Shown: positions 1 through 47,764 of the stretch, one piece after another
How the letters are laid out: every line of letters begins with the position of its first letter
Numbering within the stretch: the stretch's first letter is position 1
NCBI GenBank assembly: GCA_016183425.1
Contig: JACPEP010000013.1
Coordinates: 1-47,764 of the forward strand
Source of the DNA: Chloroflexota bacterium
GTDB lineage: Bacteria > Chloroflexota > Dehalococcoidia > JACPEP01
Direction of reading: 5' to 3'
Length of the DNA: 47,764 nt
Made by a program: the position numbers and the translations under genes
Notes under the pieces: generated by a model
Seen by the model: only the letters and a program-made list of their open reading frames with translations
Database searches by the model: none
Told to the model about the DNA's origin: nothing

Positions 1-147
1 TGGTGATACAGTCGTCTTGCACTCGCCGCACCTCCTTCGCTTTGAGATGATCTTTGCTTCCCAAAGCTACTGAGGCCAGCGGGTGCTTTCAACTCATTTC
101 ATCCCCTCTTTCACACTTAACAGCGTAGACCCGACGAGTACAATTGA

Positions 148-176
148 TTGACCTAATAGCAGATTCATGCTATAGT
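148..176 (+). promoter_or_regulatory. Sigma-70-type promoter for the FAD oxidoreductase/cNMP-binding operon
   Basis: A -35 box TTGACC (148-153) and a -10 box TATAGT (171-176) are separated by exactly 17 bases. The predicted start site near 183 gives a leader of about 25 bases before the ATG at 208. The match is by eye; no transcript data are available. Confidence 0.6.
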
Positions 177-207
177 CTCGCTGAATTTAAGAGCACCGGT
201 AGATGCT

Positions 208-1563
208 ATGGCGGAGTCTTTTATGGAGACATCCGGGATGCAGCTAGGGGATAGCTCTCGGGTCGCAGTAGTGGGAGGGGGTCCCGCAGGTTCCCTCGTC
301 AGCTACTTTCTACTCGACCTTGCTGAGAGGGTCGGGCTGTCAATTGATATCGACATCTACGAACGCCGCGATTTTTCTGTGCCCGGACCCACTGGTTGTA
401 ACATGTGCGGCGGGATCGTCTCCGAATCTCTGGTGCAGATGCTGGCCACCGAAGGCATTAATCTGCCGCCCACAGTGGTGCAGAGAAGCATAGACTCGTA
501 TGTTTTGCATAGCGACGTAGGCACTGTCTACATCAGTACGCCGTTACAGGAAATGAGGATCGCGGCAGTACACCGAGGCAGCGGGCCGAAGGGGGCGCTG
601 GGTACTCGGTGGGGCAGCTTTGACGGCTACCTGCTGGAGTTAGCCCAAGAAAAGGGTGCCCACCTCATACGGGGGCGGGTTGAGGAAATTAACTGGAACC
701 ATAGCCGGCCCCAAGTCTGTGCCAAAGACCGCCCACCCCAAAGCTACGACCTTCTCATAGGGGCGGTGGGGGTCAACTCGCCTTCTCTCAAGCTTTTCGA
801 AGGATTGGGTTTCCGCTATCAGCCACCGGAGACGACAAGGACTTTCATCGCCGAATTCCACTTGGGCTTGGAAGCAATAAAAGAGCAATTTGGCGCTTCC
901 ATGCATGTCTTCCTTTTGAATATGCCTCGCATCGAGTTCGCAGCCCTTATCCCTAAAGGTGAATATGTCACCATGTGTCTCCTGGGAGACGAAATAAATC
1001 GGGGCCTGGTGGATGCTTTCCTCAGTAACCCGGTAGTGAGGGGGTGTCTCCCCTGGGAGCTGGCCAGTGTCGGTCCCGCCTGCCAGTGCTCACCTCGCAT
1101 AAACGTAAAAGGAGGGTATCGGCTCTTTGGTGATAGGGTAGTTCTTATTGGGGACAGTGGCATCACTCGGTTATACAAAGATGGCATCGGGGCCGCATAT
1201 CGGGCCGCTAAAGCGGTCGCAGTAACGGCGATTTTCGATGGTGTATCGGGCCGGGACTTTCATCGGCATTATTGGCCGGCGTGTCAGGTTATTGCCAGAG
1301 ATAACCAGTTTGGGAAACTGGTCTTCATGGTGGTCAGCATCATTCGCAGGCTGCGCTTCTTGCGTCGCGGCGTGCTGCGGATGGCTGAAAAGGAGCAACT
1401 CAAAGAAGCCAAAGAGCGAGACATGAGCATGGTTTTATGGGACACTTTTACGGGCAGCGCTCCCTACCGGAACATCTTTTGGCGGGCTTCTCAACCTGCT
1501 TTTCTCCTGCGCCTCGGATTGGAGGCCGGCAAGACCTTGGCTTCATTCAAGTTAAGGGGTTAG
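208..1563 (+). CDS. FAD-dependent oxidoreductase, geranylgeranyl-reductase-like
   Basis: The 451-residue product has an N-terminal Rossmann dinucleotide fold with VVGGGPAGS at about residues 21-29, an acidic residue closing the second strand (IYERRDF), a cysteine-containing GCNMCGG segment just after it, and a second FAD motif LIGDSG around residue 313. This is the layout of the GR2/geranylgeranyl-reductase and p-hydroxybenzoate-hydroxylase-like flavoproteins; the substrate cannot be read from the sequence. The C-terminal 100 residues are basic and helical with no obvious membrane span. ATG codons at 208, 223 and 238 are all possible starts; 208 is taken because a promoter lies 30 bases upstream, but 238 has a GGAG nine bases before it. 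The next gene starts 11 bases downstream, so the flavoprotein is probably co-transcribed with the cyclic-nucleotide-binding protein. Confidence 0.75.
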   Translation: MAESFMETSGMQLGDSSRVAVVGGGPAGSLVSYFLLDLAERVGLSIDIDIYERRDFSVPGPTGCNMCGGIVSESLVQMLATEGINLPPTVVQRSIDSYVLHSDVGTVYISTPLQEMRIAAVHRGSGPKGALGTRWGSFDGYLLELAQEKGAHLIRGRVEEINWNHSRPQVCAKDRPPQSYDLLIGAVGVNSPSLKLFEGLGFRYQPPETTRTFIAEFHLGLEAIKEQFGASMHVFLLNMPRIEFAALIPKGEYVTMCLLGDEINRGLVDAFLSNPVVRGCLPWELASVGPACQCSPRINVKGGYRLFGDRVVLIGDSGITRLYKDGIGAAYRAAKAVAVTAIFDGVSGRDFHRHYWPACQVIARDNQFGKLVFMVVSIIRRLRFLRRGVLRMAEKEQLKEAKERDMSMVLWDTFTGSAPYRNIFWRASQPAFLLRLGLEAGKTLASFKLRG

Positions 1564-1574
1564 AGGGGTAGCAT

Positions 1575-1982
1575 ATGTATGTCGGAGAGCTGGGTATGAT
1601 ATACCGGAAAGGGGAGAAAATTGTCCGCCAGGGAGAGACCGGCGACTGTATGTATGTGATCCAGGCCGGAAAGGTAGAGGTCGTCTTGGAGAGGTCAGGC
1701 GGTGAGATTCCCTTGGCCGTGCTGGAATCCGGCGACATATTCGGCGAGATGGCCCTTTTTAGCAGGGCGACACGGTCGGCCACGGCACGCGCTCTTACTG
1801 AGGCCAGAGTGTTGACTATCGATAAGAGAGGGTTCCTGCGGCGGGTTCACGAGGACCCTTCATTAGCATTTCGAATTCTGCAGAAGATGTCAGACCGCAT
1901 CAGGAACTTGAACAGTGAGGTGGCGAAATTAAAGGAGCAGCAAGGTAGCGGGCAACCGGAGACGGCCCAGGGGAGCCGATGA
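1575..1982 (+). CDS. Free-standing cyclic-nucleotide-binding domain protein
   Basis: The 135-residue protein is almost entirely one cNMP-binding beta-roll (residues about 8-115). The phosphate-binding cassette is well preserved: FGEMALFSRATRSAT at about residues 56-70 has the Gly-Glu and Arg residues that contact the cyclic phosphate and ribose in CRP/PKA-type domains. There is no helix-turn-helix, channel or kinase domain, so it is not a CRP/FNR transcription factor; the C-terminal 25 residues are polar and probably disordered. It follows the flavoprotein gene by 11 bases and precedes a kinase-regulator-adenylate cyclase operon, which suggests that it reads out cAMP made locally, perhaps controlling the flavoprotein. 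Cyclic-nucleotide binding is well supported by the motif; the partner is inference. Confidence 0.82.
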   Translation: MYVGELGMIYRKGEKIVRQGETGDCMYVIQAGKVEVVLERSGGEIPLAVLESGDIFGEMALFSRATRSATARALTEARVLTIDKRGFLRRVHEDPSLAFRILQKMSDRIRNLNSEVAKLKEQQGSGQPETAQGSR

Positions 1983-2053
1983 AATGTCTGGGTACTGTCC
2001 TCTTGGGATGAATAAGATGCGTTGCTTTGTGATTTGCAAGGGGGAATAGAAGC

Positions 2054-4939
2054 ATGAGCGCTTTGCGGGAAAAGAAAGCGGACGAATCAATAATGGGATG
2101 GTCTTTCAAGAGAAAGCTGCTCCTTGTCATGGTGCTGGTCGCCCTGATTCCTGGTTTTGCCAGCAGCTTCATCATTTACCGCGACGCGTCAGACAAGGTT
2201 GCCTGGACCAAACTGAACGATCTGATGAACATAGTGGATGCCAAATATATTCATCTCTTGGATATGCTGAGAACTCAGAGGGCCTTTGTGGCTGGCTTGG
2301 CGGATAACGCGTTTATCCAAAAAGAGCTGCGGGAACACTATGAGCTCCTTCAGGGTGTGTCACATCAAGGTAGAGAAACCCCCATGGATGAGATTAGCGA
2401 GTATCTGGAGGATTTGCAGCGTGACTCCATGCTGGACGAGCACGCTATGAAGGCGGAGAGGGACAAGGGCACTGTGCTGAAAGAGGTCTTTGGCCGAGAT
2501 GTAATGTGGGACATGTATAGATTGGACGAACGGATATACCGGTATGAGGAGCTTTTCATAATGGACACCAGTGGCAAAGTCACGGCGTCGTCCAACAAGA
2601 AGAACATAGGTGTGGATATGGCGCAGACAGATTTCTATATAAAGGGTGGGAAAGGCTTGTTTACCCAGGATGTTTACCGGGATAGAGATGGCAAGACAGT
2701 ATTTGGCTTTGCCGCCCCCTTTGTTTCCGAAGGCGGAGAGTTCTTGGGTGTCATGGGGGCAAAAGTGAGCACCGATTTCCTAACCGATCTTGTCACGGGG
2801 GATTTGGGGAACGAGATAGGTGGTAAGCTGTTCTTTGCCGGGTTTACTCCCTCCACCAGTTTCTACGTAGTTAATAAAGACGGTTTCATGATAACCCAGC
2901 CTCATGGGCTTATGGTGGCCAAGGACACGGTCTTGGCGCAACCAGCGAAAACGTTGCCCTGGCAACGGGGCATGGACGAGGGCAGCCCAGTGCGTGAAGC
3001 CCAAGAGTTCTATAAGAACTATGCGGGCAAGGAAGTGGGCGGGGCTTCTATGACTATCTTTGACATGAAATGGGTAGTAGTGGGTGAACAAAACAAAGAA
3101 GAGATACTGGCCCTCTCCTCTCGCTTGATGTGGATCATATTGGCGGTTTCCATCACGGTGGCTATCATGGTGGGTGCTATCTCCTATTATCTGGCGGGCA
3201 AGATATCTACCCCTATCGTCAGGCTAGCCGAGGCTACCAGGGAAGTGGAGAGGGGCAATTACGGTGTTCGGGTAGACGTTCGGTCCAAAGATGAGGTGGG
3301 GATGCTGGCAAGTACCTTCAATCGGATGACTCACCAGCTTGAAGTTTACCGAGACAGCCTGGAGCAAAAGAGTCAAGACCTGGAGGTGGCCAAAGAGGTT
3401 GCCGAAGCGGCCAACCAAGCCAAGAGCGACTTCTTGGCGCGGATGAGCCACGAGCTGCGCACCCCCATGAATGCCATTATCGGCTACACGGAGATGCTGG
3501 TGGAGGAGGCGGAGGGCTCGGGTCACGAGGAGTATGTTGCTGATCTTCACAAGATCCATACGGCGGGCAGGCATTTGCTTCAGCTCATCAACGATATCCT
3601 TGACCTTTCCAAGGTGGAAGCCCATAAACTGGAGCTCTATTTGGAGACCTTCGACATAGCTGGCCTAACCCGGGATATAGCGACCACGGTGCATCCGCTG
3701 GCCGAGAGGAATGACAATACGATAGAGGTCCGTCTTGACGATGATCTGGGCTCCATGCATGCCGACGTGACCCGGGTGCGGCAGGTGCTTTTAAATCTGA
3801 TGAGCAATGCGTGCAAGTTCACTGAGGGAGGGGCGGTATCCCTGGAGGTCTCCCGCCAACGGTTTGACAGCCGTGATTGGGTCACTTTCAGTGTGATCGA
3901 TACGGGCATTGGCATGACCCAAGAGCAAATAGAGAAGCTGTTTCAGCCCTTTTCCCAGGCTGATGTCTCAACGACGCGCAAGTATGGAGGCACCGGTCTT
4001 GGTCTAGCTATTAGTAAGCGCTTTTGCGAAATGATGGGAGGGGACATCTCTGTGCAGAGCGAGATGGGCAAAGGAAGCACCTTTACGGTTCGGCTTCCGG
4101 CGAACGTCGCCAAGCCCTATGTGGAACCAGTGGTTGCGGCTACGGCGCCTTCCCTATCTCCGGGGGCGAGCCAGGTGCTGGTAATCGACGATGACCCCAC
4201 GGTGCACGACCTGCTGGGGCGTCTTTTGGTCAAGGAGGGTTTTGGGGTGCAAAGAGCCTTAGGTGGTGAGGAGGGATTGCGGTTAGCCAAGGCAAGGCGC
4301 CCCGACATCATCACCCTTGATGTGCTGATGCCAGGCATGGATGGCTGGGCGGTTCTGAGCGCCCTTAAGGCTGACCCCGAGCTAGCGGATATCCCGGTGG
4401 TTTTGCTGACCATCGCGGATGAAAAGAACTTGGGCTTTGCCTTGGGAGCGGTGGAGTACATTAGCAAACCCTTTGAGGCGGAGCAGCTTATCGCTGTCCT
4501 CAAGAAATATGGGAGAAGGTATCCCGCCCACCCCATCCTGGTGGTTGAGGACGACTTGGCTACTCGTCAGTTGTTGCGTCGCCTACTCAAGAAAGAGGGA
4601 TGGGAAGTGGATGAGGCTGAAAATGGGCGTGTTGGGCTGGCTCGAATGGCGGAGAGCCGGCCCGGGCTGATTCTTCTTGACTTGATGATGCCCGAGATGG
4701 ACGGTTTCGAATTTATTTCCGAGGTACGCAAACGCGAAGAGTGGCGGTCCATTCCTGTGGTGGTGCTCACAGCAAAGGATCTCAGTGAGGCAGATCGCCG
4801 TCGTCTAAATAGCTATGTGGAGAGAATCTTGGAGAAGGGGGCGTTTGGCAGTGCAAGCTCTTTTGGCGAGGTACGCGATGTGGTCAGGGCGTATCTAAGG
4901 CAAGAGAGCCAGGGAAAAGAGGAGACGAACCATGCCTAA
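2054..4939 (+). CDS. Membrane hybrid sensor histidine kinase with two receiver domains
   Basis: The 961-residue kinase has a first membrane span at about residues 19-38, an extracellular sensor of about 300 residues that looks like a dCache fold (for example the segment [21 protein letters not shown]), a second span at about 355-377, a HAMP domain to about 430, and a HisKA domain with the H-box SHELRTP (phosphoacceptor His466). A HATPase_c domain with N, G1 (DTGIGM) and G2 (GGTGLGLAI) boxes follows. Two receiver domains complete it, with phosphoacceptors Asp756 (TLDVLMPG) and Asp876 (LLDLMMPE). All catalytic boxes are intact. ATG 2054 follows an AGGGGG-type ribosome site; ATG 2093 is an alternative. 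It overlaps the next gene by 8 bases, so the kinase, the response regulator and the cyclase are one operon. The ligand is unknown. Confidence 0.92.
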
Positions 4940-5309
4940 GATTTTGTATGTGGAAGATGACGAGATGAACCGAGATATGCTATCGCGACGGCTGGAGCGC
5001 CGGGGATACCAGGTGGTTATGGCCACTGATGGTGAACAGGGAATTGCCGCAGTTCACTCGGAAAATCCGGACCTGATTCTCATGGATCTGAGCTTGCCGG
5101 TAGTGGATGGATGGGAAGCCACCCGACGGCTCAAAGAAGCGCCCCAGACCCGCTCCATTCCTATCATTGCCCTTACTGCCCACGCCATGGTGGGCGACCA
5201 GCGGCGGGCCCAGGAGGCGGGTTGCGACGATTATGACACCAAACCAATAGAATTTTCTCGGCTGCTGGCAAAGATCGAGACGTTGCTAAACCGGGGGGCG
5301 GCACCATGA
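4932..5309 (+). CDS. Single-domain response regulator (CheY/DivK-like)
   Basis: The 125-residue protein consists only of a receiver domain. Visible features are the acidic pair in [12 protein letters not shown], the phosphoacceptor in LILMDLSLP (about residue 53), the conserved Thr in ALTAHAM and the Lys in DTKPIEF. It has no output domain, so it probably shuttles phosphate from the hybrid kinase to another protein. It overlaps the kinase gene by 8 bases at its 5' end and the cyclase gene by 4 bases (ATGA) at its 3' end, indicating translational coupling. The immediately following protein carries two HisKA-like His domains, which are natural docking partners for a receiver. Confidence 0.93.
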
Positions 5310-7018
5310 CAAGCCCACCCCCCGAAATGGAACCTACGGAGCCTGACCGGGACACATCCTCTCGGGACAGGCGTCGCCATCCGTCCCCCGCACTCCGGGC
5401 CAAGAAGGCCTTCCTCGCCCATATGCGCCACGAGTGTCGCACTCCTATTAACGCCATCATCGGTTACAGTGAACTGCAATTGGAGGACGCAGTTGAGCGA
5501 GGGCACTCGGCCTTTGTCGTCGACCTCCAGCGTATCCGTTCATGCGGCCACGAATTGTTGTCTTTGGTCAACGGTATCCTGGACCCCGCGGGAATCGAGG
5601 CCAGTACAGACATCGATATGGAGGAGTTCGGGGTGCACATGCGCCACGCATTACGCACCCCCATTAACTCTGTTATCGGCTATGTGGATCTCCTTATGGA
5701 AGAGGCGGGAGACCAATATGGGGAGGACCTGGTTCCCGATTTACAGAGAATCAAAGGCGCCGCGAATAACTTGCTGGCCCTGATCAGTGACATCCTTTCT
5801 CTGTGGCAAATTCAGGGTGGCAAGAAGGACATTGAAGTCAGCACCGATATGTTTCAGGTTATCCAGGATGCTATGACCGCCATTCGCCCCCTGGGGGAAA
5901 GCCAAGCCATTCTGGATGCCACCGGAGGCTCTTTGCTGGTGGTGGACGACAACGCCGTTAACCGTGACCTCCTCTGCCGTCGTTTAGAGCGTGATGGCCA
6001 TAGGGTTTGGGCAGCGGAGAATGGGCGTCAGGCCATGGAACTGCTTAGGACGGGCAATTTCGATCTGGTGCTTCTCGACATCTTGATGCCCGAGATGAAC
6101 GGCTATGAAGTATTGACACAAATAAGGTCCAGCGAGGGTTTGAAATATATCCCTGTCATTATGCTTTCCTCCTTGGATGAGGTGGATAGTGTGGTTCGTT
6201 GCATAGAAATGGGGGCGGATGATTATTTGCCTAAACCATTCAACTCCGTCTTGCTCAAAGCCAGGATCGGGGCTTGTTTGGAGAAAAAGCGGCTTCGGGA
6301 TCGGGAGCAGGCCTATTTGGAGCAGTTGCAGACGGAGCGGGAAAAGTCGGAGCGTCTCTTGCTCAATATCTTGCCAATGCCCATTGCCGAGCGACTGAAA
6401 CAGGGTGAAAGGCCAATTGCCGATACCTACGCCGAAGTTACCGTTCTTTTTGCGGATTTGGTGGGGTTTACCCAATGGTCAGCTCTGGAGCCCCCGGCAG
6501 AACTTATTGAATCTCTCAATCGGATATTCTCTGCCTTCGACAGGCTGGCTGAGGAGCACGGCTTAGAGAAGATTAAGACCATCGGTGATGCCTACATGGC
6601 TGTTGCCGGCCTACCCATGCCCCGTCCAGATCATGTTGAGGCAGCCGCTGGCATGGCACTTGATATGTTAGAGGCCATTGCTGGAGTCCGTCGCAGTACC
6701 AACAAACGGTTTAGACTAAGGGTCGGCATGAACACTGGCCCTGTGGTGGCGGGCGTAATTGGAACGAAGAAATTTATCTATGATCTGTGGGGTGATACCG
6801 TCAATACAGCCAGCCGAATGGAGTCCCATAGCATGCCTGACGAGATATTGGTTACCGCCGAAGTTTATGAACGGTTGAGAGACAGATACGTTTTTAAGCA
6901 ACAGCCTCCCCTTTCTGTGAAGGGCAAGGGACGTATGCAGACCTATCTGCTCAAGGGCAAGGTATCCCGCCTTTCTTCGCCACCGGTCCCCTCATTTCCT
7001 CAGGAGTCTATCAGCTAA
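5306..7018 (+). CDS. Adenylate cyclase with two HisKA-like domains and a receiver domain
   Basis: The 570-residue protein lacks membrane spans. It carries two HisKA-like helical hairpins in tandem (about residues 33-97 and 105-170), each keeping the H-box histidine (His42 in MRHECRTPIN, His114 in MRHALRTPIN), but no HATPase domain follows either. A complete receiver domain follows (about 212-330, Asp258 in LLDILMPE), then a short coiled linker and a class III cyclase domain (about 375-550). The cyclase has metal-binding Asp384 (FADLVGFT) and Asp428 (KTIGDAYMA), transition-state Asn500 and Arg504 (GDTVNTASR), and the purine-selecting pair Lys424/Asp493, which fits ATP rather than GTP. It probably makes cAMP under control of the upstream kinase. 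The start ATG overlaps the response-regulator stop. The His domains may serve dimerisation, docking or phosphorelay. Confidence 0.88.
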   Translation: MTSPPPEMEPTEPDRDTSSRDRRRHPSPALRAKKAFLAHMRHECRTPINAIIGYSELQLEDAVERGHSAFVVDLQRIRSCGHELLSLVNGILDPAGIEASTDIDMEEFGVHMRHALRTPINSVIGYVDLLMEEAGDQYGEDLVPDLQRIKGAANNLLALISDILSLWQIQGGKKDIEVSTDMFQVIQDAMTAIRPLGESQAILDATGGSLLVVDDNAVNRDLLCRRLERDGHRVWAAENGRQAMELLRTGNFDLVLLDILMPEMNGYEVLTQIRSSEGLKYIPVIMLSSLDEVDSVVRCIEMGADDYLPKPFNSVLLKARIGACLEKKRLRDREQAYLEQLQTEREKSERLLLNILPMPIAERLKQGERPIADTYAEVTVLFADLVGFTQWSALEPPAELIESLNRIFSAFDRLAEEHGLEKIKTIGDAYMAVAGLPMPRPDHVEAAAGMALDMLEAIAGVRRSTNKRFRLRVGMNTGPVVAGVIGTKKFIYDLWGDTVNTASRMESHSMPDEILVTAEVYERLRDRYVFKQQPPLSVKGKGRMQTYLLKGKVSRLSSPPVPSFPQESIS

Positions 7019-7149
7019 TAGCCCAGGTGCTTATTGGGGTCCATTTTCACCTTTCGTGGTGTGTCGTGGGCGTATGGACGATTGCCATCTAATACCTAAG
7101 CTCCTATCTCCAGGGAGCCTTGTCCGATATGTCCTGCCCCGGAGTATAT

Positions 7150-7177
7150 TTGCTTACTACTGGCCCAAAGATATGTT
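7150..7177 (+). promoter_or_regulatory. Possible weak promoter before the GAF-SARP regulator
   Basis: TTGCTT (7150-7155) and TATGTT (7172-7177) are 16 bases apart in an AT-richer stretch about 40 bases before the first possible start codon. Both boxes deviate from consensus, so this is a weak call. The rest of 7019-7217 shows nothing else recognisable. Confidence 0.3.
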
Positions 7178-7217
7178 AAAATTTATACATAGTGTTCGTT
7201 TTGGTTAATGGTGGTTT

Positions 7218-9155
7218 TTGGTGAATAGCCGGAAGGGTCCTGAGCGGGTTGATCTCGGTAGGGGCACCCCTTCGGGGGTAGGAACTACGATGCACAACAT
7301 CAGCGTGACTAAGGAGAGTAGAGGGGCAGCCAGCCAGCACGCAGTGGGGGAGCTGTTTTATGATTTGAGTCGCTTGCCCTTGGAGCAAGGGCTTGCCAGA
7401 GCTCTGGATATCCATCTCCAGATTACCAAAGCTGAGGCGGCGGAAATATTCCTGCGCGATCCGGTCACGGGAGATATGATCCTGGCCGCTCACCGCGGTT
7501 TGTATCCGGCAGCTTTTTCCCAGATAACGCGATTTCGCTCTGAGGAGGGCTATCCGGGGATAGTTGTAGTGCGACAAGAGCCTATTCTCACCACAGACCT
7601 CCGGGGCGACGCTCGATATCTGCGGAGCCGGGTCAAGGAGAGAGGATTCCGCTCCTACATGTGTGTACCGCTACGGTTTAAGGACAACGTTTTAGGGTGT
7701 TTGAACCTGGCCTCTCGGGAATACCGAGATGACTTTTCTAGCTTCATACCTTACCTCTCTGGGACTACTTCCGTTATGGCCATGGCAGTTCAGATAGGCC
7801 TTTATGAGGCTGAGAAGGCTTTAGATAATGGGATGGGTGAGGTAGGCAGGGGCTTTGATGATGCGCTTCGGCACATCCTTCGTTCTATGATGGGCCTGGG
7901 CGAGGCCAAAAGGGCGATGGCCAGGCTCTATGACCCTGGGAACGGCCACCTGATGTATTTGGTGGTGGAGGGGGGAGGGGTTTCCTGTCTTCCTGAGCAC
8001 GCCATGGCCTGTCCCGCCCTGGCGGAAAGGGGAACGTTTCTTCCCAGGGGTGGCCAACGGCGAGAGGGGATACCATGCCGGGGTATTTTTGCAGGAAGCG
8101 GGCTGACAGTGTGCTTTCCCTTGGTCTTTGAAGGACAGCCGCTGGGTGTCCTTCGCCTTGACTACGAAAAAGCGCCTCGGCCTCCCACTCGGGATGTGCC
8201 TAGGCTGGCCGGCATGACCGCCCGGGCTTCCCAATTGCTGGGCACCAACTGGGGTTATCTCAAAGACCGGGAGGCTCCCCTTTTGATAATCCAGGGCGGG
8301 AGTGAACACGGGGGGCGGGCGCAAAGCCTTCCCCGGTTGAATGAAGGGGTATCCGCTGAAGGCGTAGAAAACGGCAGTGTAGATACTGGGGAGAACACAC
8401 CCGTCTTGGATATTCGCTGTTTGGGGACCTTCCAGGTCTTCCGTAATGGCGAACTTATTCCTCGGCAACGGTTTTTGAGACGCAAGGCGGTGACCTTGCT
8501 CCAGGTCCTGGCCACCTACCACGGCAGCTCGGTTCCCGCGGATACCCTGGCGGAATACCTATGGCCGGAGGAGAACCCTGATTTGACGGCTCACCGCCTC
8601 CAGGTAGTGGTGTCCACCTTGCGCCGCGTCGTCGATCGCTGTTGCCCGGACCAGCGGTGGCAATTCATTCGTAACGAGAGGGGCAGCTATTCTCTGGAGC
8701 TTTCCTCTGCCTGCCGTGTAGATGTGGCAGAGTATGGGCAGCTTCTTTCCCGGGCGGGCACTCTGGAGAAAGGGGGCCGAATCGAGGAAGCCCTTTATTT
8801 GCGCCAAGAGGCGGTCCAACTTTACCGGGGCGACCTGCTGGAGGATGACCCCGATGGCGAATGGAGTTGGATGAGGAGAGAGACGCTGAGGGAAACCCAG
8901 CTGGATATGTTGAGGTGGATCGCCCTCACCCTGGCCCAGCGGGGGGATGTGGAGGTGGCTATCCTCTATTGTCGGCGGGCTCTGAGCCTGGATCCCTTGC
9001 GGGAGGAGATTCATCGCCAGCTAATGATCTTGCTGCTTCAGGCGGGCCGACGAGACGAAGCCCGGCGCCAGTACCTCCGTTGTCGCGCTGTCCTGGAACG
9101 AGAGCTAGGGGTAAGCCCCATTCCCGAGACCGAGGCCATCTACAAGGCCCTGTAA
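7218..9155 (+). CDS. GAF-domain SARP-family transcription regulator (winged helix plus BTAD)
   Basis: The product of up to 645 residues has a GAF domain at about residues 40-200 (it contains the GAF-like run MCVPLRFKDNVLGCLNLAS), a second, weaker GAF-like region at about 215-340, then an OmpR/PhoB-type winged helix at about 394-480 (LDIRCLGTFQVFRNGE, a signature of SARP/AfsR proteins) and a TPR-like bacterial transcriptional activator domain to the C-terminus (ELGVSPIPETEAIY ends it). It is therefore a DNA-binding activator with an N-terminal sensory module. The start is uncertain: TTG 7218, GTG 7221 or ATG 7290; the last has a GGGGGTAGG stretch upstream and loses only residues outside the domains. 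It lies directly upstream of the nitrate-respiration block and could regulate it, but nothing in the sequence proves this. Confidence 0.85.
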   Translation: MVNSRKGPERVDLGRGTPSGVGTTMHNISVTKESRGAASQHAVGELFYDLSRLPLEQGLARALDIHLQITKAEAAEIFLRDPVTGDMILAAHRGLYPAAFSQITRFRSEEGYPGIVVVRQEPILTTDLRGDARYLRSRVKERGFRSYMCVPLRFKDNVLGCLNLASREYRDDFSSFIPYLSGTTSVMAMAVQIGLYEAEKALDNGMGEVGRGFDDALRHILRSMMGLGEAKRAMARLYDPGNGHLMYLVVEGGGVSCLPEHAMACPALAERGTFLPRGGQRREGIPCRGIFAGSGLTVCFPLVFEGQPLGVLRLDYEKAPRPPTRDVPRLAGMTARASQLLGTNWGYLKDREAPLLIIQGGSEHGGRAQSLPRLNEGVSAEGVENGSVDTGENTPVLDIRCLGTFQVFRNGELIPRQRFLRRKAVTLLQVLATYHGSSVPADTLAEYLWPEENPDLTAHRLQVVVSTLRRVVDRCCPDQRWQFIRNERGSYSLELSSACRVDVAEYGQLLSRAGTLEKGGRIEEALYLRQEAVQLYRGDLLEDDPDGEWSWMRRETLRETQLDMLRWIALTLAQRGDVEVAILYCRRALSLDPLREEIHRQLMILLLQAGRRDEARRQYLRCRAVLERELGVSPIPETEAIYKAL

Positions 9156-9252
9156 TTCGTGGGCTAGGCAAAAATTCCCCTTAGGCCCGCCCTTATGGTC
9201 ATTGATTAAATAAACCGACATCTAGCCCCACACAGTAGTGATACATTCCTAT

Positions 9253-9307
9253 CCCTGCCCTGAAGGATTCGTACGTAGCGGGCGCAGCATGCTGCGCCCC
9301 AACACCC
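9253..9307. repeat. REP-like palindrome, copy 1
   Basis: A perfect 20-base palindrome GGGCGCAGCATGCTGCGCCC (9280-9299) is followed by a C-rich ACACCCCC-type tail and preceded by CCCTGCCCTGAAG (9253-9265). A second element with the same three parts in the same order lies at 47547-47618. Such elements usually fold as RNA hairpins and mark intergenic DNA. Confidence 0.75.
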
Positions 9308-9309
9308 CC

Positions 9310-9450
9310 CTGGGCCTGCTCTTCAGGGCGGCGGCTTATTTTGTTGATGACCTCCGAGGCGGCGACATTAATCGACACTCTTTGTAACACGGCCTCGTAG
9401 GTACCGCTGGTCAGAATCTCTGTGATTTTCTTCTGCTCCTTGTGAGCTAG
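9310..9450 (-). other. Coding-like remnant of unknown origin in the 9156-9540 intergenic stretch
   Basis: On the minus strand this part reads open as a helical, protein-like peptide that includes EQKKITEILTSGTYEAV and later INVAASEVINKISRR, then runs into the REP palindrome. There is no usable start codon before an in-frame stop near 9462. It looks like the remains of a gene end, but I do not recognise the family. The rest of 9156-9540 holds only the REP-like palindrome. Confidence 0.25.
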
Positions 9451-9540
9451 CTGTGACCTTCAGGTTGTATCATTGTTTTTGTCGGGCTCTCTTCTGGCCA
9501 ATAGCGGCTCGCCAAAGGGCATGAAATATTAGGAAAGTTT

Positions 9541-9798
9541 GTGAGTCTTGTGTTAGCAAGGTCTGGTAAGCTAAAATCCACAGTGCAGAGTTCCATGGCG
9601 CGGCGCGGCAGGGCGAGCCCCCCGGGCAGCGTATCCTTCGTAATGACGCTTTGGCTGGAGCCCAGGGAACATAAGGAGCAACCTGAATGGCGATGGCGGG
9701 TAAGGCATGTTCAAAGTGGAGATGAGGCCTGTTTTCGGAGCATGACCGGCGTGTTGCAGTTCATCGAGGATAAGGCGGGCGTCTCGGGCCCGGTGTGA
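9541..9798 (+). CDS. Small conserved-looking hypothetical protein
   Basis: An 85-residue open frame begins at GTG 9541 behind a ribosome site (AGGAAAG about five bases upstream); ATG 9595 is an alternative start. The C-terminal half, with TLWLEPRE, WRWRVRHVQSGDE and FIEDKAG, has the look of a small beta-rich protein of unknown function that I associate with Chloroflexota genomes (a tryptophan-rich strand followed by HVxSGE). No function can be given. It stands alone between the regulator and the nitrate cluster, about 140 bases before the cytochrome gene. Coding is judged from peptide character and the ribosome site only. Confidence 0.5.
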   Translation: MSLVLARSGKLKSTVQSSMARRGRASPPGSVSFVMTLWLEPREHKEQPEWRWRVRHVQSGDEACFRSMTGVLQFIEDKAGVSGPV

Positions 9799-9940
9799 TT
9801 TTAAACCTATTTCAGTGATAAGTTCTATGGTACAGGTAGAGAGAAATGGTGCCTAAAGATTGTGAAATTATAGACAAAGAATGGCGCAAACCCTCGCGGG
9901 GAGGAAAGCCGCGCTATGTTATAGGTGAAAGGAAGCGCAT

Positions 9941-10459
9941 ATGACACCCATCTTGAAGGTCACCATGGGGTTGGGGGGTGGTATCTTTCTTTTGGTGGCT
10001 GCCTTGCTTATCGTGCCCCGACTTCAGCCAGCCCAGATTGTGTCCACGGGCCCGGGGGTGAAGGTGGCTTTCGATGCCGCTCTGGCCGGGCAGGGAAAAC
10101 AGTTGTTTGCCAACCGCTATGCCTGTTCCGTGTGTCACCAGGTTAGCTCCGCAGGGGTGAGTGGGGCCTCTGTGGGGCCAGACCTATCCCGGGTGCTTTT
10201 AGCCCAGGTGCCTCAAGGTACTCGTCCCGAGTTAAACCCTTTGGAGAAGTGGATGAAAGAAAAGGGCCTGGCCCGCCCCGAAGACGATCCGGAGAAGGCG
10301 GCGGGTTTGGTGACTCAGTATTTAGCGAATCCTCCCGACTACTCGTCGACCATGAAAGGACAGGTACTCCGGTTTAAGGACACGGCGGGGGGAGACGATG
10401 CGTGGCTCAAGGACGTGAAGGCCATCGTCGAGCTTCTTAAGCAGGCGGCGACGAAATGA
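9941..10459 (+). CDS. Membrane-anchored monohaem class I cytochrome c of the nitrate reductase operon
   Basis: The 172-residue protein starts with an uncleaved-looking membrane anchor (residues about 7-25), so its haem domain would face outside the membrane. It has one CxxCH haem-binding motif (Cys62, Cys65, His66 in YACSVCHQ) and a plausible distal ligand Met138 (YSSTMKGQ), the pattern of class I cytochromes c. A good ribosome site (GAAAGGAAG) precedes ATG 9941. It lies 42 bases before narG, so it is probably the first gene of the nar operon, comparable in position to the dihaem NarC of Thermus thermophilus, though with a single haem. Its role could be to receive or supply electrons for the nitrate reductase complex or its maturation; which one is not evident from sequence. 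Confidence 0.88.
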   Translation: MTPILKVTMGLGGGIFLLVAALLIVPRLQPAQIVSTGPGVKVAFDAALAGQGKQLFANRYACSVCHQVSSAGVSGASVGPDLSRVLLAQVPQGTRPELNPLEKWMKEKGLARPEDDPEKAAGLVTQYLANPPDYSSTMKGQVLRFKDTAGGDDAWLKDVKAIVELLKQAATK

Positions 10460-10501
10460 CAGTTGTTGCTCTTGGGAAATAGATAAGGAGAGATAGATTT
10501 T

Positions 10502-13500
10502 ATGGCTAGTTCAAAAGAGATTCAGCCCCGGGCGGGGGTACGCTGGTTTCAGATGGAGGCCACGCCGCGGGCCTGGGAAGAGTTTTACCGTCGTCGATGG
10601 CAGCATGACAAGATGGTACGCACCAGCCACGGGGTGAACTGCTCCGGGTCGTGTAGCTGGATGGTATACGTGAAAGACGGCATTGTCGGCTGGGAGCTTC
10701 AAGCCACCGATTGGCCCCAAATCAACTCCGATACCCCTAACTATGAACCCAGGGGCTGTCAACGGGGAATTAGTAGCTCCTGGTATGTGTATAGCCCCGT
10801 CCGCCCTAAGTATCCTTACGTTCGGGGGGTGCTTTTGGACTTCTATCGGGAGGCGAAAGCCAGGGGCCTGGATCCGGTGGAGGCCTGGGCCAACATTGTG
10901 GAAGATCCGGAGAAGGCCCGTAAATACAAAAATGCCCGGGGCAAGGGGGGGTGGCGTCGGGTAACCTGGGACGAGGTCACGGAGCTGGTTAGCGGGGCGT
11001 TGATTCATACCATAAAAAAGTACGGGCCCGACAGGGTGGCGGGCTTCTCCCCCATCCCTGCCATGAGCATGGTGAGCTGGTGCTCAGGGGCGCGCCTGAC
11101 CAATCTCCTGGGCGGCAGCCTCTTGAGCTTCTACGAGTGGTATCACGATAATCCCCATGTTCAGCCTAAGGCATTCGGGGAGCAGACGGACGTCCATGAG
11201 AGCGCCGATTGGTATCAGAGCACCTACTGGATTAACATGGGCACCAACCTCCCCATGACCAGAACTGCCGATGCCCATTACGCCTCGGAGTTTAAGTACA
11301 AAGGTGGCAAGCTGGTCGTCTTTTCACCGAACCATAGCGACGTGGTGAAGTTCGCCGATACCTGGGTCCAGTTGCGTCCTGGCACCGACGCCGCCATTCT
11401 GGCGGCCATGAACCACGTGGTGGTCAAAGAGTTCTTCGTAGACCGCCAGGTGGAGTATTTCCAGGACTACGTCAAGCGGTTCACTAGTCTCCCCTTCCTT
11501 CTCACCCTGAAAAAGCGGGGGGAGCACTACGTGCCCGGCCGTCTGCTGAGGGCTTCCGATGTGGCTGATTACCATGGGCAGGAAAACGCCCAGTGGAAGC
11601 TCCTGGTGTGGGACAGCGCCAGCGGCCGGATAAGACTTCCCAAAGGCACTATGGGCTTTCGCTGGGAGAAGGAGCCGACGGGCAACTGGAACCTTCAGAT
11701 GGAGGATGCGGTTACCGGAGAGGCTCTTGACCCCGCCCTTAGCCTGCTGGATGGGAACCATCAGGAGGTGCCGGTGGCCTTCGCCGACTTTACCGGCACT
11801 TTCAACGTCACGCCCGGCCAGAGTCAGCCCGATGCCAAGCCCAAGATGGTCACCCGGGGTGTGCCCGTCCAGGTGGTAAAGACGACGGACGGCGCGGAGG
11901 TACTGGTCACCACGGAGTTCGACCTCCTGGCCGCCCAACTGGGCGTTCCCAGGGGCCTGGGCGGCGATTACCCCACGGACTACGACGATCCCAAAACCTA
12001 TACTCCGGCGTGGCAGGAGCAGGAAACGGGCGTCAGCCGGGAGGTGGCCATCCAGATCGCCCGGGAGTGGGCCCTGAATGCTGAAAAGACAAAAGGAAAG
12101 TCCCTCATCATCGCCGGCCCGGGCTGCACCCACTGGTATCACAGCGACCTCTATCAGCGCTTCGGAGTCCTGCTGGGCGCTTTGACCGGGTGTCACGGTG
12201 TCAACGGCGGCGGCTGGTGCCATTATGTGGGCACCGAGAAGGCGAGGAACGTGGCCGCCGTGGTCAATACCATCGGCACTGCCCGGGACTGGAATCGGCC
12301 TCCCAGGTTGATGAACAGCACCTCCTACTGGTACTTCCATACCGACCAGTGGCGGTATGACCCGGAGAGCCTGGATCCTTTCCTGGTGCCCTGGGCGGAA
12401 AAGATGCGCCGCTACAACCACGCCGCCGATATGAACGCCTTGGCCGTGCGGCTGGGCTGGCTTCCCTGGTATCCCACTTTGGACAAGAAGAGCAGCCTGG
12501 AGGTGGTTCGGGATGCGGAGGCGGCGGGTGCCCAGACCGAGGGCGAGATCGTGGATTATGTAGCGCACCAGATGAAAGAGGGCAAGCTACGCTTCGCCAT
12601 CGAGGATGTGGACGCTAAAGAGAACTCTCCCAAGTGTCTCTTCGTATGGCGAGGCAACCTCATAGGCACCAGCATGAGGGGACATATGGCCGCCCTCAAG
12701 CACCTCCTGGGAACCCACCACAACGTGCTGGCAGAGCCGACGCTGGCCAAAGGGAAGGTTCATGAGGTGGAGTGGCGGGAGGAGGCTCCTGAGGGCAAGC
12801 TGGACCTTCTGTGCACCATGGAGTTCCGGATGATCTCCAGCGCCAACTACGCCGACGTGGTGCTTCCCGCTGCCCACTGGTATGAGAAGAACGATATTAC
12901 CGTCACCGACCTGCACACCTTCATCCATCCTTTCCAGGCGGCCATCGACCCGCCCTGGGAGACCAAGCCCGACTGGGAGGGCTTCAAGGCCATTGCCAAG
13001 AAGTTCTCTGAGCTGGCTAAGAAGCATTTCCCAGAGCCGGTGAAGGACCTGGTGATCACACCTTTGATTACTGATACCCCGGATGAGATGGCGCAGCCCA
13101 TGGGCGAGCTCAAGGATTGGAAGCGGGGTGAGGTGGAGGCCGTGCCGGGGAAGACCATGCCCCGTATGCAGGTGATAACTAGAGACTATACCAAAGTCTA
13201 CGATATGTACTGTAGCCTGGGCCCCTTGGCGGCCACCAGTTTCGGCGCCAAGGGCGTCGTCTATGATATCACCCCTCTCTACGAGGAGTTGAAAAAGAGC
13301 CACGTGGTGGGAACCTTTAATGGGGGTCACCCGTCTTTGGAAATGGACAAGCAAGTTGCCGAGGTCATTCTGGCCATTTCTCCCGAGACCAATGGGGAAT
13401 CCAGCTATCTGGGCTTCAAGTCGTTGGAGAAGAAGGTGGGCAGAAACCTGACCCATGTCATCGAGGGGCACCGGGAGCTCAGTTACAATTACGATGCGCT

Positions 13501-14236
13501 CTGTTCCCAGCCCCGGAGGGTCCATACTTCACCCCACTGGTTTGGCATCGATGAGCCTGGCCGTACCTACTCGCCCTGGAGTCTTAATATCGAAACCCTC
13601 CTCCCCTTCCGTACCCTTACCGGCAGGATAGATAACTACCTGGATCACGAGGTCTACCGGGAGTTGGGTGAGGCCCTGCCCATTTACAAACCTCCTATAG
13701 ATACTACCCTGACGGGGCTTTTGGATCCCAAAGGCCTGGAGCCCAACAGCAAGGTTTTCCGGTTCCTTACCCCCCACGGCAAGTGGACCATCCATAGCAC
13801 CTTCTGGGACAACCTGTGGATGCAGAGGCTATTTCGGGGTGGCCAGGTGGTCTGGATCAATCCCCAGGATGCCGGCGAGATAGGTGTCCAAGACAACGAC
13901 TGGCTGGAGGCCTACAGCCAGATGGGCATCATTGTGGCTCGGGCCGCCGTCAGCCATCAAGTGCCCCGGGGTTCGGCCATCATGTACCACATGTCAGAGC
14001 GAAATCTGAACATCCCCTTTTCCAAGCTTGCCCAGGAGAAAGGCGCCAGCGACTGGCGGGGGGGAAACAACAACGCTCCCACCCGTATTCAGATGAATCC
14101 TTCCTATATGGTGGGAGGCTATGCTCAGTGCACCTATTACATTAACTATTGGGGACCCAGTCCGGCGGAGAGGGACATGGTGATAGCCATTCGTAAGATG
14201 CCCTTGGAAAAGGGTGAAAAAGTCAGGTATCAGTAG
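10502..14236 (+). CDS. narG: Respiratory nitrate reductase alpha subunit (molybdenum catalytic subunit)
   Basis: The 1244-residue protein matches the cytoplasm-facing E. coli NarG nearly end to end (E. coli is 1247 residues). The [4Fe-4S] FS0 ligands are His43, Cys47, Cys51 and Cys86 (HGVNCSGSCSW and PRGCQRG), each exactly six positions before its E. coli counterpart, and Asp216 in YHDNP corresponds to the molybdenum ligand Asp222. Other conserved stretches are GPDRVAGFSPIPAMSMVS and GEQTDVxESADWY. There is no twin-arginine leader, so the active site should face the cytoplasm. It reduces nitrate to nitrite with electrons from NarH; the same protein clade includes nitrite oxidoreductases of Nitrobacter and Nitrolancea, so direction is not absolutely fixed by homology. 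narH follows after 11 bases. Confidence 0.97.
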   Translation: MASSKEIQPRAGVRWFQMEATPRAWEEFYRRRWQHDKMVRTSHGVNCSGSCSWMVYVKDGIVGWELQATDWPQINSDTPNYEPRGCQRGISSSWYVYSPVRPKYPYVRGVLLDFYREAKARGLDPVEAWANIVEDPEKARKYKNARGKGGWRRVTWDEVTELVSGALIHTIKKYGPDRVAGFSPIPAMSMVSWCSGARLTNLLGGSLLSFYEWYHDNPHVQPKAFGEQTDVHESADWYQSTYWINMGTNLPMTRTADAHYASEFKYKGGKLVVFSPNHSDVVKFADTWVQLRPGTDAAILAAMNHVVVKEFFVDRQVEYFQDYVKRFTSLPFLLTLKKRGEHYVPGRLLRASDVADYHGQENAQWKLLVWDSASGRIRLPKGTMGFRWEKEPTGNWNLQMEDAVTGEALDPALSLLDGNHQEVPVAFADFTGTFNVTPGQSQPDAKPKMVTRGVPVQVVKTTDGAEVLVTTEFDLLAAQLGVPRGLGGDYPTDYDDPKTYTPAWQEQETGVSREVAIQIAREWALNAEKTKGKSLIIAGPGCTHWYHSDLYQRFGVLLGALTGCHGVNGGGWCHYVGTEKARNVAAVVNTIGTARDWNRPPRLMNSTSYWYFHTDQWRYDPESLDPFLVPWAEKMRRYNHAADMNALAVRLGWLPWYPTLDKKSSLEVVRDAEAAGAQTEGEIVDYVAHQMKEGKLRFAIEDVDAKENSPKCLFVWRGNLIGTSMRGHMAALKHLLGTHHNVLAEPTLAKGKVHEVEWREEAPEGKLDLLCTMEFRMISSANYADVVLPAAHWYEKNDITVTDLHTFIHPFQAAIDPPWETKPDWEGFKAIAKKFSELAKKHFPEPVKDLVITPLITDTPDEMAQPMGELKDWKRGEVEAVPGKTMPRMQVITRDYTKVYDMYCSLGPLAATSFGAKGVVYDITPLYEELKKSHVVGTFNGGHPSLEMDKQVAEVILAISPETNGESSYLGFKSLEKKVGRNLTHVIEGHRELSYNYDALCSQPRRVHTSPHWFGIDEPGRTYSPWSLNIETLLPFRTLTGRIDNYLDHEVYRELGEALPIYKPPIDTTLTGLLDPKGLEPNSKVFRFLTPHGKWTIHSTFWDNLWMQRLFRGGQVVWINPQDAGEIGVQDNDWLEAYSQMGIIVARAAVSHQVPRGSAIMYHMSERNLNIPFSKLAQEKGASDWRGGNNNAPTRIQMNPSYMVGGYAQCTYYINYWGPSPAERDMVIAIRKMPLEKGEKVRYQ

Positions 14237-14247
14237 GGAGAGAAGCA

Positions 14248-15753
14248 ATGAAAGTAATGGCACAGATGGCGATGTGCTTCAACCTGGACAAATGTCTAGG
14301 TTGCCACACGTGCAGCGTCGCCTGCAAGAATGTCTGGACCAATCGGGAAGGCGCCGAATACATGTGGTGGAACAATGTGGAGACCAAGCCCGGCATCGGT
14401 TATCCCCGAGAGTGGGAGAACCAGCAAAAGTACCAGGGGGGCTTCGTGGCGCGGAACGGCAAGCCCCAGCTCCGGTCGGGGCGTCGGTTGTGGGAGCTGC
14501 TGAATATCTTCTACAATCCCAACATGCCCACCATGTCCGAATACTATGGCCCCCACCCCTTTACCTTCACCTACGAGGACCTGCACACTGACAAGCCGCA
14601 AAGCCAGCAGCCCATCGGTCGGCCCAAGTCCCTGGTTACTGGAGAGGAGAACATACCCATAACGTGGGCGGCTAACTGGGAAGACAATGCCGCGGGCACC
14701 TACCGAACGGGCCAGCAGGACGTGAACTTCGCCGGGATCACCCAGGCTGAGAAGGATGCTCTGCTGAGCTACGACAGGGTGTTCTACTTCTACCTGCCCC
14801 GCATCTGCAATCACTGTTTGAACCCGGCCTGCGTGGCTGCCTGCCCCAGTGGTGCTGCCTACAAGAGGGAAGAGGACGGGGTTGTTCTCATCGACCAGGA
14901 GAGGTGCCGGGGATGGCGTTTCTGTGTCTCTTCCTGCCCTTACAAGAAGCCTTACTACAACTGGCGCACCGGCAAAATGGAGAAGTGCATCCTGTGCTAC
15001 CCCCGGATAGAGGCGGGCATGCCTCCCGCCTGTTTTCACGCTTGTGTGGGCCGGATCCGATTCATGGGGGTTCTCCTCTATGACCAGGATCGGGTGGTGG
15101 AGACAGCTACTGCCCCCGACGCCGATTTGGTTCGGGCCTATCGGGAGCTTATCCTTGACCCCTTCGATCCGGCCATCATAGAGGCCGCCCGCGCCGCCGG
15201 CATTCGGGAGGACTGGCTGGATGCGGCGCGCCGCTCCCCTACCTACTTTATGTTTAAGAAGTGGCAGATTTCCATGCCCCTGCACCCGGAGTTCCGAACC
15301 CTTCCCAGTCTCTTCTATGTGCCCCCGGAAAGCCCGATGATAACTCTACTGGACAATAAAGGACTGTGGAAGTCCTCTGGCGAATGGTTGCCCAAGCTGG
15401 GAGATTTTCGGGTGCCCTTGAGGTATCTGGCCAATCTGTTGGCGGCGGGCAACGAGGGGGAGGTCAGCAAGGCGCTGAGCCGTCTGCTGGCCATGCGGCA
15501 ATACAAGCGCAGTCTGGAGGTGGATGGTAAGGCCGATGTGGATGTGCTGGCCCAGGTGGGGCTGTCTCAGGAAGAGGCCCAGGCTATGTTTCGTCTGCTG
15601 GCCCTAGCTTTCAACAACGAGAGGTTCGTCGTCCCCACCAGCGTCAATGAGGCGGCGGTGGAGCCTTATATCGAAAGAGGCTTCGCCGGGTTCCCCAACA
15701 TGAGGCGGCGAAAGGTGTTTCATCGTGAGCCGCAAAGGACGTATCCCTACTAA
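14248..15753 (+). CDS. narH: Respiratory nitrate reductase beta subunit (four Fe-S clusters)
   Basis: The 501-residue subunit passes electrons from NarI to NarG. Four cysteine groups are visible: CFNLDKCLGCHTCSVAC, CNHCLNPACVAACP, CRGWRFCVSSCP and CILCYPRIEAGMPPAC followed by FHAC. The Trp in CRGWRFC replaces a cysteine, the hallmark of the [3Fe-4S] cluster FS4 in NarH. Length agrees with E. coli NarH (512). ATG 14248 follows a GGGAGAG ribosome site. Its TAA stop overlaps the narJ start (TAATG), so the two are translationally coupled. It has no membrane span and should sit on the cytoplasmic side with NarG. Confidence 0.97.
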   Translation: MKVMAQMAMCFNLDKCLGCHTCSVACKNVWTNREGAEYMWWNNVETKPGIGYPREWENQQKYQGGFVARNGKPQLRSGRRLWELLNIFYNPNMPTMSEYYGPHPFTFTYEDLHTDKPQSQQPIGRPKSLVTGEENIPITWAANWEDNAAGTYRTGQQDVNFAGITQAEKDALLSYDRVFYFYLPRICNHCLNPACVAACPSGAAYKREEDGVVLIDQERCRGWRFCVSSCPYKKPYYNWRTGKMEKCILCYPRIEAGMPPACFHACVGRIRFMGVLLYDQDRVVETATAPDADLVRAYRELILDPFDPAIIEAARAAGIREDWLDAARRSPTYFMFKKWQISMPLHPEFRTLPSLFYVPPESPMITLLDNKGLWKSSGEWLPKLGDFRVPLRYLANLLAAGNEGEVSKALSRLLAMRQYKRSLEVDGKADVDVLAQVGLSQEEAQAMFRLLALAFNNERFVVPTSVNEAAVEPYIERGFAGFPNMRRRKVFHREPQRTYPY

Positions 15754-16343
15754 TGTCTGAAGAACTGGCCCAAGCCTACAAGTTGATCGCCGACCTTCTC
15801 TCCTATCCGGAGGAGATGGATGTGAAAGGGCTTCAGACCACCAGCCAGGAGGTAGCCGACGGTCTGAAGCCGCAAGACCCGGAGGCGGCGGACCTCATCC
15901 GCTCTTTTGCCCGAGATCTGGGTTCCGTTACTGCGGAGTACTATGTAGAGGTCTTTGAGCTAGCGCCCCAATGCTCTCTCTATTTAGGTAGTTACGGCCT
16001 CCCAGAGCCGGAGACCTGCTCTTCTCTGGGGACATCAGAGAGGAACCAGCTCTTTATGGAAATGGCGAACATATACCGGCACTACGGTTTGTCCCTAGGG
16101 GGTAAAGAGCTTCCTGACTTTTTGCCCGCCGTGGTAGAGTTCCTCTGGCTCACCGAGGATAGGGAGGATGGGGAACCTCGGGGCACCCTCATCGCGGAGT
16201 TCGTGCTGCCTTACTTGCCCAAGATGCGGCGAGGTCTGGAAGAAATCGGAAGCCCTTATGCCAAGCTGTTGCGGGCCCTGGAGGCTTTGCTCAAGCTTGA
16301 AGTTAGTGCTAGACAGGAGAGCCATGCCAAACCTGTGGGATGA
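15753..16343 (+). CDS. narJ: Nitrate reductase assembly chaperone NarJ
   Basis: The 196-residue, acidic, helical protein occupies the invariant position between narH and narI and has the TorD/NarJ family features: an N-terminal LIADLLSYPEE segment and a central HYGLSLGGKELPDFLP stretch. NarJ binds apo-NarG and helps insert the molybdenum cofactor before membrane docking. Its start overlaps the narH stop by one base and its 3' end overlaps the narI start by 20 bases, so stoichiometric translation is likely. Confidence 0.92.
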   Translation: MSEELAQAYKLIADLLSYPEEMDVKGLQTTSQEVADGLKPQDPEAADLIRSFARDLGSVTAEYYVEVFELAPQCSLYLGSYGLPEPETCSSLGTSERNQLFMEMANIYRHYGLSLGGKELPDFLPAVVEFLWLTEDREDGEPRGTLIAEFVLPYLPKMRRGLEEIGSPYAKLLRALEALLKLEVSARQESHAKPVG

Positions 16344-16986
16344 AATCCTTTTCGGTATCCTCCCCTACGTTGCCGCTGCCCTCTTCTTTGGCGGGGCTAT
16401 ATATCGGGGTGTGGTCAGACCTCTGGAGTGGAGCACCCGGGCCAGTGGCTTCTTTGAGAGGCCGTCCATGGGCATCGCTTCCCTGGCCCTTCATTGGGGG
16501 ATAATCGTCCTCTTCGTCGCCCATCTTTTCGGTTGGGTGGGCGGCTTGATGGGCTCCATGACCATGAGCCAGATTTTCTACTGGATGGGGGTGGTGGCGG
16601 GAGCTTCCGTCCTATACGGGGTATTGGCGGCGCTCATAAGGAGAATAATGGTGCCCGAGATGCGGGCCATGAGCATGGCTGAGGACTATATCCTCCTCAC
16701 CTTCCTGTTGGTTATTGTGATTCTTGCCCTGTATCAGGTGCTGGTGGGGCAGCTCTTCGGCCTGGCGCTGACGGTGGCTCCCTGGCTGTCCAGCGTTTTC
16801 CAGCTTTCCCCGGATGTGAAGCTGATGAGCGGGCTTACCCTTATCATCAAGGCCCACATCACCCTATCCCTGCTTTTCATTGCCTACTGGCCCTATACCA
16901 AGATGGTACACGTGTTGGCCTTGCCGTGGCGCTACTTCTATCGTCCCTACCTAACGGTGCGGCTGTATCGAAGGATGGTGCGGTAA
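16324..16986 (+). CDS. narI: Respiratory nitrate reductase gamma subunit (dihaem cytochrome b)
   Basis: The true start is ATG 16324, giving 220 residues (MPNLWDEILFG), behind an AGGAGA ribosome site inside the 3' end of narJ; longer in-frame extensions are just the narJ overlap. Five hydrophobic spans are visible. The four haem b ligands are all present: His57 and His67 (ALHWGIIVLFVAH) and His178 and His196 (KAHITLS and MVHVLA), with the 18-residue spacing of the second pair equal to that of E. coli His187/His205. It oxidises quinol in the membrane and delivers electrons to NarH. Confidence 0.95.
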   Translation: MPNLWDEILFGILPYVAAALFFGGAIYRGVVRPLEWSTRASGFFERPSMGIASLALHWGIIVLFVAHLFGWVGGLMGSMTMSQIFYWMGVVAGASVLYGVLAALIRRIMVPEMRAMSMAEDYILLTFLLVIVILALYQVLVGQLFGLALTVAPWLSSVFQLSPDVKLMSGLTLIIKAHITLSLLFIAYWPYTKMVHVLALPWRYFYRPYLTVRLYRRMVR

Positions 16987-17103
16987 TGAAGGATGCTGTT
17001 AAAGAACTGTGTTCTGCCTACTTCGTCATTGTTATGACCAGGCGAGTCTACTGAGCCCGTCGCCTGTGAGTATTCACAATGGTTATTTGAGAGGTGGGTT
17101 TCA

Positions 17104-18654
17104 ATGACTAATCTGAGCGCGCAATACAGGGCTGTAGCTTTGAGTACGCTCGCTTTTACGATTTGTTTCGCCGCCTGGATGATAAACGGGGTGCTCGTGG
17201 CCTTCCTGGTGGACAAGGGGGTATATGCCTGGAATGTCGACCAGGTGGGATGGCTCATTGGCATTCCAGTTCTTACGGGCGCGGTTCTGCGCCTTCCGAT
17301 AGGTGTATTGACCGACAAATACGGCGGTCGAATCGTCTTCACGGTGTTGATGCTGCTATCGGCAGTGCCAATGTACCTGGTCAGCTACGCCAATACATAC
17401 TATGATTTCATGCTCACGGGGCTGGGCTTCGGGCTGAGCGGTGCCTCCTTCGCGGTGGGGGTAGCCTATGTTTCCCTATGGTTTCGGAGGGATCAGCAGG
17501 GCACTGTCCTGGGGCTTTTTGGCCTGGGCAATGCGGGGGCAGCTCTCACCAGTATTGGAGCGCCTATAGTGCTAGCGATGGTTACGGATCAAGGAGCCAA
17601 TCTAGATGGTTGGCGAGCTTTGCCCAAGCTGTACGCCGTCGCGCTAGTGGTTACTGCTGTCATATTCTTCCTTCTTGCGCCCACCAAGATGGTGGAACAG
17701 AGCCAGAAACGAACCTTCGTGGAACGTCTGGCCCCGCTCAGGAACGTTCGCGTTTGGCGGTTCGGTTTCTACTACTTTTTCGCTTTTGGCAGTTTTGTTG
17801 GCCTGTCCATGTGGCTCATCGCCTATTACGTCAATGTGTACTCCATGAGTGTGACTACGGCAGGCATGATCGCCGCCTTCTTCAGCCTCCCTGCGGGTTT
17901 GGTACGAGCGGTGGGGGGGTGGCTCTCGGACAGAACGGGGGCTCGGGTTCTCATGTACTTCGTGCTGGGCACAAGCCTAGTTTGTATGGTTCTCCTTTTT
18001 GTGCCCCGTATGGAGGTTTCTGTGGCGGGTGAAGGCGTGACGGCAAAACGTCCGGGTACGGTAACTGCGGTTTCCACAGGCGAAACAGTCATCGGTCAAG
18101 ATGTGTACAAACTGCGCCAGGTGGAGAATATCAGAGGTCTCCACAACGATAGAGGCGAACTCCTGCTCGTTTTCCCTATCGTTTCATCCTTGCAGGAACC
18201 AATGGTTAGGGTCGGCGACGAGGTGGCAAAGGGGCAGCTCATAGCTCGCGGTGTGACCCATGTGTACTTTCAGGCGAATGTGTGGATATTTACCGGGTTG
18301 GTCTTTATCGTTGGCATGTTGTTGGGGGTAGGCACGGCGGCCATTTTCAAGCATGTGGCAGACTACTTCCCGACAAACGTGGGTCTGGTTGGGGGGTTGG
18401 TTGGAGTTCTGGGCGCTCTGGGAGGGTTCTTCAGCCCCATCATTTTCGGCTATCTGCTGAGGCTTACCGGAATATGGACCGTTACCTGGATGTTTCTCGC
18501 CTTTGTCGCTCTGGCTTGTTTGGTCTGGATGCACCTGGTCGTCCGAAGTGTGGAGCGCAACAAGACGACTGCCCCCTTCCGTCGCATTGAAGAGGCTGTA
18601 ACGAAGGATTCATTCGCGAATGAGCCGGTGATGGACTACAGACACGCCGACTGA
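17104..18654 (+). CDS. narK: NarK-type nitrate/nitrite transporter with a large periplasmic insert
   Basis: The 516-residue major facilitator protein has the nitrate/nitrite porter signatures: GLFGLGNAGA in span 5, VGGLVGVLGALGGFF in span 11, and the substrate-binding arginines in span 2 (VLRLPIG) and span 8 (GLVRAVGGWLSDR). It is about 50 residues longer than E. coli NarK (463). The excess is a soluble insert at about residues 303-385 between spans 9 and 10, predicted outside the membrane, ending in VRVGDEVAKGQLIARG, which resembles a barrel-sandwich (biotinyl/lipoyl-like) hairpin without a lipoylation lysine context. A ribosome site GAGAGGTGG precedes ATG 17104. It follows narI after 117 bases with no obvious promoter and probably exchanges nitrate for nitrite or imports nitrate with protons. 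Confidence 0.93.
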   Translation: MTNLSAQYRAVALSTLAFTICFAAWMINGVLVAFLVDKGVYAWNVDQVGWLIGIPVLTGAVLRLPIGVLTDKYGGRIVFTVLMLLSAVPMYLVSYANTYYDFMLTGLGFGLSGASFAVGVAYVSLWFRRDQQGTVLGLFGLGNAGAALTSIGAPIVLAMVTDQGANLDGWRALPKLYAVALVVTAVIFFLLAPTKMVEQSQKRTFVERLAPLRNVRVWRFGFYYFFAFGSFVGLSMWLIAYYVNVYSMSVTTAGMIAAFFSLPAGLVRAVGGWLSDRTGARVLMYFVLGTSLVCMVLLFVPRMEVSVAGEGVTAKRPGTVTAVSTGETVIGQDVYKLRQVENIRGLHNDRGELLLVFPIVSSLQEPMVRVGDEVAKGQLIARGVTHVYFQANVWIFTGLVFIVGMLLGVGTAAIFKHVADYFPTNVGLVGGLVGVLGALGGFFSPIIFGYLLRLTGIWTVTWMFLAFVALACLVWMHLVVRSVERNKTTAPFRRIEEAVTKDSFANEPVMDYRHAD

Positions 18655-18664
18655 GGAACTCGGT

Positions 18665-19783
18665 ATGAATTTGCACCTACTTCACACCCTGGGGACCTTA
18701 CCTTTTAGAACCGTGAGTTACCTCCCTGCGGTCTTGAGGGCTGAGGTCAGAGACCTATCCCCGTCCTATTTTGCACTGGTTATGGCGAGTGGGATTGTTT
18801 CCATCTCAGCCAATTTGTTAGGGATAGGGATTATTGATGTTGTTTTGTTCTGGTTGAATATTTTAGCCTACCCGACATTGTGGCTGTTGACCATTCTACG
18901 TTTTGCCTGGTACACGAGGGAATTCATCGGCGACATGACTGACCATCAGCGTGGCCCAGGTTTCTTCACGGAAGTGGCCGGCACGTGCGTTCTCGGAAGC
19001 CAGTTCATAATAATTTTCGGAAATTACCTGATGGCAACCCTCTTGTGGGTTCTGGGAATCTTTCTTTGGGTATCCTTGACTTACATCATTTTCACCAGCT
19101 TTGTCATCAAGGAGAACAAGCCTTCCCTTGCCGAAGGGATAACGGGGGGGTGGCTGCTTGCCGTCGTGGCCACACAGTCGATAGCAGTCCTTAGTGCACT
19201 TTTGGCCGCTCACTGGCAACAACCTTACCGACTCGAGGCAAACTTTTTGGCTCTGTCCATGTGGCTGTGGGGGGGCATGCTCTATATCTGGATGATTTCA
19301 CTCATCTTCTATCGCTATACCTTTTTCAAGTTTTTCCCCGGCGACCTTGCACCGCCTTATTGGATCAATATGGGTGCTATGGCTATCTCCACCCTCGCTG
19401 GAGCTGCGTTAATAGTGAACACCCCGGATGCCCCATTTCTGCGATCGCTGCTCCCTTTTCTCAAAGGCTTCACTGTTTTCTACTGGGCAACTGGCACGTG
19501 GTGGATCCCAATGCTGGGCATTTTAGCCATCTGGAGGCATCTTTACAAACGCTTTCCTCTGGCTTATGACCCCTTGTACTGGGGGGCAGTCTTTCCTCTG
19601 GGGATGTATACTGCTGCCACATTCCAAATGGCCCGAGCAATGGAGCTGGAATTCTTGGACGTTGTTCCGCGCTATTTCGTGTATGTGGCCCTGACGGTGT
19701 GGCTGATCACTTTTGCGGGGATGGTTCGCTCCTTGGTCAAAGGTCTAATCCAGGCGCAGCGCCGCCATCTCTTGTCCCCATGA
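18665..19783 (+). CDS. TehA/SLAC1-family (TDT) anion channel or transporter
   Basis: The 372-residue protein has about ten hydrophobic spans and the TDT-family opening LSPSYFALVMASGIVSI. The family contains TehA, the malate transporter Mae1, SsuE-type sulfite exporters and the plant nitrate/chloride channel SLAC1. It sits 10 bases after narK and overlaps the next transporter's reading frame region, so it belongs to the nitrate operon. That context favours a role in nitrate, nitrite or another small anion rather than tellurite resistance, but the sequence does not fix the substrate. ATG 18665 follows GAGGAA. Confidence 0.85.
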   Translation: MNLHLLHTLGTLPFRTVSYLPAVLRAEVRDLSPSYFALVMASGIVSISANLLGIGIIDVVLFWLNILAYPTLWLLTILRFAWYTREFIGDMTDHQRGPGFFTEVAGTCVLGSQFIIIFGNYLMATLLWVLGIFLWVSLTYIIFTSFVIKENKPSLAEGITGGWLLAVVATQSIAVLSALLAAHWQQPYRLEANFLALSMWLWGGMLYIWMISLIFYRYTFFKFFPGDLAPPYWINMGAMAISTLAGAALIVNTPDAPFLRSLLPFLKGFTVFYWATGTWWIPMLGILAIWRHLYKRFPLAYDPLYWGAVFPLGMYTAATFQMARAMELEFLDVVPRYFVYVALTVWLITFAGMVRSLVKGLIQAQRRHLLSP

Positions 19784-19797
19784 TAAGGGAAAAGAAT

Positions 19798-20853
19798 ATG
19801 GGGCGAAGATTCCACAATTATGCGCCCCTGGTAGAAACCATTGGCGACGCCAGTTCCGCCGCCGAAGCCAAGTGCCAGCTTAACGTCGGTCAAGGCATTG
19901 CTTTGGGAGTGGTAGCCGCAGCCTATCTGGCTCTCGCCACCACGTTGTCCTTGGCGGTGGGGGCTACTATTCAATCGCCCAGCGTCCAGAAGTTGCTCAT
20001 GGGGGCCGTATTCCCTGTGGGCCTCATCGCTGTGGTGGTGGCCGTCTCAGAGTTGTCCACGGGGAACTATCTGGTAACGCCTCTGGGGGCCATGACAGGC
20101 TGCATCCACTGGAAACACGTCCTTTATAACTGGGCCGTCAGCTACGTGGGAAATTTCCTGGGCGCCTTCCTGCTGGCGGTAGTTATAATCGACGGTGCCC
20201 ACGTACTTACGGGGGCTATGTGGGGTCAGCCATGGGTGGATTTGCTGACAAAGATGGTGACCCTCAAAGCGAGCCTTTCTCCCACTGAGGCTTTCTGGAG
20301 GGGCTTTCTTTGCATATGGTTGGTAGACCTGGCGGTATGGCAGGCCTATCGGGTTAAGGACTATACGGCACGATTCCTTCTTATATGGTTTCCTACCTTC
20401 ACCTTCTTTACCTTGAGTCTGGAGCACAGTGTAGTCAATATGTTTCTCTTTCCCGCCGCCATCTTCGCCGGCGCCGACATTTCGTGGCGGGCGTTTCTGT
20501 TGAACAACCTGACACCTGTTGTCCTGGGAAATGTAGTGGGGGGCCTGTTTGTGGTGGGCATGCTCTACTGGTTTTCGGCTGGTCTTCCTGTGGTAAGCTT
20601 GTCATTAGGAAATGGGAACCCCACTGGCTCCGGTGTCCATCACGTCCAGGGTTCTTATGGCCTTTTGGGAGCGAATCTATTCAAGGGGTTAACGGTGATC
20701 GCCGTCTTCTTTGCCCTTTTTCCGGGGGGCGCCGCTTTGGTGTCCCTGGTGATGCCACAGGGTCTGGGGGTTCTGGTACCTACTGCCGTCATACTTTACC
20801 TTGCAGTTGTAACTTACCTTGTTTCCCTTTCTGGGAGGAGGGGAGAGGGGTAG
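19798..20853 (+). CDS. Formate/nitrite-type channel (FocA/NirC family) with an extra C-terminal membrane segment
   Basis: The FNT core is clear: SELSTGNYLVTPLGAMTG and NWAVSYVGNFLGAF in the first half, and LEHSVVNMFLFPAAI (with the pore histidine of FNT channels) and NLTPVVLGNVVGGLF in the second. From ATG 19798 the product is 351 residues, longer than the 270-290 typical of the family; the surplus is a C-terminal stretch of about 85 residues with two further hydrophobic spans. ATG 19780 overlaps the upstream stop (ATGA) but lacks a ribosome site, whereas 19798 has AAGGGA nearby, so 19798 is preferred. In a nitrate cluster nitrite export or import is the most likely role. It converges on uvrA. 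Confidence 0.87.
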   Translation: MGRRFHNYAPLVETIGDASSAAEAKCQLNVGQGIALGVVAAAYLALATTLSLAVGATIQSPSVQKLLMGAVFPVGLIAVVVAVSELSTGNYLVTPLGAMTGCIHWKHVLYNWAVSYVGNFLGAFLLAVVIIDGAHVLTGAMWGQPWVDLLTKMVTLKASLSPTEAFWRGFLCIWLVDLAVWQAYRVKDYTARFLLIWFPTFTFFTLSLEHSVVNMFLFPAAIFAGADISWRAFLLNNLTPVVLGNVVGGLFVVGMLYWFSAGLPVVSLSLGNGNPTGSGVHHVQGSYGLLGANLFKGLTVIAVFFALFPGGAALVSLVMPQGLGVLVPTAVILYLAVVTYLVSLSGRRGEG

Positions 20854-20899
20854 TCCGGGTTGATACAGGTGTGGTTTAGCCACCCCGCTATCCCCGTCG

Positions 20900-23806
20900 T
20901 CATGCTGGCTCGCCGGAGGCCACCGGCATCGGTCTTGCCAGCACCCGCCGTAGCCACTGGCCGGTGAGGGAGTGCTCCACCTGGGCTAGCTCCTCTGGGG
21001 TGCCGGTGGCGATAACGTAGCCCCCTTTGTCCCCGGCCCCCGGCCCCAGGTCGATGATGTAGTCGGCGGCCTTGATGAGGTCCAGGTGATGCTCGATGAG
21101 GACGACGGTGTTGCCGGCATCCACCAGGCGCTGAAGAACCCGGAGCAGGGCGGCCACATCCTCGAAGGCAAGACCGGTGGTGGGCTCGTCCAGAATGTAC
21201 AGGGTGCGCCCGGTGGCGCGCCGTGATAGCTCCGTGGACAGTTTCACCCGCTGCGCCTCGCCACCGGAGAGGGTGGTGGCCGGTTGCCCGAGACGGATGT
21301 AGCCCAGACCCACATCGTAGAGGGTCTGGAGCTTCTGACGGATGGCGGGGAAGTGCTCAAAGAAGTCCAGGGCATCGGCCACCGTCATATCCAGCACGTC
21401 GGCGATGTTCTTATCCTTGAAGCGGATCTCCAGGGCCTCCCGATTGTAGCGTTTTCCTTTGCATACCTCGCAGGGAACGGTGACATCGGGAAGGAAGTGC
21501 ATCTCGATGTGGACGTAGCCCTCGCCATGGCAGGCCTCGCATCTGCCCCCTTTGACGTTGAAGGAGAAGCGCCCCGGCAGATAGCCCCGCACTCGGGCCT
21601 CAGGGAGGGCGCTGAAAAGCTCCCGTATGGGGGTGAAGGTGCCCGTGTAGGTGGCCGGATTGCTGCGGGGGGTGCGCCCAATGGGGGACTGATCTATGTT
21701 CACCACCTTGTCGATGTTTTCTGCCCCCAGGATGTCGTCGCAGTCGCCGGGGCGGTCTCGCGCTTGGTATAGCATTTGAGCCAGCTTCTTGTACAGGATC
21801 TCGTCGATGAGGGTGCTCTTGCCGCTGCCGGATACGCCGGTGATGCATACGAAAATCCCCAAGGGGATGGACACGGTGATGTTCTTCAGGTTGTTCTGCC
21901 GGGCGCCGACTACGGTCAGCTCCTTCCCCATGGGGGGGCGACGGTGCTGGGGCATGGGGATGACCTTTCTTCCCGCCAGGTAGTGGCCTGTTAGGGAATC
22001 CGGGCAGGCCATAATGTCATCCATGGTGCCCGTGGCCACGATGCGTCCCCCCTGCTCCCCCGCCCCAGGCCCCATATCGATGATGTGGTCGGCGGCTAGC
22101 ATCATGGCCTCATCGTGCTCTACTACGAGGATGGTGTTCCCCAGGTCCCGAAGCTTTTTCAGGGTCTGAATGAGGCGGAAGTTGTCCGCGGCGTGGAGCC
22201 CTACTGAGGGTTCGTCGCAGATATAGAGAACCCCCATGAGACCGCTGCCGATCTGGGTGGCGAGGCGGATGCGCTGCGCCTCGCCACCGGCGAGGGTGGC
22301 CGCCCCTCGGTCCAGGGTGAGGTAGTCCAGGCCGATGTCCACCAGGAAACCCAGGCGGGACGCCAGCTCCTTGATGATTTGTCGGGCGATGATAGACTCC
22401 CTTTGAGTCAGGGGAGAGGGCTGCTGGCCGTCTCCCTCGCCAGACAGCATTTTCACCCACTCCAGAGCCTCGGCCACGGAGAGAGCGGTCACATCTATGA
22501 TGTTCTTGTCCGCCACCGTCACCGCCAAAGACTCCGGTTTGAGGCGCTTGCCGTGACATGCCGGGCAGGGGTTGGATACCATGTAGCGCTCGATCTCCAT
22601 GCGCACATAGTCGGAGCTGGTTTCCCGATAGCGCCGCATTAGATTGGGGATAACGCCCTCAAAGGTAGTATCCCAGGAATAGTGGCCGTGACGGGTGTCT
22701 CCCCGCATGGTGACCACATCCCCTTTGGTACCGTAGAGAATGACCTTCAACTGGTCGGGGGTCAGATTCCTTACCGGCGTGTCCACGGAAAAGCCGTGGG
22801 TTTTGGCGACGGAGGAGAGGAGGCTGAAGTACCAGGGGCTGGACGTGGCATCCCTGACCCAGGGGCGAACGGCTCCCTCGGCCAGGGTTAGCTCCTTGTT
22901 GGGAATGGCCAGGTTGGGGTCTATCTCTAGCTGGGTACCCAAGCCGGTGCAGGTGGGGCACGCACCGTGGGGGGTGTTGAAGCTGAAGGTGCGGGGGGCG
23001 ATCTCTCCGACGCTGATGCCGCAGCGGTCGCAGGCGAAGTGCTCCGAAAAGAGAAGCTCCTCGCCGTCCACAACCGATGCCTGTACCACTCCCAGTCCCA
23101 GCTTGAGGGCGGTTTCCACGGAGTCCGTCACCTGGCGGCGCTGGCTATCAGCCTCTTCTCCCGCCAGCGTGCTTATGGCCAGCCGATCCACTATTACCTC
23201 AATGCTATGGCGGCGGTTCTTGTCTAGCTTCAGCTCCTCGGACACGTCGTAGATACGGCCGTCTACTCGCACGCGCACGTAGCCTGCCTTGCGTATGTCT
23301 TCCAGAACCCCCTGGTGTTCTCCCTTGCGGTCTCGGATAAGGGGGGCCAGGATCATAATGCGGCTTTCGGGGGGGAGCTCCAGGATGGAATCCACGATTT
23401 GCTGCACCGTTTGACGGGCGATTTCTCTCCCGCAGCGGGGGCAATGGGGGTGGCCCACTCGAGCGAAGAGGAGACGGAGGTAATCGTAGATCTCGGTTAT
23501 GGTACCCACAGTGGAGCGGGGATTGTGTCCCGCCCCTCTTTGGTCAATAGAGATGGCCGGGCTCAGACCGTCGATCTGATCCACATCCGGCTTTTCCATA
23601 CGCCCCAGGAATTGACGGGCGTAAGCAGATAGGGACTCTACATAACGTCGTTGTCCTTCCGCGTAAATGGTGTCGAAGGCCAAGGAGCTTTTCCCCGAGC
23701 CGGAGAGGCCGGTGATGACCACCAGCCTGTCTCGGGGAATGGTGACGTCGATGTTTTTTAAATTGTGCTCTCGGGCGCCGCGGACGACGATGGCGTCTTG
23801 AGGCAT
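20900..23806 (-). CDS. uvrA: Excinuclease ABC subunit A
   Basis: The 968-residue product is the damage-recognition ATPase of nucleotide excision repair. Both ABC modules are complete: Walker [13 protein letters not shown] and [13 protein letters not shown], signature motifs [16 protein letters not shown] and [15 protein letters not shown], and Walker [10 protein letters not shown]. Zinc-finger cysteines are visible in CDRCG...CPTCTG and in CEACHGEGY...CEVCKGKRY. The start is taken at ATG 23806 ([16 protein letters not shown]), the family's usual N-terminus; a GTG seven codons upstream has no ribosome site. It is divergent from mutL and convergent with the FNT gene. Confidence 0.97.
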
Positions 23807-23913
23807 GATAATATTAGAACACCTCACTTTGAAGTTTGGTCAACCTTAAAGTTTAGCAAAGAATGCGAGGGGCGGCAAGGGTTCTAGGGCATCCCGAAAT
23901 CAGGATTCAATTC

Positions 23914-23968
23914 GTAGGTCGGGTTGGGAAACCCGATCTACACGGCCTGGCAGGTTGGGAAACCTGCC
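23914..23968. repeat. Two related hairpins in the uvrA-mutL spacer
   Basis: Two adjacent inverted repeats share the same GGGA loop and AGG(T)xGGTT-type stem: arms 23914-23925 and 23930-23941 (12 base pairs, one mismatch) and arms 23949-23956 and 23961-23968 (8 perfect pairs). Both stems carry an -GTT GGGA AAC- core, so they are copies of one REP-like element. A similar GTAGG...CCTAC palindrome lies at 47330-47358. Confidence 0.7.
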
Positions 23969-24124
23969 CTACAGGGGCTGTATTGACATCGCTCAACTAT
24001 GGGCAGGGCCTTGACAGGCCTGCGGTGGGGGGTAAAAATAGTCCATGCTGAGTTGTAAAGAGGGTTTCCCTCCCGCACTTTTTTCGGGAAAGAAAGGGGC
24101 TTTGAAAATGGCAGGGGGCGGAGT

Positions 24125-25840
24125 TTGAGGCCGCCTATCCGCGTCCTTCCCCAAGAGGTGGCATCGCAGATCGCCGCTGGCGAGGTAGTGGAGCGGCCCG
24201 CTTCCGTGGTGAAGGAGCTGGTAGAGAACGCTCTGGATGCGGGAGCAACCCAGGTCTCGGTGGAGGTGGTGGAGGGTGGCCGTCGGCTCATCCGGGTAGC
24301 CGACGACGGCTGTGGCATCCCTGAGGACGAGGTCGAGCTGGCTTTCCAGCGCCACGCCACCAGCAAAATCGCAGACACCTTTGATTTGGAGGCTATCGGC
24401 ACCCTGGGGTTTCGTGGGGAGGCCTTGCCCAGCATCGCCGCCGTGGCTCAGGTGACCATGGTCACCCGTACCCAAGACGCCGCCACCGGGACATACCTCC
24501 GTCTTGCCCCCGCCTCGGGCGGTAAGGTCGCCAGGGAACGAAGGGCCTGTTCCTCCGGTACCTCGGTGGCCGTAAGCGACCTTTTCCACCATGTACCGGC
24601 CCGTCTCAAGTTCCTCCGCTCTCCCACTACGGAGAATGGCCACATCGCCCACCTGGTGACTCAATTTGTTTTCGCCTATCCTCAAGTGCGTTTTACCCTC
24701 AAAGTGGACGGCCGTACCCTTATTCAATCTTCGGGCAGTGGCGATTTGCGGGAGGCGGTGGCGGCGGCATATCAGTGGGAGGTAGCTCAGAGTTTGCTGG
24801 CCATAGAGAAAGACCCGAGGCAGGAGGACTCCCGTCTTCCATCTGGGGTGGTCGTTTCGGGCCTGGTGAGTCCCCCCGCACTGAGCCGGGGCGGCCGCAG
24901 CTACATGAGTTTCTTCGTCAATGGGAGATGGGTTCAGAGCCGTATGCTGAGCTATGCCCTGGAGGAAGCTTACCAAGGTTTTCTCCTCTCTGGCAAGCAT
25001 CCTATAGCTATTCTTCTCATAGGGCTGCCTCATCGGGAGGTAGATGTGAATGTTCACCCCACTAAGGCCGAGGTGCGATTCGTCCACGAACGGGAGGTTT
25101 TCGGTGCCGTCAACGGCGCGGCGCGGCGTACCTTAGCCATACTGGCGCCGGTGCCTCAGATGACACGGGTCGCCGCCCCCGTGCCTTCGGGAGAAGGTCT
25201 GCCACTAGCTCTGGGTTCCGGGGAGGGTGTTTTGGTATCTCCGGTCATCTCTCCTCCGTCCTCTTCTCTCCCCGTCCTGCGGGTGCTAGGACAGGTGGCC
25301 AACACCTACATCATTGCCGAGGGGCCTCAAGGGATGTATCTTATCGACCAACACACGGCTCATGAGCGCGTTCTCTATCATAAGCTCAGGACTCAGCTTG
25401 CCGGGCGGGGGGTGGAGAGGCAGGGACTCCTGGAGCCTCTAACAGTGGAGGTCACCTCTCGCCAGGAGGAGCTTCTTCAAGTCCACGGCGAGCTTCTTTT
25501 TCAGTACGGCTTCGAAGTGGATCATTTTGGGGGACGCAACTATCTGGTGCGCTCTGTGCCCGCCCTTCTTTCTGTTAAAGGAGATACGGCTCAGGTTTTG
25601 CAAAGATTCCTGGATGAGCTGGCGGATGAAAAAGAGCCGGGCGATTGGGCTCAGAAAGTAGCCATCTCTCTGGCCTGCCACACCGCGGTGAGGGCGGGGG
25701 ATACCCTTACCCTATCTGAAATGCGAGCTCTTGTTCAGGATTTGGAAGCCACGGACCAGCCTCGAACTTGCCCCCACGGCCGTCCTACCATGATCTACCT
25801 CAGCCAGTCGCAGCTAGAGAGAGAGTTTGGACGGCGATAA
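24125..25840 (+). CDS. mutL: DNA mismatch repair protein MutL
   Basis: The 571-residue protein has the GHKL ATPase N-terminus (GEVVERPASVVKELVENA, DDGCGI, GTLGFRGEAL) and a C-terminal dimerisation/endonuclease domain with QGLLEP, SLACHTAVRAGD and CPHGRP motifs. The metal-binding endonuclease motif reads DQHTAHERVLYH where the family consensus is DQHA-x2-E-x4-E, so an Ala is Thr and the final Glu is His. The reading frame opens at TTG 24125 behind GGGGCGGAG, matching the family start (IRVLPQEVASQIAAGE); no ATG fits. A six-codon ATG frame at 24108 ends in a TGA that overlaps this TTG. mutS is not in the window. Confidence 0.95.
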   Translation: MRPPIRVLPQEVASQIAAGEVVERPASVVKELVENALDAGATQVSVEVVEGGRRLIRVADDGCGIPEDEVELAFQRHATSKIADTFDLEAIGTLGFRGEALPSIAAVAQVTMVTRTQDAATGTYLRLAPASGGKVARERRACSSGTSVAVSDLFHHVPARLKFLRSPTTENGHIAHLVTQFVFAYPQVRFTLKVDGRTLIQSSGSGDLREAVAAAYQWEVAQSLLAIEKDPRQEDSRLPSGVVVSGLVSPPALSRGGRSYMSFFVNGRWVQSRMLSYALEEAYQGFLLSGKHPIAILLIGLPHREVDVNVHPTKAEVRFVHEREVFGAVNGAARRTLAILAPVPQMTRVAAPVPSGEGLPLALGSGEGVLVSPVISPPSSSLPVLRVLGQVANTYIIAEGPQGMYLIDQHTAHERVLYHKLRTQLAGRGVERQGLLEPLTVEVTSRQEELLQVHGELLFQYGFEVDHFGGRNYLVRSVPALLSVKGDTAQVLQRFLDELADEKEPGDWAQKVAISLACHTAVRAGDTLTLSEMRALVQDLEATDQPRTCPHGRPTMIYLSQSQLEREFGRR

Positions 25841-25943
25841 CGATGGTGGCCTCGGCCTTCGTTGATGTTGAGCACTTCCGGGCGGGAGCTCCTGTTTCTT
25901 TCTCATGGGCAGCGACTTTAGTTACTGGGAATAGTCCGCTTTC

Positions 25944-27284
25944 TTAGCCCAGCCCCACCTCGGCCCTGGCTCTCATGCAGGTGTCGATGATGGCATGGAT
26001 GTACATTTTGGTGACGTTCACCATGCGCTGGATGTGGGACCATTCCCCCACGTGGTACGGTGGGCCGCCCTCAGCCACGCTGGGGGCGCCGGGCCCCAGT
26101 TGTGCGGTGGGGATGCCCCAGCGGCGCAGGACGTTGCAGTCGTTGGCGCCGGCGCTGCGGGTGCGATAGACGTGCTTCTGACCGCTGACGTGCTCATAGC
26201 CTCGGATGAGTGACTGAACGATCCAGTTGTCGGGGTCGGTACGGGAGGCAGGGTCGGAGAGGTACAGCTCGTATTCCACTTCCAGGCCCGGGTGCTTGGC
26301 CATTATTCCCTCCAGAGCCTGGGCGAACTCCCGCTCCACCTCCAGGGGCCGCTGCTCGGGAAGAGTGCGCACATCCACATAAAGGTTACAGATGCCAGGC
26401 ATCATCCCGGGCTTGAAGGGCCAGCCGGCCTCAATAGCGCCAATGGTCACGGTGGGGGCGAGCTGGTCTCGGGCGTGGCGCTGGGTGTACTCCCGTCCCC
26501 ACTGATCCAGGTCGATGGCTAGCTTGGACATTTCAACGATGGCATTTTTGGCCGTGGGCTCGGTTCCGGCCACTCCGGCATAGGTCATGCGTCCCTTGGC
26601 CTGAACCTTGAACCAACAGAGGCCGGTGCACTCGTAGCTTACCGGATGCCCCGGCTCCACGTTGATGGCGAAGTCGGCCTGGACGCCATGTTTGAGCATG
26701 AAATCACAGCCGATGCCCTCCCCCATAAAGTGGCGACCGGAATAGGAGTGGAGGGCCGCCTGGATCTGAACCTTCTGGATCTCACCGGAGACCAAGGTTA
26801 GAAGAACATCTCCCTTAAGAGGTGCCCCCGCCCGCTTTACGGCGTCCACCGCCATGACAGTGCAGGCGTCAGGGCCTTTCATATTCCGAGCCCCTAAGCC
26901 TTTGACCCAGCCGTCTTCCACCACAGCGTGGGGACGGAGGGCGGGGGGCAGGGGGCCGGTCATGGGATAGTCCTCCACCTCTACCCCCGTCCAGGAGGTG
27001 TCCAGGTGGCCATTGAACATTAGGGTAGGACCGCTACCGGAGCCTCGCAATCGACCAATGGCATTCCCTCGCCGCTCTGACATGTGCTGGTAAAAGGCCT
27101 CCAGTCCCAGTCCAGCTATATAGTCCACCATGAACCGGGCCAGGTCTTCCTCTTCTCCCGTGCGGCTAGGGATGTTGATCATGTTCACCAGGAGGTCCAC
27201 TAGCCGGTTTTGGTCAACCAGGCGATAGGCCTTTTCCAGGTAATGCTTTTGCTCTGCCGTCAGCTCAGTCAATCTAGTCCCCAT
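25944..27284 (-). CDS. M20-family peptidase/deacylase-like protein with altered metal site (copy 1)
   Basis: The fold is that of ArgE/DapE/carboxypeptidase G2: His93-x-Asp95 in NGHLDTS, an interrupting dimerisation domain, a later ligand in INVEPGH and a terminal His in PPYHVGEW. Two usual ligands differ: the bridging Asp of the DMKG motif is Asn134 (GARNMKGPDAC), and the DEE motif reads GEI (base Glu168 kept, second Glu replaced by Ile). The dimer-interface His (usually AHAG) is Tyr (TYAG). It may bind metal differently or be a non-hydrolytic relative. The start MGTRLTEL at 27284 aligns with the truncated duplicate; a longer frame begins at 27362. It is the last gene of a unit with the second M20 gene and a binding protein, suggesting peptide or N-acyl amino acid use. 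Confidence 0.82.
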   Translation of the reverse strand: MGTRLTELTAEQKHYLEKAYRLVDQNRLVDLLVNMINIPSRTGEEEDLARFMVDYIAGLGLEAFYQHMSERRGNAIGRLRGSGSGPTLMFNGHLDTSWTGVEVEDYPMTGPLPPALRPHAVVEDGWVKGLGARNMKGPDACTVMAVDAVKRAGAPLKGDVLLTLVSGEIQKVQIQAALHSYSGRHFMGEGIGCDFMLKHGVQADFAINVEPGHPVSYECTGLCWFKVQAKGRMTYAGVAGTEPTAKNAIVEMSKLAIDLDQWGREYTQRHARDQLAPTVTIGAIEAGWPFKPGMMPGICNLYVDVRTLPEQRPLEVEREFAQALEGIMAKHPGLEVEYELYLSDPASRTDPDNWIVQSLIRGYEHVSGQKHVYRTRSAGANDCNVLRRWGIPTAQLGPGAPSVAEGGPPYHVGEWSHIQRMVNVTKMYIHAIIDTCMRARAEVGLG

Positions 27285-27390
27285 CTCAGAGCTCTTTGCT
27301 ACGCGAACAACAGGTGGCAAATGTCTAGTTCTCTCGGTGTTGGCTTTCATCACCGATACCAAACTAGGTGATCAGAAATCAGCCTGTTTC

Positions 27391-28662
27391 TTAGTCTCGT
27401 CTAGCCGGCTGGTTGCAGAGATTGAGGGTTACTAGGGCGTATATCTTGGCCGCTGTTATCATATCGGGGATTTTAACCCAATGGGTATCCTCTATGTAGG
27501 GAGCGCCGGCATAGGTATATCCGGTGGGAAACCCATAGGATATGGACGGTATGCCGATTTCGTTGTAGGGATTGAGATCGCGCCACATGCTGACAAACCA
27601 TGATTTGACGTTCTCAGGAGGCTTGTTGAACATCTTGGTGTGGGCTTCCACAATAGAGCCCTTGAGGGTATCGAAACCCTTAACTTTCCACGCCTCGTAA
27701 CCGGGGAGATTTTTGTATATCTCCACCTTGCCCTCTATCCCCAACTCCTCCAAGATATCTTCCAGGTCTCGTTTCATATCCAGGGGGTTTTTGCCCGGAG
27801 GTACCCGGAAGTCGCAGTAAATGCTGCATTCTTCTTGGGTCATAAAGGGTCTGGTGGGATGTCCCGCCCGTATCGCCCCGATGAGGGCATTGGGGATCAC
27901 CGTGCCACCGTCAAAGGAGTAAGTGTTCTTTTTCATATACTCGGAAGCATACTGCTCAAATCGCTCAATGAACTTATTCATGCGGACAATGGCATTAACA
28001 CTTTTCTCCATGGATGGTTCGGGCCGTACCAGGCTCCACGCGGTGCAGCGAGGGCCGCCATATACCGTGATCTTAAAGAGAGCGAGACCGGTCATCATGG
28101 GGACGATGGCGAAGTGGGAAGCCTCGGCGACGAGGGCGTAATCGGCTATCCCACCGTGGCTAGCTACATACCTCGCCCCCAATTCCTGAGAATCGTACTT
28201 AGGCGATTCGAACTCGTCAACGGGAGAGCCACCGGTTTCCCCAATAACCGCCGAAAGGAGGACATCCCCAGGGAGCTTGATTCCCAGGTCTTTAATGGCC
28301 TTGGTCGAAACCATCCAGCAGGCCATAGGCCCCTTGCAGTTGGCTACGCCGTGACCATGAAGGACATCTCCTTCTCGCCATGCCTGTCCTTTTCCAGCGT
28401 CCAGATGGCTACAGAACAGCAAGCTAGACCCCTTGCCGGTTCCCTGCCACTTGCCAAGCACGTTAAACCGGTCGGGGGCGCCTATTTTCTTAGGTTCAAA
28501 GCCATTCTCCTTACACCAGGCAAAAACGTAGTCGCCGGCCTCTTTTTCATTGGGCTGTGTTGCGTCTATATTCGACAGGTCCAGGGTAAGCTTGATTAGC
28601 TCAGGCTTTAGCTCTTCGATCTTCTTACAGACTTTGTTTTCTAGATCACTTAGCTCTGACAT
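27391..28662 (-). CDS. M20-family peptidase/deacylase-like protein with altered metal site (copy 2)
   Basis: The 423-residue protein is a diverged relative of its neighbour. It keeps His-x-Asp (CSHLDAG) and a mid-chain Glu (VAEASH), but again has Asn for the bridging Asp (VANCKGPMAC) and GET in place of DEE. The C-terminal metal His appears to be Tyr (APYIEDTHW), so this copy looks even less able to hold two zinc ions. A strong ribosome site (GGAGAAGGAAGG) precedes ATG 28662. It lies 110 bases after the binding-protein gene and 106 bases before the other M20 gene on the same strand, so all three are probably one transcript. Confidence 0.8.
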   Translation of the reverse strand: MSELSDLENKVCKKIEELKPELIKLTLDLSNIDATQPNEKEAGDYVFAWCKENGFEPKKIGAPDRFNVLGKWQGTGKGSSLLFCSHLDAGKGQAWREGDVLHGHGVANCKGPMACWMVSTKAIKDLGIKLPGDVLLSAVIGETGGSPVDEFESPKYDSQELGARYVASHGGIADYALVAEASHFAIVPMMTGLALFKITVYGGPRCTAWSLVRPEPSMEKSVNAIVRMNKFIERFEQYASEYMKKNTYSFDGGTVIPNALIGAIRAGHPTRPFMTQEECSIYCDFRVPPGKNPLDMKRDLEDILEELGIEGKVEIYKNLPGYEAWKVKGFDTLKGSIVEAHTKMFNKPPENVKSWFVSMWRDLNPYNEIGIPSISYGFPTGYTYAGAPYIEDTHWVKIPDMITAAKIYALVTLNLCNQPARRD

Positions 28663-28772
28663 TAAGCCTTCCTTCTCCCGTTATTTATGACTCTAAATGC
28701 CTGTTCCTGGCGTCCGAGAGTCTCGGGCTATATCTAAAACCTTCCGCAATAACGATCGTTTCGTTGTCAGCT

Positions 28773-30233
28773 TTACACCGCCGATACCAAGTACCCGGTG
28801 GGAACCCACTTGCCCCACTCCGCTTTGAAGTCGACCTTCTTCTTGTTGTAGCCGAAGATGTCCTTGGTCTGGAAGCCGGAGAACCAGGGAGCGTCATCCT
28901 TAATGATGCCCAGAGCCTTGGCATAGGTCTTCTTCCTCTCCTCCTGGTTCAATGTGCTGCGCCCTTTGTCCAGGAGATCATCCACCTCCTTGTTGGAGTA
29001 GTAGAACCAGTTCCGGGGGCTGGTGGAGTAGAGGTTCTGGTAGGTGGTCACGTCGGCGTCCCAGATAATGGAGCCGCGGGAGAAGTACCACAGTCCACGG
29101 GGTCCAGTCTTGGCGGCGAACTCCTTGTTGGCGAAGTCCTCTGTTACCAGGTGGGGCACCATCTTGGTCTTTATGCCCACCTGGGCCAGGTAGCCGGCCA
29201 CCGCCTCGGAAAACTCCTTTTCTCGGGGCACGTACCCGCCTCCGGTTACGAAGTCAAAGATGATCTCGAAGCCGTCGGGATAGCCAGCCGCAGCGAGAAG
29301 CTCCCTGGCCTTCTTGGGATCGTAAGGGTAAGGCTGCAGGGTAGCGTCGTTACCGAAGTAAGCCGGTTGAAGGGCGCTGGGTGCCAGGTTAGCGTAGCCT
29401 CCCAGGAGTTTATCTATCATCTCCTTGGTGTTTACGGCGTAGCTGATGGCCTGTCTGACCCGCTTATCCTGGACGGGGCTGCTCTTGTCAAAGAGGCTGA
29501 TGGCGATCCAGACGCCGCTGGTGCCCACGTTGGCGGAGACCCCCATGTCCGGCATGCCTTCCAGGGACTTGGCCTCATCCGGGCTGATGCCGAAGGCGAT
29601 GTCCGCCGCGCCCGTCTTGAGTGCCGCCACTCGAGAGTTGGACTGGGGGATAAGGGAGAAGGTCATCTTCTTCACCTTGGCCTTGCCTCCCCAGTAGTCG
29701 TCAAAGCGCTCGACTACTAAGCGTTCGTCCACCACATGCTCTATAAACTTAAAGGGCCCGGCCCCCACCGGCTTGGTGAGCATGATGGCGTTGCCATTGT
29801 CTTTGATATACTTCATGGGCACGATGCGGGACTGGATGAGCTTGTTGGGCAGGATGGGGTCGGGTGCTTTGGTCACCATGCGCGCCGTGTAGGGGTCGAC
29901 GATTTCAACCTTGATATCCGCATAGTCGGTGATATAACGGGGCTTGAAATTCACATCCTGCTGCCGTTCGATGTTGAACTTCACCACCTCGGCGTTGAAC
30001 TCCTCGCCGTTGTGGAACTTGACCCCTTTGCGTAGCTTGAATTCCCAAGTAGTGTCGTTAACCGCCCGGAAGCTCTCGGCTAACTGGGGGGAGACGGCGG
30101 GGTCTATGTTGGTCTTGCGCCAGGTGAGGCCATCGTAGATGTGGGGGAAGATGATGGCGGTGGCAAGCTGGGAGTCCAGGTGGGTATCCAGGTTTAGGAT
30201 GCCGCTGGGGATGGCATAGTTGAGGGTTGCCAA
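28773..30233 (-). CDS. ABC transporter family 5 solute-binding protein, copy 1, with broken 5' end
   Basis: The open frame covers the whole mature binding domain of a DppA/OppA-type (SBP_bac_5) periplasmic protein: ESFRAVNDTTWEFKLRKGVK near the start, then VRQAISYAVNTKEMID and the C-terminal lobe. The frame has no good start; TTG 30233 is the only initiation-type codon and lies inside a Pro/Ala-rich linker that continues open upstream to a TGA. A separate short frame with a proper ribosome site (ATG 30327) encodes the beginning of the leader but is out of frame and stops at 30298. The gene is therefore a pseudogene, an assembly artefact, or frameshift-dependent. It is about nine-tenths identical to the copy at 30876-32315 apart from the C-terminus. 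No permease or ATPase genes are in the window. Confidence 0.85.
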   Translation of the reverse strand: MATLNYAIPSGILNLDTHLDSQLATAIIFPHIYDGLTWRKTNIDPAVSPQLAESFRAVNDTTWEFKLRKGVKFHNGEEFNAEVVKFNIERQQDVNFKPRYITDYADIKVEIVDPYTARMVTKAPDPILPNKLIQSRIVPMKYIKDNGNAIMLTKPVGAGPFKFIEHVVDERLVVERFDDYWGGKAKVKKMTFSLIPQSNSRVAALKTGAADIAFGISPDEAKSLEGMPDMGVSANVGTSGVWIAISLFDKSSPVQDKRVRQAISYAVNTKEMIDKLLGGYANLAPSALQPAYFGNDATLQPYPYDPKKARELLAAAGYPDGFEIIFDFVTGGGYVPREKEFSEAVAGYLAQVGIKTKMVPHLVTEDFANKEFAAKTGPRGLWYFSRGSIIWDADVTTYQNLYSTSPRNWFYYSNKEVDDLLDKGRSTLNQEERKKTYAKALGIIKDDAPWFSGFQTKDIFGYNKKKVDFKAEWGKWVPTGYLVSAV

Positions 30234-30297
30234 CTCTTTGGCGGCGGGGGCGGGGGAGGCGGCGGGCTTGGTAGGGGTGGCGGCAGCGCCCGGCGCT

Positions 30298-30327
30298 TTA
30301 GTGGGGGCAGGTGCCTTCTTCTGTCAT
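30298..30327 (-). pseudogene. Remnant of the binding-protein leader, copy 1
   Basis: ATG 30327 sits behind AAAGGAGAC and encodes MTEEGTCPH before TAA. Compared with the second copy it lacks exactly 66 bases (22 codons) that encode the basic and hydrophobic part of the signal peptide. It ends in the same CCCCC run and stop as copy 2. Confidence 0.65.
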
Positions 30328-30373
30328 TTAATGTCTCCTTTGCTGTTTCTTAACGGCCCGAAGACAAGATGTA

Positions 30374-30405
30374 GCTAACATAAACTAGTTAGCAGGCTTT
30401 GTCAA
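30374..30405 (-). promoter_or_regulatory. Promoter with overlapping palindromic operator, binding-protein copy 1
   Basis: On the minus strand a consensus -35 TTGACA (30405-30400) and a -10 TATGTT (30382-30377) are 17 bases apart. An inverted repeat GCTAAC-N8-GTTAGC (30374-30393) covers the -10 box and part of the spacer, a typical position for a repressor site. The arrangement is repeated before copy 2. Confidence 0.65.
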
Positions 30406-30476
30406 GACTTTTTAGGGATAATGTTATCTACGACTGAAAACAAGACTGTTTAGGGATAAGTGACGACTTGAGGTTT

Positions 30477-30818
30477 CTACACGCGGGCGGGAGGCAGGGG
30501 GCCGGTCATGGGATAGTCCTCCACCTCTACCCCCGTCCAGGAGGTATCCAGGTGGCCATTGAACATCAATGTGGGACCACTACCGGAGCCGCGCAGCCGA
30601 CCAATGGCATTCCCTCGCCGCTCTGACATGTGCTGGTAAAAGGCCTCCAGTTCCAGTCCAGCCATATAGTCCACCATGAACCGGGCCAGGTCTTCCTCCT
30701 CTCCCGTGCGGCTAGGGATGTTGATCATGTTCACCAGGAGGTCCACTAGCCGGTTTTAGTCAACCAGGCGATAGGCCTTTTCCAGGTAATGCTTTTGCTC
30801 TGCTGTCAGCTCACTCAT
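30477..30818 (-). pseudogene. Truncated duplicate of the M20 gene
   Basis: From ATG 30818 (ribosome site GGAGGA) the sequence encodes the N-terminus of the M20 copy 1 protein (MSELTAEQKHYLEKAYRLVD), then a nonsense codon where copy 1 has CAA (Gln), and continues in frame with near identity through NGHLDTSWTG to PLPPA. At about 30484 homology stops abruptly and the sequence switches to the same bases that lie upstream of the binding-protein promoters. It covers roughly the first quarter of the gene and cannot make an enzyme. Confidence 0.85.
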
Positions 30819-30875
30819 TCCAGATCCTCCGTTGTAACTCCCTCTGCCTTCTTTTCCAGGGGGATAGTAAAGGTA

Positions 30876-32315
30876 TCAATACTTAAGGCGGGTGCCCCAT
30901 TCCGCTTTGAAGTTTAGCTTCTTCTTGTTGTAGCCATAGATGTCCTTCATCTGGAAGCCGGCGAACCAGATGGCGTCGTCCTTGATGATGCTCAGGGCCT
31001 TGCCGTAGGCTTTCTTTCTCTCCTCCTGGTCGAGGATGGTATGCCCTTTGAGGAGGAGGTCATCTACCTCCTTATTGGAGTAGTAGAACCAGTTCCGAGT
31101 GCTGGTGGAGTAGAGGTTCTGGTATATGGTGACGTCGCCGTCCCAAACAATGGAACCCCGGGAGAAGTACCACAGGCCGCGGGGCCCGGTTTTGGCGGCG
31201 AACTCCTTGTTGGCGAAGTCTTCCGAAGACAAATGGGAGACAACCTTGCACTTTATCCCTACCTGGGCCAGGTAGCCGACCACTGCCTCTTGGAACTCCT
31301 TCTCTCGGGGTACCCAGCCGCCTCCGGTGACGAAATCGAAGATGATCTCGAAACCGTCGGGGAAGCCCGCTGCGGTGAGAAGCTCCTTGGCCTTTTTGGG
31401 GTCGAAGGGGTAGGGCTGTAGAGCGGGGTCGCTGCCGAAATAGGCTGGTTGGAGGGCGCTAGGTGCCATAGTAGCGTAACCGCCCAGGAGTGTGTCCAGC
31501 ATCTCCTTCTGGTTTACGGCGTAGCTGATGGCCTGCCTCACCCGCTTGTCTTGGACGGGGCTGCTCTTGTCAAAGAGGTTAACTGCGATCCAGACGCCGC
31601 TGGTTCCCAGACCGGCGCTCACCCCCATGTCGGGCATTCCTTCCAATGACTTAGCGTCATCTGGGCTGATGCCGAAGGCGATGTCGGCGGCGCCTGACTT
31701 CAAGGCTGCTACCCGATTAGAGGCGATGGGTATGAGAGAAAAGGTCACCTTCTTTACGTTGGTCTTGCCCCCCCAGTAGTCGTCAAAGCGCTCGATGGTT
31801 AGATGGTCGTCTACGACATACTCCGTCAGTTTGAAGGGTCCGGTTCCCATGGGCTTTTGAAGCATGATGGCGTTGCCATTGTCTTTGATATACTTCATGG
31901 GCACGATGCGGGACTGGACGAGCTTGTTGGGCAGGATAGGGTCCGGTGCTTTGGTCACCATGCGCGCCGTGTAAGGGTCAACGACTTCAACCTTGATATC
32001 CGCATAGTCGCTGATGTAGCGGGGCTTGAAATTCACGTCTTGCTGCCGTTCGATGTTGAATTTTACCACCTCGGCGTTGAACTCCTCGCCGTTGTGGAAC
32101 TTGACCCCTTTGCGCAGCTTGAATTCCCAAGTAGTGTCGTTAACCGCCCGGAAGCTCTCGGCCAACTGGGGGGAGACGTTAGGGTCCACGTTGGTCTGGC
32201 GCCACGTGAGGCCATTGTAGATGTGGGGGAAGATGATGGCGGTGGCCAGACTAGAATCCAGGTGGGTATCCAGGTTTAGGATGCCGCTGGGGATGGCATA
32301 GTTGAGGGTTGCCAA
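30876..32315 (-). CDS. ABC transporter family 5 solute-binding protein, copy 2, with broken 5' end
   Basis: This is the paralogue of the binding protein at 28773-30233: the same DppA/OppA-like two-lobed domain, most positions identical, but a different C-terminus (AEWGTRLKY instead of AEWGKWVPTGYLVSAV). As in copy 1 the frame upstream of TTG 32315 is a Pro/Ala/Thr linker (TKAPGAAATPTKPAAS) typical of the region after a lipoprotein cysteine, with no start codon. The signal peptide lies in another frame beginning at ATG 32475. It probably binds peptides or similar amphipathic ligands if it is exported at all. It sits just behind the complex I genes on the same strand but has its own promoter. 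Confidence 0.85.
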   Translation of the reverse strand: MATLNYAIPSGILNLDTHLDSSLATAIIFPHIYNGLTWRQTNVDPNVSPQLAESFRAVNDTTWEFKLRKGVKFHNGEEFNAEVVKFNIERQQDVNFKPRYISDYADIKVEVVDPYTARMVTKAPDPILPNKLVQSRIVPMKYIKDNGNAIMLQKPMGTGPFKLTEYVVDDHLTIERFDDYWGGKTNVKKVTFSLIPIASNRVAALKSGAADIAFGISPDDAKSLEGMPDMGVSAGLGTSGVWIAVNLFDKSSPVQDKRVRQAISYAVNQKEMLDTLLGGYATMAPSALQPAYFGSDPALQPYPFDPKKAKELLTAAGFPDGFEIIFDFVTGGGWVPREKEFQEAVVGYLAQVGIKCKVVSHLSSEDFANKEFAAKTGPRGLWYFSRGSIVWDGDVTIYQNLYSTSTRNWFYYSNKEVDDLLLKGHTILDQEERKKAYGKALSIIKDDAIWFAGFQMKDIYGYNKKKLNFKAEWGTRLKY

Positions 32316-32379
32316 CTCTTTGGCGGCGGGGGCGGGGGAGGCGGCGGGCTTGGTAGGGGTGGCGGCAGCGCCCGGCGCT

Positions 32380-32475
32380 TTAGTGGGGGCAGGTGCCGGC
32401 CGCCAACCCCAGCGCCCGGCGGCGGGAAAGATGCTTACGAAATATCCCCGTCCAGTAGTTCTGTTCTTCTGTCAT
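32380..32475 (-). pseudogene. Out-of-frame Tat-type signal peptide of binding-protein copy 2
   Basis: ATG 32475, behind AAGGAGGC, encodes 31 residues: MTEEQNYWTGIFRKHLSRRR followed by ALGLAAGTCPH and TAA. SRRRAL resembles a twin-arginine motif, but the hydrophobic core is cut to about eight residues. A one-base shift at the CCCCC run would join it to the Pro/Ala linker of the binding protein. Confidence 0.7.
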
Positions 32476-32521
32476 TTAGTGCCTCCTTTGCTGTTTCTTA
32501 ACGGCCCGAAGACAAGATGTA

Positions 32522-32553
32522 GCTAACATAAACTAGTTAGCAGGCTTTGTCAA
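32522..32553 (-). promoter_or_regulatory. Promoter with overlapping palindromic operator, binding-protein copy 2
   Basis: This site is identical in layout to the copy 1 promoter: TTGACA (32553-32548), 17 bases, TATGTT (32530-32525), with GCTAAC-N8-GTTAGC at 32522-32541 over the -10 region. The start of transcription should be about 45 bases before ATG 32475. Confidence 0.65.
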
Positions 32554-32609
32554 GACTTTTTAGGGATAAGTGATGACTTGAGGTTTCTACACGAGGAAGA
32601 AAGACTCCT

Positions 32610-34052
32610 CTAGGGTATCAGGCTGCGCCCCACCGCCTGGGCAATGGAGATGAGGGGCTCGGGGAGAATTCCCACCACCAGCACGCCCACGGTAGCCACG
32701 GCTAGGGCAGCCAAGGCGGGGCGGACGGCAGTGACTCGCTCCAGGGAGAGGGGTGTGCCCATAAACATGGCCTTCACCACTCCCAGATAGTAGTAGGCGG
32801 AGATAACGCTGTTGACCACAGCGATGATAACCAGCCAGGCGAGGCCCTGCTGCACAGCGGCATTGAAGAGGTAGACCTTGGCGATGAAGCCCGCGGTGGG
32901 GGGTATACCTACCAAGGAGATGAGGCAAAAGGTGAGGGCCCCTGCTAAAAGGGGCGAGCGATGGGCCATGCCCGCATAGTCGGAAATGAGGTCGCTATCG
33001 ATGCGATGGGAGATGGCGATCACAGCAATGAAGGCCCCCAGATTAGTGAAGGCATAGCTGGCCAGAAAGAAGATGATTCCGCTTCGCCCTAGATCCGATA
33101 GGGTGGCTAACCCTACCATAAGGTAGCCTGCCTGGGCAATGCTGGAATAGCCCAGCATACGCTTGATGTTTGCCTGGGGGATGGCCAGGATGTTGCCTAA
33201 GGTCATGGAGGCCACCGCCAAGATGGCAAAGATGAGGGACCAGTCGGCGGCCTCCCGAGGCCCTCCCAGGGCCAAAGTGAAAACACGCAGTGTGATGGCA
33301 AAGCCCGCCGCCTTGCTGGCCACGGAAAGGTAGGCCGTTACCGGGGTGGGTGACCCTTCGTAAACGTCGGGGACCCACATTTGGAAGGGCACGGCCGCTA
33401 TCTTGAAACCGAATCCGGTCACGATAAAGATGATGCCCAGGAAAAGAACGGGGTAGTTGGCCCCGGGCATCCGCCCCAGGGCGTTGGCGATGGCGTCTAA
33501 GTGGGTCTCTCCTGTGAGGCCGAGGAGAAGGGCCATGCCATACAGAAGCACCGCCGAGCTGATGGCTCCCAGGAGGAGATACTTCAAGCTCGCCTCGTTA
33601 GATCGGGGGTCCTTGAGGAAGCCGGCCAGGGCATAGAGGGAAAGGCTGGTGAGCTCCAGAGATATGTACAGTGTGATAAGCTCCCGTCCCGAGGCCATGA
33701 GCATCATTCCGGCCGCCGAGGTCAGCACCAGGGCATAATACTCCCCCTGGAAGCGGGCAAATCGGATGCTGTAGCCTGTGGAAGCGAGCACTACCAGAGC
33801 GGCTGCCCCCAGGAAGAGAAACTTGAAAAAGAGGCTGAAGTTGTCCACGGCCAATGTGTCGCCCAGGGCGGTGCCCTGCCACCCCCCGGCGGTCAAAACC
33901 GCCGTCCACGCCGCCGATGCTCCCAGCCCCACCAGTGTCAAGGCCGCCAGCCACCCCTTGCGCCGCACCCCCAGGTCCAGAAGCACGATCAGAATGGCAA
34001 AAAAGCCCAGGATCAGTTCCGGCGAGAGGCGATAGGCGTCTTCAAAAGTCAC
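32610..34052 (-). CDS. nuoN: NADH-quinone oxidoreductase subunit N
   Basis: The 480-residue antiporter-like membrane subunit of complex I has about 14 spans. The conserved acidic residue is in SLELTSLSLYALAGF and the core loop is FQMWVPDVYEGSPTPVTAYL. It starts at GTG 34052, seven bases after GGAGG, three bases after the nuoM stop. It is the last gene of the complex I cluster. It is one of three proton-pumping modules. Confidence 0.95.
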   Translation of the reverse strand: MTFEDAYRLSPELILGFFAILIVLLDLGVRRKGWLAALTLVGLGASAAWTAVLTAGGWQGTALGDTLAVDNFSLFFKFLFLGAAALVVLASTGYSIRFARFQGEYYALVLTSAAGMMLMASGRELITLYISLELTSLSLYALAGFLKDPRSNEASLKYLLLGAISSAVLLYGMALLLGLTGETHLDAIANALGRMPGANYPVLFLGIIFIVTGFGFKIAAVPFQMWVPDVYEGSPTPVTAYLSVASKAAGFAITLRVFTLALGGPREAADWSLIFAILAVASMTLGNILAIPQANIKRMLGYSSIAQAGYLMVGLATLSDLGRSGIIFFLASYAFTNLGAFIAVIAISHRIDSDLISDYAGMAHRSPLLAGALTFCLISLVGIPPTAGFIAKVYLFNAAVQQGLAWLVIIAVVNSVISAYYYLGVVKAMFMGTPLSLERVTAVRPALAALAVATVGVLVVGILPEPLISIAQAVGRSLIP

Positions 34053-34055
34053 CAG

Positions 34056-35531
34056 CTATCCTCCGAGGCGATTCAAAAGCTGGGGGATAGCGGTGGCGAT
34101 GACGTTGGTCATCACTGCCGGATAAACGCCGATGATGACGATGACCCCCACCAGGGAAAACAAAGGTATTCGCTCCAGGGCATCGGCGTCTGCCAGACTG
34201 GCGTGGCGGGGGTTCAGTGGCCCGAAGAAAGAGCGTTGTAGCATCCAGAGCATGTAGCCGGCGGTCAGTACGATGCCGAAGGCGGCCAACACGGTGGCGA
34301 CGTTCCATACCGGGAAAGTGCCCAGGAAAACCAACATTTCGGCTACGAAGCCACTCATGGTAGGTAGCCCCAAAGAGGCCAGACCGGCCACCACAAAAAC
34401 TATCCCGATGACTGGCATGCGATGGGAAAGGCCGCCCAGTTCTGGTATCTGGCGGGTGTGGGCTTTGTCATAGACCAGGCCTACCAGCAAAAAGAGGAGG
34501 CCAGTAATGGTGCCGTGGGTGAACATCTGAAGGGCGGCCCCGGTCAAGCCCACCGGGTTCAGGGCCGATATGCCCAGAAGTACATATCCCATGTGGCTGA
34601 TGCTGCTGTAGGCGATCATTCGCTTTAGGTCCTGCTGCAACAAGGTCACCGCTGCCCCATAGAGCACGTTCACTACTCCGAGGGTTGCCAGAAGGGGGGC
34701 GTAGGTGGAAATTACCTCGGGGAAGAGGCCCAGGTTAATGCGAATCATGGCGTAGCCCCCCATCTTGAGAAGAACCCCAGCCAGGATGACGCTTACCGCC
34801 GTGGGGGCATCGGTGTGGGCATCGGGGAGCCAGGTGTGCAGGGGGAAAACCGGCAGCTTGACGGCGAAGGCGAAGAAGATGAGGAAAAAGATGGCCGTGG
34901 CGGGAAGCACCGTGGCCGGAATGGGATGCTGGCTCATCTCCACGAGGTCGAAGGTGCCGGTGCTAAAGTAGAGGGCAAGCAAGCCCACCAGCATGAAGGC
35001 GCTACCGGTCAGGGTATAGATAACAAACTTGGTGGCCGAGTACACCTTGCGGCCGGAGCCCCAGATGGAGATGAGCATATACATGGGTACCAGCTCCACC
35101 TCCCAGAAGAGGAAGAAGAGAAGGAAGTCCAGAGAGGCGAACACTCCTAGCACTCCTGTCTCTAAAAGGAGGAGCCAGGCAAAGTACTCTTTGATGCGGA
35201 GGGATATCTTCCATGAGGCGAGGATGGCCAGGAAACCCAGCAGTGCAGTGAGGAGTACTAGGGGCAGACTCAGCCCATCCACGGCCAGGAAATAGTTCAC
35301 GCCCAATCTGGGTATCCAGGGATACTTCTCGACGAACTGGAGTCCCGTGGTCCTGGAGTCGAAGGCCAGAAAGAGGATGAAGGATAATACCAGGGGTAAA
35401 AAGGAGAAAAGGGCAGCGGTGAGCTTGATGGCACGACCCGGCGCCGTTGTCTGTTGTAGGACGACGGCTAAAGCCCCGACTACAGGCAGAAAGATAATTA
35501 TGGTCAGATAAGGCAACTCAGGCAGGGTCAA
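34056..35531 (-). CDS. nuoM: NADH-quinone oxidoreductase subunit M
   Basis: The 491-residue antiporter-like subunit keeps the pumping glutamate in FLFWEVELVPMYMLI and the motif HTWLPDAHTDAPTAVSVIL. A TTG start at 35531 is used, with AGGAG seven bases upstream and 16 bases after the nuoL stop. About 14 membrane spans are visible. It couples quinone reduction in complex I to proton transport. Confidence 0.95.
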   Translation of the reverse strand: MTLPELPYLTIIIFLPVVGALAVVLQQTTAPGRAIKLTAALFSFLPLVLSFILFLAFDSRTTGLQFVEKYPWIPRLGVNYFLAVDGLSLPLVLLTALLGFLAILASWKISLRIKEYFAWLLLLETGVLGVFASLDFLLFFLFWEVELVPMYMLISIWGSGRKVYSATKFVIYTLTGSAFMLVGLLALYFSTGTFDLVEMSQHPIPATVLPATAIFFLIFFAFAVKLPVFPLHTWLPDAHTDAPTAVSVILAGVLLKMGGYAMIRINLGLFPEVISTYAPLLATLGVVNVLYGAAVTLLQQDLKRMIAYSSISHMGYVLLGISALNPVGLTGAALQMFTHGTITGLLFLLVGLVYDKAHTRQIPELGGLSHRMPVIGIVFVVAGLASLGLPTMSGFVAEMLVFLGTFPVWNVATVLAAFGIVLTAGYMLWMLQRSFFGPLNPRHASLADADALERIPLFSLVGVIVIIGVYPAVMTNVIATAIPQLLNRLGG

Positions 35532-35547
35532 AATCGCTCTCCTGGGA

Positions 35548-37437
35548 TCATCTTACTCCTACGATTAAGTACACCGCCAGCATCACCAGCACCCCAAAGA
35601 AAATGGCCACCCCATAGCTTTGGGCCTGTCCAGATTGCACCTGGCGTAACTCCTGTCCCGTCTTCATCGTCACCCAAGCGACTCTGTTAACGGCGCCGTC
35701 CACCACGTAGCGGTCGAAAACATCGGTGATGCGACACAGGCCCAAGAGGATGCTGTCTAATATCTTCTGGTACAACTCGTCCATCCAGTACTTATTGAAG
35801 ACCAAGGAGTGGAGGGGGGACAGGGCGTGGGTCACTGTCTCGGCGGAGAGCCATCGGGCGCCATATATGGCGTAGGCCGAGAAGATTCCCAGCGCTGATA
35901 CCAAGATGGAGACCCCGGCTATGGTGTAGTTCAGACCGGCAAAGTGGGCCTCCGGCTCCAGAAAGCGGGTAAAGTCTCCGTTCAGGTTCACTAGCCCGGA
36001 GACTATGGATGGTATCGCCAAAAGTACCAAGGGGAGGATCATGACCCACGGCGATTCGCGGGGCGCGCCATGGGCACCATGACTGCTGTGGGCGGGCGCT
36101 GCGCCCCGGTAGCTGCCGCCGTAGACGATAAAGGCGAGGCGGAACATATAAAAAGCGGTCATGAAAGCGGCTGCCAGGCCAAGGGCAAAAAGGAGGTATT
36201 GGCCGGAGTCAAGGGCATCGGTGAGAACCTCGTCCTTGCTCCAGAAACCGGAGAAGGGCGGTATCCCGGAGATGCTCAGAGCGGCGATAAGGAACGTAAA
36301 GAAAGATATGGGCATGGTGCGACGAAGGCCTCCCATGCCGCGAATGTCGTAGGTGCCTGTGGCGTGGCTGGCACTCCCTGCCCCCAGGAACAGCAGAGCC
36401 TTGAAGAAGGCGTGGTTCATGAGGTGGAAGATGCCCGCGCTTAGTCCCCCCACCCCTAATCCCAGCATCATATACCCCAACTGGCTCACCGTGGAGTAGG
36501 CCAGCACCCGCTTGTAGTCGAACATTACCAGCCCCATGGTGGCGGCGAAGAAAGCGGTAAACCCTCCGATGACGGCCACTATGGTCAAGGCTTGGGGAGA
36601 GTGCTCGAAGAGGGGAAAGAGACGAGCTACCAAGAATACGCCGGCGGCCACCATGGTGGCGGCGTGGATGAGGGCGCTCACCGGGGTGGGGCCTTCCATG
36701 GCGTCGGGGAGCCATACATGGAGGGGGAACTGAGCCGATTTCCCCGCCGCCCCGGAGAAGACCCCCAAAAGCACCCACGTGAGAAGGGGCAGCCCCAAAA
36801 GTCCCGCTTTACTGAGCAGCTCCACGTTTTGAGAGAGGAAAAGCTCTCTAATGGATAGCGTGCCTGTGTTAGCGAAGATTAATAGAATGGCCAAAAGAAA
36901 GCCGAAGTCTCCCAGGCGGGTAACGATGAAGGCCTTCTTGGCCGCTGCTGCCGCCGAGGGCCGCTCAAACCAGAAGCCGATGAGGAGGTAAGAGCAGAGA
37001 CCCACCATCTCCCAGAAGACGTAGAGAACCAGCAGGTTGTCTGCCATAACCAGACCTAGCATCGAGGTAGTAAAGAGGGACATGAAAGCGAAGTAGCGGG
37101 AGTAGCCTCTGTCCCCGTGCATAAACTCCAGGGAGTAAAACTGAACCATCAGGCTTACACCAGTGACCACAATGAGCATTACCGCGGTGAGGCTATCTAT
37201 CATGAGGCCCACGGACAGGCTGAAGTTACCTACCGTGAGCCAGGCAATCTGGGGGATGCTTAAGGCCTTCTCCGTCGTCCCCATCACTTTTATCAGTGCA
37301 ATAATAGACACAATTAGAGAGCCGCCGATGGCGGCCACGGTGACGTAGCCACACCATCGGGGGTAGGGGCGGAGAACGAAGACGATGAGAGCGAAGGATG
37401 TGAGGGGTAGGAAGAATATGAGCCACTCTGCGGCCAT
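35548..37437 (-). CDS. nuoL: NADH-quinone oxidoreductase subunit L
   Basis: The 629-residue protein is the distal antiporter-like subunit with the long C-terminal lateral helix. Characteristic runs are FWEMVGLCSYLLIGFWFERP and FPLHVWLPDAMEGPTPVSAL, with AGVFLVARLFPLF after it. ATG 37437 lies two bases after the stop of the small upstream gene, with TGAGGAAG as ribosome site. Its length is normal for the family (about 610-650). Confidence 0.95.
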   Translation of the reverse strand: MAAEWLIFFLPLTSFALIVFVLRPYPRWCGYVTVAAIGGSLIVSIIALIKVMGTTEKALSIPQIAWLTVGNFSLSVGLMIDSLTAVMLIVVTGVSLMVQFYSLEFMHGDRGYSRYFAFMSLFTTSMLGLVMADNLLVLYVFWEMVGLCSYLLIGFWFERPSAAAAAKKAFIVTRLGDFGFLLAILLIFANTGTLSIRELFLSQNVELLSKAGLLGLPLLTWVLLGVFSGAAGKSAQFPLHVWLPDAMEGPTPVSALIHAATMVAAGVFLVARLFPLFEHSPQALTIVAVIGGFTAFFAATMGLVMFDYKRVLAYSTVSQLGYMMLGLGVGGLSAGIFHLMNHAFFKALLFLGAGSASHATGTYDIRGMGGLRRTMPISFFTFLIAALSISGIPPFSGFWSKDEVLTDALDSGQYLLFALGLAAAFMTAFYMFRLAFIVYGGSYRGAAPAHSSHGAHGAPRESPWVMILPLVLLAIPSIVSGLVNLNGDFTRFLEPEAHFAGLNYTIAGVSILVSALGIFSAYAIYGARWLSAETVTHALSPLHSLVFNKYWMDELYQKILDSILLGLCRITDVFDRYVVDGAVNRVAWVTMKTGQELRQVQSGQAQSYGVAIFFGVLVMLAVYLIVGVR

Positions 37438-37439
37438 AA

Positions 37440-37634
37440 CTATATCTTCCTCAACGCCTCGGCAGCTACGTGGGACTTCTGTTCTGGGATGTAGATGAGG
37501 CGGGCGGCAGCGTCTCCCATTCCTGCCTCATCCGGGGCCACCAGGATGCGCATGGGCACCCCCTCGCTCTCCAGAAGCTCCTTCCACATATCGGCCATGA
37601 TAACATTGGGCACGCGCCGGAAGAGAATCCACAT
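37440..37634 (-). CDS. Small DUF2007-like protein inside the complex I operon
   Basis: The 64-residue frame has the pattern of DUF2007 (putative signal-transducing) proteins: an opening WILFRRVPNVIMADMWKELL, a strand (PMRILVAPDE) and a closing VxxPEQKSHVAAEALRK helix. It has a ribosome site (AAGGGG) in the end of nuoK and ends two bases before nuoL, so it is translated with the operon. It is not a known complex I subunit; its role there is unknown. No membrane span or metal motif is visible. Confidence 0.65.
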   Translation of the reverse strand: MWILFRRVPNVIMADMWKELLESEGVPMRILVAPDEAGMGDAAARLIYIPEQKSHVAAEALRKI

Positions 37635-37643
37635 CTTTTGGCG

Positions 37644-37955
37644 TTACCCCTTTAGGAGATCCATCTCATCCACGTGAACGGTGGCCCGGCTGCGATAGAT
37701 GCCGATGATGATGGCCAACCCCAATGCCGCCTCTCCTGCCGCCACCGTGATAACGAAGATGGCGAAAACCTGACCGGTGAGGAGGGTGGGAGTGACATAG
37801 CGGGAAAGGGCGACGAAGGTGACGTTGACTGCGTTGAACATGATCTCAATTGACATAAGGATAGCAACGGCATTGCGCCGCGAAAGGGCGCCGTAAAACC
37901 CGATGGCGAAGAGAATGGCCCCTAAGACTAGATAGTGCTCCAATTGTACGCTCAA
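37644..37955 (-). CDS. nuoK: NADH-quinone oxidoreductase subunit K
   Basis: The 103-residue, three-span subunit has the conserved glutamates in the second and third spans (MSIEIMFNAVNV and TVAAGEAALGLAI). It starts at TTG 37955, eight bases after AAGGAG at the end of nuoJ. It is normal in length and part of the membrane arm next to NuoJ and NuoN. Confidence 0.94.
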   Translation of the reverse strand: MSVQLEHYLVLGAILFAIGFYGALSRRNAVAILMSIEIMFNAVNVTFVALSRYVTPTLLTGQVFAIFVITVAAGEAALGLAIIIGIYRSRATVHVDEMDLLKG

Positions 37956-37960
37956 GGCCC

Positions 37961-38446
37961 TTACTCCTTGCCCATCACAAAGGCCCCCATCATGGCCACC
38001 AGAAGCAGCACTCCGGCTACCTCAAAGGCCAGGACGTACCGATTGATGAGGGCGTCAGCGATAGCGGTGGTCGTCTCTGGCAAGGGCAGCTCTTTGCTTA
38101 AGGGCCACTGAGCACTGAGAAGAATGAAGGCTATCCCCACGGCGAAAAGAACTGCCAGCAGCAGCACCGGCCCGGCGATACGGTTAGCGGGGTTCCCCTG
38201 GGACGCCTCGCGGGTGAGCATAATGGCAAATATGGTCAGGATGGCGATGGCTCCGGCATAGATCAGTACCTGCACTGCAGCCAGAAAATCCGCCTCCAGG
38301 GTAACGAAGAGACCGGCAACCCCGGCGAAGGAGAGCACGAGAAAAAGGGCAGCGTGGAACAAGTTGCGCACAGAGACAACCCCTACGGCCGCTATCACCG
38401 TTATCGCTGCCATAACCCAGAAGGCGATGGTCAGGCCGTCAGGCAT
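37961..38446 (-). CDS. nuoJ: NADH-quinone oxidoreductase subunit J
   Basis: The 161-residue membrane subunit has the typical NuoJ third span YAGAIAILTIFAIMLT and the preceding LEADFLAAVQVLIY. ATG 38446 overlaps the end of nuoH by 8 bases. In almost all complex I clusters nuoI lies between nuoH and nuoJ; here the overlap leaves no room for it. Confidence 0.94.
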   Translation of the reverse strand: MPDGLTIAFWVMAAITVIAAVGVVSVRNLFHAALFLVLSFAGVAGLFVTLEADFLAAVQVLIYAGAIAILTIFAIMLTREASQGNPANRIAGPVLLLAVLFAVGIAFILLSAQWPLSKELPLPETTTAIADALINRYVLAFEVAGVLLLVAMMGAFVMGKE

Positions 38447-39680
38447 CAGGTGCCTCCACTAGCGGAGATGGAGCGGCTATCCATTTGGCTCCCAGGAGGC
38501 GCGCCCAGCCCACGATCAAAACCACTGTCAGGGAAAAGTTGATCACCACTAGGAGGGGGATGGCTAAGGGTGGCGGCGCCGCTGTATTCTCCCATACCAG
38601 GATCTCAAGGCCCGTGATGAATACGTTTGCCAGGGCCAGCGGGAGGAGAAACTTCCAGGCGAAAGCCATGAGCTGGTCGATGCGCAGGCGAGGGAAGGTG
38701 GCTCTGAGCCACACCAGGACGAAGAACAAGAAGTATATCTTTCCGATGAACCAGGCCCATGGCGGCACGATCCGGTTCAGCCACCACAGCCCGGTGGCCT
38801 CGGCGATGCGGTCCAGCCAGGGCACGCTGGACCAGCCGCCCAGGAAGAGGGTGGTGATGACAGCGGCTACTGCCAGTGAGTTGGTATACTCGGCGGCGTA
38901 GAAGAGGCTGAACTTCATGCCGCTGTACTCGGTGTGGTAGCCGGCCACGATTTCCGACTCCGCCTCCATAATGTCCATAGGGGTGCGGTTCAACTCAGAG
39001 ACAGCACAGACGAAGAAGAGAAGAAAGCCCAAGGGTTGCAGGAGGAGGAACCACGCCCCACTTTCTATCTGTGCCTCTACGATACGGCTCATTTGGAGAG
39101 AGCCGGCCAGGAGGACAACGCCTACCACAGACAGAACCATGGGAATTTCGTAGCTTACCATCTGGGCTACCGCCCTCATGGCTCCCAGAAGGGAGAACTT
39201 GTTATTAGAGGACCAACCGGCCATGAAGACTACGATGGCGCTCAAAGAGGACAGGGCTATGATGTAAAGAAGCCCCACGTTAAGGTCGCTCAACACCATG
39301 CCCGGTGCAAAGGGGAATACAGCATAGACCATGATGGCGGGAACGAAGGTGGCTATGGGAGCCAGCCAGAAGACCCACTTATCGGCGGCGGCCGGCGTTG
39401 TCGCTTCTTTGGCCAGCACCTTTATGGCATCGGCTATGGGCTGGAGAAGGCCGAAAGGCCCCACCCGATTGGGTCCCCAGCGGATCTGAAAACGGCCGAT
39501 GACCCGCCGCTCAATCCAGATGACGGCCAACTGGCTGGGAACCATAAAGGCGAAAATGGCGATGACTCCCATGAGGAAGGTTACCAGGTAGACAACCCAG
39601 GGAGCCATTATCCCTTCTAAGGCGTTGATGATAACGCGGCTAATGTTAGAGGGGTTGTAGACATAGTCCCAGGGGCCCAC
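38439..39680 (-). CDS. nuoH: NADH-quinone oxidoreductase subunit H
   Basis: The 413-residue quinone-site membrane subunit shows WIERRVIGRFQIRWGPNRVG, the E-channel segment EAESEIVAGYHTEYSGMKF and the C-terminal span around FVLVWLRATFPRLRIDQLM. The start is GTG 39680, whose first base is the last base of the nuoD TAG stop; the ribosome site GGGGGAGG lies in the end of nuoD. A longer in-frame extension to 39911 is only nuoD read in another frame. The C-terminus overlaps nuoJ. Confidence 0.94.
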   Translation of the reverse strand: MGPWDYVYNPSNISRVIINALEGIMAPWVVYLVTFLMGVIAIFAFMVPSQLAVIWIERRVIGRFQIRWGPNRVGPFGLLQPIADAIKVLAKEATTPAAADKWVFWLAPIATFVPAIMVYAVFPFAPGMVLSDLNVGLLYIIALSSLSAIVVFMAGWSSNNKFSLLGAMRAVAQMVSYEIPMVLSVVGVVLLAGSLQMSRIVEAQIESGAWFLLLQPLGFLLFFVCAVSELNRTPMDIMEAESEIVAGYHTEYSGMKFSLFYAAEYTNSLAVAAVITTLFLGGWSSVPWLDRIAEATGLWWLNRIVPPWAWFIGKIYFLFFVLVWLRATFPRLRIDQLMAFAWKFLLPLALANVFITGLEILVWENTAAPPPLAIPLLVVINFSLTVVLIVGWARLLGAKWIAAPSPLVEAPDA

Positions 39681-40783
39681 TAACGATCTACCTCCCCCAG
39701 CACGATGTCGATGCTTCCCAGGATAACCACAGAGTCGGCCACCTTGTAGCCGCGCATCATCTGGGCCAAGGCAGTGAGGTTGATGAGAGAGGGGGGGCGC
39801 ACTTTGAAGCGATAGGGCGATATGGAATTGTCGCTTACCAGGTAAAAACCCAGCTCGCCTCGCGGCGATTCCACGTGGGCGTAAGCCTCCCCTTTGGGGG
39901 GACGATACCATTGAGGGAGGGAAACCCGCACCGTGCCTTCAGGTATCTGAGCCAGGGCCTGTTCCAAGATACGGACGCTCTGCTTCATCTCCTGCAGGCG
40001 CACCCAGAAACGATCGTAGCAATCCCCTTGGATGCCAACTGGGATATCGAAGTCAAAACGATCGTAGACGCAATAAGGGTCGGCCTTACGGATGTCCCAC
40101 TTCACCCCACTTCCCCGGAGCACAGGGCCGGAGGCAGAGGCGTTAATGGCTAAGTTCCGCGGTAAGATCCCCACTCCTTTGGTGCGCACCAGAAAGATTT
40201 CGTTTTCCACCAGGAGTTGCTCGTAATCTTTGATGCGGCTGGGCAGCTCCGCCACCAACGCTTTGGCTCGAGGCAGAAACTCCGGAGGCAGGTCTAGTCG
40301 CACACCGCCAATGCGCATGTAGTTATAGGTCAAGCGGTGGCCGCTAGCCATCTCGAATAGGTCAATTATCCTCTCCCGCTCCCGGAACATGTACATGAGA
40401 GGGCTGTGCCAGGCCCCGCAATCGTTGATGAAGGTGCCCAGAGCCATGCAGTGGCTGGCGATGCGCTGGAATTCGGCCATGATGACTCGTATGTACTGGG
40501 CTCGCTCAGGCACCGGGATGCCCCCCAGTTTCTCTGCTGCCAGGACGTAAGCCAGGTTTCCTGTCATGGAGGCCAGGTAGTCCATACGGTCGGTGAAGGG
40601 AATGTTCTGAGTGTAGGTTCGCTCCTCAGCCAGCTTTTCCACCCCCCGGTGGAGGTAACCCATGACCGGCTCCACGTCCACCACCTGCTCTCCGTCCAGG
40701 GTCATGCGCATGCGGAAGACGCCGTGGGTACTGGGGTGCTGAGGACCGAAGTTGACGATTAACGGTTCAGTCTTCAGCGCCAT
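39680..40783 (-). CDS. nuoD: NADH-quinone oxidoreductase subunit D (49 kDa type)
   Basis: The 367-residue protein is complete: [13 protein letters not shown] near the N-terminus with the quinone-site His, [11 protein letters not shown], NRxxxS-like MSGNLA-type segment, and the C-terminal [12 protein letters not shown] that ends almost every NuoD. It forms the quinone-binding pocket together with NuoB, which is not in this cluster. ATG 40783 overlaps the nuoC stop by 17 bases. Confidence 0.95.
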
Positions 40784-41264
40784 ACTCTACCACGCTTCCT
40801 CTCAACTCTATTTTGGAGGGGCGAAGGACGTAGTCTTTACGTAAAGGATGGCCGTGAAAACCGTTCCAGGTGAGGAGACGCTTAAGATTGGGGTGGCCGA
40901 CAAAGTGGATCCCCATAAGGTCATAGGCTTCTCGCTCCTGGAGGTCGGCCCCCAGCCATACCGAGGTCACCGAAGGTACTTGGGGGTCTTCCCGGTCATA
41001 ACAGCGAACCTTGAGCACAGCGCTGTGATTGTGCTTAATAGAAAGCAGGTGATAGACTACTTCCAGGTAATCCAGGTAGTCCACACTGCTGATGCAAGCC
41101 AGATAGTTCATATCCAGGGTGGGATTATCTTTTAGAAAGCGGCTCACCTCCAGCCAGGCCTCTTTGTCCATCACCACCGCTTCCCCTTCCACTGTCACTG
41201 CCGTATCCGGAAACTGGGCCTGGATATAGCCGGCCAGCCGCTGAGGAGGCAAGGGGGCGGTCAT
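40767..41264 (-). CDS. nuoC: NADH-quinone oxidoreductase subunit C (30 kDa type)
   Basis: From ATG 41264 ([14 protein letters not shown]) the product is 165 residues and contains the family signature in [19 protein letters not shown] followed by KRLLTW and HPLRKDY. A longer frame to 41363 only overlaps nuoA. It begins 10 bases after the nuoA stop with a weak ribosome site (GGAAATGAG). nuoB, which normally separates nuoA and nuoC, is missing, so nuoC follows nuoA directly. Confidence 0.92.
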
Positions 41265-41274
41265 GGATGATGGC

Positions 41275-41655
41275 TCATTTCCACTCCAGGCCCTCTTTTT
41301 TCCAGTCGTAGACCAGGCCCACAACCAAAACCAGGATGAAAAGCAGCACGGCCAGAAAGCCAAAAAGCTTCAACTGCCGGATAGCTACCGCCCAGGGATA
41401 AAGGAAGATTACTTCTACATCGAAAACGACAAAAAGCAAGGCCACAAAGTAGTACCGGAAGTTGAACTGCACCCAGGCAGGCCCCACCGTCTCTATCCCG
41501 CATTCAAAGGTGGTTCCTTTTATGGGGTTAGGACGGTCGGGGCGCATACGCAGTTTGCTCAGCAGGTAGGAGGTGACGATAGCGCCTATTGGGAAAAGGA
41601 TAGCTACAAAAAAAAGTAAACCTACAAAGCCAAACTCCCCGAGCAAAAGGGCCAT
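41275..41655 (-). CDS. nuoA: NADH-quinone oxidoreductase subunit A
   Basis: The 126-residue, three-span subunit is recognised by KGTTFECGIETVG (with the conserved Cys of the loop that lines the quinone cavity), FNFRYYFVALLFVVFDVEV and FLYPWAV. It is the first gene of the cluster, 25 bases after the predicted -10 box. The AGAAAGG before ATG 41655 abuts the start codon, so initiation a few codons later (TTG) is possible. Confidence 0.94.
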   Translation of the reverse strand: MALLLGEFGFVGLLFFVAILFPIGAIVTSYLLSKLRMRPDRPNPIKGTTFECGIETVGPAWVQFNFRYYFVALLFVVFDVEVIFLYPWAVAIRQLKLFGFLAVLLFILVLVVGLVYDWKKEGLEWK

Positions 41656-41679
41656 CCTTTCTGCGTGAAGTTGGGCACT

Positions 41680-41709
41680 AGTATAACATAGCCCTTAAAG
41701 CCTGTGCAA
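41680..41709 (-). promoter_or_regulatory. Sigma-70-type promoter of the complex I operon
   Basis: On the minus strand TTGCAC (41709-41704) and TATACT (41685-41680) are 18 bases apart, just upstream of nuoA. The short gaps and overlaps downstream suggest that nuoA through nuoN is one transcript from here. Confidence 0.55.
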
Positions 41710-41744
41710 GGGTTTTCCGCTAGAGCCATCTGTGGGGTATTCCA

Positions 41745-41828
41745 TCTATTTTCAATATTACGCCCAATGTCCCGCCTGAAGCCGGTGGCGATGGTGGTGC
41801 CTTAGGGATATGAAGGGTGATTTCCCAT
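41745..41828 (-). pseudogene. Decayed fragment of a DUF3052-like gene
   Basis: Read on the minus strand in the matching frame, the segment gives SYP-stop-GTTIATGFRRDIGR, clearly related to SYPKGTAIATDLKRDIVR of the intact gene at 43495-43875. About 50 bases align at nucleotide level with scattered substitutions, including the stop. It lies between nuoA and the MATE gene. Confidence 0.6.
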
Positions 41829-41862
41829 GCTGATAGATCGAAGACTTGGGGATACCAAGAAT

Positions 41863-43266
41863 TCAATGGACTTGCTCTTGAGAGAAGATTCGTATGTGAA
41901 GCCAGCGTCCCCAAAAGAAGTATGGGATGTATATGACAACTCTGGCTGCCATGGAGATTACGACGGCCCAGGCTACTCCGAACTCTTCCAGGGGTGTGGA
42001 GCGTGATAGCAGGAGGGCCAGCGGCTGTTGAACTAACCACATAGTGGCCAACGATACTACCATGGGCATGATGGTATCACCGGCGGTTTGGAAGGACTGC
42101 ATGAATACCTGAGTGACGCCCATGGTGAGGAATCCAAATACTAGGATTCGTAGCCAGCTCTGGGCCAAAGAGAGCCACTGCGGGTCCTCATTGAAGATGG
42201 AGAGGAAGTTACCGGGGAAAGTGAGCAGCAAGGCACCCAAAATACTTTGGATAAAAAGGACATAGCCAACTGCCCAAAGGACCGTCTGTCGGCTCCGCTC
42301 CGGCTTCCGTGCTCCCAGATTCTGTCCCGCAATGATCCCAGAAGCCTGGCCAAACCCCTGACTACCCATGTTTGAGAACATTTCCACACGCCGCGTCAGG
42401 GTGTAAGCAGCCAAGGTGTAGTCCCCAAAGGGCGCTACCAACCCTACCAGGATTAACTGCGAGAGCGCCCGCTCCGTTTGATTAACGGCGGCCGGCCCGC
42501 CCAGCTTGAGAAGTCGCACCATTATTCCCCAATCCACACGAAAGTCCTGAAGTTTCAGATGAATACGAGAGGTTCCTCTAAAAAGGATAACAAGGAGCAT
42601 GGCCAGAGCAAGACTATGAGCAACGATGTTCGCTACCGCAGCGCCAGCCAGTCCTAAGGCAGGAAAACCCAGCCAACCGAATACTAGGATGGGACTCAGC
42701 GTGATGTGGACGATTCGCGCCAGAATAGTAGATTTCATGGGTGTTAGACTATCGCCGCTGGCGGCCAAAGCGTTACCGCTAAGATTCTGCAACCCCACGG
42801 CCAGTTGTCCCACAAACTGGATACGCATGTACAGGGCCCCTTGGGCGATGACCGCGTCCGATACGTTCAGAATGCGGAGCAGAGGTTCGGTGAAAAAGAC
42901 GCCTATAAAAGCGAACAGCAACGCCACGAGGAAGGTCAGGATGGCCGCTTGAAAAACGATGAGGTTCGCCAGAGGAATATTTCGCATGCCCATAGCTCGG
43001 GCAACCATGGCCCGCATTCCAGTGTCTAGGCCTAGTCGGGCGGTGAAAGTCATCTGGACATATTGCTGCGCGACGCCCAACCCGGCCAGTGTCTGGTAGC
43101 CTATGTGGCCCGCCCAAACCAGATCCGCCATCCAGTCCACCACTCGCATAGCGCCCTCGACCATCTGAGGCCAGGCGAGAAACCACAGATTACGGGGGAT
43201 GGAGCCTGTGGTCAGGTCCTTTGTGACATAGGCAGACTGTTCGCGCGAGCGTCTATCTGTCCCCAT
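41863..43266 (-). CDS. MATE-family multidrug/sodium antiporter
   Basis: The 467-residue protein has 12 hydrophobic spans arranged as two related halves, as in NorM/DinF-type MATE proteins. Typical segments are LAGLGVAQQYVQMTFTARLG in the first half, ALAASGDSLTP before span 5 and QTAGDTIMPMVVSLATMWL near the C-terminus. It should export cationic compounds in exchange for Na+ or H+; the substrate is unknown. It stands alone, divergent in function from the neighbouring complex I genes, on the same strand. Confidence 0.88.
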   Translation of the reverse strand: MGTDRRSREQSAYVTKDLTTGSIPRNLWFLAWPQMVEGAMRVVDWMADLVWAGHIGYQTLAGLGVAQQYVQMTFTARLGLDTGMRAMVARAMGMRNIPLANLIVFQAAILTFLVALLFAFIGVFFTEPLLRILNVSDAVIAQGALYMRIQFVGQLAVGLQNLSGNALAASGDSLTPMKSTILARIVHITLSPILVFGWLGFPALGLAGAAVANIVAHSLALAMLLVILFRGTSRIHLKLQDFRVDWGIMVRLLKLGGPAAVNQTERALSQLILVGLVAPFGDYTLAAYTLTRRVEMFSNMGSQGFGQASGIIAGQNLGARKPERSRQTVLWAVGYVLFIQSILGALLLTFPGNFLSIFNEDPQWLSLAQSWLRILVFGFLTMGVTQVFMQSFQTAGDTIMPMVVSLATMWLVQQPLALLLSRSTPLEEFGVAWAVVISMAARVVIYIPYFFWGRWLHIRIFSQEQVH

Positions 43267-43494
43267 CCTTGCCTCAGGGGCGGGGATGGGGGCTTTGGAG
43301 GCTTCTGTGGGGTCAATTTGTGTACTGATCTTCGTGGCTCAAGTAGTCAAGCCCGTTGGATTAACTAGCGGGATTCCTCATTTAAACCTCTGAAAGAGGC
43401 GTGCTTCGCTTCCCCCCGGTTGCAGCCATTATAGACCACGTTCCGTGGCCGGTCAACCAGCTTCCGAAGTTCAGCTAATACCACGGCCCGCCAG

Positions 43495-43875
43495 TCAGGG
43501 GATCTTGAATCGCAGGGCCGACCAGATGTCGTCGATGGCCACCTGGGTTACCGCTTTCAGTCCGATGTTCTCCGTCACTTCGCGCACGATGTCCCGCTTC
43601 AAATCGGTGGCGATAGCAGTACCCTTGGGATATGATATCCAGAGGATGCCTTCGGGTTTCATGGCTGTCTTAAGGTTGGGTGCTGTGCTCTCAAGTTGGG
43701 CTTTGCTGGCGGCGAAGTAGTGAATGAAGTCGAACTTACCTTCCAGCGCCTCGGCCAGTTGGATGCCCTCAGGAAGCGCCTCCAGGACAGCGCGGTAGCT
43801 ATTGGGGGCGCCAAGGACGATAGCGCGTTGCCCGCTCTTGATGCGGAGTTTGGTGAGGATTTGGCTGGCATTCAT
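43495..43875 (-). CDS. DUF3052-like protein of unknown function
   Basis: The 126-residue protein begins MNASQILTKLRIKSGQRAIV and contains the pattern DFIHYFAASKAQLE followed by KPEGILWISYPKG. This is the DUF3052 arrangement, a Rossmann-like small fold whose role is not established. A strong ribosome site GGGGAGGTAAA precedes ATG 43875. A decayed partial copy lies 1.7 kb away at 41745-41828. Confidence 0.75.
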   Translation of the reverse strand: MNASQILTKLRIKSGQRAIVLGAPNSYRAVLEALPEGIQLAEALEGKFDFIHYFAASKAQLESTAPNLKTAMKPEGILWISYPKGTAIATDLKRDIVREVTENIGLKAVTQVAIDDIWSALRFKIP

Positions 43876-43975
43876 TTTACCTCCCCATGCATCGGCCTTG
43901 TTGGGCTGCTTTTTGAGAAAACGGCATAACGGGGGATGAAAGGCCCTTTATCTATATGTGTCCTCATGTGTCCTC

Positions 43976-44254
43976 TCATCCGCGCCCTACCAGAACCATT
44001 AGAAAAGGGGCCAACCCGACCAGGATTGAGGCCAAGAAAGCGCCCGCCACCGCCATGGGTATATCGATCCCTGCCACCTGGGGTACGAGGGGAAGGAGGG
44101 CGTGGCCGGCATAACTTCCCCCCCATCCTCCCAGTGTACCCGCCACTATGGTGAGGAGGCGACTAGGGGGCAACAGTAAAGGGGCCATGCGGCGGCCCGC
44201 CATCCTGACAAGGATGGCTATGGCGACCAGGATAAAAAGCCCCCCCAGATTCAA
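43976..44254 (-). CDS. Small three-span membrane protein, GlsB/YeaQ-like
   Basis: The 92-residue product has three hydrophobic stretches with glycine-rich helix cores (LTIVAGTLGGWGGSYAGHA and AVAGAFLASILVGL), a pattern resembling GlsB/YeaQ/YmgE transglycosylase-associated proteins, although the similarity is weak. The start is TTG 44254 with a poor ribosome site, so coding status rests on the membrane pattern. It has no clear functional neighbour. Confidence 0.5.
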   Translation of the reverse strand: MNLGGLFILVAIAILVRMAGRRMAPLLLPPSRLLTIVAGTLGGWGGSYAGHALLPLVPQVAGIDIPMAVAGAFLASILVGLAPFLMVLVGRG

Positions 44255-44454
44255 TTTGTCTCTTTGCTATCAGTATCCTATATAATATACTAACCTGTTA
44301 ATAATTAGTGCAGGAATTAGAGCTAGTAAGGGTCTTTCATTTGCCAAGGTAACGTAATCATGGGCACCAGTTTAGCTCCTTGCTTCGGGATGTCAAGGGG
44401 CGCCGGCTAGCCATAATCCGTGGATACGGATTGCTCGCCCACTGGGTGTCTTTC

Positions 44455-44520
44455 CCCTCCTCTGGTGGGAGGGGATTAAGAGGAGGGGGACTACTCACCC
44501 TTACCTAACCCTCAAGGGAG
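44455..44520. repeat. Dispersed intergenic repeat, copy 1, in the 44255-44637 stretch
   Basis: The segment with CTCTGGTGGGAGGGGATTAA followed by a G-rich block and ending in CTCAAGGGAGAG is related to the reverse complement of 47661-47744, which has CTCTGTGGGAGAGGATTAAG and ATCAAGGGAGAGG. It forms imperfect hairpins. Outside this repeat and the infC promoter, 44255-44637 holds nothing recognisable. Confidence 0.6.
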
Positions 44521-44567
44521 AGAGATTTACATAAGAATTCACGGATTATAGTTCGGCGGGGAAACGA

Positions 44568-44596
44568 TTGACGATAATCCAAAGGTGTGCTATATT
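44568..44596 (+). promoter_or_regulatory. Sigma-70-type promoter of infC-rpmI-rplT
   Basis: TTGACG (44568-44573) and TATATT (44591-44596) are 17 bases apart. Transcription would start near 44603, about 35 bases before the infC start, leaving room for the GGGAGG ribosome site but no long L20-binding leader. Confidence 0.6.
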
Positions 44597-44637
44597 GACC
44601 TGCGGAGAACATTCGAATACATGGGAGGTGTGGAAGA

Positions 44638-45183
44638 ATAGCTAAAGAATTTCGCATAAACAGCCGGATAAAGGCGAGAGAGGTAAGGCTTATTGGCGAG
44701 GAGGGGGAGCAGTTAGGACTTGTCTCTCTCCTAGAAGCACTAGCCATAGCTCGAGAGCGAAGCGTTGATCTGGTGGAAGTTGCCCCCACTGCGGAGCCGC
44801 CAGTGTGCCGCTTGATGGATTATGGCAAGTTCAAATATGCCCAGGCCAAAAAGGAGCGTGAGGCAAGGAAGAATCAGAAGGTAGTCCTTGTTCGTGAGGT
44901 GCGATTAAGGCCCAAAATCGACGAGCATGACATAGATTTCAAAACAAAGCAGATCCATCGTTTTCTGACCGGGGGCGACAAAGTGAAGCTATCGGTCATG
45001 TTTCGGGGTCGAGAGATGACCCACGTTCATTTGGGCAAAGAGCTGTTAGACAAAGTGCTGGATGACCTGAAAGACCTGGCCACCGTGGAGAAGCCTGCCG
45101 CTATGGAAGGAAGGTTCCTGACCGTGATTTTATCTCCCGCACCGACCAAGGGCAAGGAAGTTCCGCGGGTTAAGGAGGTGTAG
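44638..45183 (+). CDS. infC: Translation initiation factor IF-3, read from an AUA start codon
   Basis: The coding frame extends upstream of GTG 44773 to give the full IF-3 N-terminal domain: AKEFRINSRIKAREVRLIGE at the start, then LVEVAPTAEPPVCRLMDYGK and the C-terminal domain with KTKQIHRFLTGGDKVKL. The only sensible start is ATA 44638, nine bases after GGGAGG (44623-44628); no ATG, GTG or TTG fits. The product is 181 residues, matching E. coli IF-3 (180). Rare start codons (AUU in E. coli) let IF-3 repress its own synthesis, because IF-3 rejects non-standard initiation codons; the AUA here implies the same loop. It is followed directly by rpmI. Confidence 0.93.
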   Translation: MAKEFRINSRIKAREVRLIGEEGEQLGLVSLLEALAIARERSVDLVEVAPTAEPPVCRLMDYGKFKYAQAKKEREARKNQKVVLVREVRLRPKIDEHDIDFKTKQIHRFLTGGDKVKLSVMFRGREMTHVHLGKELLDKVLDDLKDLATVEKPAAMEGRFLTVILSPAPTKGKEVPRVKEV

Positions 45184-45387
45184 ATGCCCAAACTGAAGAC
45201 CCACAACGGCGCTCGAAATCGTTTTCATATTACCGGCACGGGGAAGATTATGCGGACCAAAGGGGGTAAAAGCCATCTGCGGCGCCGGAAGCCCCGTCGC
45301 GTGCGGGCTCTTTACGATGCCAAGATTCCCCTCAACCCCGCCGACGAAAAACGTATCAAGCGCCTTATCCCTTATGGCGTTCAGTGA
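45184..45387 (+). CDS. rpmI: 50S ribosomal protein L35
   Basis: The 67-residue basic protein has the L35 opening [20 protein letters not shown] and the closing [13 protein letters not shown] follows the infC stop with no gap; the ribosome site AAGGAGG lies in the last infC codons. The conserved infC-rpmI-rplT order supports the call. Confidence 0.95.
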
Positions 45388-45421
45388 TGTGTCGTGCCAT
45401 ACTTTTTCCTGAGGAGGTACT

Positions 45422-45775
45422 GTGACTCGCGCTCGTTATAGGGTCGCCCGCCATCACCGACACAAGAAGGTACTTTCCCTTACGGCGGGGCATCGCGGCA
45501 CCAAACATTCCCTCTATCGCCGTGCCCACGAGTCCATGCTTAAAGCCTTAAGCTATGCCTATAGCCATCGGCGAGACCGCAGAGGCGATTTTCGCCGTCT
45601 CTGGATCGCTCGCATCAATGCTGCCGCCCGCCAGGCTGGAGTGAGCTACAGCCGTCTCATGAACGGTTTGAAAAAAGCTGGGGTTGTTCTTGACCGCAAG
45701 GTGTTGGCGGACTTGGCGGTAAGGGATACGTCCGCCTTCAGCCGTCTGGTGGAGGTGGCGAAACAGCAGCCCTAG
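45422..45775 (+). CDS. rplT: 50S ribosomal protein L20
   Basis: The 117-residue protein starts at GTG 45422 behind GAGGAGG. Typical L20 segments are [40 protein letters not shown] and [13 protein letters not shown]. Its stop codon overlaps the end of the convergent AsnC-type gene by about four bases. Confidence 0.96.
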
Positions 45776-46013
45776 AGGTTCACCACCAGGCAGGTGGTGG
45801 TTCTTTTGACCCCGGCGATGCGTTGGATGCCCTCGGTTACTCCCCCTCCAATGGCGTTGAGATCGTCCCCCTCCAGGGCCACGATGAGGTCATAGGGGCC
45901 AGTGATAGCTTCCACCAAGGTGATTTGGCCTTTTCCGCCTTTGCCTGCCGGGCACCGTTCGCCACATCTCTGGTTTTACCCGCCTCTGTTTTTATCAGCA
46001 CGTAAGCCTTCAT
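45772..46013 (-). pseudogene. Frameshifted Lrp/AsnC ligand-binding (RAM) domain protein
   Basis: From ATG 46013, behind GGGGAGG, the frame encodes MKAYVLIKTEAGKTRDVANG and then leaves register; a frame shifted by one base continues as GQITLVEAITGPYDLIVALE and ends in [11 protein letters not shown]. Together they make a normal stand-alone AsnC C-terminal domain (no helix-turn-helix) of about 80 residues. The span of 242 bases shows that one base is missing around the run near 45935-45950. Such proteins bind amino acids as oligomers. It could be a recent pseudogene or a sequencing error; the downstream part is otherwise intact. Confidence 0.75.
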
Positions 46014-46043
46014 GGTGTTTGCCTCCCCTCTTGACCCAGAGAG

Positions 46044-47234
46044 TCAGATTACCCTTTCTTCCTTAAGGCGTTTTATCTCCTCTTGGCTGAGACCCAGAAG
46101 CTGGCCGTAGACGTATTGGTTGTGCTCTCCCAGGCGTGGGGGTGGTGTCTCCACGGTGGCTTGGGTTCGAGAGAACTTGGGTGGGGTGGCCTGGAACTTC
46201 AACGTGCCCAAATCAGGGTGCTCTACAGAAACCAGGTTGCCTCGAGCCAACCAGTGGGGGTCATCCACTGCGTCAGCTACTGTGTTCACCGGCGCCGCCA
46301 TAATGTCCGCGGCCAGAAGGGTATCCATGATCTCCTTTACGGTGCGTGTCCTGGTCCACTCCGCCAGCACCTGTCCACACATCTCAAGGAACTCGTATTC
46401 CACGGGGTCTCGGGGGTTCTTGGGGTAGCGGGGGTCCTCTTTCACGTCCTCCCGACCGATGGCCGTCAAGACGTCTCCGCGGCGGATGCCGGCCATAATG
46501 AACACGTCGCCATCTTGGGCGGGATAGCTGCGCTCCAGGGGACTAAGGCCTCGGCTTCCCTTCCGCCACGCCACCTCCCCCAGGTAGGTGTACTGAAGGA
46601 TCTTGTGCTCCATAAGCCAGACGGCGGAGTCAAAGAGGCTGTTATCTATCCACTGGCCCTCTCCCGTTTTCTCCCGATGATAAAGGGCTGCCTGGACGGC
46701 ATAGGTATTGAGAAGCCCCGCCACGTAGTCTACCAAGGCGATGCCGTAAAAGGTGGCTGGGCCATCGGGTTCCCCGGTGACGCTCATGAGGCCGCTGGCT
46801 GCCTGGGCGATGTGATCCACCCCGCCCCGCCGGGAATAGGGACCGCTATGGCCGTACATGGAGACGGAGAGCATGATGATTTTTGAGTTGACCTTTTTCA
46901 GGTCTTCGTAGGCCAGGCCCCATTTGGCCATGGTTCCGGGCCGGAAGTTCTCCGTGACCACGTCGGAAATCCTGACCAGCTCTTTGAAAATCTCCTGGCC
47001 CCGCTTTTGGCGCGTGTCCAGGGTGATGGACTTCTTGTTTCGGGCTGTCCATAGGAAGTAGGGCCCGACGCCATTGATGAGGGGGGTGTAGGCGTGGCGG
47101 AGGGGGTCGCCTCGGGTGGGCTCCTCGTATCGGATGACCTCGGCCCCCAGGTCTCCCAGCAGCATCCCCACCATGGGCCCCGCCAAGCGCTGCCCCGCCT
47201 CCAGTATCCTTATCCCTTCCATGGCCTTGGGCAT
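46044..47234 (-). CDS. Class III (CaiB/BaiF family) CoA-transferase
   Basis: From ATG 47234 (AAGGAGGT five bases upstream) the product is 396 residues. It has the family opening GIRILEAGQRLAGPMVGMLL and LGAEVIRYEEP, and a candidate catalytic Asp in GIALVDYVAGLL, followed by LYHREKTGEGQWID. These enzymes move CoA between carboxylic acids through an aspartyl-CoA thioester; the substrate pair cannot be told from sequence. A longer frame begins nine codons upstream but lacks a ribosome site. No acyl-CoA dehydrogenase or ligase genes are adjacent. Confidence 0.92.
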   Translation of the reverse strand: MPKAMEGIRILEAGQRLAGPMVGMLLGDLGAEVIRYEEPTRGDPLRHAYTPLINGVGPYFLWTARNKKSITLDTRQKRGQEIFKELVRISDVVTENFRPGTMAKWGLAYEDLKKVNSKIIMLSVSMYGHSGPYSRRGGVDHIAQAASGLMSVTGEPDGPATFYGIALVDYVAGLLNTYAVQAALYHREKTGEGQWIDNSLFDSAVWLMEHKILQYTYLGEVAWRKGSRGLSPLERSYPAQDGDVFIMAGIRRGDVLTAIGREDVKEDPRYPKNPRDPVEYEFLEMCGQVLAEWTRTRTVKEIMDTLLAADIMAAPVNTVADAVDDPHWLARGNLVSVEHPDLGTLKFQATPPKFSRTQATVETPPPRLGEHNQYVYGQLLGLSQEEIKRLKEERVI

Positions 47235-47329
47235 AGTTACCTCCTTCTCGCCGAATAACAAACTTTAAGGTTATTTTAAACCCCTCCTTGCTCTTGTCAA
47301 CCAGAGCGTTGCGGGAGTAGGTGACACCA

Positions 47330-47358
47330 GTAGGGGCGGGTTTCAAACCCGCCCCTAC
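47330..47358. repeat. Perfect 14-base-pair palindrome around one central base
   Basis: The arms GTAGGGGCGGGTTT and AAACCCGCCCCTAC flank a single C. It shares the GTAGG...CCTAC ends and GGGTT/AACCC core with the hairpins at 23914-23941, so it is probably the same REP-like family. Confidence 0.7.
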
Positions 47359-47383
47359 CCCGATGCATGTAGTCGGCGTCGTC

Positions 47384-47510
47384 TCTGATCCGCCACAGGC
47401 GCATACACCGTCGGCCTCGGGGACGAGGCCGACTACAGCCAAGGGTTCGACAGGCTCACCATGAGCGGATATTTTTATCCTTCGTGGACGATTCTGATCC
47501 GCCAGAGGCG
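47384..47510. repeat. Hairpin and short direct repeats in the terminal intergenic stretch
   Basis: The direct repeats TCTGATCCGCCACAGGCG (47384-47401) and TCTGATCCGCCAGAGGCG (47493-47510) differ by one base. Between them is a hairpin with arms GTCGGCCTCG (47410-47419) and CGAGGCCGAC (47424-47433) and a GGGA loop, the same loop as in the uvrA-mutL spacer. No gene is visible in 47262-47764. Confidence 0.65.
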
Positions 47511-47546
47511 GAGAAGGGGTCTCCCCTGTGATCGTCTCCTTTCTCG

Positions 47547-47618
47547 CCCTGCCCTGAAGAACAGTTCGCCATAGGCGTTCATCCGTCGGGGCGCAGCGTG
47601 CTGCGCCCCTACACCCCC
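47547..47618. repeat. REP-like palindrome, copy 2
   Basis: CCCTGCCCTGAAG (47547-47559) is followed by a 22-base near-palindrome (47588-47609, arms GGGGCGCAGC and GCTGCGCCCC) and an ACACCCCC tail. The same three parts occur at 9253-9307 with a shorter interval. Confidence 0.75.
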
Positions 47619-47660
47619 ACTAATACTTGCTTGCATAAATGCCTAATCGATAAGAAGAAT

Positions 47661-47744
47661 CACCTCTCCCTTGATGGGAGAGGTCCGGGTGAGGGTGAAA
47701 TTGAAGCCCCCTCACCTTAATCCTCTCCCACAGAGGGGCGAGGA
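47661..47744. repeat. Dispersed intergenic repeat, copy 2
   Basis: Two linked hairpins, CCTCTCCCTTGATGGGAGAGG and a second pair around TCCTCTCCCACAGAGGGGCG, joined by a CGGGTGAGGGTGAAATTGAA linker. It is the inverted relative of the element at 44455-44520. Confidence 0.6.
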
Positions 47745-47764
47745 AATGTTTAGACTTCTACGCA

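Follow-up and report, generated by a model that had tools for sequence, protein, structure and literature searches.

The nar locus

The window (the whole stretch of 47,764 nucleotides of Chloroflexota DNA that was analysed) carries a nitrate reductase operon in the order monohaem cytochrome c - narGHJI - narK - SLAC1 channel - FNT channel. The narK gene encodes a transporter interrupted by a soluble domain; genes and protein segments are listed in Table 1. The usual order in other phyla is multihaem cytochrome c - narGHJI - inserted narK - narK2, and the cytochrome encoded before narG, which has a single CxxCH motif in the window, usually has two there.

Table 1. Genes of the nar locus and segments of the narK product (positions in the window unless a locus is named)
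Feature	Position	Strand	Basis
Monohaem c-type cytochrome, N-terminal anchor, upstream of narG	9941..10459	+	one CxxCH, 172 aa
narG	10502..14236	+	TIGR01580, 1469.6 bits
narH	14248..15753	+	TIGR01660, 668.2 bits
narJ	15753..16343	+	TIGR00684, 61.2 bits
narI-like	16324..16986	+	TIGR00351, 101.7 bits (cut-off 105.55)
narK1-type nitrate transporter with inserted domain, 516 aa	17104..18654	+	Pfam, TIGR00886, PDB alignment, Foldseek
TM1-TM9, residues 1-297	17104..17994	+	AlphaFold2 helices
RpoB-like barrel-sandwich domain, residues 301-391, extracytoplasmic	18004..18276	+	alignment, profiles, AlphaFold2, Foldseek
Variable low-confidence loop of the domain, residues 341-357	18124..18174	+	pLDDT block means 53 and 67; length-variable in alignment
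Junction motif FQANVWIF into TM10, residues 389-396	18268..18291	+	conservation across 84 sequences
TM10-TM12 and C-terminal tail, residues 393-516	18280..18651	+	AlphaFold2
SLAC1/TehA-family anion channel, in the usual narK2 place	18665..19783	+	PF03595, 3.3e-52
Formate/nitrite channel (FNT family)	19789..20853	+	PF01226, 2e-67; TIGR00790
Loci with SLAC1 gene next to inserted narK	window 18665-19783; L032, L036, L048, L053, L058, L059, L060, L066, L077, L100

Assignment of the narK product

The protein matches Pfam MFS_1 (1.5e-43), and its best family match is the NarK model TIGR00886 (E 3.4e-51). The score on this model, 174.4 bits, lies below the curated cut-off of 311.7 bits, the match being interrupted at the insert; for comparison, a tandem NarK2 scores 340.1 bits. 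The predicted structure has the MFS fold, and its best structural match in a Foldseek search was E. coli NarK (4u4v, E 3.2e-15). Residues R63, Y224 and R268 align with R89, Y263 and R305 of E. coli NarK, whose substrate roles have been described (PMC4432589). The substrate-binding arginines of TM2 and TM8 and the tyrosine of TM7 are all present in the window protein, and they are invariant in all 84 sequences compared (see below). Sequence identity is 43-46% to NarK1 halves and 26-28% to NarK2 halves or proteins. In the tree the window protein groups with NarK1, not with NarK2, next to the NarK1 halves of fusion proteins from Paracoccus and Ciceribacter. It is on the tree, the fold and the binding-site residues, and not on TIGR00886, that the protein is classified as a predicted NarK1-type nitrate transporter. 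The known members of this type are nitrate/proton symporters. The inserted NarK has the same 12-TM MFS fold as NasA and the NarK1 half of Paracoccus denitrificans and, as with NarK1-type symporters, narK2 often follows downstream; unlike these proteins, it alone has an extra domain of about 90 residues between TM9 and TM10.

A soluble domain between TM9 and TM10

Matches to the NarK profile and to PDB sequences break off at residues 298-303 and restart near residues 392-425, from which it follows that residues ~301-391 are extra. The two motif-A-like sequences, GVLTDKYGGR and GGWLSDRTGAR, belong to the TM2-TM3 and TM8-TM9 loops, which in MFS transporters face the cytoplasm; with this topology the TM9-TM10 loop is extracytoplasmic. 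AlphaFold2, run on the full protein with 84 aligned sequences, gave a confident model (pLDDT 90.8, pTM 0.84) of 12 helical spans and a six-stranded beta domain (strands 303-313, 318-323, 327-330, 333-336, 359-366 and 379-389) placed between TM9 and TM10, the latter starting at residue 393. Modelled alone, the domain had a pLDDT of 82.5. No span-like hydrophobic stretch was found in the insert, the highest 19-residue Kyte-Doolittle mean being 1.29, and this, together with the model, rules out both a membrane hairpin and disorder. The original prediction had described a NarK that is normal except for a soluble domain, free of hydrophobic spans, in the loop from TM9 to TM10 on the outer side of the membrane. 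Alignments and model agree with it on all these points and on the location; only its end at 18260 was set slightly short, as the domain extends as far as about 18270-18276.

Among the genomes of 84,980 species, a scan picked out at least 553 relatives. Those 80 that ranked highest by similarity to the inserted query, a choice that is silent on the frequency of uninserted relatives, were taken further, and all of them align across the insert save one that is cut by a contig end. Since the same insert is present in all 84 sequences compared, it is neither a chance feature nor a frameshift or other sequence artefact, nor is it an orphan.

The mean fraction of the commonest residue is 0.56 in the insert versus 0.71 in the membrane part, and 25 insert positions are conserved at 85% or more. 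These are mostly Gly, Pro and hydrophobic residues, together with the junctions: P301 on the TM9 side is invariant, and F389, Q390, A391, N392, W394 and F396 are each 96-100% conserved. The 84-sequence alignment of the insert contained no conserved Cys, no invariant Lys and no invariant acid. This pattern of conservation speaks against lipoylation, a bound cofactor or a metal site and favours a structural element that is held firmly by TM9 and TM10.

Relationship of the domain to RpoB

A profile built from the 84 inserts was compared with 177,635 PDB sequences. The top 22 matches were all RpoB (best E 2.1e-4), and the first match of another kind was a lipoyl domain at E 0.037. The matched part of RpoB corresponds to residues ~713-787 of the E. 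coli beta subunit, N-terminal to the flap. Because the SBHM of RNA polymerase beta is placed at the flap, we speak of a barrel-sandwich segment and not of an SBHM. Among the NCBIfam RpoB models, NF001616 was matched by 66 and TIGR02013 by 48 of the 84 inserts (best 8.9e-7). Alignment with hhalign to the corresponding segments of 30 Chloroflexota RpoB proteins gave a probability of 97.8 and an E-value of 1.2e-12, with 33% identity over 64 columns. The score was 68.6, as compared with at most 24.4 (probability at most 25.7) for 200 column-shuffled RpoB profiles and 10.1 for the reversed profile. The RpoB profile matches extended over 64-81 columns, and a looser hhalign alignment covered columns 3-94, almost the entire domain with both ends reached. 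When 400 Chloroflexota genomes were searched with the insert profile, the window NarK was followed, among the matches listed, by nearly nothing but frames of RpoB size; 11 non-NarK loci were fetched, and a simple motif check found RpoB motifs in seven and no match in the other four.

The predicted structure points in the same direction: all 50 listed Foldseek matches of the insert in the PDB were RNA polymerase beta subunits (probability 1.00, TM 0.51-0.55). The E-values were modest (7e-3 to 6e-2) because the domain is short, and with a TM-score of ~0.54 common descent with RpoB therefore rests mainly on the profile match. Taken together, the insert is very probably homologous to the barrel-sandwich segment of bacterial RpoB, with which it shares profile type and predicted fold. 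It differs from it in standing alone in a membrane transporter, outside any catalytic or DNA-binding context, and in having a variable loop in place of the RpoB stretch RSNQxTCINQ, except for the Gln before P-x-V. The insert is not itself an RNA polymerase beta subunit: with 13 bits against a full-length cut-off of 801 only the segment is present, without its catalytic context.

The original prediction had named biotinyl/lipoyl domains, RND adaptors and RNA polymerase as examples of the expected barrel-sandwich fold and had called the insert lipoyl/biotinyl-like. The fold and RNA polymerase are borne out by the profiles and by the fold search; the label is misleading. The window insert passes no Pfam cut-off, its best Pfam matches being generic barrel-sandwich families, and it scores 15.8 on Biotin_lipoyl (gathering score 22.1) and 15.1 on Biotin_lipoyl_2 (29.8). 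No modifiable Lys at the hairpin turn is invariant in the alignment, the most frequent being K376 of the GDxVxK motif (76%), and an hhalign control with the biotinyl domain (probability 78.6) aligned 17 columns only, the GDxVxKGQ hairpin. A biotinyl/lipoyl domain was rejected on these grounds, and RnfC along with it. So was an RND/MFP adaptor, as the model lacks the alpha-hairpin that splits the lipoyl half-motifs and RND_mfp was matched by one insert of 84, at 0.046. It is very improbable that the insert is some generic barrel-sandwich domain (biotinyl/lipoyl, RnfC, M23 or RND adaptor) with a convergent likeness to RpoB: some inserts do match RnfC_N (40/84, best 6.5e-4), M23 (18/84) and Biotin_lipoyl (18/84) weakly, those of the window insert falling mostly on the shared VGDxVxKGQ hairpin, but the unbiased PDB rankings by sequence and by fold both put RpoB far ahead.

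Distribution and origin of the insertion

The 80 loci, chosen as the best by similarity, span 14 named bacterial phyla and one archaeal MAG. Cultured carriers of an inserted NarK include Geothrix fermentans and Tamlana agarivorans. In the class of the window, 7 of 393 genomes (that of the window included) have a full-length inserted NarK, the relatives being 53-74% identical, and two (G023 and G105) carry uninserted NarK1-type proteins of 43% identity. In a quick tree calculated without the insert columns, the inserted NarKs form one clade (SH-aLRT 100) with one change of state. Its neighbours in the tree are NarK1 proteins without the insert, from the window's class and from Paracoccus, Ciceribacter and Moraxella; NarK2 is far off. 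Uninserted NarK1 proteins have 5-21 residues in the insert columns. Judged from the sequences, the insertion appears to have happened once, inside the NarK1 type, and to have been kept.

Seven plasmid records contain homologues that match 80% or more of the query with roughly 31-36% identity; at the places inspected these were uninserted NarK1 proteins or NarK1-NarK2 fusions. Such fusions without the insert are present on plasmids of Ciceribacter (L194:2950-5715) and Paracoccus alcaliphilus (L192:2968-5685). A contig of a 'Euryarchaeota' MAG carries an inserted narK after narGHJI and narK2 (L076:9944-11677). This gene is closest to one from an Acidobacteria MAG, and either transfer or mis-binning could account for it.

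Possible roles of the domain

We propose that a NarK1 importer acquired an RpoB-type segment in its extracytoplasmic TM9-TM10 loop by a single early insertion and has retained it since. The segment would act as part of the transporter itself, forming a rigid cap that P301 connects to TM9 and F389-Q-A-N-x-W to TM10, with no flexible linker on either side. The transport cycle of E. coli NarK involves bending of TM10 and TM11 (PMC4432589). Given the bending of TM10, such a cap would make the C-terminal bundle more stable or adjust the access or release of nitrate, rather than dock one particular partner. An intrinsic role of this kind is favoured by the invariant junction residues and by the retention of the insert in respiratory and assimilatory settings, with or without cytochromes. 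Against it speak the lower conservation of the insert relative to the membrane part, the fact that the bending in E. coli NarK takes place in the cytosolic halves of TM10 and TM11 whereas the domain sits at the outer end, and the observation that transport by mammalian PepT1 and PepT2 is hardly affected by the domain that they, too, carry between TM9 and TM10 (PMC4597091). For the reading as a whole, an RpoB-homologous domain inserted once, kept, and working as a rigid cap, we estimate a probability of roughly 0.5. The specific function, tuning or stabilisation of the importer by a rigid cap, is put forward tentatively, and the domain may gate transport, as envisaged in the original prediction, or tune it.

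The main rival is that the domain gathers a partner at the outer face, for which the nar-operon cytochrome c, NarI, a neighbouring NarK2 or SLAC1 protein and the cell wall are candidates. It owes this standing to the PepT1/PepT2 domain, which is located at the same TM9-TM10 site, binds trypsin and has no obvious role in transport, transport not needing it (PMC4597091). Most loci are nar operons: a multihaem c-type cytochrome is encoded upstream of narG in 34 of 39 testable operons, and narK2 adjoins the inserted narK in 52 of 80 loci. No neighbour is constant, however. Of the 50 loci with at least 7 kb on each side, 17 lack a multihaem cytochrome and 16 lack narH, and in Tamlana agarivorans (L099:10001-17067) the inserted narK is followed by an assimilatory gene whose 1,172-aa product joins a NasC-type molybdenum reductase to a NirB-like part. 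The insert thus does not track one partner, and docking of cytochrome c, suggested in the original prediction, is not supported as a general function. The surface of the insert also shows no conserved charged area, the conserved residues being of the kinds described above. Taking these observations into account, we regard a docking module as rather unlikely.

It is still less probable that the domain is a tolerated passenger, persisting by descent with little function at a TM9-TM10 junction that accepts inserts. The single origin, the lower conservation of the insert and the tolerance of the same site in PepT1/PepT2 would fit such a history, but the insert was kept in 84 of 84 relatives over 14 named bacterial phyla, with 25 positions conserved at 85% or more. 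Repeated loss would be expected of a passenger, with the caveat that losses may be under-sampled among the best 80, since their ranking by similarity used an inserted query.

Comparison with other inserted domains

Mammalian PepT1 and PepT2 are MFS nutrient symporters that likewise have a soluble, extracellular beta domain between TM9 and TM10 (PMC4597091). This consists of two immunoglobulin-like folds, of other fold and origin, and is an analogue of the NarK insert, not a homologue. NarK independently repeats the insertion site and therefore offers a bacterial, genetically tractable test of such inserts. Barrel-sandwich motifs are known as insertion modules in RNA polymerase, where SBHM insertions make up E. 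coli beta'i6/SI3 and cyanobacterial Si3 (PMC2939025, PMC10802570); those remain within RNA polymerase subunits, the NarK insert does not.

Targeted full-text searches of the open-access literature returned no paper that connects a barrel-sandwich domain, or one from RNA polymerase, with NarK, and a NarK1 transporter with an RpoB-type domain was not found described there. In this arrangement an unrelated membrane transporter makes extracytoplasmic use of a domain type that belongs to a universally conserved transcription enzyme, and many phyla with few cultured members have it fixed in their operons for nitrate respiration. The arrangement also sets apart a large NarK1 clade whose members family models see as plain MFS transporters. 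It is conceivable, at somewhat less than even odds, that a nitrate transporter gene captured a fragment of rpoB once and that this fragment, now on the outside of the cell, has become a conserved element of nitrate import in a large part of the bacteria, either as a regulatory cap or as a surface for docking.

Other genes in the neighbourhood

A SLAC1/TehA gene adjoins the inserted narK in 11 of 80 loci and never together with narK2, a mutual exclusion with a hypergeometric value of 2e-6 that is not corrected for relatedness, the SLAC1 loci being mostly from Bacteroidota. The channel may provide a putative exit route for nitrite. Farther downstream, on the minus strand of the window, two tandem near-duplicate genes (28773-30233 and 30876-32315), which look like genes for putative solute-binding proteins, are ~85% identical in protein and DNA, and a neighbouring stretch of 106 bases is 98% identical.
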